Origin: Thermoleophilaceae bacterium
GTDB taxonomy: Bacteria > Actinomycetota > Thermoleophilia > Solirubrobacterales > JACPNS01
Assembly: GCA_016462645.1 (NCBI GenBank)
Contig: JAEMSX010000013.1
Location: 1 to 64,000, forward strand
Length of the DNA: 64,000 bases
Direction of reading: 5' to 3'
The notes below the pieces were generated by a model. That model had not been told where the DNA came from and searched no databases. It saw only the letters and a list, made by a program, of their open reading frames with translations. Positions 1 to 64,000 of this stretch are shown here, one piece after another. Position 1 is the first letter of the stretch; every line of letters begins with the position of its first letter. The translations under genes were made by a program, and so were the position numbers.

Positions 1-5
1 CGCCG

Positions 6-968
6 ATGGACGTGGCGCTGCTTGCCGGCGGCACCGGCGGCGCCAAGCTCGCCGTAGGGCTGCGCGACATCCTGCACGGCTTCGGCGGCGAAGCCGCTGA
101 ACAGCCGGGACAGCTCAGCGTGATCGCCAACACGGCGGACGACATCGAGATCTACGACGTCCACGTCTCCCCCGACCCCGACCTGATCACCTTTCGCCTC
201 GCGGGCGCGCTCAATTCGCTGGGCTTCGGGATCGAGGGTGAGGGACATGCGCTGATGGATGCGCGTCGCGCCGCCGGCGAGGACATCTGGTTCGAGCTCG
301 GCGATGACGACATGCGCGTCTGCGCCGAGCGAGCGCAGCTGTTGGCGGCCGGCAAGACACTGACCGACGCCCACGCCGAGGCGACGGCCGAGTACGACAC
401 CGGTGGCGCCCGCGTGCTGCCGATGAGCAACGCGCCGGTCCGGACCGTGATCGAGACCGCAGACGGTCCCCGCGGGATCCAGCAGTACCTGATTCAGGAC
501 CGCAGCGGACCGGCGATCGACTCGGTTCGCTTCGACGGGATCGACACTGCGGTGATCACCCCCGAGGCGGCGGACGCGATCGCCTCGGCGGATCTGATCG
601 TCGTCGGACCCTCGAATCCGGTGATCAGCGTCTCGCCGATCCTCTCCACGCTCGGCCTGGCGCGATCGCTTCGCGAGTCGCCCGCGCCCGTGCTCGGGGT
701 CAGTCCGTTCGTCGGCGGCGTGGTTCTGAAGGGACCGACTGAGAAATTCATCGAGGCCGCGGGTTTCGCGCCGACGAGCGCCGGAGTCGCCGACTACTAC
801 GAGACGCGCCACGGCGACCTGATCGACGCCTGGATCGCGGACGATCCGATCCCCGGCCACGCGCACCACCTCGCGAACGTCGAGATGAACGATCCCGCGA
901 GAACGCGATCGGTCGCCGCGGAAGTGCTCCGCTACGGCGCCTCGTTGCCGCGAACTGGGTCAGACTGA
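6..968 (+). CDS. cofD: 2-phospho-L-lactate transferase (CofD/FbiA)
   Basis: Transfers the phospholactyl or phosphoenolpyruvyl group from its GDP-activated donor to F0, giving (dehydro-)F420-0. The 320-aa product has the usual length and opens with the family's glycine-rich nucleotide loop (ALLAGGTGGAKLA, about residues 4-16), followed by the NTADD segment near residue 42 that binds the donor. The N-terminus looks complete even though the ATG lies only 5 bases into the window, so any promoter is outside. It is 4 bp ahead of cofC, which overlaps cofE, so the three form one operon. Function is confident from motifs and context; whether the donor is lactate- or PEP-derived cannot be read from this gene. 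Confidence 0.95.
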   Translation: MDVALLAGGTGGAKLAVGLRDILHGFGGEAAEQPGQLSVIANTADDIEIYDVHVSPDPDLITFRLAGALNSLGFGIEGEGHALMDARRAAGEDIWFELGDDDMRVCAERAQLLAAGKTLTDAHAEATAEYDTGGARVLPMSNAPVRTVIETADGPRGIQQYLIQDRSGPAIDSVRFDGIDTAVITPEAADAIASADLIVVGPSNPVISVSPILSTLGLARSLRESPAPVLGVSPFVGGVVLKGPTEKFIEAAGFAPTSAGVADYYETRHGDLIDAWIADDPIPGHAHHLANVEMNDPARTRSVAAEVLRYGASLPRTGSD

Positions 969-972
969 CGCG

Positions 973-1674
973 ATGTCTTCCCGCCGCGAACGCACTTGCG
1001 TGATCCTGCCGGTCAAGCCCTTCGATGACGCGAAGGAGCGCCTGGCCACGGGGCTCTCGCCCGAACAGCGGCGTGCGGTGGCCGAGGCGATGGTCAAAGA
1101 CGTGCTCGCCGCGCTCTCGCGCGCTCGCGAGGTCGATGGAGTCGTTGTGATCAGCGCCGAGCCGAAGCTCGCGCAGCTGGCAGAGAACGTCGCTGACGCG
1201 ATCATCCCCGACAAGCGCACCGGGCACAGCGACGCCGCCAGGGCCGGCGTTGTCTGGGCGATCGAACACGACTTCGGCCGCGTCGTGATGATCCCCGGCG
1301 ACTGCCCGTTGCTCGACCCCGCCGAACTGGACGATCTGATCGTGCGCACGCGCGAGGACCGGATTGAGTTCGCTGTCATCCCCGACCGCATGGGCACCGG
1401 GACGAACGCCCTCGTGATCTCACCGCCGGACGCGGTCGAGCCGTCATTCGGCCCCGGGAGCCGGCAGCGGCACATCGCGATGGGGCTCGCGGCATCGCGC
1501 CGCGTGGCCGAGCATGAAGTGCCTTCGCTCGCGCTCGACCTCGACACCGCCGACGACCTGATGGAACTTGCCGAGCGGCTCTCCGGCGGCGATCACGAGG
1601 CCGACAACACCGAGCAGGCAGTTGCGGCGCTGCTGACAAACCGGCGCACTCTGCCCGGCGGGTACGCGCGTTGA
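973..1674 (+). CDS. cofC: 2-phospho-L-lactate / phosphoenolpyruvate guanylyltransferase (CofC/FbiD)
   Basis: Activates 2-phospholactate or phosphoenolpyruvate with GTP to make the donor used by CofD. The 233-aa protein has the nucleotidyltransferase features expected: ILPVKPFDDAKERLA near the N-terminus with the lysine that contacts the triphosphate, a PGDCPLLDP acidic metal-binding segment near residue 105, and GTGTNAL further on. It sits between cofD (4 bp upstream) and cofE, whose TTG start overlaps this gene's TGA stop, implying translational coupling. In actinobacteria the homologue prefers phosphoenolpyruvate; that preference is family knowledge, not visible here. Confidence 0.94.
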   Translation: MSSRRERTCVILPVKPFDDAKERLATGLSPEQRRAVAEAMVKDVLAALSRAREVDGVVVISAEPKLAQLAENVADAIIPDKRTGHSDAARAGVVWAIEHDFGRVVMIPGDCPLLDPAELDDLIVRTREDRIEFAVIPDRMGTGTNALVISPPDAVEPSFGPGSRQRHIAMGLAASRRVAEHEVPSLALDLDTADDLMELAERLSGGDHEADNTEQAVAALLTNRRTLPGGYAR

Positions 1675-2414
1675 AGCTGACGATCGAGGCTGTCGCCGGA
1701 CTGCCCGAGATCGCGCCTGGCGAGGATCTCGCCGCGCTGATCGCGAGTCACGCGAGCCTCGAGGACGGCGACATCGTCGTCATCGCCCAGAAGGCGGTGA
1801 GCAAGTCCGAGGGTCGTTTCGCGGACCCCGGCGCTATCGAGCCGGGCGACCGCGCGCGCGAGCTTGCGGCCAGCACCGCGAAGGACCCGGGCCTCGTGCA
1901 GCTCATCCTCGACGAGAGCAATGAGGTGCTGCGCGCCACCGAGGGCGTGCTGATCGTCGAGACCAGGCACGGCTTCATCTGCGCGAACGCCGGGATCGAC
2001 AGCTCCAACGTACCGGGCACGGAGCGCGTGCTGCTGCTGCCCGTCGACCCGGACGCCTCGGCGCGAACGCTGCGCTCCGCGCTCCAATCCTCCACCGGCA
2101 GGCGGCTCGCCGTCCTGATCACCGACAGCTTTGGCCGGGCGTGGCGATCGGGGCAGCAGGACGTGGCGATCGGTTGCGCCGGCATCGAGCCCCTGCTCGA
2201 CGAGCGCGGAAGCAGCGACCGTGAGGGCCGCGAGCTCACCGCAACGATTCAGGCGATCGCAGACGAGCTCGCGGCGGCCGCAGATCTCGCGCGCACGAAG
2301 GACAGCGGGGAGCCCGTCGTGATCATTCGCGGCCGCTCGGAACTCGTGATTTCGGCCGACGGACCTGGCGCCGCAGCTTCATTGCGGGAGCGCACACAGG
2401 ATCTTTTCCGTTGA
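1671..2414 (+). CDS. cofE: Coenzyme F420-0:L-glutamate ligase (CofE type)
   Basis: GTP-dependent ligase that adds the gamma-linked glutamate tail to F420-0. At 247 aa it is a stand-alone CofE; mycobacterial FbiB carries an extra C-terminal nitroreductase-like FMN domain that reduces dehydro-F420, and that domain is absent. Visible family segments are DGDIVVIAQKAVSKSEGR (residues about 31-48), the NAGIDSSNV motif near residue 108 and LITDSFGRAWRSGQQDVAIG near residue 150. The start is TTG, sharing bases with the cofC stop (TTGA), so it is translationally coupled. If the cell uses the PEP-derived route, a separate dehydro-F420 reductase must be encoded elsewhere. Confidence 0.93.
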   Translation: MKLTIEAVAGLPEIAPGEDLAALIASHASLEDGDIVVIAQKAVSKSEGRFADPGAIEPGDRARELAASTAKDPGLVQLILDESNEVLRATEGVLIVETRHGFICANAGIDSSNVPGTERVLLLPVDPDASARTLRSALQSSTGRRLAVLITDSFGRAWRSGQQDVAIGCAGIEPLLDERGSSDREGRELTATIQAIADELAAAADLARTKDSGEPVVIIRGRSELVISADGPGAAASLRERTQDLFR

Positions 2415-2474
2415 TCGCGTAGTTGTTTATAGGTAATCGAGCTACCCAAGGGTGGGATAACTAACTAATTTGGG

Positions 2475-2503
2475 TTACCATACCGTCGCATTTCGGCTAT
2501 TAT
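2475..2503 (+). promoter_or_regulatory. Candidate promoter with long 5' leader ahead of the diguanylate cyclase
   Basis: The 278-base gap between cofE and the GGDEF gene is clearly more AT-rich than its surroundings. It contains TTACCA (2475-2480), a 17-base spacer, and TATTAT (2498-2503), a good housekeeping-type promoter. Transcription from here would leave a leader of about 180 nt. Just upstream, GGTAA and ACCCAA pair with TTGGGT and TTACC (about 2431-2479), possibly a weak terminator for the cof operon. TCCGGC/GCCGGA arms lie shortly before the start codon. I recognise no riboswitch class in the leader. Confidence 0.45.
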
Positions 2504-2692
2504 GAATACTTGAAAGTAAGGCACTTTTGATCTTTCTCCCATGGACCGGGTAATTTCTGGCATATTGACTGCAATCGATCTTGCGAGCGGATCAGTTCTC
2601 TCGGCGCTTGCCGCTTCTCCGCGCGCAGATCTTCTCTCCCCCCAACTAATTGAGCAGACAATCCTCCGGCTCCCGCCGGACCGTGATGACCG

Positions 2693-3802
2693 ATGACCAA
2701 TACCGAGCCCCCAGAATCCTCGGATCAGCCGATGGCTGAGCCGGCCCAGACCTCGGCACTCGCTCCCCCGGAGTCCGCGCGCAGCTTTTTCGACTTCTCC
2801 GAGGCGACCGCAACCGTGCTCGATCTGCTGGCCAAGCAGCTCCCCGACTGCGCGGTGTTCGTCGCCTACCACGACGACGACGCCCAGCTTCTGCGCATCG
2901 TCGACTTCCGCGGTCCGGACATCTTCGGCATCCGCCATGGCCAGACGCTTGCCCTGCTCGCCCGGCCGGGCGCAGACGGCGTTGTCGACCCCGCCCCCGC
3001 GATCCTCGCGAGCGTCGAGATCAAGAACGCCGACAGCTTCGTCGGCATCCCGCTGGAGCTCCAGGACGGGAGCCACTTCGGGACGCTCTGCGCCATATCT
3101 GACGCCGCCAAGCGCTTCCACCGCAACGAGCTCGACCTGCTGACCGTGCTCGGTCGCGTCATCGTCAACGAACTCGACCGCGAGCGCAAGGAAGAAGAGC
3201 TCGAGAAGAAGCACGCCGATCTCGTCGAGCACGCAGAACAACTGCGCACCGATGCCTTCAGCGACGCCCTGACCGGCGTCGCCAACCGCCGCGGCTTCGA
3301 GCGCGCCCTTGCGCGCGAATGGAAGCTCAGCCGCCGCGGCACCGTTGAGTCCTACCTGGTGCTGATCGATCTGGACGGCTTCAAGAGCGTCAACGACCGC
3401 TTCGGCCACGCCGCGGGTGACCGCGTCCTCCAGCTCTGCGCGCAAGCGCTGCAGGAGGCCGCACGAGGCACCGACGTGGTCGGGCGGATCGGTGGCGACG
3501 AGTTCGCCGCCGTGCTCGTCGGCTGCGAAAGCCCCGATGACGCGGTCGGCTACCGCGAACGCGCGCGCATCACGCTTGAGCGCTACCTCAAGGGCGAGGA
3601 CGCCCACGTCAGCTTTTCCGCCGGCCACCAGTCGCTGGCCGAGTCCCCTTCCCCGGTGCGCGCGATGGATCTCGCCGACCAGGCGATGTACTGGCAGAAG
3701 CGCCAGCGCGCCGCGCGTGCTCCGCGCAGCGCAGACCTTGCGAGCAAGATGGGTCGCGCCTCACGGCGCTCCAACCCCCCGGCTTCCGAGCCGGCTGCCT
3801 GA
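2693..3802 (+). CDS. GAF-GGDEF diguanylate cyclase
   Basis: Predicted soluble diguanylate cyclase making c-di-GMP from two GTP. The 369-aa protein has a GAF-like sensor (about residues 35-160), a short charged coiled coil (about 160-185, rich in EEELEKKH), and a GGDEF domain (about 185-335). The active-site GGDEF is intact, and RGTD lies exactly five residues before it, which is the RxxD inhibitory I-site, so product feedback is expected. No EAL or membrane segment is present. Its stop codon directly abuts that of fbiC on the other strand. The ligand of the GAF domain is unknown; its position inside the F420 cluster may be incidental. Confidence 0.92.
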   Translation: MTNTEPPESSDQPMAEPAQTSALAPPESARSFFDFSEATATVLDLLAKQLPDCAVFVAYHDDDAQLLRIVDFRGPDIFGIRHGQTLALLARPGADGVVDPAPAILASVEIKNADSFVGIPLELQDGSHFGTLCAISDAAKRFHRNELDLLTVLGRVIVNELDRERKEEELEKKHADLVEHAEQLRTDAFSDALTGVANRRGFERALAREWKLSRRGTVESYLVLIDLDGFKSVNDRFGHAAGDRVLQLCAQALQEAARGTDVVGRIGGDEFAAVLVGCESPDDAVGYRERARITLERYLKGEDAHVSFSAGHQSLAESPSPVRAMDLADQAMYWQKRQRAARAPRSADLASKMGRASRRSNPPASEPAA

Positions 3803-6055
3803 TCAGGCCGCACGCACGGCGGCCGGGAGCGGGTATTCCGCAAGCCGTGCCGTGTACAGCGTGTCGCGCTGGTAGACCGGGCGCCCGGCCGCGTGACCTG
3901 CCGCCACCAGATCCACCGGATCAAGCCGTGAGCCATGGAGCGAGCCCGCAGCGCGCGAGATCGACTCCTCCATCAGCGTGCCGCCGAGGTCGTTGACGCC
4001 CCATCGCAGCGCCTCGGTCGCCGCTCCGAGCCCCATCTTCACCCAGCTCGCCTGCACGTTCGGCACGGTACGCCCGAGCGCCAGGCGGAACACCGCCGTC
4101 TGCTTGAGGTTCTCCTCGCGGGTGATCTCGGCGATTCCGTGTGTGCGGCCGAGCAACGTCTGGTACGGGATGAACGAGAGCGGCACAAACTCGGTGATCG
4201 CCGCCGGGGCGCTTGCCAGCGAGCGCTCCTGCAACTCGCGGAGGACACGCATGTGGCGCGCCAGCTCCCACGGCTCCTCGATGTGACCGAACATCACGGT
4301 GGAAGTCGTCGGGATGCCCGCCGCGTGGGCGGCCTCGACGATCTCGATCCAGCGGGCCGCGGGGAGCTTGTTCGGCGAGATTCGCCCGCGCACGTTGTCG
4401 TCGAGCACCTCGGCGGCGGTGCCGGGGGTCGATCCGAGTCCAAGCTCTTTCAGATACGCGAAGACTTCCTGCGGTGAGCGACCGGAGCGATCGACCATGT
4501 TGGCGACCTCCATCGGCGAGTACGCGTGAAGATGAAGCTGCGGCGCTGCGTCCTTTGCGATCGCGAGCCAGTTGCCGTAGTCCGCAAGTTCATAGTCGGG
4601 ATGGATTCCGCCCTGCATGCACAGCTCGGTCGCCCCGAACTCGACGGCCTCGGCGATCTTTTCGCGAAAGCTCGCTTCGTCGGCCTCGTAGGCGTCGGGC
4701 GAGCGGCGGCTCTGGCCGAAACCGCAGAAGGCGCAGCCGACGGTGCAGATGTTCGTGAAGTTGATGTTCCGGTTGACGACGAAGCTGACGTCGTCGCCGA
4801 CCAGTTCCTCGCGCAGCGTGTCGGCGGCGCTGCGGAGCTCCTCGATCAGCTCGTCGCGGCTCTCGCTGAACAACGCCGTCAGCTGCTCCTCCGTCAGCGC
4901 CTCCCCCTCGCCGGCCGCCGCGATCGCTTCGCTCACGTAAGTGGCCTCGGCGAGCTCGGGGCGCTGGACACGGCGACGCTCGCCACGCGGGATGAAGCTC
5001 CAGAAGCGTTGCGTGATCGTGTCCATCACGGCGGGCGCGAGCCACTGCGGGTTGGTGTACTGCGGGTACACGCAAAGCCGCTCCGCCAGCGCGATGTTGT
5101 CCTCCGAGAGGCGCTCGCGCACCTGATTCGGCGACGGAAACGGATGCTCGGGCGAGATGTGGTCGCCGTTTGCCGACAGCCCGCCGAGGTCGGTCGCTCC
5201 GGCCTCGACCAGCTCAGGCCACCAGTCGGCGAGGTTCGGTGGGATCTGGATGCCGACGTCGGGCATCATCGCGCGCGTCGCGAGCACGAGCTCCTTCATG
5301 TCGTCGATCGAGACGCTGCAGGCCCAGTCGGGCAGGCGCGCATCGTCGGGCGATGCGCCGCCCGGCGCCAAACCGGTGCGCCAGAGGTCATCGGCGGCGT
5401 CGCTCGCGATCTCACCGACGTCCTGGCCGTGGTAACGCGGGTGAGGCACGAAGTTCTGCAGGATCACTTCCTGAATGTGGCCGTACTGCTGATGCAGATC
5501 GGCGATCGCCCGCAGGCTGGCGATGCGCTCCTCGGGCGTCTCGCCGATCCCGACCAGGATCCCCGTCGTGTACGGAACCTTGAGTTGGCCGGCGAGCTCG
5601 ATCGTACGCAGGCGCTCTTTCGGGTGCTTGGTCGGCGAGCCCGCGTGAACAGTTTCCATCAGGCGCTCGGAGATCGACTCGAGCATCAGACCCTGCGAGG
5701 CATTGACCTCGCGCAGGCGCTCCATGTCGGCCTGTTCCATCACGCCGAGGTTCGTGTGCGGCAGGATCCCGCGCTCAAGCGCCCGCTCGCAGACCCAGAC
5801 GACGTAGTCGACGAAATCCTTGTGGCCGAGCTGATTGAGCTGGGCCATGACCTTCGGGTTCTCGTCCGGCGCTTCGCCGGTGAGGATAAGCAGCTCTTTG
5901 GCGCGGCGCTTCTCGGCGTCGTCCAGCAACTGCTCGACCTCATCAGGTGTGCGCAGGTGCGCGAGGTGCGTCGCGAACGCGCAGTACTTGCAGTAACAGC
6001 GACACGTCCGCGACAACGAAATCGTGAAGTTTCGCGAATAGGTGACGCGGCGCAT
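3803..6055 (-). CDS. fbiC: F0 synthase, fused CofG-CofH (FbiC)
   Basis: Bifunctional radical-SAM enzyme joining tyrosine with 5-amino-6-ribitylamino-uracil to make the deazaflavin F0, the first committed step of F420 synthesis. Two radical-SAM modules are visible in one 750-aa chain: the first has a CxxxCxxC cluster (C18, C22, C25 in CRCYCKYC) and matches CofG; the second has CTVGCAFC in mid-protein and matches CofH. The open frame continues upstream, but ATG 6055 is chosen because homology begins there, the longer version would overlap the upstream gene, and a TACAGT hexamer lies six bases ahead of it. The gene converges on the GGDEF gene with no base between the two stop codons. Confidence 0.95.
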   Translation of the reverse strand: MRRVTYSRNFTISLSRTCRCYCKYCAFATHLAHLRTPDEVEQLLDDAEKRRAKELLILTGEAPDENPKVMAQLNQLGHKDFVDYVVWVCERALERGILPHTNLGVMEQADMERLREVNASQGLMLESISERLMETVHAGSPTKHPKERLRTIELAGQLKVPYTTGILVGIGETPEERIASLRAIADLHQQYGHIQEVILQNFVPHPRYHGQDVGEIASDAADDLWRTGLAPGGASPDDARLPDWACSVSIDDMKELVLATRAMMPDVGIQIPPNLADWWPELVEAGATDLGGLSANGDHISPEHPFPSPNQVRERLSEDNIALAERLCVYPQYTNPQWLAPAVMDTITQRFWSFIPRGERRRVQRPELAEATYVSEAIAAAGEGEALTEEQLTALFSESRDELIEELRSAADTLREELVGDDVSFVVNRNINFTNICTVGCAFCGFGQSRRSPDAYEADEASFREKIAEAVEFGATELCMQGGIHPDYELADYGNWLAIAKDAAPQLHLHAYSPMEVANMVDRSGRSPQEVFAYLKELGLGSTPGTAAEVLDDNVRGRISPNKLPAARWIEIVEAAHAAGIPTTSTVMFGHIEEPWELARHMRVLRELQERSLASAPAAITEFVPLSFIPYQTLLGRTHGIAEITREENLKQTAVFRLALGRTVPNVQASWVKMGLGAATEALRWGVNDLGGTLMEESISRAAGSLHGSRLDPVDLVAAGHAAGRPVYQRDTLYTARLAEYPLPAAVRAA

Positions 6056-6061
6056 TGCGCC

Positions 6062-6067
6062 ACTGTA
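6062..6067 (-). promoter_or_regulatory. Leaderless -10 element for fbiC
   Basis: Read on the reverse strand, TACAGT ends six bases before the fbiC ATG. That is the spacing expected when transcription starts on the A of the start codon, and no Shine-Dalgarno sequence is seen. It is one of several identical arrangements in this window. Confidence 0.55.
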
Positions 6068-6080
6068 TCTGCGGCCACCG

Positions 6081-6524
6081 CTACAAAAGCTGCTCCGCGG
6101 CAACCTCCGCCGAGATGTCGACCACGACATGCTCGACGGGAAGGTCGGTCTTGCCCTCGATCCTCTCGACGACTCCCTTTTCGATCCAGTTCGAGCGCCC
6201 CTCGGGATGCGTCGAGACGAGCACGCCGTCGGGCTCGTAGATCGAGACCGCGTCTTCGAACGCGCGCACCGGATTGGCGTCGCCGACTTCTCCCTCGGCT
6301 TCGATGCCGCTCTCATGCAGCAGGGCGATTGAAGCGTCGAGCCGCTCCTGCGCCTCAGCGCGCGGTTCGTCGACGTCCGAGAACACGTACTTCAGACGCG
6401 AACTGAGCGCCGGGGCGATGATGATCACGCGCCCTCCGTCTGCGGTCAGTTCGCGGATGTGGTGGTGCAGCCCCTTGCCCGCGATCGTCTCATTGGCGAT
6501 GACGAGCAGTCGTTGATAAGCCAT
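6081..6524 (-). CDS. Universal-stress-like / nucleotide-binding-fold hypothetical protein
   Basis: A 147-aa protein of alternating beta-alpha character (QRLLVIANETI at the start, GRVIIIAPAL, DGVLVSTHPEG, VEHVVVDIS). This suggests a small Rossmann-like fold similar to universal stress proteins, but no clear UspA ATP-binding motif is visible, so the assignment is tentative. ATG 6524 is preferred over an upstream in-frame start because AAAGGAG lies about 8 bases ahead. It follows the aquaporin gene on the same strand after a strong hairpin, and fbiC begins 25 bases beyond its stop, so it is probably a unit of its own. Confidence 0.7.
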   Translation of the reverse strand: MAYQRLLVIANETIAGKGLHHHIRELTADGGRVIIIAPALSSRLKYVFSDVDEPRAEAQERLDASIALLHESGIEAEGEVGDANPVRAFEDAVSIYEPDGVLVSTHPEGRSNWIEKGVVERIEGKTDLPVEHVVVDISAEVAAEQLL

Positions 6525-6560
6525 ACCCCGGCTCCTTTCAAAAGGGGTGGTGGTGGAGTC

Positions 6561-6589
6561 CCCCTTCCGGACCATTGTGCCGGAAGGGG
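6561..6589 (-). terminator. Hairpin between aquaporin and universal-stress-like gene
   Basis: A perfect 10-bp inverted repeat (CCCCTTCCGG and CCGGAAGGGG) with a 9-base loop lies in the gap between two reverse-strand genes, just ahead of the Shine-Dalgarno of the downstream one. There is no long T tract, so it may be a weak terminator or an mRNA-processing or stability hairpin. Confidence 0.5.
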
Positions 6590-6620
6590 AAGATCCACGC
6601 GCCAGGGCGTCGCCGAGCGC

Positions 6621-7400
6621 TTAGAGCGGCGATGCTTCGGAGGGCGCCGGCGGGGCCTCGTCCTTCTCGCCCTTGATGTAGAGCACGTTGTAGAGCGTTG
6701 CGGCGAGTACGCCTGCCGCGATCGGTGCGATCAGGTAGACAAGGAAGAAGTCCTTGACCGACCCGAATCCGCCAGATCCCTCAGCCCCGAAGAGAGCATT
6801 TGCGACATCCGGTCCGAAGGCGCGCGCGGGGTTCAGGGCTGCACCGGTGAACGAACCGATCACGAGTACGCCGAGTGAGAGCGAGAGCGCGATCGCGGCA
6901 GGCGCCCATTCCTTGGGCCCGTCCGGATTGATCGCCGTGGCGACGATCGTCCAGACGAGAACGAACACAAACAGCGCCTCCAACGCGATCCCCGAAGCGG
7001 TCGAGACGCCGTCCGCGAGGCTCGGCGCGCCGAAGCTGACGACCTGACCCTGCTTGTTCAGCACGAGCGCCAGGAAGAACGCCGCAAGCAACGCACCGAT
7101 GACCTGGGCGACGATGTACAGCAACGCGTGAGGGGCCTTGATCTTCTTGATCGAGAGCAGACCGATCGTCACTGCCGGATTGAAATGTCCACCGGAAATC
7201 GCGCCGAGCGTCTGGATGCCGATGAAGAGCCCGAGGAAGTGAGCAAGCGCCACGAACGGGATCACGATGTTCGGAAGCGGCGTCTCCGATCCGGCTATTG
7301 CGCCGGCGTAGACCGTTGCCGATCCGATGATCGAGATGACGAGCAGAAATGTTCCCAGCAATTCGGCCAGATAGGCCTTGCCGATGTGTTTTTCGTCCAT
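6621..7400 (-). CDS. Aquaporin / MIP-family channel
   Basis: Integral membrane channel of the major intrinsic protein family, 259 aa with about six hydrophobic segments and two half-helices. Both signature loops are intact: GGHFNPAVTIG (about residue 70) and GAALNPARAFGP (about residue 190), the second supplying the filter arginine. Sequence alone does not separate a water channel from a glycerol facilitator, although the short loops and absence of a glycerol operon nearby favour water. The C-terminus ends in a charged, proline-rich tail. ATG 7400 is preceded by AAGGAG. A gene encoding a small receiver-like protein lies upstream on the same strand, separated by a terminator. Confidence 0.9.
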   Translation of the reverse strand: MDEKHIGKAYLAELLGTFLLVISIIGSATVYAGAIAGSETPLPNIVIPFVALAHFLGLFIGIQTLGAISGGHFNPAVTIGLLSIKKIKAPHALLYIVAQVIGALLAAFFLALVLNKQGQVVSFGAPSLADGVSTASGIALEALFVFVLVWTIVATAINPDGPKEWAPAAIALSLSLGVLVIGSFTGAALNPARAFGPDVANALFGAEGSGGFGSVKDFFLVYLIAPIAAGVLAATLYNVLYIKGEKDEAPPAPSEASPL

Positions 7401-7474
7401 TGAGCGCTCCTTGAAGATGGGGTGGGATGAACCGAGATGTTGTTCATGTTCCCATCTGGCCCAGAAAGAAAAAG

Positions 7475-7504
7475 CGAGCTGCCCCGATCAGGGCAGGGCG
7501 AGCT
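7475..7504 (-). terminator. Rho-independent terminator
   Basis: On the reverse strand, CTGCCC and GGGCAG arms, extended by a partly paired flank, are followed immediately by a T-rich run (about 7466-7474). It overlaps the stop codon of the upstream receiver-like gene and separates that unit from the aquaporin gene. Confidence 0.7.
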
Positions 7505-7811
7505 TCTGGATCAGCGCCACGCCCTCGCGCATCATTCGTGAACGCGGGACGACCAGGTCGAAGCCGGCATCCAGCGCGGCGCGCCGAACGTCGTCGTCGG
7601 TATGTGCGTAGTAGGCGAGCGCGGGGACCGACTGCTCGCCTCGCGCCTCAGCCAGCGCGGATGCGGGATCGGTGGAGGCGTCGGTCAGATCGACGATCAC
7701 CAGCTGCGCGTCCGCATCGGCCTGCGCGACGGGCTCGAATCCGGCTTGGCGGATCATCCCCTCGACCTTGGAGCCGAACAGCAGGTCGTCGCTGACGAGC
7801 CGGACGGGCAC
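7488..7811 (-). CDS. Small receiver-like hypothetical protein
   Basis: A 107-aa protein with the beta-alpha pattern of a response-regulator receiver: RLVSDDLLFGSKVEGMIRQAGFE at the start, QLVIVDLTD where the phospho-acceptor Asp strand would be (about residues 37-45), and PALAYYAHTDDDVRRAALDAGFDLVVPRS at the end. Whether the Asp in the VDLTD strand is phosphorylated is uncertain because the acidic pocket is not obviously conserved. No kinase is adjacent. The start is GTG at 7811. It follows a 120-aa hypothetical gene with a 9-base gap and probably shares its transcript. Confidence 0.65.
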   Translation of the reverse strand: MPVRLVSDDLLFGSKVEGMIRQAGFEPVAQADADAQLVIVDLTDASTDPASALAEARGEQSVPALAYYAHTDDDVRRAALDAGFDLVVPRSRMMREGVALIQKLALP

Positions 7812-7821
7812 GGCGTGCCGG

Positions 7822-8184
7822 CTAGAGGCCGCGGCGTTCGCGGAACTCGCGACGCGCTGCTTCGGGACGGCCCCACATCTGGACTGTCTCGGCGCGGCCT
7901 TCGCGGATCTGCCGGACCACGAGCTCGCCGGAAATCTCGTTCTGATCGAGCAGCCCGAGCGTCGCGTGCACTGCCTCGGGCGCCGCGCCGTGGCCGAAAC
8001 GGTGCGCGACGAGGATGTTGAAGTGCCAGTCGGCCCGTGAGTACGGGCGTGCGTTGCACTGGGTCAGCAACGTGGCGGCATCGACGTAGTTGTCCTCGTC
8101 GTTGATCCGCAGGTCGAACTCCAGGTCGGTCCAGTCACTGGGCAGCGAGTCGACGATCTCCTGGAATTCCGTTGCGAGGGCCAT
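7822..8184 (-). CDS. Conserved hypothetical protein, 120 aa
   Basis: No family recognised. It is a soluble, acidic protein with segments such as WTDLEFDLRINDEDNYVDAATLL near the N-terminus and a basic C-terminus (ARREFRERRGL). It looks like a compact alpha/beta domain. ATG 8184 is chosen; the frame is open further upstream but would then run into the cation-efflux gene. It lies 10 bp downstream of that gene and 9-10 bp upstream of the receiver-like gene, so the three are probably co-transcribed, but I see no functional link. Confidence 0.65.
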   Translation of the reverse strand: MALATEFQEIVDSLPSDWTDLEFDLRINDEDNYVDAATLLTQCNARPYSRADWHFNILVAHRFGHGAAPEAVHATLGLLDQNEISGELVVRQIREGRAETVQMWGRPEAARREFRERRGL

Positions 8185-8194
8185 CGGTGCGATG

Positions 8195-9115
8195 TTATCC
8201 CCCGTCGAGCTGGAGCAACTGCTCGGCGGTGACCTGAAGCGTCGTGTGCTCCAGATCGAAGTCCTCTTCGAGCATCTGCTCGATCGCGCGGCGGGCGTCG
8301 TCAACGGCGCACGTCGCATCGACCGTGATGTGCGCCGCAAGCGCCGGGAACCCGGACGTGATCGACCAGATGTGCAGGTCGTGAACCTCGCGCACGCCCT
8401 CGACGCGGGCGATCGCCATGCCGACCTCTTCAACATTGATGCCCTCGGGCGCGCGCTCGAGCAGGACCTCCACCGGTTCGCGGATCAGGCGCCACGAGGA
8501 CAACAGAATCAGCACGGAGATGAGCAGGCCGACGATCGGGTCGAGCACGTTCCAGCCCGTGACCACGATGCCGAGGCCGGCGACGATCACGCCGAGCGAG
8601 CCGAGCGCGTCGGCGACCGAGTGGCGCAGGACGCCCTCAAGGTTGATGTCGCCGCGGTCGCCGCGCACAAGCACCCAGGTGGCGAGCACGTTGCCGATCA
8701 GTCCGAGTCCACCGAAGAGGAACACGCCCATGCCGTCGATGTCCGGTGGGTCGGAGAATCGGCCGAACGCCTCGATCGCGATGTAGATCGAGACGCCGAC
8801 CAGCGCCAGACCGTTGATCAACGCGGCAAGAATCTCGACGCGCCCGAGGCCGAATGTGCCGCGCCCGCTCGCCGGCCGCGCGGCAACCTTCGCTGCAGCG
8901 ATGCCCAGCGCGATCGCCAGGACATCGGAGAGCACGTGACCTGCGTCCGCCAGCAGTGCGAGCGAGCCGGTGATCCACGCGCCGATGATCGCGAACACCA
9001 GCATCGCCACGTTGATCAGCAGCGCCTGGACCATCCGCCGCGTGTTGTCGGCGCGCGAGGCGCCGCCGTGGGCGTGCGCGTGGCCGTGCGAGTGCGCGTG
9101 TGCGGGTCCGTGCAT
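8195..9115 (-). CDS. Cation diffusion facilitator metal exporter (CzcD/ZitB-like)
   Basis: Proton-coupled exporter of Zn2+ or a similar divalent metal. The 306-aa protein has a histidine-rich cytosolic N-terminus (His-x-His repeats, about residues 2-17), about six membrane segments, the metal-site signatures ADAGHVLSD in TM2 and HSVAD in TM5, and a C-terminal cytosolic dimerisation domain containing VHDLHIWSI. The start at 9115 is the ATG directly before the His tract; the open frame upstream has no family resemblance and would overlap the divergent ygfZ promoter. The His tract suggests Zn, Ni or Co rather than Fe, but specificity is inferred. Confidence 0.92.
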   Translation of the reverse strand: MHGPAHAHSHGHAHAHGGASRADNTRRMVQALLINVAMLVFAIIGAWITGSLALLADAGHVLSDVLAIALGIAAAKVAARPASGRGTFGLGRVEILAALINGLALVGVSIYIAIEAFGRFSDPPDIDGMGVFLFGGLGLIGNVLATWVLVRGDRGDINLEGVLRHSVADALGSLGVIVAGLGIVVTGWNVLDPIVGLLISVLILLSSWRLIREPVEVLLERAPEGINVEEVGMAIARVEGVREVHDLHIWSITSGFPALAAHITVDATCAVDDARRAIEQMLEEDFDLEHTTLQVTAEQLLQLDGG

Positions 9116-9173
9116 GCCGTCCAAATTATCGAGCGGGGTCGCCGCCCTTCCACGCAGGTACGATGTTGTTTCG

Positions 9174-10052
9174 ATGAACACCGAACTAACAACCGGGTAC
9201 CTGCGCGCCGAGGACCCCGCCGTCCTGGTGCTGCGCGGAGACGACGCCGGCGAGTTCCTGAACGGCCAGGTCACCAACGATGTCGGGTCGTTGACCGACG
9301 GTGAGTCGCGCTACGCGCTGCTGCTCACGCCCAAGGGCAAGATTCGCGCGGACATGCGGATCGCGCGCGATGGCGACGAGACGATCGTTGTCACCTCCGC
9401 TGCGCACCTGCCCGTGATCCGTCACACGGTCGACACGTTCAGGATCGGATACTTCTTCTCGACGACCGACGCGACGGGCGAGTTCGCCCTGATTCAGCTG
9501 ATCGGACCCGGCGCGCCGGCGGCGCTCGAGGGCCTCACGATTCCGGTGGTCGAACTTGAATCGCCGATGGGCGTGGATCTGCTCGTCGAGGCCGGTGAGT
9601 CCTCGGCGCTGATCGCGCAGCTCGCGGGGCGCGGTCTTGCCCAGTTCACGCCGGAGCAGTACGAGACGGCGCGTGTTGAATACGGCGTGCCGGCGTTCGG
9701 CACCGAGCTGAACGAAGACACCTTCCCCGCCGAGGCCTCGCTCGAGAGTCGCGCCGTCAACTTCGAGAAAGGCTGTTACGTCGGTCAGGAGACCGTCGCG
9801 CGGATGCACTGGAAAGGCAAGCCCAATCGCCACCTGCGAATCCTTCGCTCCGAGCGGCCGCTCACCCCGGGCGCCCCGGTGACGATGGCCGACGGCAAAG
9901 AACTTGGCAATGTCGGCACCGCGACCGTCGCCACGACCGGCGAGCCGATCGCGCTGGCGATCCTGCGCCGCGAGGCAGAGCCCGGAGAAACCGTGATCGC
10001 CGGCGGCATCAGTGCAACGATCGTTGAGGTTCCGGAGCTGACAAATGCCTAG
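9174..10052 (+). CDS. ygfZ: Folate-binding YgfZ / IBA57-like Fe-S maintenance protein
   Basis: GcvT-fold protein that binds tetrahydrofolate and supports repair or assembly of particular iron-sulfur enzymes. The 292-aa sequence carries the diagnostic KGCYVGQE motif (about residue 200), whose cysteine is essential in characterised homologues, preceded by the VPAFGTELNEDTFPAEASLE segment. ATG 9174 is chosen because the family's N-terminus begins shortly after it and a TACGAT hexamer lies nine bases ahead. It is divergent from the cation exporter with 58 bp between starts. FbiC, MoaA and NirB in this window are Fe-S enzymes, but no direct link is shown. Confidence 0.9.
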   Translation: MNTELTTGYLRAEDPAVLVLRGDDAGEFLNGQVTNDVGSLTDGESRYALLLTPKGKIRADMRIARDGDETIVVTSAAHLPVIRHTVDTFRIGYFFSTTDATGEFALIQLIGPGAPAALEGLTIPVVELESPMGVDLLVEAGESSALIAQLAGRGLAQFTPEQYETARVEYGVPAFGTELNEDTFPAEASLESRAVNFEKGCYVGQETVARMHWKGKPNRHLRILRSERPLTPGAPVTMADGKELGNVGTATVATTGEPIALAILRREAEPGETVIAGGISATIVEVPELTNA

Positions 10053-10183
10053 CGCCGAATCACACCGCCGGTCGGATGTGTTTGATCTTGTGTACGCACC
10101 GGCACGTATTCATCTACGTAATGGGTGGTCATCCGTCCATTCGGTAAGTACGCTGTAAGTCAATCCCAGAACGGAGGTCCGAC

Positions 10184-10420
10184 ATGGCAGCAGTCAGCCA
10201 ACAGCCCGCAGGAGCTGAGCTCGACCGACTCGAAGAGTCTGAGGCCAAGGCATGGCGCATTTACTCCAAGAGCCTCGAGGGACTCAACGGAGAGGCCTAC
10301 AACGAGGCCGAGGACCGTTCATGGGAGCGCCTCCAGCGCAAGCTCGGACAGATCGCGTCGCGGCGCGAAGAGCTCGGCGCTTCTGGTCACACCCACAACA
10401 ACACGGGCGGCCAGTCCTGA
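10184..10420 (+). CDS. Small hypothetical protein, 78 aa
   Basis: An acidic, helical protein of unknown function (repeated Glu/Arg/Leu, for example WERLQRKLGQIASRREEL) ending in a Gly/Asn/His-rich tail. It has no membrane segment or cysteine. GGAGG lies about 7 bases before ATG 10184, so translation is well supported. Its stop codon overlaps the apparent start of the downstream cytochrome c, suggesting co-translation. The 131 bases upstream hold only its promoter region. Confidence 0.7.
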   Translation: MAAVSQQPAGAELDRLEESEAKAWRIYSKSLEGLNGEAYNEAEDRSWERLQRKLGQIASRREELGASGHTHNNTGGQS

Positions 10421-10752
10421 AGTCTTTCCGCACAGTCGTGGTCGTTGGCGCTCTCGCAGCGTCAGCGGCTGTGGCTGGATGCGGCAGCAACACTCCCACC
10501 GCGACCGGCGAAAAACCCGGCGACGGCAAAGCGATCTTCACCGATTCCTGTGGTGGTTGCCACACGCTACAAGCCGCCGGAACCAATGGCGGCAGCGGTC
10601 CTGACCTCACGAACATCGGCCTGACAGCGGCCGCTGTCTCCAAGCAGGTCTACAGCGGTGGCGGCGGAATGCCGTCCTTCGACGGTGAGCTCATCGATCA
10701 GCAGATCGCGGCAGTTTCGGCGTTCGTCGCCGAGAACGACGGCTCCAACTAA
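10417..10752 (+). CDS. Lipoprotein mono-heme cytochrome c, probable non-AUG start
   Basis: A short c-type cytochrome with a lipoprotein signal: the N-terminal LKSFRT segment, a hydrophobic stretch, the AAVAGC lipobox, and a CGGCH heme site near residue 47; a GMPSFDGEL segment supplies the likely methionine ligand. No ATG is in frame at a sensible place. CTG 10417 overlaps the upstream TGA stop (CTGA) and gives a signal peptide with two basic residues. GTG 10438 is the alternative but would remove that basic region. It would carry electrons outside the membrane, and the neighbouring heme A synthase fits an aerobic respiratory role. Confidence 0.82.
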   Translation: MKSFRTVVVVGALAASAAVAGCGSNTPTATGEKPGDGKAIFTDSCGGCHTLQAAGTNGGSGPDLTNIGLTAAAVSKQVYSGGGGMPSFDGELIDQQIAAVSAFVAENDGSN

Positions 10753-10778
10753 CTGACCGCCGCCTAAAGTTCCACCCG

Positions 10779-11762
10779 ATGCTTTCCCGCCTGCGCGAGA
10801 AGACCAACGGGTTCACGGTCACCCCCAAGCAGTTCAACGTGATCGCGATCACCGCGGTCACGCTGCTGACGCTGATCATCGCGACCGGTGCCGGCGTGCG
10901 CCTCAGCGACTCCGGGCTCGGATGCGAGAGCTGGCCGACGTGCCGCGCCGGGCAACTCACCGTGCCGACCGACCTCCACTCACTGGTCGAGTTCGGCAAT
11001 CGCATGCTTTCGGGCCTGATCACCTTCGTTGTGCTCGGCGCGGCGATCGCGGCGATGCGGCGACGCCCCCGACGTCGCGATCTTGTTCTGCTTGCCTGGA
11101 CCCTGCCGCTCGGAGCGTTCATCCAGGCCGCACTCGGTGCGATGAGCGTCAAGAGCGACCTCGGCTACGGCTGGGTGATGGCCCACTTCGCCACATCGAT
11201 GGTGATGACGATCTTCGCGATTCTGCTGATCTGGCGCTGCCTGCATGAACCCGGGTCGCGCCCGCGCTCGGCCGATCGCCTCACGGTGTGGTCGATTCGC
11301 GGCCTGCTCGTGCTGACCGCGGCAGCATGGATCAGCGGCATGGGAGCAACCGCGGCCGGACCGCATGCCGGCGGCCACGCCGATCAGACCGTCTCCCCGC
11401 GGTGGGAACCGAAGAGCAGCGGATCGCTCGAATGGGTGGTGCACCGTCACGGCCGCGTCGCCGACCTGCTCGGCATCGTCGCAGTGGGCGTGTGGATCCT
11501 GCTCTGGCGGCGCCGCGCATCGCGCGAGCTGCGCATCAACTCGAGCGTTTTCGTGGTGCTGGTCGGAATCCAGGGACTGATCGGATCAGTCCAATGGAAT
11601 CAGCACCTACCCGCAGAGCTCGTATGGCTGCACGTCGTTTTCGCGACACTCTGTTGGGTTTCGGCGCTGTGGTTCACGTTCACGGCCGGCCGGCTTGAGC
11701 CGAGGTCCGAGCCCGCTCCGGTCGCCGCCGGCTACGACAAGAAGCCGCTGAACGCGTCGTAG
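10779..11762 (+). CDS. ctaA: Heme A synthase (CtaA/Cox15)
   Basis: Membrane enzyme that oxidises heme O to heme A for aa3-type oxidase. The 327-aa protein has about eight hydrophobic segments. Family marks are ATGAGVRLSDSGLGCESWPTC in TM1 and the first periplasmic loop, with its cysteine pair; HSLVEFGNRMLSG before TM2, in the actinobacterial EFGNR form; and VWLHVVFATLCW near the C-terminus with a heme histidine. A TAAAGT hexamer ends eight bases before ATG 10779. Its last 31 bases overlap the 3' end of mntH on the other strand. Confidence 0.92.
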   Translation: MLSRLREKTNGFTVTPKQFNVIAITAVTLLTLIIATGAGVRLSDSGLGCESWPTCRAGQLTVPTDLHSLVEFGNRMLSGLITFVVLGAAIAAMRRRPRRRDLVLLAWTLPLGAFIQAALGAMSVKSDLGYGWVMAHFATSMVMTIFAILLIWRCLHEPGSRPRSADRLTVWSIRGLLVLTAAAWISGMGATAAGPHAGGHADQTVSPRWEPKSSGSLEWVVHRHGRVADLLGIVAVGVWILLWRRRASRELRINSSVFVVLVGIQGLIGSVQWNQHLPAELVWLHVVFATLCWVSALWFTFTAGRLEPRSEPAPVAAGYDKKPLNAS

Positions 11763-13057
11763 AGCAGGTAGATGTTCAGGCTGGAGATGATCGCGGCGAA
11801 GATGCTGACGGTCACCGTCGTGATCGGCCTGTTGACCATGTCGCCCATGATCTTCTTGTCACGGGTGATGATGATCAGCGGGATCAGGGCGAAGGGAATT
11901 CCGAACGAGAGCACGATCTGCGAGTAGACCAGTGCCTCGGTGGTGTTCACGCCGAGCGCCAGGATCAGCAGCGCCGGCGCCATCGTGATCGCGCGACGGA
12001 TGCCGAGTGGGATGCGCCAGCCCATGAACCCCGACATCACGACCTGGCCGGCGTAGGTGCCAACGCTCGATGACGAAAAGCCGGAGGCCATCAGCGCGAC
12101 ACCGAACGCGAGTGCCGCCCCACCGCCGACGAGCGTTCCCAGCTCGCCGTGGATGTTGATCAGATCGTCGATCTGATCGAGGCCGGGAACGTTGAAGAGT
12201 GCTGCCGCAATGCAGAGCATCGAGAGGTTCACGACGCCGGCGATACCGAGGCCGATGAAGCAGTCGAGGCGGTTGTACTTCAGCAAGGTGCGCATCTCGT
12301 GCTTGTTGGTCGGGCGGATGCGGTTCTTCTGCAACGCCGAGTGGAGGTAGACGACGTGCGGCATCACGGTGGCGCCGATGATTCCGACGGCCAGGGCGAG
12401 CGCCTCGGTTGACCCGAGGCTCGGGATGACGCCCTCGGCGATCGCGACGTAGTCCTGATCGCCGGCGGCGAAGAACGTGTAGATGAATCCCAGCGCGATC
12501 AGCGAGAGCAACGCGATGATCGCAAGCTCGAACTTGCGGTAGCCGCGCTCCTCGAGCGCGAGGATGCCGAAAGCGACGACCGCCGTGATCAGGCCCGCCG
12601 GGAACAGCCCGATGCCGAAGATCAGATAGAGGCCGATCGCGGCGCCGACGAACTCGGCGAGGTCTGTCGCCATCGCGACGATCTCCGCCTGGAACCAGAG
12701 AAATCCGTTGGACTTCCTGCCGAAGCGCTCGTGACAGAGCTCGGGCAGGCTGCGGCCGGTGAAGAGTCCGGCCTTCGAGGTCAGGTACTGGACCATGATC
12801 GCCATCAGGTTGGCCATCAGGATCACCCAGACGAGCTGGTAGCCGAACTGTGCGCCGGCGGCGAAGTTCGTGGCGAAGTTGCCCGGGTCGACGTAGGCGA
12901 CAGAGGCCACGAAGGCCGGGCCGAGGATCGCGATCGTGCCGCGGATGCGCCCCTTCGACAATTTGTCGGAGAGCATGCTGTCCGGGTTGAGAACCGGCGA
13001 ATCCGGCAGGCTCAGCCCGGGCGACTCCGGCTCATATGAAGGCTCCCTCAAGTTCAT
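11732..13057 (-). CDS. mntH: Nramp-family Mn2+/H+ symporter (MntH)
   Basis: Imports Mn2+ (possibly Fe2+) with protons. The 441-aa protein has about eleven membrane helices. The TM1 metal-site motif DPGNFATN and the TM6 motif MPHVVYLHSAL are both intact, giving the Asp, Asn and Met ligands typical of the family. The N-terminus is a 40-residue acidic cytosolic segment. It is divergent from a DtxR-type regulator, with 46-70 bp between starts and an inverted repeat in that gap. That arrangement is the classic MntR-MntH pair, so repression by Mn2+-loaded MntR is likely. Confidence 0.94.
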   Translation of the reverse strand: MNLREPSYEPESPGLSLPDSPVLNPDSMLSDKLSKGRIRGTIAILGPAFVASVAYVDPGNFATNFAAGAQFGYQLVWVILMANLMAIMVQYLTSKAGLFTGRSLPELCHERFGRKSNGFLWFQAEIVAMATDLAEFVGAAIGLYLIFGIGLFPAGLITAVVAFGILALEERGYRKFELAIIALLSLIALGFIYTFFAAGDQDYVAIAEGVIPSLGSTEALALAVGIIGATVMPHVVYLHSALQKNRIRPTNKHEMRTLLKYNRLDCFIGLGIAGVVNLSMLCIAAALFNVPGLDQIDDLINIHGELGTLVGGGAALAFGVALMASGFSSSSVGTYAGQVVMSGFMGWRIPLGIRRAITMAPALLILALGVNTTEALVYSQIVLSFGIPFALIPLIIITRDKKIMGDMVNRPITTVTVSIFAAIISSLNIYLLYDAFSGFLS

Positions 13058-13083
13058 AGTCGTAACTAACGTAACACAAAAGT

Positions 13084-13095
13084 TTGGCTTGCCAA
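13084..13095. promoter_or_regulatory. Candidate MntR operator
   Basis: Perfect inverted repeat TTGGC-TT-GCCAA between the divergent mntH and mntR starts. It resembles the cores bound by DtxR/IdeR/MntR regulators and could control both genes. Confidence 0.6.
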
Positions 13096-13115
13096 GAAAT
13101 TAGTTGATGCGGGTG

Positions 13116-13121
13116 TATGAT
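13116..13121 (+). promoter_or_regulatory. Leaderless -10 element for mntR
   Basis: TATGAT ends six bases before GTG 13128, placing the transcription start on the start codon. It supports the shorter start for the regulator over ATG 13107. Confidence 0.5.
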
Positions 13122-13127
13122 GATTTT

Positions 13128-13802
13128 GTGTCTCCCGGTATCCAGCACCGTTCTCCGGCTGTGGAGGACTATTTGAAGGCGATCTACTCGCTGACGGTCG
13201 TGAACGAGACCGCCTCCACGAACGACCTCGCCGCACGCCTTGGCGTTTCCACCGGGTCCGTCTCGGCGATGATCGGGAAGCTCGCTGAGGAGGGGTTGGT
13301 CACGCACGAGCCCTACCGCGGCGCAGGGCTGACCGACGAGGGCCGCGACATCGCCCTTCGCGTCGTCCGCCGCCACCGACTGATCGAGCTCTTCCTCGCC
13401 AGGTCCCTGGACATGCCTTGGGAAGACCTCCACGACGAGGCCGAGATTCTCGAGCACGCGATGTCCGATCGCTTGATCGACCTGATCGCCGAGAAGCTCG
13501 GCGACCCGCAGTTCGACCCGCACGGCGACCCCATCCCCTCACGTGACCTGACGATCGAATCGCGGCCGACGATCAGCCTCGCTGCGCTCGAGCCTGGGTC
13601 TGAGGGGATCTTCGTGCGCGTGTCCGACTCCAATCCCGACATGCTGCGCTTCCTGACCGCGCAGGGCATCGGCATCGGCGATCGCGTCGAGATGGTCGGC
13701 CAGCAGCCGTTCGACGGTCCGTCGATCGTGCGGATCGCGGGAGCCGAGCATTCGCTGGGCCTCACCCTCGCCCGCGCGATGCGCGTCTCCGAGCAGAACT
13801 GA
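13128..13802 (+). CDS. mntR: DtxR-family Mn/Fe-dependent transcriptional regulator (MntR/IdeR-like)
   Basis: Metal-sensing repressor. The winged helix is at the N-terminus (VEDYLKAIYSL, then TNDLAARLGVSTGSVSAMIGKL as the recognition helix), followed by the dimerisation and metal-binding domain (HRLIELFLARSL, then HDEAEILEHAMSD with family metal ligands) and a C-terminal SH3-like FeoA domain (about residues 145-224). At 224 aa it has the three-domain IdeR/DtxR architecture, longer than the minimal B. subtilis MntR. Start choice is GTG 13128 on promoter and family evidence; ATG 13107 or TTG 13104 would add 7-8 residues. Divergence from mntH makes manganese the most likely signal, although iron is possible. 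Confidence 0.92.
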   Translation: MSPGIQHRSPAVEDYLKAIYSLTVVNETASTNDLAARLGVSTGSVSAMIGKLAEEGLVTHEPYRGAGLTDEGRDIALRVVRRHRLIELFLARSLDMPWEDLHDEAEILEHAMSDRLIDLIAEKLGDPQFDPHGDPIPSRDLTIESRPTISLAALEPGSEGIFVRVSDSNPDMLRFLTAQGIGIGDRVEMVGQQPFDGPSIVRIAGAEHSLGLTLARAMRVSEQN

Positions 13803-13824
13803 CCCACCACCGCCCTACTGCCTT

Positions 13825-13845
13825 TTGCATGCCTCTGGCATGCAA
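13825..13845. repeat. Phased palindrome, copy 1
   Basis: Arms TTGCATGCC and GGCATGCAA around the triplet TCT, a perfect 9-bp inverted repeat. It is the first of three related palindromes placed exactly 63 bp apart between mntR and the lipoprotein gene. Confidence 0.85.
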
Positions 13846-13885
13846 GCGAGTGGCACCGGCACAAGCGTGATTCACAAGCCATTCT

Positions 13886-13910
13886 CATTGCATGCCTCCG
13901 GCATGCAATG
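13886..13910. repeat. Phased palindrome, copy 2
   Basis: The same palindrome with loop TCC and arms extended to 11 bp (CATTGCATGCC and its complement). The TTGC element begins 63 bp after that of copy 1. Confidence 0.85.
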
Positions 13911-13950
13911 GAAAACGCTTGAAACCGGGCCTAAATCACGCGCGCCAGCG

Positions 13951-13971
13951 TTGCTTGCCTGAGGCATGCAA
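13951..13971. repeat. Phased palindrome, copy 3 (degenerate)
   Basis: The same element with loop TGA and one mismatch in the left arm (TTGCTTGCC). It begins exactly 63 bp after copy 2 and ends 24 bases before the stop codon of the facing lipoprotein gene. Confidence 0.8.
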
Positions 13972-13994
13972 TGCGTGGCGGCGGTGGGCGGTGG

Positions 13995-14399
13995 CTACGG
14001 CTGGTTGAGATCCTGCTGCGCGGACTTGCGCTGCGGGCCGACGTCGACGATCACGGCGTCAGCCGCGGCCTTGTCAGCAGAGACCGAGAGTTCGCCGGGA
14101 GCGACGGTCTGCTTGAAGTTGAAGGTCTGGCCGCTGCCGATCTCGACCTCGCGGTCGAACTGCTCGCTCGAGAAGAGGACCTTCTGCGTCACCCCGGTCT
14201 GGTTCGTGGTCACGAATCGGGTCGGACCGGCACCGAACGGGTTGGGCGAGAGCGCAATCGAATCCTCGCCGACGATCACCGAGATGCTCAGCGTCGCCGG
14301 GGGCTTCGGGTCGTTCGGGTAGCTCTCGTTGCCGGCGCAGCCGGATACCGCCAGCACTGCGGCCAGCACGACGATCGCGCCCGCGATTGATTTGCGCAT
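13995..14399 (-). CDS. Hypothetical lipoprotein
   Basis: A 134-aa secreted lipoprotein of unknown family. The N-terminus is a signal peptide (MRKS, a hydrophobic run, then LAVSGC with the lipid-accepting Cys at about residue 21). The rest is a beta-rich domain with segments such as TLSISVIVGEDSIALSPNPFGAGPTRFVTTNQTGV and a C-terminal valine-rich strand, resembling a cupredoxin-like or Ig-like fold without copper ligands. The open frame continues far upstream, but that part is antisense to ccr; ATG 14399 has GAGAGGG before it. It stands alone between mntR and ccr. Confidence 0.8.
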   Translation of the reverse strand: MRKSIAGAIVVLAAVLAVSGCAGNESYPNDPKPPATLSISVIVGEDSIALSPNPFGAGPTRFVTTNQTGVTQKVLFSSEQFDREVEIGSGQTFNFKQTVAPGELSVSADKAAADAVIVDVGPQRKSAQQDLNQP

Positions 14400-14504
14400 C
14401 CCTCTCACCGCGCAGAAGGTTACCGCCGCGCGCAGAGCGATACGATTCGCGCCGAGTTTTCCAGTCAGAACCACACCGTCAATCGACACCCCAGAGAAAG
14501 CGCC

Positions 14505-15770
14505 ATGCCTGTACTTGAAGCAACTGACGTAGATCTCAACACACGGCTCGCCGACGACTCCCAGCCGCTCGGCGAACTGCCCACCTCGATGCTCGCGTGG
14601 GTCATCCGCGAGGAGCGCTTCGGCGAGCCCAAGGATGCAATCCAGCTCGAAGAGATCGAGTGCCCCGAGCCGGGCCCGTTCGAGGTCGTCGTCAAGACGA
14701 TGGCCGCCGGCGTCAACTTCAACAACGTGTGGGCTTCGCTCGGCGAGCCTGTCAGCCCCTTCCGCTACCACCCGGAGGACCACCACATCGGTGGTTCTGA
14801 CGCTTCGGGAATTGTCTGGAAGGTCGGCGAGGGCGTGACGCGCTGGAAGCCCGGCGACGAAGTCGTCGTGCACTGCAACCAGGCGAGCTACGAGGACGTC
14901 GAGGTCCACGGATTCGACCCGCTCGCAGCGCCGAGCCAGAAGATCTGGGCCTACGAGACCACCTGGGGCAGCTTTGCGCAGTACTTCAAGGTGCAGGCGC
15001 AGCAGCTCCTGCACAAGCCGAAGAGCCTTTCCTGGGACGAAGCCGCAAGTTACGGCCTCACCTACTTCACCGCGTACCGCATGCTGATGAACCGCGCCGA
15101 GCTTCAGGCCGGGCACAAGGTTCTGATCTGGGGTGCGGCCGGCGGTCTCGGCGTGTTCGCGACGCAGCTGGTCAAGATGGCCGGCGGCAAGAGCGTCGGC
15201 GTCGTCAGCAGCGACGAAAAGGGCGAGCTGATCATGAAGCTCGGCGCCGAGGGCTACATCAACCGCAACGACTACGGATTCGCGCGCAAGGGCGGCGAGA
15301 CTCCGGAGGAAGAGAAGGCGCGCTTCAAGGAGTCACGTCGCTTCGGAAAGGCCGTCGGCGAGATCCTCGGCGGCGAGCCCGACATCGTCTTCGAGCACGT
15401 CGGCAAGTCGACCTTCCCGACGAGCGTCCTCACGGTCAAGCCGTTCGGCAAGGTCGTCATCTGCGGCGCGACCAGCGGCTACAACCTCGATTTTGATGTG
15501 CGCTACCTCTGGATGCGCCAGAAGGAGATCCTCGGCAGCCACTTCGCAAATGCCTGGGAGGCCCACAAGGCCAACCAGCTGATCGAGGACGGCCAGATCA
15601 GCCCGGTGCTGTGGAAGACGATGGGCTTTGAGGACGTACCCAACGCGCACCAGATGCTGCGCGACAATGAACACCTTGGAAAAATTGCGATTCTCGTCGG
15701 AGCGACCGAAGAAGGCCAGGGAATTACGGCCGACGGTCCCCGCGCTATTCGCGCAGAAGTTGGAGGCTGA
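14505..15770 (+). CDS. ccr: Crotonyl-CoA carboxylase/reductase
   Basis: NADPH-dependent reductive carboxylation of crotonyl-CoA to ethylmalonyl-CoA, the key step of the ethylmalonyl-CoA pathway. The 421-aa protein belongs to the zinc-less MDR superfamily. The Rossmann motif GAAGGLGVFATQL is about residue 206, and the Ccr-type segments NFNNVWASLGEP (about residue 71) and GSHFANAWEA (late) carry the Asn and His reported to form the CO2 pocket. Length is normal. Ecm and meaB genes about 6-8 kb downstream support this reading over a plain acrylyl-CoA reductase. A 111-aa gene follows after 4 bp and probably shares its transcript. Confidence 0.93.
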   Translation: MPVLEATDVDLNTRLADDSQPLGELPTSMLAWVIREERFGEPKDAIQLEEIECPEPGPFEVVVKTMAAGVNFNNVWASLGEPVSPFRYHPEDHHIGGSDASGIVWKVGEGVTRWKPGDEVVVHCNQASYEDVEVHGFDPLAAPSQKIWAYETTWGSFAQYFKVQAQQLLHKPKSLSWDEAASYGLTYFTAYRMLMNRAELQAGHKVLIWGAAGGLGVFATQLVKMAGGKSVGVVSSDEKGELIMKLGAEGYINRNDYGFARKGGETPEEEKARFKESRRFGKAVGEILGGEPDIVFEHVGKSTFPTSVLTVKPFGKVVICGATSGYNLDFDVRYLWMRQKEILGSHFANAWEAHKANQLIEDGQISPVLWKTMGFEDVPNAHQMLRDNEHLGKIAILVGATEEGQGITADGPRAIRAEVGG

Positions 15771-15774
15771 TCAG

Positions 15775-16110
15775 ATGGCAAAGGCAGTAGAAGTCGCGTG
15801 GAACCTCACGCCGTTCCGCAGTGACGAGTTCTGCGAAATTCTCAAGCCGTACGCAGAGCGCGTGATCAACTACGGCGCGACCGGCTTCATGATCGTGCGC
15901 CAGGCCGACGACGAGTTGATCGTCAAGCAGTACGCCTGGTTTGAGAAGAAAGAGGACTGGGACCGCTACTGGAACTCCGAGCTGATGCAGGAGTGCCGCG
16001 CGAAGTTGCTCAGCCACTACGCGGTGCCAGTGCTCTACACGTGGCAGGAAGTCGTCACGTTCAACAAGTTCCCCGACGAAGCCGCAGTCCCCGCCGAAGT
16101 AGAGGCCTAG
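15775..16110 (+). CDS. Hypothetical protein coupled to ccr
   Basis: A 111-aa protein of unknown function. The pattern (EVAWNLTPFRSDEFCEILKPYAERVINYGATGFMIVRQADDELIVKQYAWFEKKEDWDRYW, described here in outline only) resembles a small dimeric alpha/beta-barrel domain as in monooxygenase-like or NIPSNAP proteins. No catalytic residues can be named. GGAGG before ATG 15775 lies inside the ccr 3' end, so the two are co-translated. A role in acyl-CoA metabolism is possible only by association. Confidence 0.75.
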   Translation: MAKAVEVAWNLTPFRSDEFCEILKPYAERVINYGATGFMIVRQADDELIVKQYAWFEKKEDWDRYWNSELMQECRAKLLSHYAVPVLYTWQEVVTFNKFPDEAAVPAEVEA

Positions 16111-16116
16111 ATCGCG

Positions 16117-16935
16117 ATGACGGTCAGGAACGGGGAGAGCGGCAAGCCGCCGATGCTCCTGATCCACGGCTTCACCGGCACGCCGGTGATGTGGGATCCG
16201 ATCCTGCCGTACCTCGAGATGCACCACGAGTGCGTCGCGATCAACCTCCCCGGCCATCACGGCGGGCCGCCGTTCACCGACCCGAAGGACCACATGGTCG
16301 ACGCCTTCGTCGACCTGGTCGAGGAACAGATGGATGCGCTGGGCTGGAAGCGGGCGCACATCGTGGGCAACTCGCTCGGCGGCTGGCTCGCGCTGCTGCT
16401 CGCCGAGCGCAAACGCGCGCTGACCACCGTGGCGATCTCCCCTGCCGGCGGATGGAAGCTGCATTCAGCTGAAACGCGCCGCGCGATCCGCCTGTTCAAG
16501 CAGATGCACTACAGCGCGACTTGGTTCGAACCGATCGCGCTCGAGCTGGCCAAGCGCCCGCGTGGCCGCAAACTCACGATGCGCGACGCGATGGCCTTCC
16601 CGGAGCGCCTCCCGGGCCCGCTGGCCCAGGAATGGATCAACGCGATCGTTGACACGCCAGCCTGGAGGCTCCTCCTGGAGAACTCACCGAACGTCAACGC
16701 GCCCAGCACGATGGAGGGCCTCGAAGGCCCCGTGCGCATCGCCTGGGGCACGAAGGACCGCATCCTGCCCTTCAAGCGCTACTCCCCGGGCTGGAAGGCC
16801 GTACTGCCCGATGTCGACTGGGTGACGCTCGAAGGCATGGGTCACGTGCCGATGTCGGACGATCCGGCGCTGATTGCGCAGACGATCCTCGAAGTGAGCA
16901 CGGCTCACCCGAGCGAAGTCGTCGAACCCGAGTAG
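16117..16935 (+). CDS. Alpha/beta-hydrolase
   Basis: A 272-aa soluble alpha/beta-hydrolase. LLIHGFTGTP (oxyanion region, about residue 15) is followed by GNSLGGWLALLLAERK with the nucleophile serine (about residue 88) and a C-terminal GMGHVPMSDDP giving the catalytic histidine; the acid is probably the Asp in WGTKDRILPF. The substrate is unknown. It is 6 bp downstream of the 111-aa gene and is probably the third gene of the ccr transcript. It could be an esterase or thioesterase, which would fit acyl-CoA metabolism, but nothing in the sequence proves this. Confidence 0.85.
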   Translation: MTVRNGESGKPPMLLIHGFTGTPVMWDPILPYLEMHHECVAINLPGHHGGPPFTDPKDHMVDAFVDLVEEQMDALGWKRAHIVGNSLGGWLALLLAERKRALTTVAISPAGGWKLHSAETRRAIRLFKQMHYSATWFEPIALELAKRPRGRKLTMRDAMAFPERLPGPLAQEWINAIVDTPAWRLLLENSPNVNAPSTMEGLEGPVRIAWGTKDRILPFKRYSPGWKAVLPDVDWVTLEGMGHVPMSDDPALIAQTILEVSTAHPSEVVEPE

Positions 16936-16944
16936 AAGGCAGCG

Positions 16945-17244
16945 CTAGCTCTGCGCGAGCGGAGCCATGGTGAGGCCGAAGTCCGCGAGCTGCTCCCAGT
17001 ACAACTCAGCCGGCTCAAGTTGGCCTGACCAGACTGTTGCGCGGCCGACGTTGTGGATCTCGTCGGCGAACTCGTAGCCACGGCCGATCGAAACGCCGGG
17101 CAGCGTGCGCGAGAGCATCGTCGCCACACCGTCAAAGGTGTTGTGGTCGTCGTTCATGACGATGATGTGCCAGAGGTCGCCGAGGCCGGAGCCGGGGCCC
17201 CGCGTGATCGGCTGCTCGATTGTCTCGCTGGACATGACAGTCAT
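16945..17244 (-). CDS. clpS: ATP-dependent Clp protease adaptor ClpS
   Basis: Adaptor that delivers N-degron substrates to the ClpC/ClpA unfoldase. The 99-aa protein has the ClpS core: WHIIVMNDDHNTFDGVATML (the NDD..TF segment contacts the N-degron and the chaperone), then a DEIHNVGRATVWSGQ segment and a closing GLTMAPL. No clp chaperone gene is adjacent. ATG 17244 lies one base after the stop of the metallo-beta-lactamase gene, and ATG 17235 is an alternative. The extended open frame beyond has no family resemblance. It is probably co-transcribed with the upstream hydrolase genes. Confidence 0.87.
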   Translation of the reverse strand: MTVMSSETIEQPITRGPGSGLGDLWHIIVMNDDHNTFDGVATMLSRTLPGVSIGRGYEFADEIHNVGRATVWSGQLEPAELYWEQLADFGLTMAPLAQS

Positions 17245-17245
17245 T

Positions 17246-18100
17246 TTAGGCGGATTCTTCGGCCTGTGCCGCTGCTTTTTTCGCCCAGTAGCGCTCAAGA
17301 CCCGCGTAGTTGTGATCGACCGGCAAGGAGCCGACCAACGATTCGGCCACGTCCGGGGGCACGCTCTCGAGCTTCGCCTCGAAGTCGCGCATGAACTCCT
17401 CGCTGCTGCAATCGCGCGCGAGTTCCGCGAGACGGCGCAGCTCCTGTTTGGCCGCGACGATCGAATCGATCACGTCCGGCACGCGGCCAAAGTGCGTGAG
17501 GCCGAGCGTCGACGGTGCCGGGTCGTGCTCTGCAAGCTTGTCGAGCGATTCGAGCCACAGTTCGATGTCGACCTCCGGAGGCGGGGTTGAGACCACGCGC
17601 AGATCAAAGCCGTGGATCGTCTGACCGACGAGGTCGCCGACGAGCGCGTACTCCGTCTCCTGATGGAAGTAGGCCATGTGGTGTCCCGAATGCCCGGGCG
17701 TGTGGATCGCCTCGAAACCTTCAACCACTTCGCCGTCCGCAATCGCGTGGATGTTCGCCTCGGGCACCGGAACGACTTCACCCCACTTGTCGATCTCCTC
17801 GCCGTAGATACGCGTGGCGCTGGCGATCAGGCGCGTCGGATCGACCATGTGCGGAAGGCCGATCTCGTGGATGTAGACCTGCAGGTCGGGGTAGCGCTCG
17901 ACGAGGCGGCCGGTGCCGCCCGCGTGATCGAGATGCACGTGGGTCAACAACACGGTCGAGGGCACGCGGTCGCCCAGCGCGTCGATGACGTTCTGGATCG
18001 AGGACTCCGGGCCCGGATCCACGAGCACGTTCTCGTAGCGGTGGCAGGCGATCGAGCGCTCGATGCCGAGGAATCTGGTGTCAATGATTTCGAAACTCAT
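17246..18100 (-). CDS. Metallo-beta-lactamase-fold hydrolase
   Basis: A 284-aa zinc hydrolase with the HVHLDHAGG motif (about residue 54), a further histidine in the HTPGHSGHH segment (about residue 131), GDLVG as the bridging aspartate strand, and a late GLTHFGRV. It matches the glyoxalase II-like group that cleaves thioesters or lactones, with an extra C-terminal helical region. The substrate is unknown. It sits between clpS and an alpha/beta-hydrolase gene, all on the reverse strand with gaps of 1-12 bp. Confidence 0.85.
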   Translation of the reverse strand: MSFEIIDTRFLGIERSIACHRYENVLVDPGPESSIQNVIDALGDRVPSTVLLTHVHLDHAGGTGRLVERYPDLQVYIHEIGLPHMVDPTRLIASATRIYGEEIDKWGEVVPVPEANIHAIADGEVVEGFEAIHTPGHSGHHMAYFHQETEYALVGDLVGQTIHGFDLRVVSTPPPEVDIELWLESLDKLAEHDPAPSTLGLTHFGRVPDVIDSIVAAKQELRRLAELARDCSSEEFMRDFEAKLESVPPDVAESLVGSLPVDHNYAGLERYWAKKAAAQAEESA

Positions 18101-18112
18101 ATGAGCGCCAGA

Positions 18113-19057
18113 TTACTGCGGCGCATACGCGGCCGAATCAGACGTGCGCGCGAGCAGTCGGCCCAGCGCATCCACGACCTGGTTCGGATGTTTGGACGGG
18201 AGTTGGTGGTCGCCTTCGATCTCGGTGATCGTCGCGTGCGTGAGACCTTCCGCGAGGCGCCTGGCGTTCTTCAGTCCCACGGTCTGGTCCTGACGGCCGT
18301 GCAGGATCAGCGACGGCGCTGAGATGCGCTTGAGGTTGCGCGTGATCATGCGCTCCGTGTCGTTGAAGAGCAGGCGGTCGTTGGCGAGCGCGCGAACGCT
18401 GCTGTGGCGAGCAAGCACGGATACGGCGATGCGGCGCTCCGGAGCGAGCTCGGGATCGTCGCCGTAGGCGAACGCCGCCCCCTGCTTCGCCGCGAACTTG
18501 CGCAGGATCCGCAGGAAGATCAGATCGAGCACCTGGCACAAACCCGGGCGTTCGATGGAGCGAATCAGCCTGGCCTGCTTCTCGCGCGACTCGAGGATGC
18601 GCGTGCCGCCGGCGGCTGGCGCGAGCAGCAGCATCGACTCGACGAAGTCCGGCTTGCGGATCGCGAGGCCGAGCGTCGCGAGCCCACCGAAGGAATGCCC
18701 GACCACGACAGCGCGCTCAACTCCGAGCGTGCCCGCCGCCTCGACGATCGCATCGAGCTGCTCGCCGAAATCCTGCGGCGCACCTTCCGACCACGCGTAC
18801 CCCGGCCGGTCAAACGCGATCGTGTGGCGGCCGGGCAGCTCGGCGCGCACGCGATCGAAGTCGCGCGCGTTGCCCGGCATTCCATGGATGAAGACGATCG
18901 GAGTCCCCTCCCCCACCGTCTCCAGGTAGTGGATCGGGCCGTTCGCGGTTTCGATGATCCCGCCGCCGGCCTCAGGCCGGCGCGGCAGCCGCCCAACAAC
19001 AAGATTGAGAACTGCGAGTGCGCCGAAGAGCGCGGCGATGACGTAGATGGCGAACAT
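18113..19057 (-). CDS. Membrane-anchored alpha/beta-hydrolase
   Basis: A 314-aa protein starting with one hydrophobic helix (MFAIYVIAALFGALAVLNLVV), which suggests a membrane anchor, then an alpha/beta-hydrolase domain. VFIHGMPGNARDFDRV is the oxyanion region, GHSFGGLATLGLA holds the nucleophile serine (about residue 124), and GDHQLPSKHP carries the histidine. It resembles haloalkane-dehalogenase/epoxide-hydrolase-like relatives, but specificity cannot be assigned. It lies 12 bp upstream of the metallo-hydrolase gene. A second similar hydrolase is the next gene upstream, suggesting an old duplication. Confidence 0.85.
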   Translation of the reverse strand: MFAIYVIAALFGALAVLNLVVGRLPRRPEAGGGIIETANGPIHYLETVGEGTPIVFIHGMPGNARDFDRVRAELPGRHTIAFDRPGYAWSEGAPQDFGEQLDAIVEAAGTLGVERAVVVGHSFGGLATLGLAIRKPDFVESMLLLAPAAGGTRILESREKQARLIRSIERPGLCQVLDLIFLRILRKFAAKQGAAFAYGDDPELAPERRIAVSVLARHSSVRALANDRLLFNDTERMITRNLKRISAPSLILHGRQDQTVGLKNARRLAEGLTHATITEIEGDHQLPSKHPNQVVDALGRLLARTSDSAAYAPQ

Positions 19058-19100
19058 CGAACTGGATCGAGCTTATGTACGTGCCGCGGGACCCGGCGTG

Positions 19101-20018
19101 TCAGCGCGACGCGGAACGAATGGCATTCGCGACGTCGCCCGGATTCACCCAGGTCTGCATGTGCCCGCCTGAAAGCTGGATGTACTTGGCGTTCGGCATC
19201 TGCCTGGCCATCGCGGCAACCGGGGCCGCGGGAACGAGCTTGTCATCGACGCCCTGAATCACCCATGCCGGGGTGGTCGTCGAGCTGTACTTGGCGGCCA
19301 ACGAATCAACAACTCCGCCGAAGTCGAGTTCCTCGTCGGCGAACGTCTTCAGGTCGCTCGATTTCAGGTTCACGGCCTTGAGCTGTTCTTCATACTGCTC
19401 GATCGTCGCGTCCGGATCAAAGGCCTTCTTCACCTGCGGCCCGGAAGTCGCTGTGAGCATCGCCTGGCCGAACGTCGCGTTCACGATCGGCTGGACGACG
19501 GGAAGTTGCAGCGCCTTGACGAGCTGGGCCTGGATCTTGTTGAACTCGCTCTCGCCGTTCGGGTCGACACCGGGGTCGACCGGCACGATCGCCCGGGCCC
19601 CGCGCGGGTACTTCTGCGCGTACGCCACCGCGAGCGTTCCGCCGTAGGAGTGACCGGCGATCACCGGCTTCTGCTTGAGATTGAGCTTCTTGGTCAGGGC
19701 ATGGATCGCCGTCACCTGATCGTCGAAGTCGACGTATTCGCCGCTGGAGAATCCGTAACCGGGCCGATCGATTGCGATCGTGCGCTGGCCGACGAGCTGC
19801 TTCTGAACGTAGTTCCAGTCGAGATACGTACCCGGGTGGCCGTGAATCATCACAACCGCCGGCTCCTTGCCGGGAGTCTCGACGTAGTGGAAGTTCACGC
19901 CGGCGGCCTGCGTGAACTTGCTTCCGGCCGGCAGTGGCGGATCTGCGGGCAGCCTGCCCCAGGTCCAGTTCAAGAGAATGATCCCCACAAGGATCGAGAA
20001 CAACAGTTTGCGTTTCAT
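19101..20018 (-). CDS. Membrane-anchored or secreted alpha/beta-hydrolase
   Basis: A 305-aa relative of the preceding hydrolase: an N-terminal hydrophobic segment (KRKLLFSILVGIILLNW), MIHGHPGTYLDWNYV, nucleophile GHSYGGTLAVAYAQ (about residue 122), and terminal GGHMQTWVNP supplying histidine. The frame is open further upstream, but ATG 20018 has GGGGGAG seven bases before it and begins directly with the signal or anchor. The N-terminus could be a cleaved signal peptide. The substrate is unknown. It is divergent from ecm with 86 bp between starts. Confidence 0.85.
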   Translation of the reverse strand: MKRKLLFSILVGIILLNWTWGRLPADPPLPAGSKFTQAAGVNFHYVETPGKEPAVVMIHGHPGTYLDWNYVQKQLVGQRTIAIDRPGYGFSSGEYVDFDDQVTAIHALTKKLNLKQKPVIAGHSYGGTLAVAYAQKYPRGARAIVPVDPGVDPNGESEFNKIQAQLVKALQLPVVQPIVNATFGQAMLTATSGPQVKKAFDPDATIEQYEEQLKAVNLKSSDLKTFADEELDFGGVVDSLAAKYSSTTTPAWVIQGVDDKLVPAAPVAAMARQMPNAKYIQLSGGHMQTWVNPGDVANAIRSASR

Positions 20019-20091
20019 GCGCGCTCCCCCATGCGGCGGCAGCATACCGACGCTTTTAGTCAGGACGACAGCCCGGGGGTCGTCGCTCAAA

Positions 20092-20097
20092 TACAAT
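20092..20097 (+). promoter_or_regulatory. Leaderless -10 element for ecm
   Basis: TACAAT ends seven bases before ATG 20105, with no Shine-Dalgarno sequence in between. Transcription is expected to start at or one base before the start codon. Confidence 0.55.
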
Positions 20098-20104
20098 TTG
20101 TCAC

Positions 20105-22102
20105 ATGAGCAACCACCGCCTTCCCCAGCCGGACCGCCCGTGGGTCATGAGGACCTACAGCGGCCACAGCAACGCCAAGAAGTCCAACGAGCTTTATCGC
20201 AAGAACATCGCCAAAGGTCAGACCGGCCTTTCGATCGCCTTCGACCTGCCGACGCAGACGGGCTACGACGCGGACGACGAGCTTTCCAAGGGCGAAGTGG
20301 GCAAGGTCGGCGTTTCGATCGCGCACAAGCAGGACATGCAGACGTTGCTCGACGGCATCCCGCTGGGCGAGATGAACACCTCGATGACGATCAACGCGAC
20401 GGCGATGTGGCTGCTCAGTCTTTACATCGCGACCGCCGAGGAGAACGGCGTCGATCAGGCCGAGCTTTCGGGCACGACCCAGAACGACATCCTCAAGGAA
20501 TATCTCTCGCGCGGCACCTACGCCTTCCCGCCCGGCCCGTCGATGCGCCTGATCGCCGACATGGTCAGCCACACGGTCAACCACGTGCCCAAGTGGAACC
20601 CGATCAACATCTGCAGCTACCACCTCCAGGAAGCCGGCGCCACGCCGGTCCAGGAAATCGCGTACTCGATGAGTAACGCGATCGCGGTGCTCGATTCCGT
20701 GAAGGCGCGCGGCCAGGTCTCAGACGAGGATTTCCCGAAGGTCTTCGGCCGCATCTCCTTCTTTGTCAACGCCGGCATTCGCTTTGTCGAGGAACACGCC
20801 AAGCTCCGCGCGATGGGCAAGCTCTGGTCCGAGCTCGCCGACCGCTACGGCGTCGAGGACGAGAAGCTGCGGCGCTTCCGTTACGGCGTGCAGGTCAACT
20901 CGCTGGGCCTGACCGAGGCCCAGCCCGAGAACAACATCCAGCGCATCGTGCTCGAGGCGCTCGCGGTGACGATCGGCCGCGACGCCCGCGCCCGCGCGCT
21001 GCAGCTGCCCGCATGGAACGAGGCTCTCGGCCTCCCGCGCGCATGGGACCAGCAGTGGGCTCTGCGCATCCAGCAGGTCCTGGCGTTCGAGACCGACCTG
21101 CTCGACTACCCCGACATCTTCGAGGGTTCGATCGTCATGGACGGTCTGGTCGACGAGCTCGTCACCGGCGCCAAGGCCGAGATGGCGATCGTCGAGGAGA
21201 ACGGCGGCGCCGTCGAAGCCGTGCCGTACATGAAGGCCGCGCTCGTCGAGAGCCACAGCCGTCGCGTCAGTGCGATCGAGAACGGCGACCTCACCGTCGT
21301 CGGCCAGAACAAGTTCACCTCGACCGAGGAGTCGCCGCTGACAGCGGACGCCGAGGGCGGAATCATGGTCATCGACCCGGAGGTCGAGCGCGAGCTGATC
21401 GAAGCCGTCGAGAACTGGCGCGAGGGCCGCGACCAGGAGGCCGTCGACAAGGCGCTCGCCGACCTCGCCGCCGCTGCCGCCAACGAGTCCGAGAACCTGA
21501 TGCCGTACTCGATCGCCGCCGCCAAGGCCGGCGCGACGACCGGCGAGTGGTCGTCCACCCTGCGCGACGTCTTCGGCGCCTACCGCGGACCGACGGGAAT
21601 CGGCGACGCCACGATGCACGGCGACAACGAGTCGCTTGAAGCCCTGCGCGAGCGCGTGGAAGAAGTCTCAGAGACCCTCGGCCGCCGCTTGAAGATCCTG
21701 GTCGGCAAGCCCGGGCTTGACGGCCACAGCAACGGCGCCGAGCAGATCGCCGTGCGCGCCCGTGACGTCGGCATGGACGTTGTCTACGAGGGCATCCGGC
21801 TCACGCCGTCGCAGATCGCGACGAGCGCCGTCCAGGAGGGCGTCCACGTCGTCGGCCTGTCGATCCTCTCCGGATCGCACCGCGAGCTGATCCCGGCCGT
21901 GATCGAAAACCTGCGTGAAGCGGGCGTCGACGTGCCGGTCGTATGCGGCGGGATCATCCCCGACCACGACGTCCAGCCGCTGCTCGACGCCGGAGTCGCG
22001 CGCGTCTACACGCCGAAGGACTTCGAGCTCAACCGCATCATGGGCGACATCATCGAGCTGGTGGCCGAGCGTGCGAACGCCCAGGCGCCGGCCGCCGTCT
22101 AG
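20105..22102 (+). CDS. ecm: B12-dependent acyl-CoA mutase, ethylmalonyl-CoA mutase type (Ecm/MeaA)
   Basis: Adenosylcobalamin enzyme converting ethylmalonyl-CoA to methylsuccinyl-CoA. The single 665-aa chain holds the TIM-barrel substrate domain (about 1-500) and a C-terminal cobalamin domain (about 530-650) with DGHSNG as the DxHxxG lower-ligand motif and the SIL segment. The N-terminal stretch (WVMRTYSGHSNAKKSNELYR, then AFDLPTQTGYDADDELSKGEVGKVG) is the MeaA type rather than the MutB type, and this single-chain size also fits. ccr upstream and meaB downstream agree. Its last 4 bases overlap a membrane-protein gene on the other strand. Confidence 0.92.
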   Translation: MSNHRLPQPDRPWVMRTYSGHSNAKKSNELYRKNIAKGQTGLSIAFDLPTQTGYDADDELSKGEVGKVGVSIAHKQDMQTLLDGIPLGEMNTSMTINATAMWLLSLYIATAEENGVDQAELSGTTQNDILKEYLSRGTYAFPPGPSMRLIADMVSHTVNHVPKWNPINICSYHLQEAGATPVQEIAYSMSNAIAVLDSVKARGQVSDEDFPKVFGRISFFVNAGIRFVEEHAKLRAMGKLWSELADRYGVEDEKLRRFRYGVQVNSLGLTEAQPENNIQRIVLEALAVTIGRDARARALQLPAWNEALGLPRAWDQQWALRIQQVLAFETDLLDYPDIFEGSIVMDGLVDELVTGAKAEMAIVEENGGAVEAVPYMKAALVESHSRRVSAIENGDLTVVGQNKFTSTEESPLTADAEGGIMVIDPEVERELIEAVENWREGRDQEAVDKALADLAAAAANESENLMPYSIAAAKAGATTGEWSSTLRDVFGAYRGPTGIGDATMHGDNESLEALRERVEEVSETLGRRLKILVGKPGLDGHSNGAEQIAVRARDVGMDVVYEGIRLTPSQIATSAVQEGVHVVGLSILSGSHRELIPAVIENLREAGVDVPVVCGGIIPDHDVQPLLDAGVARVYTPKDFELNRIMGDIIELVAERANAQAPAAV

Positions 22103-22725
22103 CTGGTCAGAACGATCAGCGCCACGGCGCTGATCCACGCGTACATCGCGACATAGAGCAGTCGCTCGATCAGGCCGAAGTAGCCGTTGCTCGCGGCGCG
22201 GGCGATCCCGGTCGCGGCCGCAGCAATGCTGACGAATGCGGCGAGCGCCCAGAGCAGACCGCTGCTCGCGTCCCAGAACGGGTCGTCGGCGATCGCGAAG
22301 CTGAACGTGACCGCCGCAATCGCGATCGAGGCGAACGCAATCACCGCCAGGACGGTGTGCGAGTGACCGACCGGCGTCTCTTCCTCGCCCTCGAGGTCGG
22401 TCGGGAAGATCGTGATCGCCCAGCGCGTCGCGGCGAAGAGCAGCAGCGCGAGGATCGTCAGCGTCGGCTTCGGGAAGATCGCGTCAGCCATCACCACCGC
22501 GGTGAGCAGGCCCGCGAACCCGAGCCAGATGGCGGTCAGGCGGTAGAACCACGCGTGCTCGCGCGCGCCGTAGTCCGAGACCGCGTCGCGGGTCGGCTTG
22601 ACATCGCGATCGAGCAGATGAACGCTGACCAGGGAGATGATCGATCCCGCCACGAGAAGCAGTACGAACGTGGCAATCGTCTGCGTGGTGCCCGTGACAG
22701 TCGTGATGTGGTTCTGAGCCTGCAT
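22099..22725 (-). CDS. DUF998-like membrane protein
   Basis: A protein of about 208 aa with about six hydrophobic segments and the pattern RDAVSDYGAREHAWFYR after TM1, typical of DUF998 proteins of unknown function. ATG 22725 is preferred, with GTG 22746 giving seven more residues. It is convergent with ecm (4-bp overlap) and divergent from meaB. No link to B12 chemistry is evident. Confidence 0.75.
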   Translation of the reverse strand: MQAQNHITTVTGTTQTIATFVLLLVAGSIISLVSVHLLDRDVKPTRDAVSDYGAREHAWFYRLTAIWLGFAGLLTAVVMADAIFPKPTLTILALLLFAATRWAITIFPTDLEGEEETPVGHSHTVLAVIAFASIAIAAVTFSFAIADDPFWDASSGLLWALAAFVSIAAAATGIARAASNGYFGLIERLLYVAMYAWISAVALIVLTS

Positions 22726-22755
22726 CGCGGGCGGCAGCCTAGCCACCGGCGACCG

Positions 22756-22761
22756 TAGACT
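22756..22761 (+). promoter_or_regulatory. Near-leaderless -10 element for meaB
   Basis: TAGACT ends eight bases before the GTG start of meaB, with no ribosome-binding sequence. It would give a leader of zero to two bases. Confidence 0.4.
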
Positions 22762-22769
22762 CCCACAGC

Positions 22770-23747
22770 GTGAACGGGCACAACCTGATCTCCCATGAGG
22801 ACGCGGCCGAGCTCGGCAGGCGCCTGGCCGCCGGCGACCGCCTTGCGGCTCCCGCCGCGCTCAATCTGCTCGAACAACGCGGTGCTGAAGCCCAGGAACG
22901 CGCTGACTCGCTGCTCGCGGAGATCTCCCCCGCAAAGCTCGGCCACGAGTCGCCGGGCGTGATCGTCGGCATCACCGGCCCGCCCGGTGCCGGCAAGTCC
23001 ACCCTGCTTTCCGAGTTGATCGCGCTCTGGCGCGCCCGTGAGAAGTCGGTCGCCGTGCTGGCGATCGACCCATCCTCCAAGCGCTCGGGCGGATCGCTGC
23101 TCGGCGATCGCGCCCGCATGGCGGTTGACTCGCGCGATGACGCCGTGCTGGTGCGCTCGAGCGCCACGGCAACGCGCCTCGGCGGCCTCGCCCCCACAAC
23201 CCGGGAATCGGCGATGGCGTTGGCCGCGACGTTCGACGTGGTGATCGTTGAGACGGTCGGCGTCGGTCAGTCCGAGACCGACATCGCCGAGCTCGCCGAC
23301 ATCGTCGTCGTGATCGTGCAGCCCGCCAGCGGCGACGTCCTGCAGTTCATCAAGTCGGGCGTGATGGAGATTCCCGACATCCTCGTCGTCACCAAGAAGG
23401 ACCTCGGCAAAGTGGCGCTGAACGCTTCGCGCGACCTGCACTCGGCGCTGCGCGCGCTCGGTTCGAAGACGCCCGTCCTGCTGGTTTCGTCCGTTCCGCC
23501 GACCAGCGGCGTCGAGGACCTGATCGGTACGGTCGAGGAACAGTTCGCGGAGCTCGATCTGACCGCGCGCCGCGCGCGGCTGCGTCGCCTCGCAGCGCTC
23601 GACTCATTCACGCAGGAGAACGGTGAGCGCGGCCTGCGCGCGCTGGGCGGTCGACGCGAAGCTGAGAAGTTCCTTGCCGGCCAGGACGCGGCCCTCGGCC
23701 ACCGTCAGCTGCGTCAGCTGCTCGACGCGCGGGCGGCCGCCCAATAG
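22770..23747 (+). CDS. meaB: Acyl-CoA mutase-associated GTPase (MeaB/ArgK)
   Basis: G3E-type GTPase chaperone that protects B12-dependent acyl-CoA mutases and gates cofactor loading. The 325-aa protein has the P-loop GPPGAGKST (about residue 72), DPSSKRSGGSLLGDRARM (switch region), ETVGVGQSETD (Walker B/G3), and TKKDLGK as the guanine-specificity motif. The start is GTG 22770. It is 0.7 kb beyond ecm on the same strand, separated by a reverse-strand gene, so it has its own promoter. It most likely serves Ecm, and could serve a methylmalonyl-CoA mutase encoded elsewhere. Confidence 0.93.
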   Translation: MNGHNLISHEDAAELGRRLAAGDRLAAPAALNLLEQRGAEAQERADSLLAEISPAKLGHESPGVIVGITGPPGAGKSTLLSELIALWRAREKSVAVLAIDPSSKRSGGSLLGDRARMAVDSRDDAVLVRSSATATRLGGLAPTTRESAMALAATFDVVIVETVGVGQSETDIAELADIVVVIVQPASGDVLQFIKSGVMEIPDILVVTKKDLGKVALNASRDLHSALRALGSKTPVLLVSSVPPTSGVEDLIGTVEEQFAELDLTARRARLRRLAALDSFTQENGERGLRALGGRREAEKFLAGQDAALGHRQLRQLLDARAAAQ

Positions 23748-23752
23748 AAAGA

Positions 23753-23792
23753 CCCGCCCCGCGAGCGCCGAATTGGCGGAGCGCGGAACGGG
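23753..23792. terminator. Bidirectional hairpin between meaB and a lipoprotein gene
   Basis: An imperfect GC-rich stem (left part CCGCGAGCGCC, right part GGCGGAGCGCGG, outer CCC/GGG pairs, loop GAATT) fills the gap between two convergent genes. It lacks a clear T tract. Confidence 0.5.
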
Positions 23793-23822
23793 CCTCTCGA
23801 AACTGCAGGTTCAGACTCGTGC

Positions 23823-24356
23823 TTACTGCCCGAGGATCTGAACCTTCCACTCGCCGCCCTCTTTGACCAGCGACAGGTTCTGGGCCTGGTTTGCGGAGTT
23901 GACGTTTGACGTCACGTCCACGGCGGCCGTCGCGGTCTTGCCGTCCTTCGAAATCTTCACCGAATTGACGACGATCTTGAAGTCCTTCAGGCCCGCGCCT
24001 GACTGCTCGAACGTCTTCACGCAGTCGCCGCCGATCTTCGCGGCCTCCTTGGAAAGGATGTCGTTGCAGAGCTTCTTGTAGTTCTTGTCGGCGGTCGCGT
24101 CGGCGAATTCGCCGAGCGTCGCCACGACGGCTGCCTGTTCAGCGTCGAAGTCGCCGTCCTTTCCGACAACAACCTTCTTGGCCTCGCCGACGGTGTCACC
24201 CGACTGCACGTCGCCGCCACCGGTGGCGGTGCCGCTGCCATTCGAGGTACTCGAGCCGTTCTTATCGTCTCCACCGCACCCAACGACCGCAAACGCGGCC
24301 AGTGAGAGAATGGCGGCCACGGCGAGCAGCCGCGCAGCGATTCCAACCTTCTTCAT
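23823..24356 (-). CDS. Hypothetical lipoprotein with NTF2-like C-terminus
   Basis: A 177-aa exported lipoprotein. MKKVGIAARLL and a hydrophobic run lead to AVVGCGG (lipidated Cys about residue 27), then a Ser/Gly/Asn-rich linker and a domain with the pattern ATLGEFADATADKNYKKLC ... GGEWKVQILG, which looks like the NTF2/SnoaL-like cone fold seen in many actinobacterial lipoproteins. Two cysteines in the domain may form a disulfide. ATG 24356 has AAAGGAA six bases ahead; TTG 24371 is less likely. Function is unknown. Confidence 0.82.
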   Translation of the reverse strand: MKKVGIAARLLAVAAILSLAAFAVVGCGGDDKNGSSTSNGSGTATGGGDVQSGDTVGEAKKVVVGKDGDFDAEQAAVVATLGEFADATADKNYKKLCNDILSKEAAKIGGDCVKTFEQSGAGLKDFKIVVNSVKISKDGKTATAAVDVTSNVNSANQAQNLSLVKEGGEWKVQILGQ

Positions 24357-24379
24357 CAAAGTTCCTTTCAAAAAATGTC

Positions 24380-24407
24380 TGCCGAAGTTCTCAACAGTCC
24401 TTCGGCA
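24380..24407 (-). promoter_or_regulatory. Leader hairpin ahead of the lipoprotein gene
   Basis: On the reverse strand, TGCCGAAG and CTTCGGCA pair around a 12-base loop and are followed by GACA and a run of T, directly before the Shine-Dalgarno of the lipoprotein gene. A second stem (GGCTC/GAGCC with a 9-base loop) lies just upstream. It may be an attenuator or a structured leader; I recognise no known class. Confidence 0.4.
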
Positions 24408-24496
24408 CGTAAGTCTCGGCTCCTTATGCGTGAGCCGCCCCCTTAATCAAGCTTTCATACGGTATTGCATGCCGCTCGCACTCCCTCCGATCGCCC

Positions 24497-24502
24497 TAAA
24501 CT
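24497..24502 (+). promoter_or_regulatory. Leaderless -10 element
   Basis: TAAACT ends seven bases before GTG 24510, which is the basis for choosing that start for the following gene. Confidence 0.5.
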
Positions 24503-24509
24503 CTGCCGC

Positions 24510-25082
24510 GTGGACTCTTTTGGACCCCCAGATGACGTAGGTGCGTGGCTGCGCTGCTACCGCTGCTGGTCCCGCAGCCTCGAAGTCCAGCTTCATGTCG
24601 AGGGCATCTACAAGATCGACCCGGACACCGCCGAGCGCACGGAAACCGTTGACGAGCTGCACGAAGCCGTGATTCAGTGCGTCGACTGCCTGCACGACCA
24701 GCCGCACCTGACCCTGATGGACGGCCGTATCGCGCCCGTTGAGGACCGCTGGGAGCGCATGGTGACCGGCACGCCGTGGGTCGCCTCGGCGATCGTCTCC
24801 GTGCCCGAGGAATCGGTTGAAGTCTGCGCCGGCCCCGAGGCGGCCGAATCCCTGACCCACGCTGCTTTCGGCGAGTCGGGCATTCGCGAGTTCTTCGCCC
24901 ACGTGCGCTTCCACAAGCACGAAGACGGCCAGATCGTCATCCACATGCTGATCGAGCTTTACGCGCGCAATGCCGATGAAGCCGCCGGGGTGCTCGAGGA
25001 GGCATCGCGCGGCAACCTCACGATCGCTTCGCTCGCCGAGGAGTCACGCCCGCCGGCCTCGACGCCCAACGGTCATCACTAG
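24510..25082 (+). CDS. Hypothetical protein, 190 aa
   Basis: No family recognised. A soluble acidic protein with a cysteine pair near the N-terminus (RCYRCWSRS, about residues 16-24) and another CxxC-like pair (QCVDCLHDQPHL, about residue 57), which could bind a metal, then an alpha/beta region and a disordered Pro/Ser-rich tail. GTG 24510 is chosen because of the promoter hexamer; the frame is open for 45 bases upstream. Its stop is followed immediately by the next start, so it is the first gene of a three-gene unit. Confidence 0.75.
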   Translation: MDSFGPPDDVGAWLRCYRCWSRSLEVQLHVEGIYKIDPDTAERTETVDELHEAVIQCVDCLHDQPHLTLMDGRIAPVEDRWERMVTGTPWVASAIVSVPEESVEVCAGPEAAESLTHAAFGESGIREFFAHVRFHKHEDGQIVIHMLIELYARNADEAAGVLEEASRGNLTIASLAEESRPPASTPNGHH

Positions 25083-25451
25083 ATGGGCTGGTGGTCGTTC
25101 GAGCACACTGCCGAGGTCGATGCGACTCTTGTGGACGCGTTGCACCACTTCTCCGACCTTGAGGGCGTCGTTGATTGGAACGACAATTTCGTCGGCCACG
25201 AGATTCTGAAAGGGTCACCGAACGAGAATGGTTCGATCGGAACAGCGGTGTTCGAGCCGATCGACTTCGACAGCACGCGAATCTCAATGACGATGCGCTT
25301 TGACGTGTCGAACTTCTCGCTCGTGTCGCGTCCGCTGCGCAAGGCGCTCGTGAAGGTGATGGCGCGCGACATGACGACCCGCTTCGGCGATTCCATGACG
25401 CAGCGTCGGGTGGATCAACTGGTTTCGGAAATCAAGGAGGAAAGCGAATGA
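25083..25451 (+). CDS. SRPBCC-like hypothetical protein, 122 aa
   Basis: A small protein whose pattern (HTAEVDATLVDALHHFSDLEGVVDWND, then a Gly/Asn turn and SIGTAVFEP) is similar to START/SRPBCC hydrophobic-pocket proteins, though shorter than usual. The ATG directly follows the previous stop, and its TGA overlaps the next ATG (ATGA), so all three genes are translationally coupled. Function is unknown; lipid or polyketide-like ligand binding is only a fold-based guess. Confidence 0.75.
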   Translation: MGWWSFEHTAEVDATLVDALHHFSDLEGVVDWNDNFVGHEILKGSPNENGSIGTAVFEPIDFDSTRISMTMRFDVSNFSLVSRPLRKALVKVMARDMTTRFGDSMTQRRVDQLVSEIKEESE

Positions 25452-25879
25452 TCGTCGATCACTCAATCATCATCGACCGGCCGTTCGACGAGGTCTGGGG
25501 CGTGTTCGACGAGCCCTCGCTCCAGCCCGAATGGCTGGACATCATGAAGTCGTTCAAGCAGGTCAAGGGCAAGGGCAACGAGAAGGGCGCCGTGCAGCTG
25601 GTGGTGTTCGCGCGCGACTCCGGCGACACCGAGCTGACCGTGACGATCCTCGATCACGACCCCGCGGGCCAGGTCGTCGCCAAGTACGAGGGCATGCAGC
25701 TGCCGTTCATCCTGACCAGCAATTTTGTCGAGCTCGAGGACGACACCACCGAGTGGGCGGCCGAGATCGAGGTGAAGTTGAGCCTGCTCCAGAAGGCGCT
25801 CACGCCGGTTCTGAAGGGCGCCATGAGCGACCTCGCCAAAGAGATGGGCACCGACTTCAAGAAGTACGTGGAAGGCTGA
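25448..25879 (+). CDS. SRPBCC-family protein
   Basis: A 143-aa protein of the START/polyketide-cyclase-like superfamily: the N-terminal strand MIVDHSIIIDRPFDEVWGVFDEP is characteristic, followed by a curved beta-sheet region and a long C-terminal helix (KALTPVLKGAMSDLAKEMGTDFKKYVEG in outline). Such proteins bind hydrophobic ligands. It is the last gene of the coupled trio, and after it about 100 bases carry no gene except the next ribosome-binding site. Confidence 0.85.
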   Translation: MIVDHSIIIDRPFDEVWGVFDEPSLQPEWLDIMKSFKQVKGKGNEKGAVQLVVFARDSGDTELTVTILDHDPAGQVVAKYEGMQLPFILTSNFVELEDDTTEWAAEIEVKLSLLQKALTPVLKGAMSDLAKEMGTDFKKYVEG

Positions 25880-25977
25880 GCATCGCGTCGCCATCGGCCG
25901 GCCCCTTGAAGCGGTCTGCGCGCTGTGTGATGGTGCTGGTCCGCCGGAACGCTTTGTGGATCCCTTGAGGAGGACTG

Positions 25978-26385
25978 ATGCTCGGTAAGAAGACCTACGA
26001 CCAGGAGTACATCGACGCTTCGAAGAAGGCGTTCGACGCTGAGCTTGCGGCGTACCGGAAGCTCGCGGCGAGCGGCGATCCGGTCGCGGTGAAGAAGTTC
26101 GAACCGACCTACTGCGCGCACCAGGTGCTGGCGCTGGAGGCCTACTTCGTCCACCGCCTGCGCGGCGTGGAGGGCAAGGACGGGAATCCGTGCAACGAGG
26201 TGCGTGTGATCGCCAATTCGTGGATGGAGAACGCCGGAGTGATGGCGGCGGACTCGCAGATCAGGCTTGACCCGGAGAAATCGATCACGGGCCTGGCGGT
26301 CGGCGACAGGATCGTGATTGACGAGAAGACTCTGACGAAGCTGGCGAAGGCCTACTTCGCCGAGATTGAGGCGCGGTTCACCTAG
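25978..26385 (+). CDS. Hypothetical protein, 135 aa
   Basis: No family recognised. A helical, lysine-rich soluble protein with two cysteines (TYCAHQVLALEAYFVHRL and NPCNEV). GAGGAGG just before ATG 25978 makes it one of the clearest SD-led starts here, in contrast to the leaderless genes nearby. Its 3' end overlaps a membrane-protein gene on the other strand by 4 bases. Confidence 0.75.
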   Translation: MLGKKTYDQEYIDASKKAFDAELAAYRKLAASGDPVAVKKFEPTYCAHQVLALEAYFVHRLRGVEGKDGNPCNEVRVIANSWMENAGVMAADSQIRLDPEKSITGLAVGDRIVIDEKTLTKLAKAYFAEIEARFT

Positions 26386-26771
26386 CCGCCAGTGAGCAGG
26401 TCGACGGCGAAGGCGACCGTCCCGATGCTGACCAGGCTGAACGACACGGCCTGGGCGACGATCGCCTTCAGGTCCGTGGGTTTCTTGTCGCTCCAGGCGG
26501 CCGGCAGGAAGAGCAAGGCGTTGGTCCAGGCGCCGATCACGAGGAAGTAGGACCACGGGGCCGGGAAGTCGGGCGCGGCGGTGCCCACGGCGATCAGGAT
26601 CACGCCCATGATGATCAGATCCAGATGGGCCTGGAAGATCCGGCGCGGCGAGCGAACGCCGATCTTCTTCAGCCAATCGGTGTCGGTCGCCATCCAGACG
26701 ACCCACCCACTGAGCGCCCCGACCGCGAGCTCAATCGCCCCGACCTGCGTGATCCATGACGGATTGCTCAT
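26382..26771 (-). CDS. Small four-helix membrane protein
   Basis: A 129-aa protein with about four hydrophobic helices (starting IELAVGALSGWVVWM) and no charged catalytic motif. The family is not recognised with certainty. The length and topology are like many small uncharacterised actinobacterial membrane proteins. It is convergent with the preceding gene and follows the transposase gene on the same strand after 33 bp. Confidence 0.72.
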   Translation of the reverse strand: MSNPSWITQVGAIELAVGALSGWVVWMATDTDWLKKIGVRSPRRIFQAHLDLIIMGVILIAVGTAAPDFPAPWSYFLVIGAWTNALLFLPAAWSDKKPTDLKAIVAQAVSFSLVSIGTVAFAVDLLTGG

Positions 26772-26804
26772 CGACGGCGCAGGCTACAGGCGCGAGCGGT
26801 TGGC

Positions 26805-27374
26805 TCAGCCGAAGAACTCGTCGTCGAACTGGTTGCGCGCGGCGCGCTTGTTCATGAACTCCGCGTAGCCGCTCGCGCCGCCGAATGCGACCAATCCGCC
26901 GCGCGCGTCGAGCCAGGACGGGGCACTTCCGTTCACGTAGAAGCGATGGCTGGAATACCGCCAGTCGACTCCGCTCGAGTGATTGGCGTTCACATAGCCG
27001 ATGGTCCATCGCAACTGCTTGATGTCAGTGATCGTCTTTCGGCGATAGGGCCCGTCGAAAAGCGGCCCACGACCACCGTAGGTCTGGCGGTAATAGATCG
27101 CGTACGCGGCGATGAGCCTCTGCATGAATCGCGCCGTCCCGCCGTCGACCAACTCTCGGACGATCAGGTGAAAATGGGTGGTCAGCAGGCAGAACGCGAG
27201 CAGGTCGACTTCGCCTTTGCCGGTCGCCGAAAGGTACCGACTGAGCAGATTCCGGAAGTGCTCACGATCAGCGTCGGAGCGGAAGATCGCGGTGCCCGAT
27301 GTGCCGCGGTTGTACAGGTGACGGCCCAGCTCCATTCCGGGCGGTCGACCTCCCCTGCTGTGCTTGCGAGGCAT
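26805..27374 (-). CDS. REP-associated tyrosine transposase (RAYT / Y1 HUH family)
   Basis: A 189-aa single-strand-DNA endonuclease-like protein of the Y1 transposase family. The HUH motif is present as TTHFHLIV (His-x-His, about residue 66), and the likely catalytic tyrosine is in the following helix (AYAIYYRQTYGGRGPLF). RAYTs excise or copy short REP palindromes and occur as single domesticated genes, which fits the absence of terminal repeats here. ATG 27374 is chosen at the onset of family similarity. It is the only transposase in the window and appears intact. Confidence 0.87.
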   Translation of the reverse strand: MPRKHSRGGRPPGMELGRHLYNRGTSGTAIFRSDADREHFRNLLSRYLSATGKGEVDLLAFCLLTTHFHLIVRELVDGGTARFMQRLIAAYAIYYRQTYGGRGPLFDGPYRRKTITDIKQLRWTIGYVNANHSSGVDWRYSSHRFYVNGSAPSWLDARGGLVAFGGASGYAEFMNKRAARNQFDDEFFG

Positions 27375-27463
27375 GCGCCCAGCAAACCCGAGTCGCCGAC
27401 ACGTTTCAAGACCGATTCGTAAATCCTTCGCGACGGAACTGAGCCAGTTTTCGACAAAAAGAA

Positions 27464-27492
27464 AGACCTCTGGCCTTTTGGGCCAGAGGTCT
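27464..27492 (-). terminator. Strong Rho-independent terminator of the acyl-CoA operon
   Basis: A perfect 12-bp stem (AGACCTCTGGCC and its complement, 5-base loop) followed on the reverse strand by TTTCTTTTTG. It lies about 40 bases beyond the stop of the MaoC gene and ends the four-gene operon at 27535-30642. Confidence 0.9.
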
Positions 27493-27534
27493 AAGGAAAT
27501 GCCGCTTGGGGCCGGGGGGCCCAATTGGCCGGAG

Positions 27535-28053
27535 CTACTCAGGCTTGCGCGGAACCAGCACCTTGCGGATGAACTCGCAGACCTTGACGTTGTCCTGGTT
27601 GAAGACCAGCGTCTTCACGGCCACAACGCCGCGGTCGGGCTTGGACGACGACGGGGTTACTTCCAGCACTTCGGTCTCGGCGTAGATCGTGTCGCCGTGG
27701 AAGACCGGCGCGGTGTGCTTGAGCGACTGGATCTCGAGGTTGGCGATGGCCTTGCCCGAGATGTCGCGGACGCTCATGCCCAGCGCGACGGAGTAGATCA
27801 GGTTGCCGACGACGACTGCCTTGCCCTGCTGGGTCTTCGACGCGTAGTTGTCGTCGAGGTGCAGCGGGTGGTGGTTCATCGTGATCAGGCAGAAGAGGTG
27901 ATCATCGGATTCCGTGATCGTCTTGCCCGGCCAGTGCTTGAAGTTCTGGCCCACCTCGAACTCGTCGAAGTAGCGGCCGAGCGGCACTGCGCCCGTGGCC
28001 TCGCGCGAAACCGCGTCAAAAGTTGTTCCCTGTGCTTCAGCGGTCTCAGCCAC
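27535..28053 (-). CDS. MaoC-family hydratase, candidate mesaconyl-CoA hydratase
   Basis: A hot-dog-fold (R)-type hydratase of 172 aa. A family-like FKHWPGKTITESDDHLFCLITMNHHPLHLDDNY stretch contains the catalytic Asp/His of MaoC domains. In the ethylmalonyl-CoA pathway a MaoC-type enzyme hydrates mesaconyl-C1-CoA to beta-methylmalyl-CoA, and adjacency to a CitE/HpcH lyase and an acyl-CoA dehydrogenase points that way. GTG 28053 is chosen because AAGGAG lies seven bases ahead; the longer TTG version lacks support. It overlaps the SCP2 gene by 8 bases and is last in the operon, before the strong terminator. Confidence 0.85.
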   Translation of the reverse strand: MAETAEAQGTTFDAVSREATGAVPLGRYFDEFEVGQNFKHWPGKTITESDDHLFCLITMNHHPLHLDDNYASKTQQGKAVVVGNLIYSVALGMSVRDISGKAIANLEIQSLKHTAPVFHGDTIYAETEVLEVTPSSSKPDRGVVAVKTLVFNQDNVKVCEFIRKVLVPRKPE

Positions 28054-28405
28054 CGTGTCTCCTTTGTTGTTTTTCAATCACTTTGCCGACCAGCTTGACC
28101 ATGCCGCCTTCGCCGCTGATCTTGATCTTTCCCTGGTCGTAGGCCTCGATCCACTCGTTCATGCCTTTTCGAGGGTCGAGAATGTCGTTGAAGTCCTGGC
28201 GCATCACCAGCAGCTCGATCATCGCCGGGGAGCCGTCAGACTTGCTGACCTCCGGCCCCGGGAACTTCAATCGGTACTGCTGATGGTCGCCCTTTGCCTG
28301 CAGGTCGACATTGACGATCAGCGCCAGCGGCGCGAGCGCCGGGACAGCGGCGATGAACCGCTGGCCGGCCTCTTCGAGCTGGTGCTTGGTGTCGACGGTG
28401 TTCAT
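28046..28405 (-). CDS. SCP2 sterol-transfer-like domain protein
   Basis: A stand-alone 119-aa SCP2-like lipid-binding domain. It has an N-terminal helix, a beta-sheet with LALIVNVDLQAKGDHQQYRLKF, and the FNDILDPRKGMNEWIEAYDQGKIKISGEGG region that closes the hydrophobic tunnel. It may bind acyl-CoA or fatty acids. It sits inside the acyl-CoA operon, 8 bp from the dehydrogenase gene and overlapping the MaoC gene, so an accessory role in acyl-CoA handling is the best inference. Confidence 0.83.
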   Translation of the reverse strand: MNTVDTKHQLEEAGQRFIAAVPALAPLALIVNVDLQAKGDHQQYRLKFPGPEVSKSDGSPAMIELLVMRQDFNDILDPRKGMNEWIEAYDQGKIKISGEGGMVKLVGKVIEKQQRRHGG

Positions 28406-28413
28406 GCGCAGAC

Positions 28414-29634
28414 CTAGATCTTGTGCTTCTCGATCAGCTTGCGGCCGATGACCATGCGCTGGATCTCGCTCGTGCCTTCGCCGATCAGCAGCAACGGCGC
28501 GTCGCGGTAGAGGCGCTCGATCTCGTACTCCTTCGAGTAGCCGTAGCCACCGTGGATGCGGAATGCGTCCTCGACGACTTCCTTGCCGGCCTCTGAGGCG
28601 AACAACTTGGCCATACCGGCCTCGACCTCAGAACGCACGCCGGCGTCCTTCAGGCGCGCTGCGCGCAACATCATCAGTCGTGCGGCCTCGACCTTGGTGG
28701 CCATGTCCGCGAGCTTGAACTGGATCGCCTGGTGCTGGGCGATCGGCTTGCCGAAGGTCTTGCGCTCCTGGGCGTACTTGATGCCGAGTTCGAAGGCGCG
28801 CTGGGCGATGCCGACGCCACGAGCGGCGACGTTCACGCGGCCGACTTCAAGCGCGTCCATCATCTGGATGAAGCCCTTGTTCAGGCCGGCGTCCTCGCCA
28901 CCGAGGATGTTCTCGGCCGGGCACTTGTAGCCGTCGTAGACGAGCTCGGTGCTCTCGACGCCCTTGTAACCCATCTTCTTCAGCTGCGGCGGAACCGTGA
29001 GGCCCGCGTACTCGCCGGTGTTCTCAGAGGCGCCCGGCTCCTTCTCGGTGATGAAGCAGGTCATGCCCTTGAAAGCCGGCGAGGCATCCGGGTCGGTCTT
29101 GACAAGCAGGAAGACGAGACCCGAACGCAGTCCGTTCGTGACCCACATCTTCTGACCGTTGATCTCGTAGTTGCCGTCATCGATCTTCTTCGCGGCGGTC
29201 TTGATCGCCTGGACGTCAGAACCGAGCTCCGGCTCGCTCATCGAGAACGCTGCGCGGATCTCGCCGGTCGCCATCTTCGGGAGCCACTTGTCCTTCTGCT
29301 CGTCCGAGCCGAACTTCATCAGCAGGTACGAGCCGATGAAGTGGGTGTTGACGATTCCGGCGACTGAGATCCAGCCGCGCGAGAGCTCCTCGACGATCAT
29401 CGCGTAAGTCGTGAGGTCGAGACCCATTCCGCCGTATTCCTCGGGGATCGTCACTCCGAAGAGGCCGAGCTCCTTCATCTGCTCGACGACCTCGTCGGGG
29501 AAGGAGTCCTCGTGGTCGTGCTTCTCGGCGACGGGCAGAACCTGCTCGTCAACGAACTGGCGGACCATGTCGGTGATCGCGATCTGGTCTTCGGTCTTGT
29601 CAATCGATGCGGCGGTGATCGTTCCGGCTTCCAT
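28414..29634 (-). CDS. Acyl-CoA dehydrogenase, candidate methylsuccinyl-CoA dehydrogenase
   Basis: FAD-dependent acyl-CoA dehydrogenase, 406 aa. The three domains are visible: N-terminal helical, central beta-barrel with FSMSEPELGSD (FAD-contacting), and C-terminal helical with QAIQFKLADMATKVEAARL and the terminal GEGTSEIQRMVIGR, whose Glu is the expected catalytic base of the short-chain type. Operon context suggests oxidation of methylsuccinyl-CoA to mesaconyl-CoA. The characterised proteobacterial methylsuccinyl-CoA dehydrogenase is longer, so a general short-chain dehydrogenase remains possible. The start is ATG 29634, 24 bp after the lyase gene. Confidence 0.9.
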   Translation of the reverse strand: MEAGTITAASIDKTEDQIAITDMVRQFVDEQVLPVAEKHDHEDSFPDEVVEQMKELGLFGVTIPEEYGGMGLDLTTYAMIVEELSRGWISVAGIVNTHFIGSYLLMKFGSDEQKDKWLPKMATGEIRAAFSMSEPELGSDVQAIKTAAKKIDDGNYEINGQKMWVTNGLRSGLVFLLVKTDPDASPAFKGMTCFITEKEPGASENTGEYAGLTVPPQLKKMGYKGVESTELVYDGYKCPAENILGGEDAGLNKGFIQMMDALEVGRVNVAARGVGIAQRAFELGIKYAQERKTFGKPIAQHQAIQFKLADMATKVEAARLMMLRAARLKDAGVRSEVEAGMAKLFASEAGKEVVEDAFRIHGGYGYSKEYEIERLYRDAPLLLIGEGTSEIQRMVIGRKLIEKHKI

Positions 29635-29658
29635 GTGAATTCCTAAGTAGTGGGTTGG

Positions 29659-30642
29659 TTATGCGACGGGTTCCGGGACGGGAGGTGTCCACGGCTCGCC
29701 GGGGTCAAGGCCGATCAGGCGGCCCTTTGCTGCAAGTTCCTGGGCCATCTTGCGATTGGCCTCGTCGATCATCTCGTTCTCGAACATGACCGCGCCCTTC
29801 TTCTCGACCGTGGTCGCGTGCTCATAGGCGGCGAGCATGCGCTCGGCGCGCTGGTACTCGTCGAGCGGCGGCGAGTAGAGCTCGTTGATGATCGGGATCT
29901 GCTGCGGGTGCAGGCTCCACTTGCCATCAAAGCCCATCGTCACGGTGCGGATCGCGGCATCGCGCAGACCGTCGTCGTTCTTGACCTGGCTGAACGGCCC
30001 GTCGATCGCCTGCAGGCCGAAAGCCCGGGCGGTCGAGAGGATGCGGAAGTTGACGTAGTGCCAGATGTCGCCCGGGTAGGTGGCGTTGTTGCCACCGACG
30101 GAGAGGATGCGCATGCCCATCGCGGCGGAGAAGTCTCCGGGGCCGAGGATCAGGGTCTCCATGCGCGGAGAAGCGGCGGCGATCGCCTCGATGTTGATCA
30201 GTCCCTCACCGTTCTCGATCTGCACTTCCAGACCGATTCGGCCGACTTCCCACCCCTTGACCTCTTCGATCGAGGTCAGCAGGCGGTCGATGAAGGTGAC
30301 GTGCTCAGCCGACTCGACCTTCGGGATCATGATGCAGTCGATCTTGTCGCCGACGGCCTCCACAACCTCGATCAGGTCGCGGTAGGCGAACTTGGTGTCG
30401 ACGGCGTTGACGCGGACGACCACGGTGGGTGCCTGGTAGTCGTAGGTCTGAAGCGCGTGGATGATCAACTGGCGCGCTTCTTCCTTCTTGTCGACGGCTA
30501 CGGCGTCCTCGAGATCGAGGAAGACCTGGTCTGCGGGCAGGCCGGCAGATTTCTCGAGCATCTTCTCGCTCGAACCGGGGACTGCGTGGCAAGAGCGGCG
30601 CAGGCGCACAGGGCGCGCGACCTTCTCAACTTTGATTGACAT
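29659..30642 (-). CDS. HpcH/HpaI-CitE-family lyase, candidate (beta-methyl)malyl-CoA lyase
   Basis: Mg-dependent C-C lyase of the CitE/Mcl type, 327 aa. Visible features are RRSCHAVPGSSEKMLEKS at the N-terminus (substrate-phosphate contact), QVFLDLEDAVAVDKKEEAR with the Mg-binding acid, MIPKVESAE, and GPGDFSAAMG. It would split beta-methylmalyl-CoA into glyoxylate and propionyl-CoA, completing the ethylmalonyl-CoA sequence. It is first in a four-gene operon with the dehydrogenase, SCP2 and MaoC genes. An L-malyl-CoA or citramalyl-CoA lyase is possible. Confidence 0.9.
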   Translation of the reverse strand: MSIKVEKVARPVRLRRSCHAVPGSSEKMLEKSAGLPADQVFLDLEDAVAVDKKEEARQLIIHALQTYDYQAPTVVVRVNAVDTKFAYRDLIEVVEAVGDKIDCIMIPKVESAEHVTFIDRLLTSIEEVKGWEVGRIGLEVQIENGEGLINIEAIAAASPRMETLILGPGDFSAAMGMRILSVGGNNATYPGDIWHYVNFRILSTARAFGLQAIDGPFSQVKNDDGLRDAAIRTVTMGFDGKWSLHPQQIPIINELYSPPLDEYQRAERMLAAYEHATTVEKKGAVMFENEMIDEANRKMAQELAAKGRLIGLDPGEPWTPPVPEPVA

Positions 30643-30717
30643 CTGGTGGGAGATCCTGTTTGTACGAGCGCGAAAGGTGCGGTGGCCGGAAGAATCTCAA
30701 CCCCGCGATGCCGCTGC

Positions 30718-31269
30718 TCAAGTGGAAACTGACGGTTCGGAATCATAGTGGGCCGACAGTCGCTCAAGCAGTTGGTCGAGCGACGGAAGATCCGCATCGC
30801 GCTGCGAGATATGCGCATCTTTGTGCGTCCATGGGATCCCCAGACCGGGATCGTCCCAGCGGCACCCGAGCTCGTCATCGAGGTTCCAGTAGTGCGAGAC
30901 GGCGTAGACGTGGATCGAGTCTGCTTCGAAATGGAATCCGTGGGCCACGCCATGGGGGATGGCGACGGCGCGCGGAGCCGCGGAATCGAGATCCAGAGTG
31001 AGGGCCATGCGGTAGGTCGGACTGGTCGGACGCAGGTCGCAGAGACCAAGGGTCATCCGACCATCAACGACCGTGAGGTAGTCGTCATGGACGAGGTGCA
31101 CGTGCACTCCCCTGAGCACGTCGGCATTCGAGCGCACGGCATTCCACTGGACCGGCTCAGCAGTCGAGCCCCATTCAGCTCGAAACAGTTCGGTGAACAC
31201 GCCGCGTCCGTCGCGGTGCGGAGTCAGTTCGTGGAGCTCGACGCCCTCAGGAAGATGAATCTCGCTCAT
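30718..31269 (-). CDS. rfbC: dTDP-4-dehydrorhamnose 3,5-epimerase-like protein (RmlC family)
   Basis: A cupin-fold sugar-nucleotide epimerase, 183 aa. RmlC features are HRDGRGVFTELFRAEW at the N-terminus, SNADVLRGVHVH with the catalytic histidine region (about residue 55), and PHGVAHGFHFEAD followed by YWNLDDELGCRWDDPGLGIPW. ATG 31269 overlaps the stop of the oxidoreductase gene (ATGA), so the two are coupled. Other rhamnose genes are not adjacent; with the oxidoreductase and a divergent glycosyltransferase it may modify a different deoxysugar. Confidence 0.86.
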   Translation of the reverse strand: MSEIHLPEGVELHELTPHRDGRGVFTELFRAEWGSTAEPVQWNAVRSNADVLRGVHVHLVHDDYLTVVDGRMTLGLCDLRPTSPTYRMALTLDLDSAAPRAVAIPHGVAHGFHFEADSIHVYAVSHYWNLDDELGCRWDDPGLGIPWTHKDAHISQRDADLPSLDQLLERLSAHYDSEPSVST

Positions 31270-32171
31270 ACGCACTCGTTACTCGCCTCTTCAAGCGTCT
31301 CTTCGATGCGGCGGACGATCAGCGCGCCATCAGCCGCGGAGGACTTCGGCGGCGGTCCGCCCTGCACGTGTTCGATGAATGCCCTGAGTTCAGCGAGCAG
31401 CGGTAGCTCACCCTTGGCGGCGATCACCTGATCGTCGGCGCCGTCGAACCTGCGCACGATCACTTCCTCAGACCAGCCGCCGGCGAGGATTGCGACCCCG
31501 GTGCTTCCGACGACGCGCAGCTCGCGGTGATGTTCTGGGGCTCCGTCGGAGACTTCGATCGCCACCCACGGTGACTCACCGAGAATCGCGCGCGTACCGA
31601 CGATCTTCCCGTTCACAAACTCGCCGACCGCCTGCGTGACCGGCGGGATCTCGCCGAGGATCTCCAGGGCGATCGACAGGTCGTGCGGCATGTGAGTCCA
31701 GATCGTGTTGACGTCCGGGTGCGGGTTGCCGGTCGAGACGCGTCGCAGCGAGATCGACTGGATTGCCCCAAGTTCTCCATTCTGGGCGAGGCGAGCGAGC
31801 CCCAGCACCCCTGCCTGGTAACGCCACTTGTCCATCACGAAAAGGCGATCTCCGAGCGTCTCCACGAGTTGGTCCGCCTGGGCCACGTCGGCCGTCAGCG
31901 GCTTCTCGCAATAGATCGGACCGGGCGTGGCCTCGGCGAGCGCGAGAACGACCTCGGCGTGGCTTGTGGCGATCGAAGCGCAGACGGCGCCGTCCAGCTC
32001 CGGGAGCTCAGCCACCGAGCCGACAATCGCCGTTGCGCCGAATTCGCGAGCATTCGCGACCGACTGCTCGGTGTTGGCCACCACGTGTACATCGCAACCC
32101 AGCGCGACGAGGTCACGCAAAATCAGTCTGCCCCAGTTTCCGACGCCGACGAGACCAATGACCGGTTGCAT
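31266..32171 (-). CDS. Gfo/Idh/MocA-family oxidoreductase
   Basis: A 301-aa NAD(P)-dependent sugar dehydrogenase. The N-terminal Rossmann motif GLVGVGNWGRLILRDL is followed by the family's EKP motif (YCEKPLTAD, about residue 95) with its catalytic lysine; the C-terminal alpha/beta domain includes a WTHMPHDLSIALEILGE segment. The substrate is probably an activated or free sugar. ATG 32171 is chosen because the Rossmann strand starts there and TAGACT lies seven bases ahead. It is coupled to the epimerase gene and divergent from a glycosyltransferase gene 54 bp away. Confidence 0.88.
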   Translation of the reverse strand: MQPVIGLVGVGNWGRLILRDLVALGCDVHVVANTEQSVANAREFGATAIVGSVAELPELDGAVCASIATSHAEVVLALAEATPGPIYCEKPLTADVAQADQLVETLGDRLFVMDKWRYQAGVLGLARLAQNGELGAIQSISLRRVSTGNPHPDVNTIWTHMPHDLSIALEILGEIPPVTQAVGEFVNGKIVGTRAILGESPWVAIEVSDGAPEHHRELRVVGSTGVAILAGGWSEEVIVRRFDGADDQVIAAKGELPLLAELRAFIEHVQGGPPPKSSAADGALIVRRIEETLEEASNECV

Positions 32172-32178
32172 CGTTCGC

Positions 32179-32184
32179 AGTCTA
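32179..32184 (-). promoter_or_regulatory. Leaderless -10 element for the oxidoreductase-epimerase pair
   Basis: TAGACT on the reverse strand ends seven bases before ATG 32171. Confidence 0.5.
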
Positions 32185-32213
32185 AGACCCGTCGGAAAGC
32201 GCGCTTGCGGCCA

Positions 32214-32219
32214 TAGGAT
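32214..32219 (+). promoter_or_regulatory. Leaderless -10 element for the glycosyltransferase
   Basis: TAGGAT ends six bases before ATG 32226, placing the start of transcription on the A of ATG. It faces the reverse-strand element about 30 bp away, forming a compact divergent promoter. Confidence 0.55.
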
Positions 32220-32225
32220 GCCGCG

Positions 32226-33377
32226 ATGCCCGCCGCGCAACCCGATCTCTCAATCGTCGTGATGTTCACGCACGACGCCGAGCAGGCAGCGCGCTGCCTC
32301 GAGGGCGTATCAACAGTCACATCCGAGGTTCCGCGCACCGAGGTGATCCTCGTGCTCAACCAGGCGAGCGACGCAGTTCGCGCGATCGTCGCCGAACACG
32401 CACCGACAGCTCGCGTGATCGACTCACCGGTCAACACCGGGACCGCCGTGGGTTGGCAACTCGCCTTCAACGCCGCCCGCGCCGAGTGCGTGCTGCTGAT
32501 GCACGAGGACGCGGTTGCGGGAGCCGGGATGGCCCCGCAGCTCCTCAAAACGCTGAGAGCGACTCCACGGGCGGCAGCGGTCGGACCATGGATCGACGAA
32601 CCGAGCGGTGTCCCCAGCGTCAACGCCGGCTGGGTCCGATTCGGGCGCGGCAACGCTCGGCTCACTCCCGAGATGCTCCCCGAGGGGCTCGCAGATGCGC
32701 CGTATGCGGTCAATGAGATCAGCTCGGCGATCTCACTCTGGAGGCGATCGGCATGGGAAGAGATCGGAGGGTTCGAAGAGCGCGTGTTTCCGGCGATGGG
32801 CGTCGAGCCTGATTCGTTCACCGGGATCTGGGCACGCGGGCACGTCGTGCTGGTCGACCCACAGGCCCGTGGCGTCCATCAGACCGGTGCAATGGACTCT
32901 GCCCCGGGCCTGCTCAGCGGACCGCACGTGCGCCACTTCCTGTTCAAGGAGTTCCTCGACGTATGGGACGAGAAGTGGTCGGCCCGCGCGGACTGGTTCG
33001 TCGGCCGCGAGGACACAGGCGCCGCGATCGCGCGCGCCCAGGAACTGCGCGTATCGCCTCCGATGCTCTCCGATCCGCCCGTTTCGCAGCGTCACCTGAC
33101 CAACCCAGGTGGCGCCAAGCCTGAGCCGACCGAGCTCGATGCGGAGATGGCCGACCGATTGCGCGCGGCAGAACGCGGCATCATCGACGACTACACCCGC
33201 TGGCTGATCGACCGCGACATCGAGATGACCCAGCGCTATGAAGAGGCCCACGCGGCCTACGTCGAACTCGGCGAACGCGTCGCGGACCTCGAGGAGCGCT
33301 CGAGGACACTCGACGCGATCCTGGGCGGCCGCTGGTGGCGACTGCGCGAAAGCCTCAGACGATCGTTTGGACGTTAG
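32226..33377 (+). CDS. Family 2 glycosyltransferase with C-terminal coiled coil
   Basis: A 383-aa GT-A-fold transferase. LSIVVMFTHDAEQAARCLEGV is the first strand, NQASDAVRAIVAEHAP and VNTGTAVGWQLAFNAARAECVLLMHEDAV lead to the acidic metal-site position, and a WRRSAWEEIGGFEERVFP segment is typical of GT2. The last about 80 residues form a charged heptad-like coiled coil ending in RWWRLRESLRRSFGR, possibly a membrane-surface or partner contact. Donor and acceptor are unknown. It is divergent from the sugar oxidoreductase/epimerase pair, suggesting a joint role in a surface glycan. Confidence 0.85.
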   Translation: MPAAQPDLSIVVMFTHDAEQAARCLEGVSTVTSEVPRTEVILVLNQASDAVRAIVAEHAPTARVIDSPVNTGTAVGWQLAFNAARAECVLLMHEDAVAGAGMAPQLLKTLRATPRAAAVGPWIDEPSGVPSVNAGWVRFGRGNARLTPEMLPEGLADAPYAVNEISSAISLWRRSAWEEIGGFEERVFPAMGVEPDSFTGIWARGHVVLVDPQARGVHQTGAMDSAPGLLSGPHVRHFLFKEFLDVWDEKWSARADWFVGREDTGAAIARAQELRVSPPMLSDPPVSQRHLTNPGGAKPEPTELDAEMADRLRAAERGIIDDYTRWLIDRDIEMTQRYEEAHAAYVELGERVADLEERSRTLDAILGGRWWRLRESLRRSFGR

Positions 33378-33403
33378 GACCAGACGACCCTCGGGTTCGT
33401 CCG

Positions 33404-33409
33404 TATATT
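33404..33409 (+). promoter_or_regulatory. Leaderless -10 element for the 400-aa hydrolase
   Basis: TATATT ends six bases before ATG 33416, the spacing expected for a leaderless transcript. It lies just after the glycosyltransferase stop. Confidence 0.6.
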
Positions 33410-33415
33410 CGAGCG

Positions 33416-34618
33416 ATGTCAAACCTGCGCTTCTCCAAGAACCCCGATTACGATTTTGAGATCCGCTGCACGCTCGGGTCGGCGCCCAGCGGAGGAGCGG
33501 ACGTGGGCGAGGTCCTTGCCGCTGTTGCGGGCATCAAGGGCAAGGATCACGACGGCTGGTTCGATGCCTGGACCGAACTTTCACTTGCGACGCAACAGAT
33601 TGCGGAGGACGCTGCGAAGGCCGGCCACACCGTCACGGCCGCCGGGGCGTATCTCCGCGCGGCCAACTACTACGCGGTCGCGGTGAACGCCGCATCGGCG
33701 CTGACCGATTCGGACGAACTGCTGCCGACATACAAGCGGCACCGCGCGGCCTGGGAAGGCTTTGTCGACAACGCGCCTGTCCCGGTCCAGCGGGTCAGCA
33801 TTCCGTACGGCCGCTCCAAGCTGCCCGGGTACCTCTTCTCGCCGGTTGGACCGAAGAAGGCTCGTCCGACCGTGATCATGAACAACGGCAGCGACGGGCC
33901 CCAGAGCGCAATGTGGTGCCAGGGCGGCGCCGCAGCGCTCCAGCGTGGCTACAACTACCTCTCGTTCGACGGACCGGGTCAGCAGTCAATGCTTTTCGAG
34001 CAGAACGTGCCGTTCCGTCCTGACTGGGAAGCCGTGATCACGCCGATCGTTGACTTCCTGCTCACACGCAAAGAAGTTGCCAAGCGCAAGATCGCCATCT
34101 GGGGAATCAGCCAGGGCGGTTACTGGATCCCCCGCGCGCTCGCCTTCGAGCACAGGTTGGTCGCCGGGATCGCCGACCCCGGGGTGACCGACGTAAGTGC
34201 ATCCTGGATGTCGAACCTGCCCAAGAGCATGAAGAAGCTGATCGACAAGGGCGACGCCAAGAAGTTCAACAAGGAGATGAAGCTGGGCCTGAAGTTCCAA
34301 CACGACGCCCAGCGCATCTGGAACTTCCGCGCGCGGCCCTACACCAGCGACTCCTACTACGACACGATCAAGTCGGTCCTCGAGTACACGCTCGACAGCG
34401 AAACCGCGGCAAAGATCACCACCCCGCTGCTGATCACTTCGCCCGAGAAGGAACAGTTCTGGCCGGGTCAGTCGGAGAAGCTCGCCGCGATGACCCCGGA
34501 TGTCTCCGAGGTCATCGCATTCACCGAGGCCGAAGGCGCTGACGGCCATTGCCAACCGATGGCCCGGACGCTCACGAGCGAGCGGGTCTTCGACTGGCTC
34601 GACGGCAAGCTGGCCTAG
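33416..34618 (+). CDS. Alpha/beta-hydrolase with helical N-terminal domain (DUF1100/FrsA-like)
   Basis: A 400-aa hydrolase. An N-terminal helical region (about 1-120) precedes the alpha/beta-hydrolase domain: PTVIMNNGSDGPQSAMW (oxyanion region), IWGISQGGYWIPRAL with the nucleophile serine (about residue 230), and EGADGHCQP near the end with the histidine. The architecture resembles 2,6-dihydroxypseudooxynicotine hydrolase and relatives that cleave C-C or ester bonds. Substrate unknown. The upstream extension of the frame is rejected in favour of ATG 33416 because of the promoter hexamer. Confidence 0.86.
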   Translation: MSNLRFSKNPDYDFEIRCTLGSAPSGGADVGEVLAAVAGIKGKDHDGWFDAWTELSLATQQIAEDAAKAGHTVTAAGAYLRAANYYAVAVNAASALTDSDELLPTYKRHRAAWEGFVDNAPVPVQRVSIPYGRSKLPGYLFSPVGPKKARPTVIMNNGSDGPQSAMWCQGGAAALQRGYNYLSFDGPGQQSMLFEQNVPFRPDWEAVITPIVDFLLTRKEVAKRKIAIWGISQGGYWIPRALAFEHRLVAGIADPGVTDVSASWMSNLPKSMKKLIDKGDAKKFNKEMKLGLKFQHDAQRIWNFRARPYTSDSYYDTIKSVLEYTLDSETAAKITTPLLITSPEKEQFWPGQSEKLAAMTPDVSEVIAFTEAEGADGHCQPMARTLTSERVFDWLDGKLA

Positions 34619-34621
34619 CGA

Positions 34622-35515
34622 CTACTCCGCGCTCCGAAACTCCCAGATCGCCACGCCCAGCATCGCCAGACCGAGTGCGGCGACGATCGCAATCTCAAGC
34701 GCCGTCGGAACGGTCCAGCCGAACCAGGTGACGCCGGTCGTGCTGGCGAGCTGCGGCGGCAGAGTGTCGATGTGGTTGAAGACGAGCTTGCGCATCGGGT
34801 CGACCGCGTAGGTGATCGGATCAAGCCGGTTGAGCACCGCGAGCCAGTCCGGCAGTCCGGTCACCGGGTAGAGCGCGCCGGAGATGAAGAACATCGGCAT
34901 GATGATCATCTGCATGATCCCCATGAAGCTCTGCATCTGCTTGATCCGCGCGGCGATCATCACGCCGAACGCGGTCATCGCAAACGCCAGCAGCAGCATC
35001 AGGAAGAAGCTGCCGAGGATCAGCGGAAGGCTGTACGGCACGTCCACGAGCGGCGCGATCACGATCATCACGAGTCCCTGAAGACCCGCCACGGTCGCGC
35101 CTCCGAGCACCTTGCCGATCACGATCGAGCTGCGCCGGATCGGCGCGACCATCATCTCGCGCAGGAACCCGAACTCGCGATCCCAGACGATCGACATCGA
35201 TGAGAACATCGCCGTGAACATCACGGTCATGCAGAGGATTCCCGGGAAGATGAACGTTTTGAAGTTGAAGTCCGACTCCCCGCCCCCGGCAAACGCGTTG
35301 AGGCCCGATCCCAGTACGAACAGGTAGAGCAGTGGCTGCACCAGCGACGTCACGATCCGCATGCGGTCCTTGACGAAGCGGATCATCTCGCGGCGCCACA
35401 TGATCTTGATCGCGCGCCACTCGCTCTTCCACGAGCGCTTCGGCACGGAGACCCGCACCACTTCGATCGCTGCGATCGAGCCGTCACTGGTTGCCAGATC
35501 GGTCATCGTTTTCAT
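34622..35515 (-). CDS. ABC-2 type exporter permease (DrrB-like)
   Basis: A 297-aa permease with a cytosolic N-terminus (about 40 residues, including WRREMIRFVKDRMRIVTSLVQPLLYLFVLG) and about six membrane helices, matching the ABC-2 family of drug and polysaccharide exporters. It is coupled to the upstream ATPase gene: GGGAGG lies six bases before its ATG and its start is 3 bp from the ATPase stop. It forms a half-transporter pair with that ATPase. A drug or lipid substrate is inferred from DrrA-type neighbours and the divergent TetR regulator. Confidence 0.9.
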   Translation of the reverse strand: MKTMTDLATSDGSIAAIEVVRVSVPKRSWKSEWRAIKIMWRREMIRFVKDRMRIVTSLVQPLLYLFVLGSGLNAFAGGGESDFNFKTFIFPGILCMTVMFTAMFSSMSIVWDREFGFLREMMVAPIRRSSIVIGKVLGGATVAGLQGLVMIVIAPLVDVPYSLPLILGSFFLMLLLAFAMTAFGVMIAARIKQMQSFMGIMQMIIMPMFFISGALYPVTGLPDWLAVLNRLDPITYAVDPMRKLVFNHIDTLPPQLASTTGVTWFGWTVPTALEIAIVAALGLAMLGVAIWEFRSAE

Positions 35516-35518
35516 CGC

Positions 35519-36526
35519 TTACCTCCCTGCGAATGCGCGCATCACTGCGCGGCTGGTCTCGGATCCGCCGGCCTGCTCGGCGTCGCGGATCGATGAGCCG
35601 GTGTATTTCATGAACACGTCATCCAGCGTCGGCCGGTTGACGTTGACGGACTTGATCGGGACGTTTAACTCGGCGAACAGCCGCGGCACGAACTGCTCGC
35701 CCGACGCGATTCCGAACGTCACGTGACCCTCGGAGATCGTCGACTCGATCTCGTAGAGCTCCGTGAGTCGCTGCATCGCGAGTTGGTCGTCGTCGGTCTG
35801 AATGCGAATCGTGTCCTTGCCGACGGACTCCTTCAGCGCGTCAGGCGTGTCGATCGCGACGATCTGACCGCCGTCGATGATCGCGATGCGGTCACAGAAC
35901 TCGGCCTCGTCCATGTAGTGCGTGGTCATGAAGATCGTGATCTCCTCGCGCGCTTTCAACTCCGCGATGTAGCCCCAGATCGATGCTCGCGTCTGCGGGT
36001 CGAGTCCGACCGTCGGCTCGTCGAGAAACAGCACGCGCGGCGAGTGCATCAGGCCGCGGGCGATCTCAAGCCTGCGGCGCATCCCGCCGGAGTAGGTCTG
36101 GACCTGCTGATCCTTGCGGTCCCACAGGCCGACCATGCGCATCACCTGCTCCATGCGCGGGTCGACGAGGTCCTTCTGCACGCCGTAGAGCTCTGCGTGC
36201 ATACGCAGATTCTGCTCGCCCGAGAGATAGCCGTCGAGCGTCGGGTCCTGGAAGACCAGGCCGATGTGGCGGCGTACGTCGTCGCGCTCGCTGACGATGT
36301 CGTGCCCCGCAACGCGCGCGCTGCCGCCCGAGGGGCGCGTGAGCGTGCAGAGCATGTTGATCGTTGTGGACTTGCCGGCGCCGTTCGGGCCGAGAAAGCC
36401 GAAGACCTCCCCCGCCTGCACCTCGAAATCGATTCCGCTCACGGCGTCGAATTCGTCATAGGTCTTGATCAGGCCGCGGACTTCTACTGCTGGAAGATCT
36501 GGATCGAGAGATTCTGTATCGCTCAT
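35519..36526 (-). CDS. ABC exporter ATP-binding protein (DrrA-like)
   Basis: A 335-aa ATPase with Walker A GPNGAGKST (about residue 45), the ABC signature YSGGMRRRLEIARG (about residue 145), Walker B VLFLDEPTVGLD and the H-loop THYMDEAE, then a C-terminal regulatory extension of the DrrA/CcmA type ending in RPTLDDVFMKYTG. ATG 36526 has AAAGGAG ahead of it. With the downstream permease it forms an efflux pump. The gene is divergent from a TetR regulator with a perfect palindrome between them, so repression relieved by the pump's substrate is the likely control. Confidence 0.93.
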   Translation of the reverse strand: MSDTESLDPDLPAVEVRGLIKTYDEFDAVSGIDFEVQAGEVFGFLGPNGAGKSTTINMLCTLTRPSGGSARVAGHDIVSERDDVRRHIGLVFQDPTLDGYLSGEQNLRMHAELYGVQKDLVDPRMEQVMRMVGLWDRKDQQVQTYSGGMRRRLEIARGLMHSPRVLFLDEPTVGLDPQTRASIWGYIAELKAREEITIFMTTHYMDEAEFCDRIAIIDGGQIVAIDTPDALKESVGKDTIRIQTDDDQLAMQRLTELYEIESTISEGHVTFGIASGEQFVPRLFAELNVPIKSVNVNRPTLDDVFMKYTGSSIRDAEQAGGSETSRAVMRAFAGR

Positions 36527-36558
36527 GCCTGGCTCCTTTCGTGAACGGGGCAAGTGTA

Positions 36559-36575
36559 GCCGTACAGTGTACGGC
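36559..36575. promoter_or_regulatory. TetR-type operator
   Basis: A perfect 17-bp palindrome, GCCGTACA-G-TGTACGGC, in the gap between the divergent ATPase and TetR genes. The GTACA/TGTAC core is typical of TetR-family sites, and its position would let one dimer block both promoters. Confidence 0.8.
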
Positions 36576-36602
36576 CATTTTAAGTTACACTTTCACCAAC
36601 GG

Positions 36603-37421
36603 ATGAGCGCCACCCCGACCAACCCCGCGCCAGCCCTGACCGCGCCCGAAGCCGAGCTGCTCGCCCGGCGCCGCGAGATCGCCGAAACCGGCATCGCCAT
36701 CGCAGATGAGCAGGGCATCGACGCCGTCTCGATGCGCAACATCGCAACGCGCCTGGGCGTCGGCACGATGACCCTGTACACCTGGATCGAGAACAAGGAC
36801 GACCTGATCGCGGTGATGGCCGACGCGCTCGCGGACCAGATGCTCGTGCCCGAGCCGATGCCCGCTGACTGGCGCGCGGCGCTGACGCAGATCGCGATCG
36901 CCACGCGCGATGTCTTCACCTCCCACCCCTGGATGCTCTCCGGGGGCCGAACGCCAGGAAGAATCGGCGCGAACATGCTGCGCCACGTCGACCAGTCCCT
37001 GCGCGCGGTGAGCGGACTCGACCTTGAGTGGCCGCAGCGCGCATCGATCCTTCAGGCGATCGATCACTACGCGCTCGGATATGCCGTGGCCAATCAGCGC
37101 CGCGAACAACGCGTGGAAGCGCTCCGCAAGCACGATGGGAACAACTACGGAGCGGCCTTCAAGAACGTCGCCGAGGCGCGGGCGCACAAAGCCCGCACCG
37201 AGGCGCCGGTCTCGCGCGGCGAGACCGCCAACGCCATCGAGCTGCGCGCGCTGTTCGAGTCCGGCGAGGCCACGGCGCTGTCGGAGATGTTCGGGTCCCC
37301 CGAGCAGGCGCTCGAACGGATCAAACACGGGCCGCCGAAGATTGAGGGCGACTTCGACGACGGATTGCGCTGGATGCTCGACGGCATCGCGGCGATGCTC
37401 GAGCGCGACCACCCGCGTTAG
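36603..37421 (+). CDS. TetR-family transcriptional repressor
   Basis: A 272-aa regulator. The N-terminal helix-turn-helix is clear (IAIADEQGIDAVSMRNIATRLGVGTMTLYTWIENKDDLIAVMADAL in outline, about residues 25-70), followed by the TetR C-terminal ligand domain of the TetR_C_1 type. It opens with an Ala/Pro-rich tail. ATG 36603 is chosen; a TACACT hexamer ends 11 bases ahead. The longer open frame crosses the operator and is not used. It is expected to repress itself and the DrrAB-like pump. The acyl-CoA synthetase gene follows after 9 bp and may be co-transcribed. Confidence 0.9.
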   Translation: MSATPTNPAPALTAPEAELLARRREIAETGIAIADEQGIDAVSMRNIATRLGVGTMTLYTWIENKDDLIAVMADALADQMLVPEPMPADWRAALTQIAIATRDVFTSHPWMLSGGRTPGRIGANMLRHVDQSLRAVSGLDLEWPQRASILQAIDHYALGYAVANQRREQRVEALRKHDGNNYGAAFKNVAEARAHKARTEAPVSRGETANAIELRALFESGEATALSEMFGSPEQALERIKHGPPKIEGDFDDGLRWMLDGIAAMLERDHPR

Positions 37422-37430
37422 CCTCGGCGC

Positions 37431-38924
37431 GTGAGCCAAGCCCCATTCATCAGCTTTCCGGCGATCGTCGATCGCCTTGCCGCAGGCCCGCCCGGCAACG
37501 CGCTGATCGAACTTGCGCGCGACGGCTCGCGCCGTGAGTACGGATTCGGCGAAGTCGTGGACGCCGCCGCGCGCTACGGGGGCGCCTTCGCCGATCACGG
37601 TGTCGGCGTCGGCGACGTGGTGATCACGCTGATCGGCAACCGCCCGCAATGGGTGTTCGCGATGCTCGGCTGCTGGCGCATGGGCGCAGTGGTGCTGCCC
37701 TGCAATGAGATGCTGCGCGCGAAGGATCTCGCGCTGCGCATCGCGAGCGCTGCGCCGAAGCTCGTCGTGACGGACGAGCGCAATCACGCAGAGCTCGAGG
37801 CGTCCGGCTGGGACGGTCCGACGATCGTGATCCCGGACGAGTCTCTGCTGGGCCACGATCCGGCGCCGATGTTTGACGCCGGCCCCGATGACCCGGCAAT
37901 GATGATCTTCACCTCCGGAACGACCGGCGAACCGAAGCCCGTCGTGCACACGCACGGCTGCCTCCCCGGCCAGCAGCTCCAGGCCGTGAACTGGTTTGAC
38001 GCGCGTCCCGGCGAGATCGCATGGTGCACGGCGTCGAGTGGCTGGTCGAAGTCCGCGCGCAACGTCTTCCTCACCCCCTGGCTCTGCGGAGCCGCCGCGG
38101 TGCTGCATGACGTCCGCTTCGATCCGGAGGAGCGTATGGCGACAATCGCGGCCGAGAAGGTGAACGTGCTCTGCATGGCCCCCACCGAATACCGCGTGAT
38201 CGCGCGCCGCCTCGAACTCGAACGGATCGACTCGCTGCGCCAGTGCGTTTCGGCCGGCGAGGCCCTGAACGCGGAGATCTTCAAGAACTGGCACGACGGC
38301 CTCGGCGTGGACATCCACGACGGCTACGGGCAGACCGAGACCGGCGCGATCACGGCGGTGCGCCCCGGCGACGAGATCAAGCCCGGCTCGATGGGTCGCC
38401 CGATGCCGGGCATCGAGATCCATATCGAGGAGGGTGAGCTGTGGGTCGATCCCGCCACCGTCCCGACCTTCTTCGCCGGCTACGGCCGACCGGGCGAGCT
38501 CGATCCGCCAGAGCTGCACGCGGACGCCGACGGCCGCATGTGGTGGCGCACCGGTGATCTGGTCAGTCAGGACGAGGACGGCTACCTCTGGTTCGACTCG
38601 CGCAACGACGACATCATCTCGTCGGCCGGCTACCGCATCGGCCCGTTCGAAGTTGAGAGCGCACTGATCTCTCACCCCGCCGTCGCTGAGGCTGCGGCCG
38701 TCGCCCTGCCCGATCCCGAACGCGGCTCGATCGTGCGCGCGGTGCTTGTTCTGAAAGACGGCTACGACGGCACCGCCGCCCTTGCTTCAGAGCTGCAGGA
38801 ACACGTCAAGAGCGTGACCGCCCCGTACAAGTACCCGCGCGTTATCGAGTTCACGGACTCGTTGCCCAAGACGGCGAGCGGCAAGATCAGGCGCGCTGAG
38901 CTGCGGCGGCTGGGTCCGGCCTGA
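37431..38924 (+). CDS. AMP-forming acyl-CoA synthetase
   Basis: A 497-aa ANL-superfamily ligase activating a carboxylic acid as its acyl-AMP and then CoA thioester. Core motifs in order: FTSGTTGEPKPVVHTHG (phosphate loop, about residue 160), DGYGQTETG (A5), WWRTGDLV, YLWFDSRNDDIISSAGYRIGPFEVE (hinge and A8), and PKTASGKIRRAEL with the catalytic lysine. It resembles the medium-chain/benzoate-type group. The GTG start lies six bases after a TAGCCT hexamer that overlaps the TetR stop codon. Its 3' end overlaps the EamA gene by 38 bases. Confidence 0.92.
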   Translation: MSQAPFISFPAIVDRLAAGPPGNALIELARDGSRREYGFGEVVDAAARYGGAFADHGVGVGDVVITLIGNRPQWVFAMLGCWRMGAVVLPCNEMLRAKDLALRIASAAPKLVVTDERNHAELEASGWDGPTIVIPDESLLGHDPAPMFDAGPDDPAMMIFTSGTTGEPKPVVHTHGCLPGQQLQAVNWFDARPGEIAWCTASSGWSKSARNVFLTPWLCGAAAVLHDVRFDPEERMATIAAEKVNVLCMAPTEYRVIARRLELERIDSLRQCVSAGEALNAEIFKNWHDGLGVDIHDGYGQTETGAITAVRPGDEIKPGSMGRPMPGIEIHIEEGELWVDPATVPTFFAGYGRPGELDPPELHADADGRMWWRTGDLVSQDEDGYLWFDSRNDDIISSAGYRIGPFEVESALISHPAVAEAAAVALPDPERGSIVRAVLVLKDGYDGTAALASELQEHVKSVTAPYKYPRVIEFTDSLPKTASGKIRRAELRRLGPA

Positions 38925-39846
38925 CGGCGACCCGAGCCGGCGCCGGCGCAACGCGCCGTCCGTACAGGTTCGCCGCGACCAACGACGCGAGAATCATCCC
39001 GGCGCCGACGAACTCGGCGGCCGTCGGTTGCGCGCCCTCGGCGAGGGCGATGACGAACGCCGTGATCGGAACCAGCGTGATGAACAGCGTGGTGTTGTCC
39101 GGTCCGATGCGCCTGACGCTCGCATTCCAGGAGAGCACCGCGGCAACCGCGCCGAAGAGAATGATGAACGCCAGAGCCGGCGCGGCGGCGCCGAGGTCTG
39201 TAGCTGAAGGTGCATGCTGCTGCCCGATCAGGTCGGCCGCGATCGTCACCAGAAGGATCGCCATCGCGCCGGGGATGACGGTCAAGGTCGTGAATCGCAG
39301 CGGTGACCAGTGCGGGGTTTCCGCTGCGCTCGTGGTGTAGAAGACCCAGCAGATCACACCGGCGAGCACGAGCAGATCTCCGAAACCACCGGAGATTTCA
39401 CTCGGGTGCCCCTTGGTGACGAGCAAGGCCACTCCGATGATCGCCGTGAATATGAAGACGAGCGTGACCGGGTGCGGTCGGGTGCCATCGCGCCACCAGC
39501 GCACCAGCACTGCGACGAGCGGCATCGTCGCCATGAGCACGGCGGCGTTCTGCGGCTCGGTGTGAGAGAGCCCGACGTACGCCAGGAGGTTGAACCCGGC
39601 AAAACCGAACGTCCCGAACCACGAGGTGCGCCAGGGGTGCCCCTCGTAGCTGAAGGACTGGCGACCCTCGATGAGGAACAGGAGGCCGACGAAAATGATC
39701 CCCGCGCCGACGTAGCGGATCGCGCTCATGTTGAAGGGATCAACATGATCAAACGCGTTCGCGGCGATCGGAAACATCGCGCCCCACGAGATCCCGGCGA
39801 TCATCGGAAGGACAGGGTTGGGGATGCGTGCGAAGAATGAGTTCAT
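38887..39846 (-). CDS. EamA/DMT-superfamily transporter
   Basis: A 319-aa membrane protein with about ten hydrophobic helices arranged as two EamA repeats (the first opening with GISWGAMFPIAANAF, the second with GFGDLLVLAGVICWVFYTTSAAE). Such proteins export metabolites such as amino acids or nucleosides. The C-terminus is a basic Ala/Pro tail overlapping the synthetase gene on the other strand. It is divergent from an ArsR-family regulator with a repeated-motif operator in between, which suggests induction by a metal or reactive ligand. Confidence 0.88.
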   Translation of the reverse strand: MNSFFARIPNPVLPMIAGISWGAMFPIAANAFDHVDPFNMSAIRYVGAGIIFVGLLFLIEGRQSFSYEGHPWRTSWFGTFGFAGFNLLAYVGLSHTEPQNAAVLMATMPLVAVLVRWWRDGTRPHPVTLVFIFTAIIGVALLVTKGHPSEISGGFGDLLVLAGVICWVFYTTSAAETPHWSPLRFTTLTVIPGAMAILLVTIAADLIGQQHAPSATDLGAAAPALAFIILFGAVAAVLSWNASVRRIGPDNTTLFITLVPITAFVIALAEGAQPTAAEFVGAGMILASLVAANLYGRRVAPAPARVAVRPDPAAAAQRA

Positions 39847-39860
39847 GAATGGCTCCGTGG

Positions 39861-39904
39861 TTCGATCAGCGTCGAACTTAGCATATGTTCGACGAAAATC
39901 GAAC
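39861..39904. promoter_or_regulatory. Composite ArsR operator
   Basis: Four TTCGA/TCGAA half-sites lie between the EamA and ArsR genes. Two nested inverted repeats can be drawn: GTCGAAC with GTTCGAC (39871-39893, 9-base spacer) and GTTCGA with TCGAAC (39887-39904, 6-base spacer). A regulator dimer here would cover the promoters of both genes. Confidence 0.7.
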
Positions 39905-39923
39905 TACCGCTATATTTTGAGCT

Positions 39924-40238
39924 GTGACCACTCACGTTGAACAACCCGATCTTGCGGAGGTCTCGCTCGAGACCGCGCTGCAGGCGCTCGCCGACGACAC
40001 GCGCCTTCGGATCGTTCGCGAGCTGGCTTCCGCCCCGGCGCCCTGCGCCTGCGGCTCATTCGGCCTCGAGGTCAGCAAGGCAACGCGCTCACATCACTTC
40101 AAGACCCTGCGCGAGGCCGGCATCACGAACACCGAGATCCTCGGCACCAAGCGGCTCGTCTCCTTGCGCCGCGAAGAGTTCGACGCGCGCTTCCCCGGCT
40201 TGCTCGACGCGGTGCTCGCGCCGGCCGCCGTCAGCTGA
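39924..40238 (+). CDS. ArsR-family transcriptional regulator
   Basis: A 104-aa winged-helix repressor. LETALQALADDTRLRIVRELASA is the first helices, SKATRSHHFKTLREAGI the recognition helix and LVSLRREEFDARFPGLLDAVL the wing and last helix. A CACG pair (about residues 34-37) could bind metal or a thiol-reactive ligand, but the classical ELCVCDL motif of ArsR/SmtB is missing. It starts with GTG 39924, seven bases after TATATT, so it is probably leaderless or nearly so. It likely represses itself and the divergent EamA transporter. It overlaps the next gene by 8 bases tail-to-tail. Confidence 0.9.
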   Translation: MTTHVEQPDLAEVSLETALQALADDTRLRIVRELASAPAPCACGSFGLEVSKATRSHHFKTLREAGITNTEILGTKRLVSLRREEFDARFPGLLDAVLAPAAVS

Positions 40239-40569
40239 CCTTCACGTCCGTGCCGCGGAACGCAAGCACCGCGCCGACCAGGAAGATCGTGCCGGTGATG
40301 ACGTGCAGGACCGCGTCGCCGGTTGGATTCGGGAAGTAGAAGAGTCCGGCCGCTGGCCTGCTGCTGAGCGCGGACCAGACCGCTGTGCCGTAGAGCGCCG
40401 CGGCCGACGCCGCCATCACCCAGGGGAACAGCTCTTCGTTGAAGAGCACGACCAGGACGGGCGCGACGATCAGGAATCCCGAGACGGCGTGCCATCCGTT
40501 CATGTCCACACCGAGGACGACTTCCGAGGTCGCGGCGGAGCCGACGGCGAAGTCGGGATTGACGATCAA
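40231..40569 (-). CDS. DUF4383-like membrane protein; N-terminus likely longer
   Basis: A membrane protein with about four hydrophobic helices and the DUF4383-type pattern (GWHAVSGFLIVAPVLVVLFNEE, then HVITGTIFLVGAVLAF). The first conventional start is TTG 40569, giving 112 aa. The frame stays open to a TAG at 40668-40666, and the extra codons read as a further membrane helix (SSAQWFALAGCAAILLW), as expected for the family's first helix. No ATG, GTG or TTG occurs in that stretch, so the true start may be CTG 40590 or ATC 40656. Function unknown. Confidence 0.7.
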   Translation of the reverse strand: MIVNPDFAVGSAATSEVVLGVDMNGWHAVSGFLIVAPVLVVLFNEELFPWVMAASAAALYGTAVWSALSSRPAAGLFYFPNPTGDAVLHVITGTIFLVGAVLAFRGTDVKVS

Positions 40570-40655
40570 CCCCGGAATACTCCAGAGCAGAATCGCCGCG
40601 CAACCTGCGAGGGCGAACCACTGTGCTGAGCTGAGCTGTTTGGCCTTCTCCGCGA

Positions 40656-40661
40656 TAGGTT
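40656..40661 (+). promoter_or_regulatory. Leaderless -10 element for the DUF255 gene
   Basis: TAGGTT ends six bases before ATG 40668. It is one arm of a small palindrome (ATAGG-N5-CCTAT), so the opposite strand carries TAGGCT at the matching position facing the DUF4383 gene. Confidence 0.55.
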
Positions 40662-40667
40662 CAGCCT

Positions 40668-42680
<2,013 letters not shown>

Positions 42681-42765
42681 GCGTGAAGTCAAGGCTTTTC
42701 GCGCAAATATTTTCCTGCCCCATTACAACATTTCGAGCTGGGCGACTGGTACAAATGTCCAGACC

Positions 42766-43308
42766 ATGACCGCACTCAGCCGCGCTCCACTCGCCAGCCG
42801 CCGCGCTCCCGATCAGTGGATCGAGACGAGCGCCCAGTCCGGCGACCGCATCTTTGTCGCCTTCAGCGCCGGCGGGATTTCGTTCGTCGCGCCGGCCACG
42901 GATTCCGCGGACTTCGTCATGCGCCACTTCGAGCGCACCGGCCGCATGGCCACTCCGGCAAACGCCGAGGACCACCAGGCGATCGTCAACGCGATCCGCG
43001 GCGGCCGCGCGTCCGCCGATCAGTGCGACCTCGATGACCTCACGCCGTTCACGCGCCGCGTCCTCGAGGCCACGTGCGAGATCCCGCTCGGCGAGACGCG
43101 CAGCTATGAATGGATCGCGCAGAGCATCGGTATGCCCGAGGCTGCCCGCGCCGTACGCAACGCTCTTGCGGCCAACCCCGTACCGTTGGCGATTCCGTGC
43201 CACCGCGTACTCGGTCGCGGCGGCGATGTCGGTGAATACGCGCTCGGCGCGGCGACAAAGCGTGCACTGCTCTCGGCCGAGGGCCTGGAGCTCCCGGCCG
43301 CGGCCTGA
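42766..43308 (+). CDS. ogt: Methylated-DNA-protein-cysteine S-methyltransferase (Ogt)
   Basis: Suicide repair protein that removes alkyl groups from O6-alkylguanine. The 180-aa protein has the active-site PCHRV (about residue 145), the helix-turn-helix with ARAVRNALAANP that inserts the arginine finger, and GEYALGAATKRALLSAEG closing the fold. The N-terminal domain is degenerate, as is usual. The 85 bases upstream are AT-richer and carry the promoter region but no ribosome-binding motif. It lies tail-to-tail with the MMPL gene, one base apart. Confidence 0.93.
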   Translation: MTALSRAPLASRRAPDQWIETSAQSGDRIFVAFSAGGISFVAPATDSADFVMRHFERTGRMATPANAEDHQAIVNAIRGGRASADQCDLDDLTPFTRRVLEATCEIPLGETRSYEWIAQSIGMPEAARAVRNALAANPVPLAIPCHRVLGRGGDVGEYALGAATKRALLSAEGLELPAAA

Positions 43309-43309
43309 T

Positions 43310-45520
43310 CTAGCGGTAGCGCGAGCTTCCGCCGATCCGGGTCCAATCCGGGAGCGGCGTTTCGAATGGCGCGGGCGGAGCGGTCGCGGGCGTCGCCTGC
43401 GGAACGACCTGCTGCTCGGCGGGGACTGCGATCTGCTGCGGAGGACCGGCGGCGACCTGCGGCGCGACCTTGCCTGCCTGATCGAAATGCGCCGGCCACC
43501 ACATCTTCTCGCCCAGCATGAAGCCCAGCGCAGGCACCATCAGCGTGCGCACGATCAGCGCGTCAAACAGCACACCGATCGCGATCGAGAAGCCGATCTC
43601 CGTGAGCACGGTCATCGGCATTGCCGCCATCACGAAGAACGTCCCGGCAAGCACCACGCCGGCGGAAGTGATCACGCCGCCGGTGACGATCAGGCCACGG
43701 CGCATGCCTTCACGCGCGCCGAACTTCGCAGCCTCTTCGCGCACGCGCGCCATCAGGAAGATGTTGTAGTCCACCCCCAACGCCACGAGAAAGATGAAGA
43801 CGAAGATGGGCACGTACTCGTCCACGCCCGAGTAGCCGAAGAGGTTGTCGAAGGCCCAGTAGCTCGCCCCCATCACCGCGAGGAACGACGCGACGACGGT
43901 GATCATCAGCAGCAGCGGCGCAACGAGCGAGCGCAGCAGCACGAGCAGGATCAGGAACACCACTAGCAGCACCAGCGGCATGATCAGCTTGTTGTCCTTG
44001 GCGGCGAAATGCCTGCTGTCGGACTCGACGGCCGTGGCACCGGAGACCAGCGCGGTCCCGCCGGAGACCTGCATCAGTTGATCGCGGACCCTGTCGACGG
44101 CATCGATCGCCCCGTCGCTGTAGGGGCTGTACTTCAAGGTCGCTTCGATGCGCACCGCTCCGCGCCCGGGCTGCGGGGCACTCACTGAGGCGACATCACC
44201 GGAGCGCTTGAGCGCGCGCGTCACACGCCCGATCTGGCGCGGGTCTGAAACCAGCACCGTCATCGGACCGGTGGCGCCGGGCGGCAACGCCTTCTCGAGC
44301 ACCTTCATGCCCGCGACAGACTCGACCGGCTTGTGGAAGCTGTTGGTGATGTCCAGGCCACCCGGGCGGTTCAGCAGACCGAGCGCCATCACTGCCATCA
44401 GCGAGAAGACGACGAGCGTGACCATCCCCGGTTTGCGGGAAATCAGATCGGCGAGGCGGGACCAGAAGTTGACGGGCACCTCCTCGGTCGAGGTGCCTGT
44501 GTGCGGGACGAACGGCCAGAACACCGGCCGGCCGAAGATCAGCAGCAGCGCCGGAAGCAGCGTCAGCATTGAGAGCATCGCGATCGCGATTCCCATCGCG
44601 CCGATCGGTCCGGCGCCGGAGGTCGCGTTGACATCCGCAAGCATGAGGCAGAGCAGCGCGGCGATCACGGTGGCGGCTGAGGCGAGGATCGTCGGGCCCG
44701 AGCGCATCAGGGCTTCGGCCATCGCCTCGTGTGGATCGTCGCGGTGGCGCAGCTCATCGCGGTAGCGGGCGATGATCAGCAGCGCGTAGTCGGTTCCCAC
44801 GCCGAACACAAGCACCGTCATCAGAGCTGCCGACTGTGAGGTGATCGTCGCACCGCGATCGGCGAGTTCAGTTCCGAGGCCGCGTGAGGTGATCTCGGCA
44901 AAACCGACGGTGGTGAGCGGGAGCAGCCACAGGAACGGACTTCGGTAGATCAGCAGGAGCAGCAGCGAGATCAGCAGCACGGTCCCGATCAGCAGGTTGC
45001 CGTCGATCGTGTCGAAGATCTCCGCCTGGTCGTTGAAGAAACCCGCCTGACCCGTGAGATTCACGGTCATGTCCGGAGGCGCCTGCGCGGCGATGTCGTC
45101 GAGGCGCTCGGCGGCGTCGAACAGCGTCTCCTTCGAGCCGTAGGCACGCATCTGGAAGTAGATCGCCGCGGTCTTGCGGTCAGGCAGGAAGAGCGGGACG
45201 GGCTTGCCGTACTGGCCCTCGACCGGCTGCTTGGTCAGCTGGGCCGTGGCCGCGAGGACTGCGGCCTTGTCGGCGCGCGTCAGCTTGTTCTCGTTCTGGT
45301 AGACGAGCAGGCCGGTCAGGAGTTCGTCGCCGAAGGCCTTCTCCTCGAGGTGGATCGCCTTCAGAGACTCCGCCGACTGGGGCAGGTAATTGGCGTCCTT
45401 GTTGTTCTGCGCGTCGTTGAACTCAAGCGCAGAACTACCGAGCAGTAACAAAATTGCTGTCCAGCCAGCCAAAAACAACCATTTTGTTCTGCGGCCAGCA
45501 GGTAAGCGGAATAGATTCAT
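43310..45520 (-). CDS. MMPL/RND-family membrane transporter
   Basis: A 736-aa proton-driven exporter with two repeats, each one helix plus a large extracytoplasmic loop plus five helices. The first helix is KWLFLAGWTAILLLLGSSALEF. Helix-4 type motifs GVGTDYALLIIARYRDE and ALGVDYNIFLMARVREE carry the Asp/Tyr pairs needed for proton relay in both repeats. It is shorter than mycobacterial MmpL proteins and lacks their D2 extension. A Pro/Ala/Gln-rich cytosolic tail follows the last helix. It probably exports lipids or hydrophobic compounds. No regulator is adjacent. Confidence 0.92.
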   Translation of the reverse strand: MNLFRLPAGRRTKWLFLAGWTAILLLLGSSALEFNDAQNNKDANYLPQSAESLKAIHLEEKAFGDELLTGLLVYQNENKLTRADKAAVLAATAQLTKQPVEGQYGKPVPLFLPDRKTAAIYFQMRAYGSKETLFDAAERLDDIAAQAPPDMTVNLTGQAGFFNDQAEIFDTIDGNLLIGTVLLISLLLLLIYRSPFLWLLPLTTVGFAEITSRGLGTELADRGATITSQSAALMTVLVFGVGTDYALLIIARYRDELRHRDDPHEAMAEALMRSGPTILASAATVIAALLCLMLADVNATSGAGPIGAMGIAIAMLSMLTLLPALLLIFGRPVFWPFVPHTGTSTEEVPVNFWSRLADLISRKPGMVTLVVFSLMAVMALGLLNRPGGLDITNSFHKPVESVAGMKVLEKALPPGATGPMTVLVSDPRQIGRVTRALKRSGDVASVSAPQPGRGAVRIEATLKYSPYSDGAIDAVDRVRDQLMQVSGGTALVSGATAVESDSRHFAAKDNKLIMPLVLLVVFLILLVLLRSLVAPLLLMITVVASFLAVMGASYWAFDNLFGYSGVDEYVPIFVFIFLVALGVDYNIFLMARVREEAAKFGAREGMRRGLIVTGGVITSAGVVLAGTFFVMAAMPMTVLTEIGFSIAIGVLFDALIVRTLMVPALGFMLGEKMWWPAHFDQAGKVAPQVAAGPPQQIAVPAEQQVVPQATPATAPPAPFETPLPDWTRIGGSSRYR

Positions 45521-45594
45521 TCGGAGTTACTGAAGATTAGGGAGAGCATCGTCAATCCCCTACCTAAGACGGAGGATTGGCGTCAAAGTTGCAC

Positions 45595-45625
45595 GATCCG
45601 TCTAGAGGCAGCGCTCTAGAGGATC
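45595..45625 (-). terminator. Hairpin overlapping the glnA stop codon
   Basis: GATCCG-TCTAGA and TCTAGA-GGATC arms with an 8-base loop. The glnA stop codon lies inside the stem. There is no long T tract, so it may terminate or stabilise the glnA message. Confidence 0.5.
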
Positions 45626-46977
45626 GGCAGATAGCGTTCGAGCTCCCACTGCGTCACCTGCGTGCGGTAGCTCTCCCACTCATTGCGCTTGATTTCGATG
45701 AAGCGCTTGAACATGTGCTCGCCAAGCGTGCGAAGCACGAGCTCAGAGGCCGAAGCAATCTCGACGGCTTCTCCCAAGGTCTCCGGCAGGTGCTCGACGC
45801 CAAGGCGGCGGCCCTCCTCAGAGTTCAGGTGGTACAGGTTCTTCTCCATCGGCTCGGGCAGTTCGTAGCCCTTCTCGATTCCTTCAAGACCGGCTTGGAG
45901 AAGCGCGGCAAAGGTCAGGTACGGGTTGCACGCCGGGTCCGGGCAGCGCAGTTCTGCGCGCATCGCCTGGCCGTCGGCGTTGGATCCGGTCGAGCGGTAC
46001 GGGGGAACGCGCACGAGCGCCGAACGGTTGCGGCGTGACCACGCCAGGTAGACCGGCGCCTCAAAGCCGGGCACGAGGCGCTTGTACGAGTTCACCGACT
46101 GGGCGAAGATCGCGCAGATCTCCCGTGCGTGTGTGAGCTGGCCGGCGATGAACGCCTTGCCGGTCTCTGAAAGCTTGTAGCGGTCGTTCTCGTCGTAGAA
46201 GGCGTTCTTGCCGTCCTTGAAGAGCGACTGGTGCGTGTGCATTCCCGAGCCGTTCTCGTCGTAGAGCGGCTTGGGCATGAAGCTCGCGTGGTAGCCGTAC
46301 TGCTGGGCGTACTCCTTGACGACGATGCGGTAGGTCATGCAGTCGTCGGCCATCTTCATGGCGTCGGCGTAACGCATGTCGATCTCGTGCTGGGACGGGC
46401 CGACCTCGTGGTGCGTGTACTCGACGTGGATGCCCATCTTCTCGAGCGCGAGCACCGTGTCGCGGCGGATGTCCGAGCCGGCATCGAGCGTGGTGAGGTC
46501 GAAGTAGCCGCCGGTATCGAGCGGAACCGGGCCGGCGCCGGGCACGACCTCGCTGTCCTTGAAGTAGTAGTACTCGAGCTCTGGTGCGACGTTGAAGACG
46601 TCAAAGCCCATGTTCTGGGCGCGCTGGACGGCGCGGCGCAATGCGTGGCGCGGGTCGCCCTCGTAGGGCTGGAGGTCCGGGGTGACGATGTCGCAGAACA
46701 TCCGCGCGACCCCCTGCTCCTCCGGGCGCCACGGCAGGATCGCGAAGGTGGACGGGTCGGGCATCGCGACCATGTCGGACTCTTCGATCGCGTTGAAGCC
46801 GGTGATCGACGAGCCGTCGAAGCTCGCGCCGCCATCGAAGGCGTCGCGCAGCTCGGCGCTGTTGATCGAGAAACTCTTGAGCTGACCGAGGATGTCGGTG
46901 AACCACAGACGCACGAAACGAATGTCGTGCTTCTCGATCTCGCCGAGGACGTTTACGGGCGTTTTTGTTTCCGGCAC
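45616..46977 (-). CDS. glnA: Type I glutamine synthetase
   Basis: ATP-dependent formation of glutamine from glutamate and ammonia; dodecameric and cytosolic. The 453-aa protein has the expected order of motifs: FDGSSITGFNAIEESDM (N-terminal latch), NVAPELEYYYF with metal-binding acids, GMHTHQSLF (ATP), the flexible-loop region, and NRSALVRVPPY. It lacks the roughly 25-residue insertion of the I-beta subtype, and the region around NLYHLNSEE, where the adenylylation tyrosine would be, is only partly conserved, so adenylylation control is doubtful. The start is GTG 46977 with GGAGAG just upstream. It stands alone, 4 kb from the molybdenum genes. Confidence 0.95.
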   Translation of the reverse strand: MPETKTPVNVLGEIEKHDIRFVRLWFTDILGQLKSFSINSAELRDAFDGGASFDGSSITGFNAIEESDMVAMPDPSTFAILPWRPEEQGVARMFCDIVTPDLQPYEGDPRHALRRAVQRAQNMGFDVFNVAPELEYYYFKDSEVVPGAGPVPLDTGGYFDLTTLDAGSDIRRDTVLALEKMGIHVEYTHHEVGPSQHEIDMRYADAMKMADDCMTYRIVVKEYAQQYGYHASFMPKPLYDENGSGMHTHQSLFKDGKNAFYDENDRYKLSETGKAFIAGQLTHAREICAIFAQSVNSYKRLVPGFEAPVYLAWSRRNRSALVRVPPYRSTGSNADGQAMRAELRCPDPACNPYLTFAALLQAGLEGIEKGYELPEPMEKNLYHLNSEEGRRLGVEHLPETLGEAVEIASASELVLRTLGEHMFKRFIEIKRNEWESYRTQVTQWELERYLPIL

Positions 46978-47058
46978 AGATCTCTCCTGGATTCAACGGA
47001 GCGACGGATCATCGCTCAGGGGCGAATCCTACTTGGCCAGAAGAATTGTGGCGCGCGG

Positions 47059-47448
47059 TCAGGTTCCGGTGGCGATCGCCACGACGATCATGAAGATGCC
47101 CATGAACAGTGCCCACTGGGCGGCACGGTCGGGGCGTCGGTCGTAGCGGTCGATCTGAACGGCGAGGCTGCGTGAGCCGCGACGGCGCGGCGGAGTGGCC
47201 TGGCCGCTGATCTTGACGGTGCGGACACCGTCAGCGCCGATGCGTGACTTCTCTTCGACCGGGGCGCGGCGAGCGCGTTCAGGGCGGGGAGCGTGAGCTT
47301 CCGCACGACGTGCACGTGCGGCGGCGCGGTCGTAGCTTGCGTGAGCGCGCGGCTGCGGTGCGGCAGTCATGCCCCTCTGATGAGAAGGTCGACCGTACGT
47401 CTCCAGATCGTGATCATCGCCGATGACCGGTTCGCGATATGCGCTCAC
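47059..47448 (-). CDS. c-di-AMP-riboswitch-controlled small membrane protein
   Basis: A 129-aa protein of unknown family. Residues 1-100 are polar and very rich in arginine and alanine (probably disordered and cytosolic, possibly nucleic-acid- or phospholipid-binding), and the last 20 form one membrane helix (AQWALFMGIFMIVVAIATG). A C-terminal tail anchor is unusual for bacterial secreted proteins. GTG 47448 is preceded by GAGGAAG. The c-di-AMP riboswitch directly upstream implies a role in cell-wall or osmotic homeostasis by association with that signal; nothing else identifies it. Confidence 0.8.
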   Translation of the reverse strand: MSAYREPVIGDDHDLETYGRPSHQRGMTAAPQPRAHASYDRAAARARRAEAHAPRPERARRAPVEEKSRIGADGVRTVKISGQATPPRRRGSRSLAVQIDRYDRRPDRAAQWALFMGIFMIVVAIATGT

Positions 47449-47468
47449 TTCAGTACTTCCTCTTTCAT
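47445..47468 (-). other. Possible seven-codon leader ORF
   Basis: ATG 47468 opens a frame encoding MKEEVLK, whose TGA stop overlaps the GTG start of the 129-aa gene (GTGA). It begins two to three bases after the riboswitch. It has no ribosome-binding sequence of its own and contains the Shine-Dalgarno of the main gene, so it may be fortuitous. Confidence 0.25.
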
Positions 47469-47469
47469 A

Positions 47470-47632
47470 GTGCTTACGGGGTTAGCTGACGGACTCGCGA
47501 GAAAGAGCCTCGCTACGCGCCGGACCTGAGTCCTTTGCGATTCGCCCCACCTGAAGCCAAATGTGCCGGCAGGCACTTTGACTCAGCAATTGGGTCCCCC
47601 GCGTCTCGAACGAATTTGCAGGCCTAAGTGCA
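47470..47632 (-). promoter_or_regulatory. c-di-AMP riboswitch (ydaO-yuaA class)
   Basis: The reverse strand shows the conserved blocks of the ydaO/yuaA aptamer in order: GCGGGGGACCCAA, GGGGCGAATC, GTAGCGAGGCTC with TCGCGAG, and the diagnostic 3' block GTCCGTCAGCTAACCCCGTAAGC (written here in outline). These RNAs bind cyclic di-AMP and usually turn expression off when it is high. The 3' edge is only about 20 nt from the GTG of the 129-aa gene and no terminator lies between, so control of translation initiation is more likely than of termination. The 5' boundary is approximate. Confidence 0.92.
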
Positions 47633-47788
47633 ATTTCAGACTTCAGCGGATACTGGAGCAGGATGCTAACAAGGCCTTCCGACGACATGCCCCCAAAAAA
47701 CCTGCAAATGCCCGGAAATTGCCGAAAAATAGTTAGTCCTGGCGGTCTTATTGGTAAACCCGGGGCCGATTGATAGCTTTGCGCGCCG

Positions 47789-48811
47789 ATGGTTCTCGTC
47801 TTCGGTGCCACTGGATATTCCGGCCGCTTGGTCGTTGAACGACTCATTGAGCGAGGAATCCCCGTGCGCATCGCGGCGCGCTCGCAGGAGAAGCTCGAGC
47901 GGCTCTCGGATCGATTCGGAGGTCTGGAGCTCGCCCTCGCCGACGTCGCCCACCCCGGGACGGTCGCTCGCGCGGCCGCGGGCGCGGACCTGCTGATCAC
48001 GACCGTCGGCCCGTACACGACTTCAGGCCACGTTGCGGCCGAGGCCGCGCTCGGTGCCGGTATCCCCTACGTCGACATCACCGGCGAGCCGGGCTGGCTG
48101 CGTCGCGTGTTCGGCGAGTTCGGTCCGCGCGCCGCCGCACAGGGGCTCGCGATGCTTCCGGCATTCGGCTACGACTACGTGCCGGGCAACCTCGCCGGCG
48201 CGATCGCGATCGAGCGTGCCGGCGATTCGGCCGTGCGTGTTGACATCGGTTACTTCCTGCGCGGCAGGAACAAGCGCAGCACCGAGTCGTTCAGCCAGGG
48301 AACGCTGGATTCGCTGAAGGCGTCCTCAAACGAAGTGCCGTACGAGTTCCGTGACGGCGCACTGGCCGACGTCACCGGGCCAAAGCGCGTGCTCGACTTC
48401 GAACTGGACGGCGTGGCCGTCACAGCGATCGGCATCGGGGGGACCGAGCATTTCGCCCTCCCCCGCTTCGCCCCGCAGCTCACGGACGTGAACGTCGGCC
48501 TCGGGTGGTTCGCGCCGGGCGGCGACACCGAGGCCGAGCCATCAGGTGCCGACGGTCCCACTGAGGAGAAGCGTGCAGAGGCCAGAACAAATGTGATCGC
48601 GATCGCGCGCGACGCCGCCGGCGCGGCGCTGGCGGAGGTTCGCGTCGACGGTCCGAATCCCTACGACCTCAGCGGCGTGCTGACGGCCTGGGCCGCGGAG
48701 CGCATGCTCGCGGGCGCAGTCACGGCCACGGGGGCGCTCGGTCCGGTCGATGCGTTCGGTCTGGAGCAGCTGCGGGCGGGCTGCGAAGAAGTCGGCCTGA
48801 CGGCCGCCTGA
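47789..48811 (+). CDS. Saccharopine-dehydrogenase-like NAD(P)-binding protein
   Basis: A 340-aa Rossmann-fold oxidoreductase related to saccharopine dehydrogenases and the mycobacterial trans-acting enoyl reductase group. The nucleotide motif VFGATGYSGRLVVERL is at the N-terminus; TVGPYTTSGHVAAEAALGAGIPYVDITGEPGW is the second landmark. The substrate is not predictable. ATG 47789 lies nine bases after a TAGCTT hexamer. The roughly 155 bases upstream, between it and the riboswitch, hold no gene and are AT-rich; they should contain the divergent promoters. Confidence 0.87.
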   Translation: MVLVFGATGYSGRLVVERLIERGIPVRIAARSQEKLERLSDRFGGLELALADVAHPGTVARAAAGADLLITTVGPYTTSGHVAAEAALGAGIPYVDITGEPGWLRRVFGEFGPRAAAQGLAMLPAFGYDYVPGNLAGAIAIERAGDSAVRVDIGYFLRGRNKRSTESFSQGTLDSLKASSNEVPYEFRDGALADVTGPKRVLDFELDGVAVTAIGIGGTEHFALPRFAPQLTDVNVGLGWFAPGGDTEAEPSGADGPTEEKRAEARTNVIAIARDAAGAALAEVRVDGPNPYDLSGVLTAWAAERMLAGAVTATGALGPVDAFGLEQLRAGCEEVGLTAA

Positions 48812-48817
48812 GAAGTT

Positions 48818-49327
48818 CTACTTGCCGGCGACGGCCGCGACGTACTCGGAAACGAGCTTGGCGTCCACGCCGGAGAGCAGTTCGGCAGGCATCTGCTTGC
48901 CGGTGACGCCGCCGAGCTTGATCGCGCCTTCGACGCGGGCGGCAGTTGCCTTCGGGTCGGCTCCGGGCTGTCCCAGCTTGACGTCGAGGTCAGGTCCGTA
49001 GACGCCGCGCGCGTTGGCTGCGCTCAGCGAGTGGCAGCTGGCGCAGGTGGAACGGAAGATGACGAGGCCGTCCTGCTCGGACTTGCTGGCGTTCAGCGTG
49101 TAGGTACCGGCTCCGCTCGGAACGCGGTCGCTGGTCTTGCTGAGCACGGCGGCGGGAAAGCCGACGATGAGAAACAGCGCGCCGAGCGCCACGACGAGCT
49201 TTGCCCCACCGTCAAGCTTCCCCTTGTAGGTGGGCTTGGCGTCCTTGTCGCGCGTGATGTACATCGCGACAAGCAGGACGGCGAGGGCCGAGAGGACCCA
49301 CACGAGGACGAAGAGCATGGCGTTCAT
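48818..49327 (-). CDS. Membrane-anchored mono-heme cytochrome c
   Basis: A 169-aa protein with two N-terminal hydrophobic helices (MLFVLVWVLSALAVLLVAMYI and VVALGALFLIVGFPAAVL) and a C-terminal cytochrome domain containing CASCH (about residue 95) and KQMPAELL as the probable methionine ligand. It is probably a subunit or electron donor of a respiratory complex on the outer face of the membrane. No oxidase genes adjoin, but ctaA and a second cytochrome are elsewhere in the window. It is convergent with the saccharopine-like gene, 6 bp apart. Confidence 0.88.
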   Translation of the reverse strand: MNAMLFVLVWVLSALAVLLVAMYITRDKDAKPTYKGKLDGGAKLVVALGALFLIVGFPAAVLSKTSDRVPSGAGTYTLNASKSEQDGLVIFRSTCASCHSLSAANARGVYGPDLDVKLGQPGADPKATAARVEGAIKLGGVTGKQMPAELLSGVDAKLVSEYVAAVAGK

Positions 49328-49440
49328 CGGCGGGCATCATATACGGCGGGCGGATGGTCTTTTGTGCCGATCGGCGCGTGACGCCCACGACGGCAGTCGC
49401 AGGCAATCCGCCGGATGGCGGCGACGACACCGCATAGAAA

Positions 49441-49460
49441 AGGCCCGCCGAAGCGGGCCT
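49441..49460 (-). terminator. Terminator of RNase P RNA
   Basis: AGGCCCGC and GCGGGCCT arms with a 4-base loop, followed on the reverse strand by TTTTCT. It lies a few bases beyond the 3' end of rnpB. Confidence 0.92.
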
Positions 49461-49468
49461 TTCCCTTA

Positions 49469-50037
<569 letters not shown>

Positions 50038-50140
50038 GAAACTGACAAGAGTCATTCTAGAGCTTCGGCCGCCTGCCGTGTGCAGAATGCAAGCCGCATT
50101 TTGTTCCAAAGAGCGGGATTTTCAACGAACGATCGGTGGA

Positions 50141-50893
50141 TCAGCGACCAACATCAGGAATCTCGCCGCGAATCCAGCTGCGATATCCGGAGTCGAGTTC
50201 AAGTTTCCAGATCGGCGCTTCGGCCTTCACGCGGTCGATCGCTTCCCGTGCGGCGGCGAACGCCGCCGGCCGGTTCCGGGATGAGACGGCCACGATCACA
50301 CTCGGCTCGTTCAGGGGCACCGTTCCGACGCGGTGCTCGATCGCAACCGCTTCGAGCTTGTAGGTCTCGAGCAGCTGCGCAACGATGCGCTCGATCCGCG
50401 CCTGCGCCATCTCCTCATAGGCCTCATACTGGAGCATCTCCACGTCGCGGGTGGCGCCGGTGAAGGTCACGACCGCTCCGCTTCCGTCGGTCATGACCAT
50501 GTCGTGGAGCTTCTGGAGGTCAAGCCGCTCTGAGGTCACGCGCACATACGCGGGCGCGCCGCCCGAGATCGGCGGGATCAACGCCAACTCGTCGCCGGGC
50601 TCAACCACCAGGCTGGGATTGGCGTACTCGCGGTTGACTGCAAGCCGCACAGAGTCATTCAGGCCGTAGCTCTCATCCAGCCCGGCGGCCTTCAGGGTTT
50701 TGGCGATCACGGCTGAAGCGCGAACGCCGCGCGGGAGATCGAGCGTGATCATCCGCGTGTCGGCGAGTTCTGCGACCCAGGCAAACAGACGCACTTCAGC
50801 AGAAAAGCGCTCGACGGGCTTTCGGGGGGCCGGCGTTGCCGGAGTGGCCGCGCCTGCGCCGCGGCGATGCATTGCTCGCTGGCGTTTAGACAT
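50141..50893 (-). CDS. moaX: Fused MoaD-MoaE molybdopterin synthase (MoaX-like)
   Basis: A single 250-aa chain holding both subunits of molybdopterin synthase, which adds two sulfurs to cPMP. About residues 30-112 are MoaD (ubiquitin-like: VRLFAWVAELADTRMITLDLP, ending LIPPISGG); the rest is MoaE (TSERLDLQKLHDMV, GATRDVEML, EHRVGTVPLNEPSVIVAVSS). The Gly-Gly that must become a thiocarboxylate is internal and followed by Ala-Pro, so cleavage after it is expected, as described for mycobacterial MoaX. A basic 28-residue tail precedes MoaD. ATG 50893 overlaps the moeA stop, so the two are co-translated. Confidence 0.92.
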   Translation of the reverse strand: MSKRQRAMHRRGAGAATPATPAPRKPVERFSAEVRLFAWVAELADTRMITLDLPRGVRASAVIAKTLKAAGLDESYGLNDSVRLAVNREYANPSLVVEPGDELALIPPISGGAPAYVRVTSERLDLQKLHDMVMTDGSGAVVTFTGATRDVEMLQYEAYEEMAQARIERIVAQLLETYKLEAVAIEHRVGTVPLNEPSVIVAVSSRNRPAAFAAAREAIDRVKAEAPIWKLELDSGYRSWIRGEIPDVGR

Positions 50894-52112
50894 CAACCTT
50901 CTCGCATTCGACGAATAGCCCGTTGTGAGCGACGCTGCCACCTGATCCGATTGTGGCAAGTGCATTGCAGCCGGCAATTGCAGTGACGTCGTCGGATTCA
51001 GTCTTGCGCGGCTTGAAGCTGCGCGCGCCGAGCGTTGTGCTCGTCCGTCCGAGAAGTATCCGCGAGCGACCCTCGGCTCGGGAAACCGCCTCTGTCAACT
51101 CGGCCTCGAAGCGAATCGGCTGTGCCTGGCCGAGCATCTGGCGGATGTGCCTGCGTACATAGAGCTGAAAGCACACCCAGCTTGCGAGCGGGTTGCCCGG
51201 CAGACAGAAGACCGTGACGCGTCGCGATTTGACGGGGAGTGTCGCGATCGCAAAGCGCCGCCCGGGTCGCGCGGCCGTCCCCGCCAGCAGCAGCTCGCCC
51301 CCGAGTTCATCGATCGCCCCCGCGACGTGATCGTGCTCGCCGACCGAGATTCCCCCGGAGGTCACGACGAAGTCGACCTCCTCGGCTGCGGCGCCCAGCA
51401 GCTCGCGCACGGCCGCGCGGTCGTCGGTGACGTACCGGTGGGCATCCAGCTCGCATCCGGCGCCGCGCATCAGTGCGGAGAGCATCGGCGTGTTGCTGTC
51501 GTAGACCGCGCCGGCCACGAGCGGGTCGCCCGGCGAAAGCAGTTCGTCTCCCCCGCCGATCAGTGCGACGCGCGGAGCGCGGCGCACAGCCACCTGCGAG
51601 ATCCCGAAGGCGGCGATCGTCGCGAGTTCGCCGGCGCCGAGGCTGCGGCCTGCGGCCACGAGCTCATCACCCGGGCGCTTGTGGCGCCCTGCCCGGCGCA
51701 CGAAGTCTCCGCCCACCGGCAGGGCGTTCACGACCAACTGGTCTTCGATCTCCCGGCCCGCTTCGACCGGGACTATGCAGTCCGCGCCATTCGGAAGTTC
51801 AGCTCCGGTCGAGATACGGATGGCGTTCCCGACCTGAAGTGAGTCGGCGAACGGCAGTCCTGCGCGGGACTCGCCGACGAGCGTGAACTCGCGTTGCAGG
51901 CCGTCGGCACGGAGCGCCCAGCCGTCCATCGCGGAGTTCGCGAAACGCGGATACTCGGAGTCGGCGTCGAGTCGCTTCGCGAGGATGCGGCCGTGCGCCG
52001 CCTCAGCCGCAATCACTTCCACGCCGACTGAATCGGCGAGCTCGGTTGAGAGTTGCATCGCGGCCTCAATCGTGGCGTCGCGCGCGATCGTTGACTCGCT
52101 AGATTCGCTCAT
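50886..52112 (-). CDS. moeA: Molybdopterin molybdotransferase (MoeA)
   Basis: Inserts molybdate into adenylylated molybdopterin. The 408-aa protein shows family landmarks: SEYPRFANSAMDGWALRADG (active-site loop, about residue 52), STGAELPNGADCIVPVE, VALIGGGDELLSPGDPL, TSGGISVGEHDHV (MPT-AMP binding) and FCLPGNPLASWVCF. ATG 52112 directly abuts the GTG of moaC on the other strand. AGGTGG five bases upstream, inside moaC, is a plausible ribosome-binding site. It is co-translated with moaX. Confidence 0.94.
   Translation of the reverse strand: MSESSESTIARDATIEAAMQLSTELADSVGVEVIAAEAAHGRILAKRLDADSEYPRFANSAMDGWALRADGLQREFTLVGESRAGLPFADSLQVGNAIRISTGAELPNGADCIVPVEAGREIEDQLVVNALPVGGDFVRRAGRHKRPGDELVAAGRSLGAGELATIAAFGISQVAVRRAPRVALIGGGDELLSPGDPLVAGAVYDSNTPMLSALMRGAGCELDAHRYVTDDRAAVRELLGAAAEEVDFVVTSGGISVGEHDHVAGAIDELGGELLLAGTAARPGRRFAIATLPVKSRRVTVFCLPGNPLASWVCFQLYVRRHIRQMLGQAQPIRFEAELTEAVSRAEGRSRILLGRTSTTLGARSFKPRKTESDDVTAIAGCNALATIGSGGSVAHNGLFVECEKVDV
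52100..52105 (+). promoter_or_regulatory. Leaderless -10 element for moaC, inside moeA
   Basis: TAGATT ends seven bases before GTG 52113, with TTGACT three bases upstream of it. The element lies within the first codons of moeA on the opposite strand. Confidence 0.5.
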
Positions 52113-52589
52113 GTGGACCACCTGACGCATCTCGACGACAGCGGTGTCGCGCGCATGGTTGACGTGGGCGACAAAGCGGTCACCGATCGCCGTGCAGTTG
52201 CGGGCGGGCGGGTCGCGATGAAGCCTGAGACCGCGGCGCTCGTGGCCGCCGGCAACGCGCCCAAGGGCGACGTCATCGGCACTGCGCGAATCGCCGGGAT
52301 ACAGGCGGCCAAGCGCACGGCCGAGCTGATTCCGCTGGCGCACAACGTGCCGCTGTCATTCGTGGACGTGCGGCTAGACGTGAATGTCGAAGCCGGCATC
52401 ATCACGATCGAATGCGAGGCCCGGACGAAGGACCGAACGGGCATCGAGATGGAAGCGCTCACGGGCGCGAGCATCGCAGCCCTGACTCTGTACGACATGG
52501 TCAAAGGCGTCGAGCGCGGCGTACGGATCGAGGAGATCTCGCTGCTTGAGAAGTCCGGCGGCAAGTCGGACTGGAAAGCCTCGGACTGA
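52113..52589 (+). CDS. moaC: Cyclic pyranopterin monophosphate synthase (MoaC)
   Basis: Second half of the first Moco step, making cPMP from the MoaA product. The 158-aa protein is full length: LTHLDDSGVARMVDVGDKAVTDR at the start, GNAPKGDVIGTARIAGIQAAKRTAELIPLAHNVPL with the catalytic lysine and histidine region, and KDRTGIEMEALTGASIAALTLYDM at the end. GTG 52113 is supported because the conserved N-terminus begins at once. Its stop is directly followed by the mog start. Confidence 0.95.
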   Translation: MDHLTHLDDSGVARMVDVGDKAVTDRRAVAGGRVAMKPETAALVAAGNAPKGDVIGTARIAGIQAAKRTAELIPLAHNVPLSFVDVRLDVNVEAGIITIECEARTKDRTGIEMEALTGASIAALTLYDMVKGVERGVRIEEISLLEKSGGKSDWKASD

Positions 52590-53042
52590 ATGCGCCTCGC
52601 GGTGCTGACGATCAGCAGCTCGCGCAGTGCAGGTGACGATGCGAGTGGAGACGCACTCGCCGAGGCGATCGCCGCCGCGGGCTTCGAACTGACCGCGCGC
52701 GAACTCGTCGCGGACGACCGCGCATCGATCGAAGCGAAACTGAAGTCACTCGCCGGCGGTGCGGACTGCGTACTCACGACGGGCGGCACCGGAATCACCG
52801 CCGACGATGTGACACCTGAGGCAACGCTGGCCGTGTGCGATCGCGAGGTGCCCGGCATCGCCGAGGCGCTGCGCGCGTCCTCTCTGAGTGAGACGCCGAT
52901 GGCGATGCTCTCACGGGCGGTCGCAGGGACGCTCGGGACCACGCTCATCGTGAACCTTCCCGGCAGTCCCAAGGCATGTCGCCACTGCTTTGCAGTGCTC
53001 GAACCGGTGCTCGAACACGCAGTGGCTCAGTTGAACCGTTGA
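52590..53042 (+). CDS. mog: Molybdopterin adenylyltransferase (MogA/MoaB family)
   Basis: Adenylylates molybdopterin before MoeA inserts molybdenum. The 150-aa protein has TISSSRSAGDDASGDAL near the N-terminus, TTGGTGITADDVTPEA (the signature, about residue 63) and NLPGSPKACRHCF near the end. It begins immediately at the moaC stop, so the pair is one unit. Its last 98 bases overlap the 3' end of modC on the other strand. Confidence 0.93.
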   Translation: MRLAVLTISSSRSAGDDASGDALAEAIAAAGFELTARELVADDRASIEAKLKSLAGGADCVLTTGGTGITADDVTPEATLAVCDREVPGIAEALRASSLSETPMAMLSRAVAGTLGTTLIVNLPGSPKACRHCFAVLEPVLEHAVAQLNR

Positions 53043-53643
53043 TGGCGTGCGCTGTCGGTGCGATGCGGCCGCGCTCGACTCGCAGAATGCTGGAACAGAT
53101 CCGGCGCAGGCGCGGTACGTCGTGTCCTGCGATCAAGCACGGAGCGTCACTGCCGGAAATCCGTTCCGCGATGAACTTCTCAGCCAGCGTCGCCGAATCG
53201 AGGTCCAGGCCGGCGAAGGGCTCGTCAAGCAGGTAGAGCTCGCGGCCGGGCGCGAGCGCACGCGCGAGCGCGACGCGCCTGCGCTGGCCGCCGGACAGTT
53301 CGCCGGGGCGCCGATCAACGGCTGCGCTCAGCCCGAGCGCCGCAAGCGACTCCCGCGCGCTCGCGCAGGCGTGGCGCTTGCGAACTCCTGTCGCCTTGAG
53401 CGGGAACGCGACGTTGTCCAGCGCGGTCATATGCGGAAACAGTCCGTCGCGCTGACCGAGGTAGCCGACTTCAAGCCGAGGGATCGAGCCGCGCGCAGCG
53501 GGCTCCAGGCCCGCCAGTGCGCGGATGATGCTCGACTTGCCGGATCCGGACCGACCGACCAGCGCGACCGCTCCCTCCAGTCGCAACGCCACCTCCACGT
53601 TGAACTCAGGCCGCTCGAGCCGCAGCTGTATCGCCGTCGTCAT
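52945..53643 (-). CDS. modC: Molybdate ABC transporter ATP-binding protein (ModC)
   Basis: ATPase of molybdate import. The 232-aa protein has Walker A GRSGSGKSS (about residue 30), a short Q-loop, GELSGGQRRRVALARALA (signature) and ELYLLDEPFAGLD (Walker B). It lacks the C-terminal MOP-like molybdate-sensing domain of E. coli ModC, so feedback by that route is absent. The frame runs 98 bases into mog. ATG 53643 overlaps the modB stop (ATGA). It is last of a twelve-gene polycistron. Confidence 0.91.
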   Translation of the reverse strand: MTTAIQLRLERPEFNVEVALRLEGAVALVGRSGSGKSSIIRALAGLEPAARGSIPRLEVGYLGQRDGLFPHMTALDNVAFPLKATGVRKRHACASARESLAALGLSAAVDRRPGELSGGQRRRVALARALAPGRELYLLDEPFAGLDLDSATLAEKFIAERISGSDAPCLIAGHDVPRLRRICSSILRVERGRIAPTAHAINGSTEPLRVRAPVRALQSSGDMPWDCREGSR

Positions 53644-54449
53644 CGCGCTTCCCAGCCGGCGCGCGCGCCGTAAAGGCGCGCGAGTACCGAGATCGCAACC
53701 GTCAGCACAAGCAGCAGAATCGCCAACGCGAATGCGGCGTCAGCACTCGTGTAGAGCGAGCCGTAGATCGCGAGTGTGAGCGTCTGCGTGACGCCGGCGA
53801 CACTCCCGGCAAACATGATCGTCGCCCCGAATTCGCCGAGCGCGCGGGCGCCGGAGAGCGCGAGGCCGCCGAGCAGTCCGCGCTTTGCCAACGGGAGCTC
53901 GATCTGGAGGAAGCGACGAACTGGTCCCGCGCCGGTGGTGCGCGAGGCCTCCAGCACGTCCCGCTCGCACGCAGCGAACGCAGATTGCGCTTGACGGATG
54001 TACAGCGGCGCCGCAACGAACGTCAGCGCCAGGACCACCGCGAGGCGCGTGAACGGCACCTGGACTCCGAACGGCGCCAGCGCGTTGCCGACGGGCCCGC
54101 CGTCCCCGAATGCCGCGAGCAGCGCGATGCCGGCGACCGCCGGCGGCAGCACGAGCGGGAGATCGAACAGCACCTCGAGTGAACTGAGCAACGGCCCGGG
54201 CTGGCCGCGCGCGAGCAGAAAAGCGACCGGCGTGCCGAATGCGACGATCAGCAGCAACGCGCAGGTGACTGCGCCGAGGCTGATCATCAACGCATCGATC
54301 GACTCGGGGCGCGCGAGTTCTTCGACTGCCGTGAGCGGTGAGATCCGCGTCACGAGCGCGACCATCGGGACGAGCACGAACAGAGCCGCCACGCCGACCG
54401 CCAGGCCGAATCCGGTACCCGCCAGGCGCTTGTGCGCCAGCGTCGTCAT
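53640..54449 (-). CDS. modB: Molybdate ABC transporter permease (ModB)
   Basis: A 269-aa inner-membrane permease with about six helices and the coupling-helix EAA-type motif (SRTTGAGPVRRFLQIELPLAKRGLLGGLALSGARALGEFGATIMFAG in outline, about residues 180-225), where GEFGAT is characteristic of molybdate/sulfate permeases. ATG 54449 overlaps the modA stop (ATGA), and its own stop overlaps modC in the same way, so the transporter subunits are tightly coupled. Confidence 0.92.
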   Translation of the reverse strand: MTTLAHKRLAGTGFGLAVGVAALFVLVPMVALVTRISPLTAVEELARPESIDALMISLGAVTCALLLIVAFGTPVAFLLARGQPGPLLSSLEVLFDLPLVLPPAVAGIALLAAFGDGGPVGNALAPFGVQVPFTRLAVVLALTFVAAPLYIRQAQSAFAACERDVLEASRTTGAGPVRRFLQIELPLAKRGLLGGLALSGARALGEFGATIMFAGSVAGVTQTLTLAIYGSLYTSADAAFALAILLLVLTVAISVLARLYGARAGWEAR

Positions 54450-55240
54450 GGATTCGTCCCGGCGGCGGCAGGGACGGGCAAGAAGCCCGCTGCGCGCAGC
54501 ACTTCTTGCCCGTCTGGCGATTCGATGAAGTCGAGCAGAGCGTCGGCACCGTCGGAGGCATCGGGGGTGGGCGCGATCCAGTAGGCGATCGTCGGCTGCG
54601 CCCACGCCGGCAGCGCGACGCTGCGAACCCGCGTGGCGTTGGAGTTCACGTCGGTCACGTAGGAGAGCGACGAGTCCACTCCGCCCAGCGCTACCGGGGT
54701 GATCACCTCGGCGGCGTTGGACGCGCGGTTAACCACGTTTGCAGCGACCTTCTCGGCGAAGCCGCGCTTGTAGCGCGAGTCGAGCGTCGCGATGACCTCG
54801 TCCGCGTAGTCGCCGACGGGAACACCGGTCTGCCCCAACGAGAGGCGCTGCTTCAGCGCGAGGTCTCCCGCGTCCTTGATCGGAACGTCCGACTTCCTGC
54901 TCACGGCGATCGTCATCGCGTTTCCCGCGAACGGCTCTGCATCCTCGACCAGCTTTGCGTCGAGCAGCGGGCGCATGTGGCTGCCGCTTGCGGTCACCAC
55001 AACATCCGCGTCGAGCCCGCCCTCGATCTGACGCTGAATCTGATCCGATGGCGCGAAGGTGGTCCTCACCCGGACGTCGGGGTGCGCCCGCTTGAAGTCG
55101 GCGACGGCGGTGTCGACCGCAGCCTTCATGGACGTGGCGGCGACGAGCGTCACCGACTCGTTCTCACTGCGGCCGCATCCGCTGAACACAAACGCGGCCG
55201 GGACGACGGCGCAAGCGATGAATCTCAACACGTCGCTCAT
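54446..55240 (-). CDS. modA: Molybdate-binding lipoprotein (ModA)
   Basis: Periplasmic-type molybdate receptor, 264 aa. The lipoprotein signal is short (RFIACAVVPAAFVFSGC, lipidated Cys about residue 22). The binding-protein core follows: TLVAATSMKAAVDTAVADFKRAHPDVRVRTTFAPSDQIQRQIEGGLDADVVV (in outline), with the serines that bind the oxyanion. It overlaps moaA upstream and modB downstream by 4 bases each. Confidence 0.93.
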   Translation of the reverse strand: MSDVLRFIACAVVPAAFVFSGCGRSENESVTLVAATSMKAAVDTAVADFKRAHPDVRVRTTFAPSDQIQRQIEGGLDADVVVTASGSHMRPLLDAKLVEDAEPFAGNAMTIAVSRKSDVPIKDAGDLALKQRLSLGQTGVPVGDYADEVIATLDSRYKRGFAEKVAANVVNRASNAAEVITPVALGGVDSSLSYVTDVNSNATRVRSVALPAWAQPTIAYWIAPTPDASDGADALLDFIESPDGQEVLRAAGFLPVPAAAGTNP

Positions 55241-56229
55241 CCCCCGATCTGCGACATCCAGCGCGCGGGTTGCGTGAATGAGTCCTCGCCGATCTTGTGG
55301 CCGGCCGGCTTGCGCCAGATCGCGCCGCGAATCAGCTCCTCGAGCTCGCCGTTGGTCACGCCCTCGCGCATCGGCCCGCGCAAGTCAGTCTCTCCGAGCG
55401 CGAACAGGCAGGTGCGCAGCTGACCGTCCGCAGTCAGACGCGCCCGGTCGCAGGTGCCGCAGAATGGCTCGCTGACCGGGCTGACGAATCCGATCTCCCC
55501 CGCGTTGTCCGCGAACGCGAACCGGCTCGACGTCGCGGCGGACTCGGCTGCCAGGGGAACAAGATCGTGCATGGATTCGACGACGCGCCGGATCTCGGCA
55601 CCGGTGAGCAGCACATCGTCGCTCCACTGTTCATCCGCGTCGAGCGGCATGAATTCAAGAAAGCGAACGACGTACGGCCTGCGCCTGGCCAGCTCGGCGA
55701 ACTCGAGAATCTCCAGATCCGACATCCCGCGAACGGCGACGACGTTGACCTTGATCGGGCCGAGCTGGGGGTAGCGCTCAAGCGCGGCGAGTCCCGCGAT
55801 CACCTTCTGCAGGCCGTTGCGCCGCGTGATCTCGCGGTAGCGCTCGGGAGTCAGCGCGTCGAGGCTCACGTTCACCCGGGTGAGTCCCGCCTGGACCAGC
55901 GGCTCAATCAGCTGCTCGAGCAGGATGCCGTTTGTCGTCAGCGAGATGTCCTCGATCGCGTCGATCGCTGCGATTCGCTCGACCAGCTCGGGGAGGTTCT
56001 TGCGCACCAGCGGCTCGCCTCCGGTCAGGCGAACGCTGCGCACGCCGAGGTCCGCAAACAGCGAGACGAGCCGCTCGATCTCGGCGAACTCGAGTTCCTG
56101 TTCCTTGGGGGCCCACGCTAGGCCCTCGGCCGGCATGCAGTAGTGGCAGCGCAGGTTGCAGCGGTCGGTCACGGACACGCGAAGATCCATGATCTCGCGT
56201 CCGTAGGTGTCGACCAGTGCGCCGCCCAT
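55237..56229 (-). CDS. moaA: GTP 3',8-cyclase (MoaA)
   Basis: Radical-SAM enzyme for the first step of molybdenum cofactor synthesis. The 330-aa protein has the N-terminal cluster CNLRCHYC (about residues 23-30), VRLTGGEPLVRKNL, and the second cluster FCGTCDRARLTADGQLRTC near residue 250; it ends in the functionally important Gly-Gly (QIGG). ATG 56229 is 7 bases after nirD, placing cofactor synthesis on the same transcript as the nitrite reductase and nitrate importer. Confidence 0.95.
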   Translation of the reverse strand: MGGALVDTYGREIMDLRVSVTDRCNLRCHYCMPAEGLAWAPKEQELEFAEIERLVSLFADLGVRSVRLTGGEPLVRKNLPELVERIAAIDAIEDISLTTNGILLEQLIEPLVQAGLTRVNVSLDALTPERYREITRRNGLQKVIAGLAALERYPQLGPIKVNVVAVRGMSDLEILEFAELARRRPYVVRFLEFMPLDADEQWSDDVLLTGAEIRRVVESMHDLVPLAAESAATSSRFAFADNAGEIGFVSPVSEPFCGTCDRARLTADGQLRTCLFALGETDLRGPMREGVTNGELEELIRGAIWRKPAGHKIGEDSFTQPARWMSQIGG

Positions 56230-56236
56230 CCGCGTC

Positions 56237-56590
56237 CTACTCCGCCTCTACTTGAAGCAGCCAGACGGTGCCGTCACGCACCTCAAGTGGATAGGTCCGG
56301 ACCGTCTCGGACTGGTCCTTGACCGTGCCGTCGCGCAGGTCGATGCGCCAGCCGTGCAGCGGGCAGGTCACGCAGGCGTCGGCGAGGATGCCGTCGGAGA
56401 GCGGCCCGCCCTGGTGCGGGCAGTCGTTGTCGATCGCGAAGAATCCCGCGGCGGTGTTGAAGACTCCGATCCGGCGATCGACCATCGCGACACTGCGGCC
56501 CTCGCCGAATGGCACGTCAGCTTCAAGGCAGAGCGCGATCGCCCCCTGGGGCAACGACTCGGTCCCGACGGCGGCCTCGGGCGGTTTCAT
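56237..56590 (-). CDS. nirD: Nitrite reductase small subunit (NirD, Rieske type)
   Basis: A 117-aa Rieske-fold partner of NirB. Unlike many NirD proteins, both halves of the Rieske ligand set are intact: CPHQGGPLSDG (about residue 57) and CPLHGW (about residue 76), so a [2Fe-2S] cluster is expected. ATG 56590 overlaps the nirB stop (ATGA); the upstream open frame is antisense-like extension. Confidence 0.92.
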   Translation of the reverse strand: MKPPEAAVGTESLPQGAIALCLEADVPFGEGRSVAMVDRRIGVFNTAAGFFAIDNDCPHQGGPLSDGILADACVTCPLHGWRIDLRDGTVKDQSETVRTYPLEVRDGTVWLLQVEAE

Positions 56591-59019
56591 GCACTTCCTC
56601 CTTCGATCAGCGCTTCGACCGGTGGTCCGGCGGGAGCCAGCGCCGGCTCGCTGTCCAGTTCTGAGAACTGCTTGGGGTGTACGGGGTTGTTGCGTTCGAG
56701 CCACGGATCCACGACCGCGGCCTTCGCGATCCGGAAACGCTCACGCAGGCGTTCGGGCTCTCCGGACTCTTCGTTGAGCACCGCCTCCTTGACGAAATCG
56801 AGGCCGACGCGTTCAACGTAGCCATAGGTGCGCTCGAGGTATTCGGCGTTCTCGCGATAGTGCTGCAGGAAGGTCGTGGAGACGCGCATGGCCTCGGCCT
56901 TGGTGTCGACGGTCACGAGAATGTCGCCCTCGCGCACCGAGGCTCCGGCAGCGCCGCCGATGCGGACCTGCCAGCCGCCTTCGACGGCGATCAGGCCGAT
57001 GTCCTTGGTACTGGCCTCGGCGCAGTTGCGCGGGCAGCCCGAGACGGCGGCCTTGACCTTGTGCGGCGTGTAGAGCCCCTCCCACTCGTGCTCAAGCTCG
57101 ATGCCCGTGGCGATCGAGTCATCCAGGCCGAAGCGGCAGAAGTTCTCACCGACGCAGGTCTTGACTGTGCGGACCGCTTTGGCGTAGGCGTGGCCCGACG
57201 GCATCCCGAGCTCCTCCCAGATCGCCGGGAGGTTCTCCTTCTTGACACCGAGCAGGTCGATGCGCTGACCGCCGGTGATCTTCACCATCGGGACTTCGTA
57301 CTTGTCGGCGACGTCAGCGATGCGGCGGAGCTCGTCCGGTGAGGTCACGCCGCCGTAGATGCGCGGCACCACAGAGAACGTGCCGTCCTTCTGAATGTTC
57401 GCGTGTACGCGGTCGTTGATGTACCGCGCGTGGCGCTCTTCGCGGTGGCGGTTGTCGTTGATCTCGGAGACGAGATATGCGATGCCCGGCTTGCAGCCTC
57501 CGCACTCCCGGGTGGCCCCGCAGCACTCGGCGACTTCGCTGACCGACTGGGCGCCGTGCTCGCGGATCGAGTTGGCGATGTCCTCGCCGGTCAGTTTGCG
57601 GCAAGGGCAGAGGTATGCCTGCTCGTCGCCGGCGCCGCCGGTCTCGATCTGCACGAGCTCGGTGACCAGCGACTTGCATGTTCCGCAGCCGGCGCCGGCG
57701 CGCGTGACGGCGACGACTTCCTGGGTGCCGGTCAGCCCGCGCTCGCGGATTGCGTCGACGATCTCGCCCTTGCAGACGCCGTTGCAGTTGCAGACCTGCG
57801 CTGTGTCGGGCAGCTCTGCAGCCGTCGCTTCGCTCGCCTTGGAGAGGGTCTCAAGCGGGTTGATCACTTCGGCGCCGGTCTTGGCCTTGTCGAGCAGCAG
57901 CTCGTAGCCGCGGGTGTCGCCCATCAGCACCGCGCCGGTGAGCTTGCCGTCGGTGACCGCGAGCTTGCGGTAGATCCCGGCCTCGGGGTCACTGACCGTG
58001 ACCGTCTCGCCGCTGGCGACATCTCCCACGGACACGAGGTCCACACCCATCACCTTCAACTTGGCGCTGGGGATCGATCCACCGTAGGACTCGCCGTCGA
58101 TGCCGGCGATGCTGCGCGCCGCCACCTCGCACTGGTCATAGATCGGAGCGACGATGCCGTAGACGATTCCGTTGTGCTGGGCGCACTCGCCGACGGCGTA
58201 GATGCCCGGCGCAGAAGTCTGCATCGCGTCATCCACGACCACGCCGCGTTCGACGGTCAGGCCGGCCTCCTTGGCGAGGTCGGTGCGCGAGCTGATGCCC
58301 ACGCTCATCACGACGAAGTCGCAGTCCAGCGTCTCGCCATCGGCAAAGCGCAGTCCGGTCGCGTGGTCATCGCCCATGATCTCCACGGTCGAGCGCTCGG
58401 TCAGCACTTCGACGTCGATCTCCTTCATCGCCGCGAGCAGCAGGTCTGCAGCAGGCTGATCGAGCTGACGTTCCATCAGGCGGTCCATCAGGTGGACGAC
58501 CGTGACGTCGCAGCCGAGCGCCGCCAGCGCTTTCGCGGCCTCAAGACCGAGCAGACCCCCGCCGATCACCGCGGCGCGCGCGCCGGGCTCGGCCTGCTCG
58601 ACGATCATCTCGCAGTCGACCGGGTAGCGATAGAGATACACGCCGTCGCGATCGATCCCCTCGATCGGCGGGACCAACGCTTCACTTCCGGTGGCAAGGC
58701 AGACGCTGTCGAACTCGCGCGTCTCTTCGCCGAGCGTCACGCTGCGCGTTGACGTGTCGACCGCGCTGACGCGCTCACCGACGACGAACTCGATCTTGTT
58801 GTCCTCATACCACTCGTCCGGGCGCAGGCGCAGGTCAGACACATCGGCGCCCTTCTCAATCAGCTCAGTCAGGCGGACGCGGTCGTACGGCAGGTGTGCC
58901 TCACCGCAGTAGAGCGTGATCGGTAGCTCGCTGTCGTGCTTGCGGACCGCCTCGATCAGCGCCTGGGCGGCCATGCCGCCACCAATCACTGCGAGGCCCT
59001 TGGGCTTGGCGTACATCAT
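56587..59019 (-). CDS. nirB: Assimilatory NAD(P)H nitrite reductase large subunit (NirB)
   Basis: Six-electron reduction of nitrite to ammonia in the cytosol. The 810-aa protein has, in order, an FAD/NAD(P)H reductase module (AVIGGGMAAQALIEAV near the start, AAVIGGGLLGLEAAKAL about residue 145), two BFD-like Cys clusters (CNCNGVCKGEIVDAIRERG and CPCRKLTGEDI followed by CCGATRECGGCKPG), a ferredoxin-like half-domain, and the siroheme/[4Fe-4S] site with CVGENFCRFG and SGCPRNCAEA. ATG 59019 has GAGGAG upstream and overlaps the preceding stop (ATGA). An ATG doublet makes the start ambiguous by one codon. Confidence 0.95.
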   Translation of the reverse strand: MMYAKPKGLAVIGGGMAAQALIEAVRKHDSELPITLYCGEAHLPYDRVRLTELIEKGADVSDLRLRPDEWYEDNKIEFVVGERVSAVDTSTRSVTLGEETREFDSVCLATGSEALVPPIEGIDRDGVYLYRYPVDCEMIVEQAEPGARAAVIGGGLLGLEAAKALAALGCDVTVVHLMDRLMERQLDQPAADLLLAAMKEIDVEVLTERSTVEIMGDDHATGLRFADGETLDCDFVVMSVGISSRTDLAKEAGLTVERGVVVDDAMQTSAPGIYAVGECAQHNGIVYGIVAPIYDQCEVAARSIAGIDGESYGGSIPSAKLKVMGVDLVSVGDVASGETVTVSDPEAGIYRKLAVTDGKLTGAVLMGDTRGYELLLDKAKTGAEVINPLETLSKASEATAAELPDTAQVCNCNGVCKGEIVDAIRERGLTGTQEVVAVTRAGAGCGTCKSLVTELVQIETGGAGDEQAYLCPCRKLTGEDIANSIREHGAQSVSEVAECCGATRECGGCKPGIAYLVSEINDNRHREERHARYINDRVHANIQKDGTFSVVPRIYGGVTSPDELRRIADVADKYEVPMVKITGGQRIDLLGVKKENLPAIWEELGMPSGHAYAKAVRTVKTCVGENFCRFGLDDSIATGIELEHEWEGLYTPHKVKAAVSGCPRNCAEASTKDIGLIAVEGGWQVRIGGAAGASVREGDILVTVDTKAEAMRVSTTFLQHYRENAEYLERTYGYVERVGLDFVKEAVLNEESGEPERLRERFRIAKAAVVDPWLERNNPVHPKQFSELDSEPALAPAGPPVEALIEGGSA

Positions 59020-59351
59020 GATGCCTTCTCCTCGTTGCCGATTGTTGGTGTGGCTGGTGTGTGCGGGGCGCGCACGATCGTTCCGTCGGGCGCGATGCTC
59101 GGCACGCCGCCGCGCTCGAGCTCCTGGTCCTTGTAACGACGAAGACCCTTGAAGATGCATTGCGAAAACCACTCGCCGGCCGGGTGGTAGAGCTTCACGA
59201 ACTGCTTGTGCGCGCCGCACCAACCGAAGTTCAGACCGCTCTCGTCGCGCTCGAAGTTCTTGCAGTCGCGACAGTCGCGGAACTTGACGCGCCGCTCGTC
59301 AACGACGTCTTCGAGCATGCGCAGGGTGCCGTCCGGGTTGATCGCGTCCAC
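59016..59351 (-). CDS. Cysteine-rich small protein of unknown family
   Basis: A 111-aa soluble protein. Four cysteines (C27, C30, C45, C65; spacing C-x2-C-x14-C-x19-C) lie in a conserved-looking core with GLNFGWCGAHKQFVKLYHP and WFSQCIFKGLRRYKDQELE, which suggests an Fe-S cluster or zinc site. No family is recognised. The GTG start shares one base with the TAG stop of the molybdoenzyme gene, and its stop overlaps nirB, so it is made in step with both. It could be an electron-transfer subunit of the molybdoenzyme. Confidence 0.82.
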   Translation of the reverse strand: MDAINPDGTLRMLEDVVDERRVKFRDCRDCKNFERDESGLNFGWCGAHKQFVKLYHPAGEWFSQCIFKGLRRYKDQELERGGVPSIAPDGTIVRAPHTPATPTIGNEEKAS

Positions 59352-59956
59352 TACGCCTCCTCAAGAAGATGGAATCGGTCGATCAGGCCCTGCGGAACGG
59401 CGCCCTCGACGTCGCCGACCTTCGTCTCCCAGGGACCCGCGTCCATGTGGTCGGTCACGTGCAGTGCGCAGACCCATTTGACGCCCTTGTAGCCCCACAG
59501 GTACGGCGGCTGGAGCCAGCGCACCGGACCGCCGTGGATCGCCGGAAGCGACTCGCCCTCAAGTTCGATCGCGAACCACCCGTCGCGCGCCTGATCGAGC
59601 GGCACGCAGGAGGCATAGGGGCTGTCTGCCGCCGCAAAGCGCACGTGCGTGGCGGACGGCTGAATCGCCGCCGCATCGATCACCCTGCCCGCAGGCACCC
59701 CGACCCAGTTGACCTTCGGCCGGCTCCACCCCCACACGCAATGGAAGTCGCTGCTGATCGGCTCGGGCCCGAGCTCGCGCAGCGCATCGAGCGTGAACTC
59801 GATCGGCGTGCGCACGAGGCCGTCGACAGTGATCGTCCAGTCCGCTCGCTGCGGTGGTTCGAGTTCGAGATGAACAGGGGCGAGCGCGTCCACGAGTCGT
59901 TGAACGCGTGGCTTGCCGTTCTCCAGCGGCAGCGGTGACGGTCGATCCCTGTTCAT
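59351..59956 (-). CDS. Molybdopterin-dependent oxidoreductase, sulfite-oxidase fold
   Basis: A 201-aa protein comprising essentially only the Mo-binding domain of the sulfite oxidase/plant nitrate reductase superfamily (PF00174 type). The molybdenum-ligand cysteine lies in DFHCVWGWSRPKVNWVGV (about residue 75). HGGPVRWLQPPYLWGYKGVKWV (about residues 144-165) is the second signature. It has no signal peptide, heme or dimerisation domain, so it should be cytosolic. It lies among nitrate import, nirBD and Moco genes, where a nitrate reductase is expected. ATG 59956 is used; GTG 59968 is an alternative. Confidence 0.9.
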   Translation of the reverse strand: MNRDRPSPLPLENGKPRVQRLVDALAPVHLELEPPQRADWTITVDGLVRTPIEFTLDALRELGPEPISSDFHCVWGWSRPKVNWVGVPAGRVIDAAAIQPSATHVRFAAADSPYASCVPLDQARDGWFAIELEGESLPAIHGGPVRWLQPPYLWGYKGVKWVCALHVTDHMDAGPWETKVGDVEGAVPQGLIDRFHLLEEA

Positions 59957-59977
59957 CCCTGAACTCACTCCCTCCCC

Positions 59978-60193
59978 TCAAACCTTCTCCGCGCCGGCTT
60001 CCCGTTCCGGTGCAAGTGGCTCAGCGGGCGAACCCGACTTCAGCTCTCGAACTTCAGAGCTGACCGAATCCTTGAACTCGCGCATTCCTCCACCGAGGCC
60101 GCGCCCGAGTTCCGGCAGTTTCTTGGGACCGAAGACGACCAGCGCAATCGCCAGGACGATTCCGATCTCGAGTGGTCCGATACTTGGCATCAT
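59978..60193 (-). CDS. tatA: Sec-independent translocase protein TatA/E
   Basis: A 71-aa Tat component: a short N-terminal membrane helix (GPLEIGIVLAIALVVFGPKKLPELGR, with the FGPKKLPELG hinge), an amphipathic helix and a charged Glu/Lys tail. ATG 60193 overlaps the ATPase stop (ATGA). No tatB or tatC is nearby. Its placement between importer and reductase genes suggests it supports export of the Tat-signal-bearing nitrate-binding protein encoded three genes upstream. Confidence 0.92.
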   Translation of the reverse strand: MMPSIGPLEIGIVLAIALVVFGPKKLPELGRGLGGGMREFKDSVSSEVRELKSGSPAEPLAPEREAGAEKV

Positions 60194-60993
60194 GCTGCTT
60201 CCTCCATTGGCTCTGGGACTGCCAGTTCGTGTTCGAGCAGGTAGACGAGACGCTCGCGCACGCGCTGGAACTCCGGGTCGCGTGCGATCTCCGCGCGATC
60301 GCGCGGGCGCTCGATGTTCACCTCGATCACCTCAGCGACCGACGGCTTGGGCGGGTTGCCCATCACGACGATGCGGTCGGCCAGGAAGATCGCTTCCTCG
60401 ATGCCGTGCGTGACCATCACGACGGTCTCGGTCTCTTCTTCCTTGGACCACATGTCGATCAGCTGCTGCTGCAGGTTGGAGCGGGTCAGAGCGTCGAGCG
60501 CGCCGAACGGCTCGTCGAGCAGCAGGACCTTGGGACCAACGGCGAAAGCGCGGGCGACCGCGGTGCGCTGGCGCATGCCGCCTGAGATCTCGCCGGGCTT
60601 CTTGTCACGGTGCATCCACAGGCCGGTGCTGCGGATGTACTTCTCCGCGACGGCGCGGTTTTCGTCTGCAGAGCGATCCTTGCGCGCCGAGAGCGTTGCC
60701 TCGACCACATTGTCATAGACCGACATCCACGGCAGGAGCGAATAGTTCTGAAAGACGATCGCGCGATCCGGGCCGGGACCCTCGACGCGAAAGCCGTCGA
60801 GCACGACCTTTCCGCTGGAGGCCGGCTCCAGGCCGCCGATCACGTTCAGCAGCGTCGACTTGCCACAACCGCTGTGGCCGATGATCGTGACGAACTCTCC
60901 CTTCTCGATCGTCAGGTCAACGCCACGCAGAACTTCCTGCGGGCCCGACTTCGTGGTGAACGACTTGCGAACTTCGGTGATGTCAAGCGACAT
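60190..60993 (-). CDS. nrtD: Nitrate ABC transporter ATP-binding protein (NrtD/SsuB/TauB type)
   Basis: A 267-aa ATPase: Walker A GHSGCGKST (about residue 40), FQNYSLLPWMSVYDNV (Q-loop), EISGGMRQRTAVARAFA (signature), VLLLDEPFGALD (Walker B) and THGIEEA (H-loop). It belongs to the nitrate/sulfonate/taurine importer group; the operon defines nitrate as the likely substrate. Its start abuts the nrtB stop, and its stop overlaps tatA. It is a plain ATPase without the NrtC-type binding-protein fusion. Confidence 0.91.
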   Translation of the reverse strand: MSLDITEVRKSFTTKSGPQEVLRGVDLTIEKGEFVTIIGHSGCGKSTLLNVIGGLEPASSGKVVLDGFRVEGPGPDRAIVFQNYSLLPWMSVYDNVVEATLSARKDRSADENRAVAEKYIRSTGLWMHRDKKPGEISGGMRQRTAVARAFAVGPKVLLLDEPFGALDALTRSNLQQQLIDMWSKEEETETVVMVTHGIEEAIFLADRIVVMGNPPKPSVAEVIEVNIERPRDRAEIARDPEFQRVRERLVYLLEHELAVPEPMEEAA

Positions 60994-61869
60994 TCAGACC
61001 ATCTCCTTGTATGCGACGCGGGCCTGCAGGCGGCCGAAGCCGAAGTCGAGCGCCATACCGACGAAGCCGATCACGAAGATCGCCGCGGCGACGTTTGCGA
61101 GGTTTGACGCGTTGTAGGCATCCCAGACGTAGAACCCGATGCCGGTGCCGCCGGAGAGCATCTCCGCGGCCACGATCACCATCCAGGCGATGCCCATCGA
61201 GATGCGCATGCCGGTCACGACCGACGGCAGGCTGTAGGGAAGCAACACGTGGCGCACGTACTTGGTCCGGCTGAACTGGAACACGCGGGCGACGTTCTTG
61301 TGGCTCTGCGGCACCGACGATACGCCGAACGCGGTGTTCAGCAGCGTGGGCCAGATCGACGTGATGAAGATCACGAAGATCGCCGCGAGCGGCGCGGCCT
61401 TGAGCACGACCAGGCCGAGCGGAAACCACGCGAGCGGTGACACCGGGCGCAGGAGCTGCACGACTGGATTGAAGATCGACCATGCCGCCGGGCTCGCGCC
61501 CATCAGAAACCCGAACGGAACCGCGACGACGGTCGCGATCGCGAATCCGATGAACACCCGCTCAAGCGAGGTCATCAGCTGGATGCCGATGCCCTTGTCA
61601 TTGGGGCCGCCGTCGTGGAACGGAGTCTTGAGCAGATCGACCAGCGCGGTCACCGCCTCGACCGGAGTCGGGAGGTCCGGGGAGATCGTGGCGATGACCG
61701 CCCAGAGCAAGAACAACAGGCCGAAGCCGAAGAGGCCGAGGGCGAGCGTCGTGCCGGCGCTGCCCAGTCGGCCGAGCAGCAGCCCGCCCGGCCTCGCCGT
61801 CTTCTCGATCGGCGCCTTGTCCAGCCGCGCCGCACCGGCCTCGGCTGCGATCTGGGTCTCGGTGTTCAT
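60994..61869 (-). CDS. nrtB: Nitrate ABC transporter permease (NrtB type)
   Basis: A 291-aa permease with about six helices of the SsuC/TauC/NrtB family: FLLWAVIATISPDLPTPVEAVTALVDLL is the first region, with the family's WFPLGLVVLKAAPLAAIFVIF and the coupling segment FQFSRTKYVRHVLLPYSLPSVVTGMRISMG in outline. The N-terminus is a 35-residue cytosolic tail. It overlaps nrtA by 4 bases (ATGA). Confidence 0.92.
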   Translation of the reverse strand: MNTETQIAAEAGAARLDKAPIEKTARPGGLLLGRLGSAGTTLALGLFGFGLLFLLWAVIATISPDLPTPVEAVTALVDLLKTPFHDGGPNDKGIGIQLMTSLERVFIGFAIATVVAVPFGFLMGASPAAWSIFNPVVQLLRPVSPLAWFPLGLVVLKAAPLAAIFVIFITSIWPTLLNTAFGVSSVPQSHKNVARVFQFSRTKYVRHVLLPYSLPSVVTGMRISMGIAWMVIVAAEMLSGGTGIGFYVWDAYNASNLANVAAAIFVIGFVGMALDFGFGRLQARVAYKEMV

Positions 61870-63161
61870 GCTCGGTCAGCCTCCTTCTGCGGGTCCTTCG
61901 GGTCGAAGTGCGTGTTGTCGAGTTTCACGGTGAACGGCGCCATGCCGTCGTCGGGCACCTTCACGCCTTCGGACTTGGCGACGTCGGCGTAGAGATCGCT
62001 GAGGATCACGCTCTCGGCGATCTGGTCGTAGGCCGGAGCCTTGTCGAGGTATCCGAAGCGCTGGTACTGGGCGAGGAACCAGATCGCCTCGCCGGCGCGT
62101 GGCACGTTCGTCTCGCCATCGCGGAAGAAACGCATGCGACGAGCACCGAACGACTTGTGGCCCAGGCCTGCCCCGAGCTCATACTCGCCGAGCAGGCGCG
62201 GCTCGATGTCTTCGGGCGTGGCATTGACGATTGCGGGCGTGCCGATCGTCTTGGCCACCTTCGGGATGTTCTTCTCGTCATCGCAGAACTGACATGCATC
62301 GAGCACCGCCGCCATGACTTCCTTGAGCTCGGACTGGCGCTTGGTGGCGAACTCTTCGTTGACGACGAGAGCCTTCTCCGGATGGTTGGTCCAGATGTCC
62401 TGCGAAGCGATCGTGGTGAAGCCGATCTTCTTGTCGACCGCCACCGCGTTCCAGGGCTCTCCGACCGAGTATCCGTTCATGTTGCCGGCGGTCATGTTCG
62501 CGACCATCTGCGGCGGCGGGATCGGGATGATCTTTGCGGCATCCATCGACACGCCCATCGCCAGCAGCCAGTAGCGCAGCCAGGCGTCGTGGGTTCCGCC
62601 GGGGAAGGTCATCGCGAAGGTCTGACCCTTTCCGCCGTTGATCGCCGCCTTGGCCTTGTTCAAGTCGCCATAGCCGGCCGCCGAGAGGTCGTCCTTGAGC
62701 GTGATCGCCTGACCGTTGTTGCTCAGCGTCATCGCGATCTTCAGCTTGTCGTTGGCCGGCTGTCCGCCGAGACCGGCGGCGCCGGCGAGCGGAAGGCTGT
62801 AGAGGCAGTGGGCCGCGTCGATGTCGCCGTTGAGAAGCGCGTCGCGAGTCGCGGGCCACGAGGCCTGCTTGACGACCGAGACGTTCAGGCCGCGCTCCTT
62901 GAAGTACCCGAGAGTGTCGGCCATGATGATCGGCGCGCAGTCCGTGAGCGCGATGAAGCCGATCTTGATTTCCTTGCCACCGGCGCTTCCGCCGCCCGAG
63001 GTCGGCTCGCTGGTCGCGCCGCAGGCCGAAAGGGCCCAGGCCGGAAGTGCTGCTGCCGCCGCCACCGCGCCGGTACGAATAATGGCGTCACGGCGAGAAA
63101 TCGGACGAGCGAGCGTATTCGCGAGAGTCGCCTCTACGGCATTCCGCGGATCTGTGGGCAT
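61866..63161 (-). CDS. nrtA: Nitrate-binding protein with Tat lipoprotein signal (NrtA/CmpA type)
   Basis: The 431-aa receptor of the importer. The signal peptide contains SRRDAIIRTG (twin-arginine type) and a lipobox ALSACG (Cys about residue 47). The mature part matches NrtA: KIGFIALTDCAPIIMADTLGYFKERGL, then NGDIDAAHCLYSLPLA, MTFPGGTHDAWLRYWLLAMGV, and GYSVGEPWNAVAV, where the family binds the anion. It is the first gene of the twelve-gene polycistron. AAGGAG lies seven bases before ATG 63161. Confidence 0.93.
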   Translation of the reverse strand: MPTDPRNAVEATLANTLARPISRRDAIIRTGAVAAAAALPAWALSACGATSEPTSGGGSAGGKEIKIGFIALTDCAPIIMADTLGYFKERGLNVSVVKQASWPATRDALLNGDIDAAHCLYSLPLAGAAGLGGQPANDKLKIAMTLSNNGQAITLKDDLSAAGYGDLNKAKAAINGGKGQTFAMTFPGGTHDAWLRYWLLAMGVSMDAAKIIPIPPPQMVANMTAGNMNGYSVGEPWNAVAVDKKIGFTTIASQDIWTNHPEKALVVNEEFATKRQSELKEVMAAVLDACQFCDDEKNIPKVAKTIGTPAIVNATPEDIEPRLLGEYELGAGLGHKSFGARRMRFFRDGETNVPRAGEAIWFLAQYQRFGYLDKAPAYDQIAESVILSDLYADVAKSEGVKVPDDGMAPFTVKLDNTHFDPKDPQKEADRA

Positions 63162-63581
63162 ATGCGGTCTCCTTGAGATTCAGTACCGGTCGGCACTCCT
63201 TGGCCGTCCGGGAACACTGATGGGGGTCAGTGGTGTTGCTGTGATTCGAATGTAGGTCCGTGTCCTAAGGGGCATCGCGGCCTGTAGGACAAAGATTCAG
63301 GGGGTCATATGTACGAATGGAGAGAGACGGCAGCCCCTTTGCAATCGCGGCTTTTTCCCTGCAAATCCATGTTTTTGGGACACGCTGAAATGTCGTACAT
63401 GAGCGCCCGCACGAGAATCGCGCCAAATCGGACCCTCGTTTTGTACTTATGGAGCAGCCCCGACCGGTCGGTTTCCGCAAGGTGCAAATCCGGTGCGTTC
63501 AACGCCGAATCAATCCATATGTCCCGCCTGAAGGAGTCGCCTTGACTGCCGCGCCAGGCACGATCACGCCTGAGCCGGCCG
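63162..63581. promoter_or_regulatory. Upstream region of the nitrate operon
   Basis: About 420 bases without a convincing gene, AT-richer than the flanks. Seen here: an inverted repeat CACTGA-TGGGGG-TCAGTG (63215-63232) that would form a hexaloop hairpin in the nrtA leader; GTCCTA and TAGGAC 17 bases apart (63262-63290); and a wide 8-bp inverted repeat ATGTACGA (63309-63316) with TCGTACAT (63393-63400). These are candidate regulator or leader-RNA elements. No known riboswitch or clear GlnR box was recognised. Confidence 0.5.
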
Positions 63582-64000
63582 TCAGCTGATTCGGCGCACC
63601 GGCTGCCGCAAGATCGTCTTGAGCTTCTCCGGGGCGGTGCGCCCCGGGTCGCTGAGGTAGATCTCGTGATGATCGCCGTTGAAGTCGAGGCCGTGCTCGG
63701 GCATGAATTCGTTGTGCATTCGGGCCAGGACCGGCGCCTCATCGACGTACGGTCCGCGGTAGAGGATCTGGATGCAGAGGCCCTCGTTCAGTGTCATGGC
63801 GCAAACAAGGCTGAGCGCAGCCGGATTCTTTCGTGCCGCGACGGACTCTCGCGCCTCGGCGATCTGCTCATCGGTGATCCAGTCGGGCAACGGGAGCATC
63901 ACCGTCCACTCCCAATTGTCCCGATCACCGGTGACGAATGCGGACTTGTCTTTCGATCGCCAGGTCGCCGACATCGGGCCGACGACGAAGTCGGGTCCGC
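63582..64000 (-). CDS. GyrI-like effector-binding-domain protein, 5' end outside the window
   Basis: The C-terminal part of a GyrI-like (AraC-effector-binding) domain protein. The codons beyond the in-frame ATG 63974 continue without a stop to the window edge and read PDFVVGPMSATWRSKD, which is the family's usual DFVVGPLEG-type segment, so translation starts outside. Family-like features here are GDRDNWEWTVMLPLPDWITDEQI, LYRGPYVDEAPVLARMHNEFMPEHGL (the effector pocket strand with a Glu) and HHEIYLSDPGRTAPEKLKTILRQPV at the end. Such proteins bind small cationic or hydrophobic ligands. It is not obviously linked to nitrate. Confidence 0.87.
   Translation of the reverse strand, partial: GPDFVVGPMSATWRSKDKSAFVTGDRDNWEWTVMLPLPDWITDEQIAEARESVAARKNPAALSLVCAMTLNEGLCIQILYRGPYVDEAPVLARMHNEFMPEHGLDFNGDHHEIYLSDPGRTAPEKLKTILRQPVRRIS

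Follow-up and report, generated by a model that had tools for sequence, protein, structure and literature searches.

A SUOX-fold protein and a four-cysteine partner as a candidate assimilatory nitrate reductase in nitrate operons of Actinomycetota

Introduction

Nar, Nap and Nas are nitrate reductases of the DMSO-reductase family, to which NasN also belongs. In the open-access literature that we searched, a bacterial nitrate reductase of the SUOX type was not found; subscription papers were outside the scope of this search. A 2020 review lists Nar, Nap and Nas as the three prokaryotic types and also describes an uncharacterised group of cytoplasmic SUOX proteins (PMC7759655). NasN of M. smegmatis (MSMEG_4206) is a multidomain protein of 1351 aa (PMC7816997). 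SUOX-type nitrate reductase has been placed in eukaryotes, where it arose by fusion of eukaryotic genes and comprises dimerisation, cytochrome b5 and FAD/NADH domains in addition (PMC6400420).

Here, we describe a gene pair from a Thermoleophilaceae genome, located in a window of 64,000 nt, the whole stretch of DNA that was analysed. It encodes a cytosolic SUOX-fold molybdoprotein of 201 aa and a partner that we call Cys4. The SUOX protein resembles the plant and fungal enzyme, for instance that of Pichia angusta, in the fold of its molybdenum domain, in being cytosolic and in its partnership with a nitrite reductase and a nitrate transporter. In contrast to the eukaryotic fusion, it is a lone molybdenum domain accompanied by Cys4, and both by sequence and by fold it is nearer to MsrP. 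With NasA/NasC/NarB and NasN the pair shares the inferred role and the operon slot beside nirBD or nirA and a nitrate transporter, but these enzymes belong to the DMSO-reductase family (PF00384), of which we found only NuoG and formate dehydrogenase in the home genome and three others (G000, G003, G245 and G342). MsrP (YedY) is the closest solved structure and has the same Mo-ligand motif region; it is, however, Tat-exported and paired with the heme protein MsrQ, whereas the SUOX protein is cytosolic, paired with Cys4 and encoded in a nitrate operon. The YuiH-like cytoplasmic “sulfite oxidase-like oxidoreductases” are likewise short cytosolic PF00174 proteins, but they form a separate clade, have a ferredoxin reductase as partner and lack nitrate genes nearby.

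Results

On the minus strand of the window, the genes form a tight operon in the order nrtABD-tatA-SUOX-Cys4-nirBD-moaA-modABC. The gaps from nrtA to modA are −4, 0, −4, 27, −1, −4, −4, 7 and −4 bases, which argues for a single operon; modB and modC come after. The first genes encode an nrtA-like binding protein with a Tat lipoprotein signal (61866..63161; PF13379, 276 bits), the nitrate ABC permease NrtB (60994..61869; TIGR01183, 229 bits, cut-off 209), the nitrate ABC transporter ATPase NrtD (60190..60993; TIGR01184, 300 bits, cut-off 291.8) and TatA (59984..60193, with the stop codon just below 59984; PF02416, E 1.1e-18). The SUOX gene (59351..59956) and the Cys4 gene (59016..59351) follow. 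Next is nirB, encoding the large subunit of NAD(P)H nitrite reductase (56587..59019; TIGR02374, 825 bits, cut-off 578), whose start overlaps the Cys4 stop by 4 bases, and then a gene for a nirD-like Rieske protein (56237..56590; PF00355; TIGR02378, 71.8 bits, narrowly under the cut-off of 74.65). Downstream lie moaA for molybdenum cofactor synthesis (55237..56229; TIGR02666, 366 bits), the sole copy found in the genome, and modA for a molybdate-binding protein (54446..55240; TIGR01256, 90.8 bits, cut-off 62.5). The molybdate permease gene modB (53640..54524, start approximate) and the molybdate ATPase gene modC (52945..53643) were assigned from PF00528 and PF00005, respectively, and from their operon position. 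The NCBIfam models for nrtB, nrtD, nirB, moaA and modA all exceeded their curated cut-offs.

Beyond modC, the window holds moaC (52113..52589; PF01967) and moaB/mogA (52590..53042; PF00994) on the plus strand, as well as moeA (50886..52100, start approximate; PF03453 and PF00994) and a moaD-moaE fusion (50141..50977; PF02597 and PF02391) on the minus strand. The family models thus confirm the original prediction of an operon combining nrtABD and nirBD with genes for molybdenum cofactor and molybdate. A glutamine synthetase gene is located nearby (45616-46977).

The SUOX gene extends from an ATG at 59956 to a TAG at 59351, with an in-frame GTG at 59968 as a possible alternative start. Its product, the candidate catalytic subunit, matches PF00174 with 103 bits (E 1.7e-29, cut-off 24) and so meets membership in the SUOX family. 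The Mo-ligand Cys77, within the motif FHCVWGW, is invariant and aligns with the MsrP cysteine, and inspection of the translation by eye gave no N-terminal signal peptide, so that the protein is as it had been described from the sequence alone. Membership in neighbouring groups was not supported: the NCBIfam model for MsrP scored 58.6 bits, below its cut-off of 207, and the equivalog models for SorA, SorT and SoxC scored 32–39 bits against cut-offs of 420–600. PF00384 matched neither member of the pair, so NasA/NarB membership is not met, and neither is the single-chain domain set of eukaryotic nitrate reductase, as the protein has 201 aa and PF00174 only.

An AlphaFold (AF2) model of the SUOX protein (pLDDT 83) was compared with solved structures by Foldseek, and the top matches were all SUOX-fold proteins. 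MsrP came first (TM 0.70), followed at TM 0.61–0.64 by sulfite dehydrogenases and the Pichia nitrate reductase (2bii, TM 0.64). The kinship with plant nitrate reductase that had been pointed out hence stands for the fold, but for no more than the fold.

The Cys4 gene begins with a GTG at 59351 and ends with a TGA at 59016. A four-cysteine gene does follow the SUOX gene as predicted, but it overlaps the SUOX stop by 1 base instead of starting one base later. The 111-aa product matched no family in Pfam, NCBIfam, PHROG or PDB, and a fold search gave no match with a poor model (pLDDT 61). All seven Cys4 homologues are encoded next to a SUOX gene and share the motif RDCRxC..GWCxAH..HP..SQCxFK, with C27, C30, C45, C65, H48 and H56 invariant. 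Further Cys4 matches in four genomes (G282, G044, G372 and G174) had E-values of ~1e-4 and mostly broken frames; we took them as chance matches. Compared with their counterparts in G003, a genome of the same genus, SUOX (83% identity, dN/dS 0.10) and Cys4 (86% identity, dN/dS 0.21) are both under purifying selection, indicating that both genes are real. Cys4 is probably an electron-transfer subunit, although the electron route is inferred, and it probably carries an Fe-S cluster on Cys27/30/45/65, a guess that rests on the four invariant cysteines.

The home genome (G000, 2.65 Mb) is only 82% complete, and relatives were therefore used to test for NasA elsewhere. NuoG is the only PF00384 match in G000, a genome search for PF02738 gave none, and the SUOX protein is its single PF00174 protein. 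G003 (96% complete) possesses the same operon, with a NirB 94% identical to that of G000, and its single MoaA is located in this pair-bearing operon. Here too, NuoG is the only PF00384 protein over the cut-off; there is one PF00174 protein and no PF02738 enzyme, making SUOX the only molybdenum enzyme found in G003 among the three families searched. Absence of NasA/NarB, which the original prediction had set as a check, thus holds for both genomes: no NasA, NarB, NapA or NarG was found in G000 (82%) or G003 (96%). In a third genome of the genus (G004, 93% complete; only NuoG among PF00384), SUOX, Cys4, NirB, MoaA and every molybdenum enzyme family searched were not found; the module is thus either there in full or missing in full.

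In two further genomes of the genus, G001 and G002, nirBD follows the pair, and the place of NrtABD is taken by an MFS transporter of the NarK type (TIGR00886 was the best model by far, yet below its cut-off); the transporter within the genus is therefore either NrtABD or NarK-type. G001 contains another copy as well, in which nrtABD-tatA-SUOX continues with a truncated nirB; Cys4 is missing there, apparently through a deletion. Both genomes also encode NarG-type genes, two of which were typed (L026 and L027). A PF00384 match in G002 (L037:14486-16729) was considered as NasA and rejected; its neighbours are an FdhD-like protein and subunits resembling NuoE/F, and we take it for a formate dehydrogenase, a sequence reading without a family scan.

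The pair is rare: within the class it was found only in the home genus, and outside this genus sampling of the phylum gave it in just 3 of 397 genomes. These three Actinomycetota genomes (94–96% complete) lie outside the home family, with G152 and G245 (94%) in one family and G342 (96%) in another. In all of them, the neighbours of the pair include a Rieske protein and a siroheme reductase of the NirA type; the G342 locus also encodes a transporter of the NarK type and a domain of siroheme synthase. The PF00384 proteins of G342 and G245 are only NuoG and a selenocysteine-type formate dehydrogenase, the pieces of the latter in G245 being identified by sequence likeness to typed ones. G152 encodes an extra DMSO-reductase-type protein of 848 aa, nearer to DMSO, formate and thiosulfate enzymes than to NasC. 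The expected lack of NasA in relatives is therefore met by G003, G342 and G245, but qualified by this protein and by NarG in G001 and G002.

Altogether, there are seven intact loci, all from Actinomycetota genomes, of which the identified ones are MAGs. A nitrite reductase is present in all seven and a transporter is adjacent in five. The original prediction of co-occurrence with nirBD was right about nitrite reductase in general, but outside the home genus the enzyme is NirA. SUOX, Cys4, a siroheme nitrite reductase and a Rieske protein form the constant set, and the pair persists whichever of the two types of nitrite reductase and of the two types of transporter goes with it.

A maximum-likelihood tree was built from 55 PF00174 domains. 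The eight SUOX proteins linked to nitrate genes fell into one clade (support 99/98), apart from the YuiH-like proteins and MsrP; within the clade, NirB-linked and NirA-linked members form separate halves. Among 20 further PF00174 loci of the same order, none had Cys4 or a nir, nrt or NarK gene as neighbour; a few matches to nirB and nrtD there were of low identity and due to general flavin and ABC domains. On plasmids, YuiH-like proteins adjoin a ferredoxin reductase, one of them near msrB and ergothioneine genes; no nitrate genes accompanied the plasmid SUOX matches that were opened, and Cys4 was not found on plasmids. Viral contigs gave no matches.

Discussion

In a few uncultured Actinomycetota, the pair occupies the slot of the usual nitrate-reducing enzyme in nitrate-assimilation operons and is thus probably an unrecognised bacterial nitrate reductase. 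The genomic evidence for this is strong, whereas the activity is inferred. We consider it likely that the pair is an assimilatory nitrate reductase, with nitrate as substrate and catalysis itself inferred in the absence of biochemical or genetic data; the original inference held up in those of its proposed checks that are computational. The best explanation is a cytosolic SUOX-fold enzyme that is not orthologous to NasA/NarB. We also lean toward a new class, a two-component enzyme made of a lone molybdenum domain and a new Fe-S protein family, independent of NasA and of the eukaryotic enzyme and resulting from convergent recruitment of the SUOX fold. Against nitrate reduction by the pair count the nearness of its catalytic protein to MsrP and the missing dimerisation, heme and flavin domains of eukaryotic nitrate reductase, as do the small number of only seven intact loci, NarG in G001 and G002 and the extra DMSO-reductase-type protein in G152.

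Because all genomes are incomplete (82–96%, the home genome being the lowest), a conventional NasA/NarB could sit in the unassembled part of each, leaving the SUOX pair an auxiliary role. We regard this as very unlikely, since the enzyme must have been missed independently in G000 (82%), G003 (96%), G342 (96%) and G245 (94%), while control genomes gave positive matches in the same PF00384-type search. Bacterial NasA usually adjoins its nir genes, yet the pair/nir neighbourhoods are assembled and contain no NasA, and in G004 MoaA and NirB are missing along with the pair. Unlikely, too, is the reading that these cells assimilate nitrite only and use the SUOX protein in the cytosol to reduce sulfoxides or oxidise sulfite, either to protect or support their siroheme nitrite reductase or to handle reactive nitrogen. 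A full moa-mod set would be odd within a nitrite-only operon, and the pair stays with nitrate/nitrite genes even where the transporter or the nitrite reductase is exchanged; still, MsrP is the structure closest to the SUOX model, and NrtABD and NarK are able to carry nitrite too. The YuiH-like relatives, with their ferredoxin reductase and, in one case, msrB and ergothioneine genes nearby, would fit such a role, but differ in clade, partner and the lack of nitrate context.

With SUOX still as the reductase, Cys4 might instead be a zinc-binding assembly factor for cofactor insertion or stability, a variant of the best explanation that does not exclude it. This is possible but doubtful: four-cysteine patterns bind zinc as well and no known Fe-S family matches Cys4, whereas the lone SUOX domain is without a cofactor for electron relay and the two genes almost always adjoin each other, neither of which excludes a zinc factor.

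If the pair is a nitrate reductase, NrtABD, or the NarK-type permease in relatives, would import nitrate, and the 201-aa subunit, holding a mono-pterin molybdenum cofactor via Cys77, would reduce it to nitrite by oxygen-atom transfer. Cys4, probably with its Fe-S cluster, would pass electrons to the Mo site from a general cytosolic donor, for which ferredoxin, the Rieske protein or, where present, the NirB flavin domain are candidates. NirBD or NirA would then convert nitrite to ammonium, and the co-encoded moa/mod genes would supply the cofactor, apparently for the SUOX enzyme alone. Between the two electron donors proposed initially, the Cys-rich protein remains, as the constant partner; NirB as general donor was rejected, since beyond the home genus the loci encode NirA and lack NirB, and a protein not constant across loci cannot be obligatory.

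If true, a SUOX-fold bacterial nitrate reductase would add a class beyond Nar, Nap and Nas that standard annotation misses, and nitrate assimilation would accordingly be overlooked both in genomes and in metagenomic data. One branch of the cytoplasmic SUOX proteins, so far uncharacterised, would also gain a function, Cys4 would represent a newly named family of redox proteins, and bacteria, too, would have recruited for nitrate the fold that plants and fungi use.

By tblastn, tatA was found in nrtABD clusters (L035, L038), giving three clusters with tatA, and was not found in NarK-type clusters. NrtA contains the twin-arginine motif SRRDAII. With this motif on NrtA and NarK-type clusters lacking tatA in this search, we rejected export of the SUOX protein, which tatA might have signalled. 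As judged from the sequence, tatA probably serves the export of NrtA.

The same-genus genome G001 carries an additional copy of the cluster (G001:C67, L035:8284-9377), in which nrtABD, tatA and the gene of the PF00174 molybdoprotein SUOX are followed by a truncated nirB, and the gene of its four-cysteine partner Cys4 is missing. Cys4 and part of nirB were apparently lost through an internal deletion. An intact copy is also retained in this genome (L036), there with a NarK-type transporter.

Within the window, tatA (59984-60193) sits inside the nrt operon, and NrtA (61866-63161) bears a twin-arginine lipoprotein signal. We searched for tatA in the clusters with a NarK-type transporter and did not find it.

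The cluster of the actinomycetotal genome G342 encodes a HemD-like protein (L041:3388-4566) with a DNA-binding-like domain at its C-terminal end, adjoining siroheme synthase and NirA; it is possibly a nitrate regulator. Genome G152, from another actinomycetotal family, encodes an unassigned 848-aa DMSO-reductase-type protein (L049:781-3324), for which the top models were DMSO-type II, formate dehydrogenase and thiosulfate reductase, with NasC not among the best.

Short PF00174 proteins are also encoded on Halobaculum plasmids (L059:6004-6543 and L062:6022-6534; identity about 40%), where their neighbours are CbtA/CbtB and genes for the synthesis of cobalamin.
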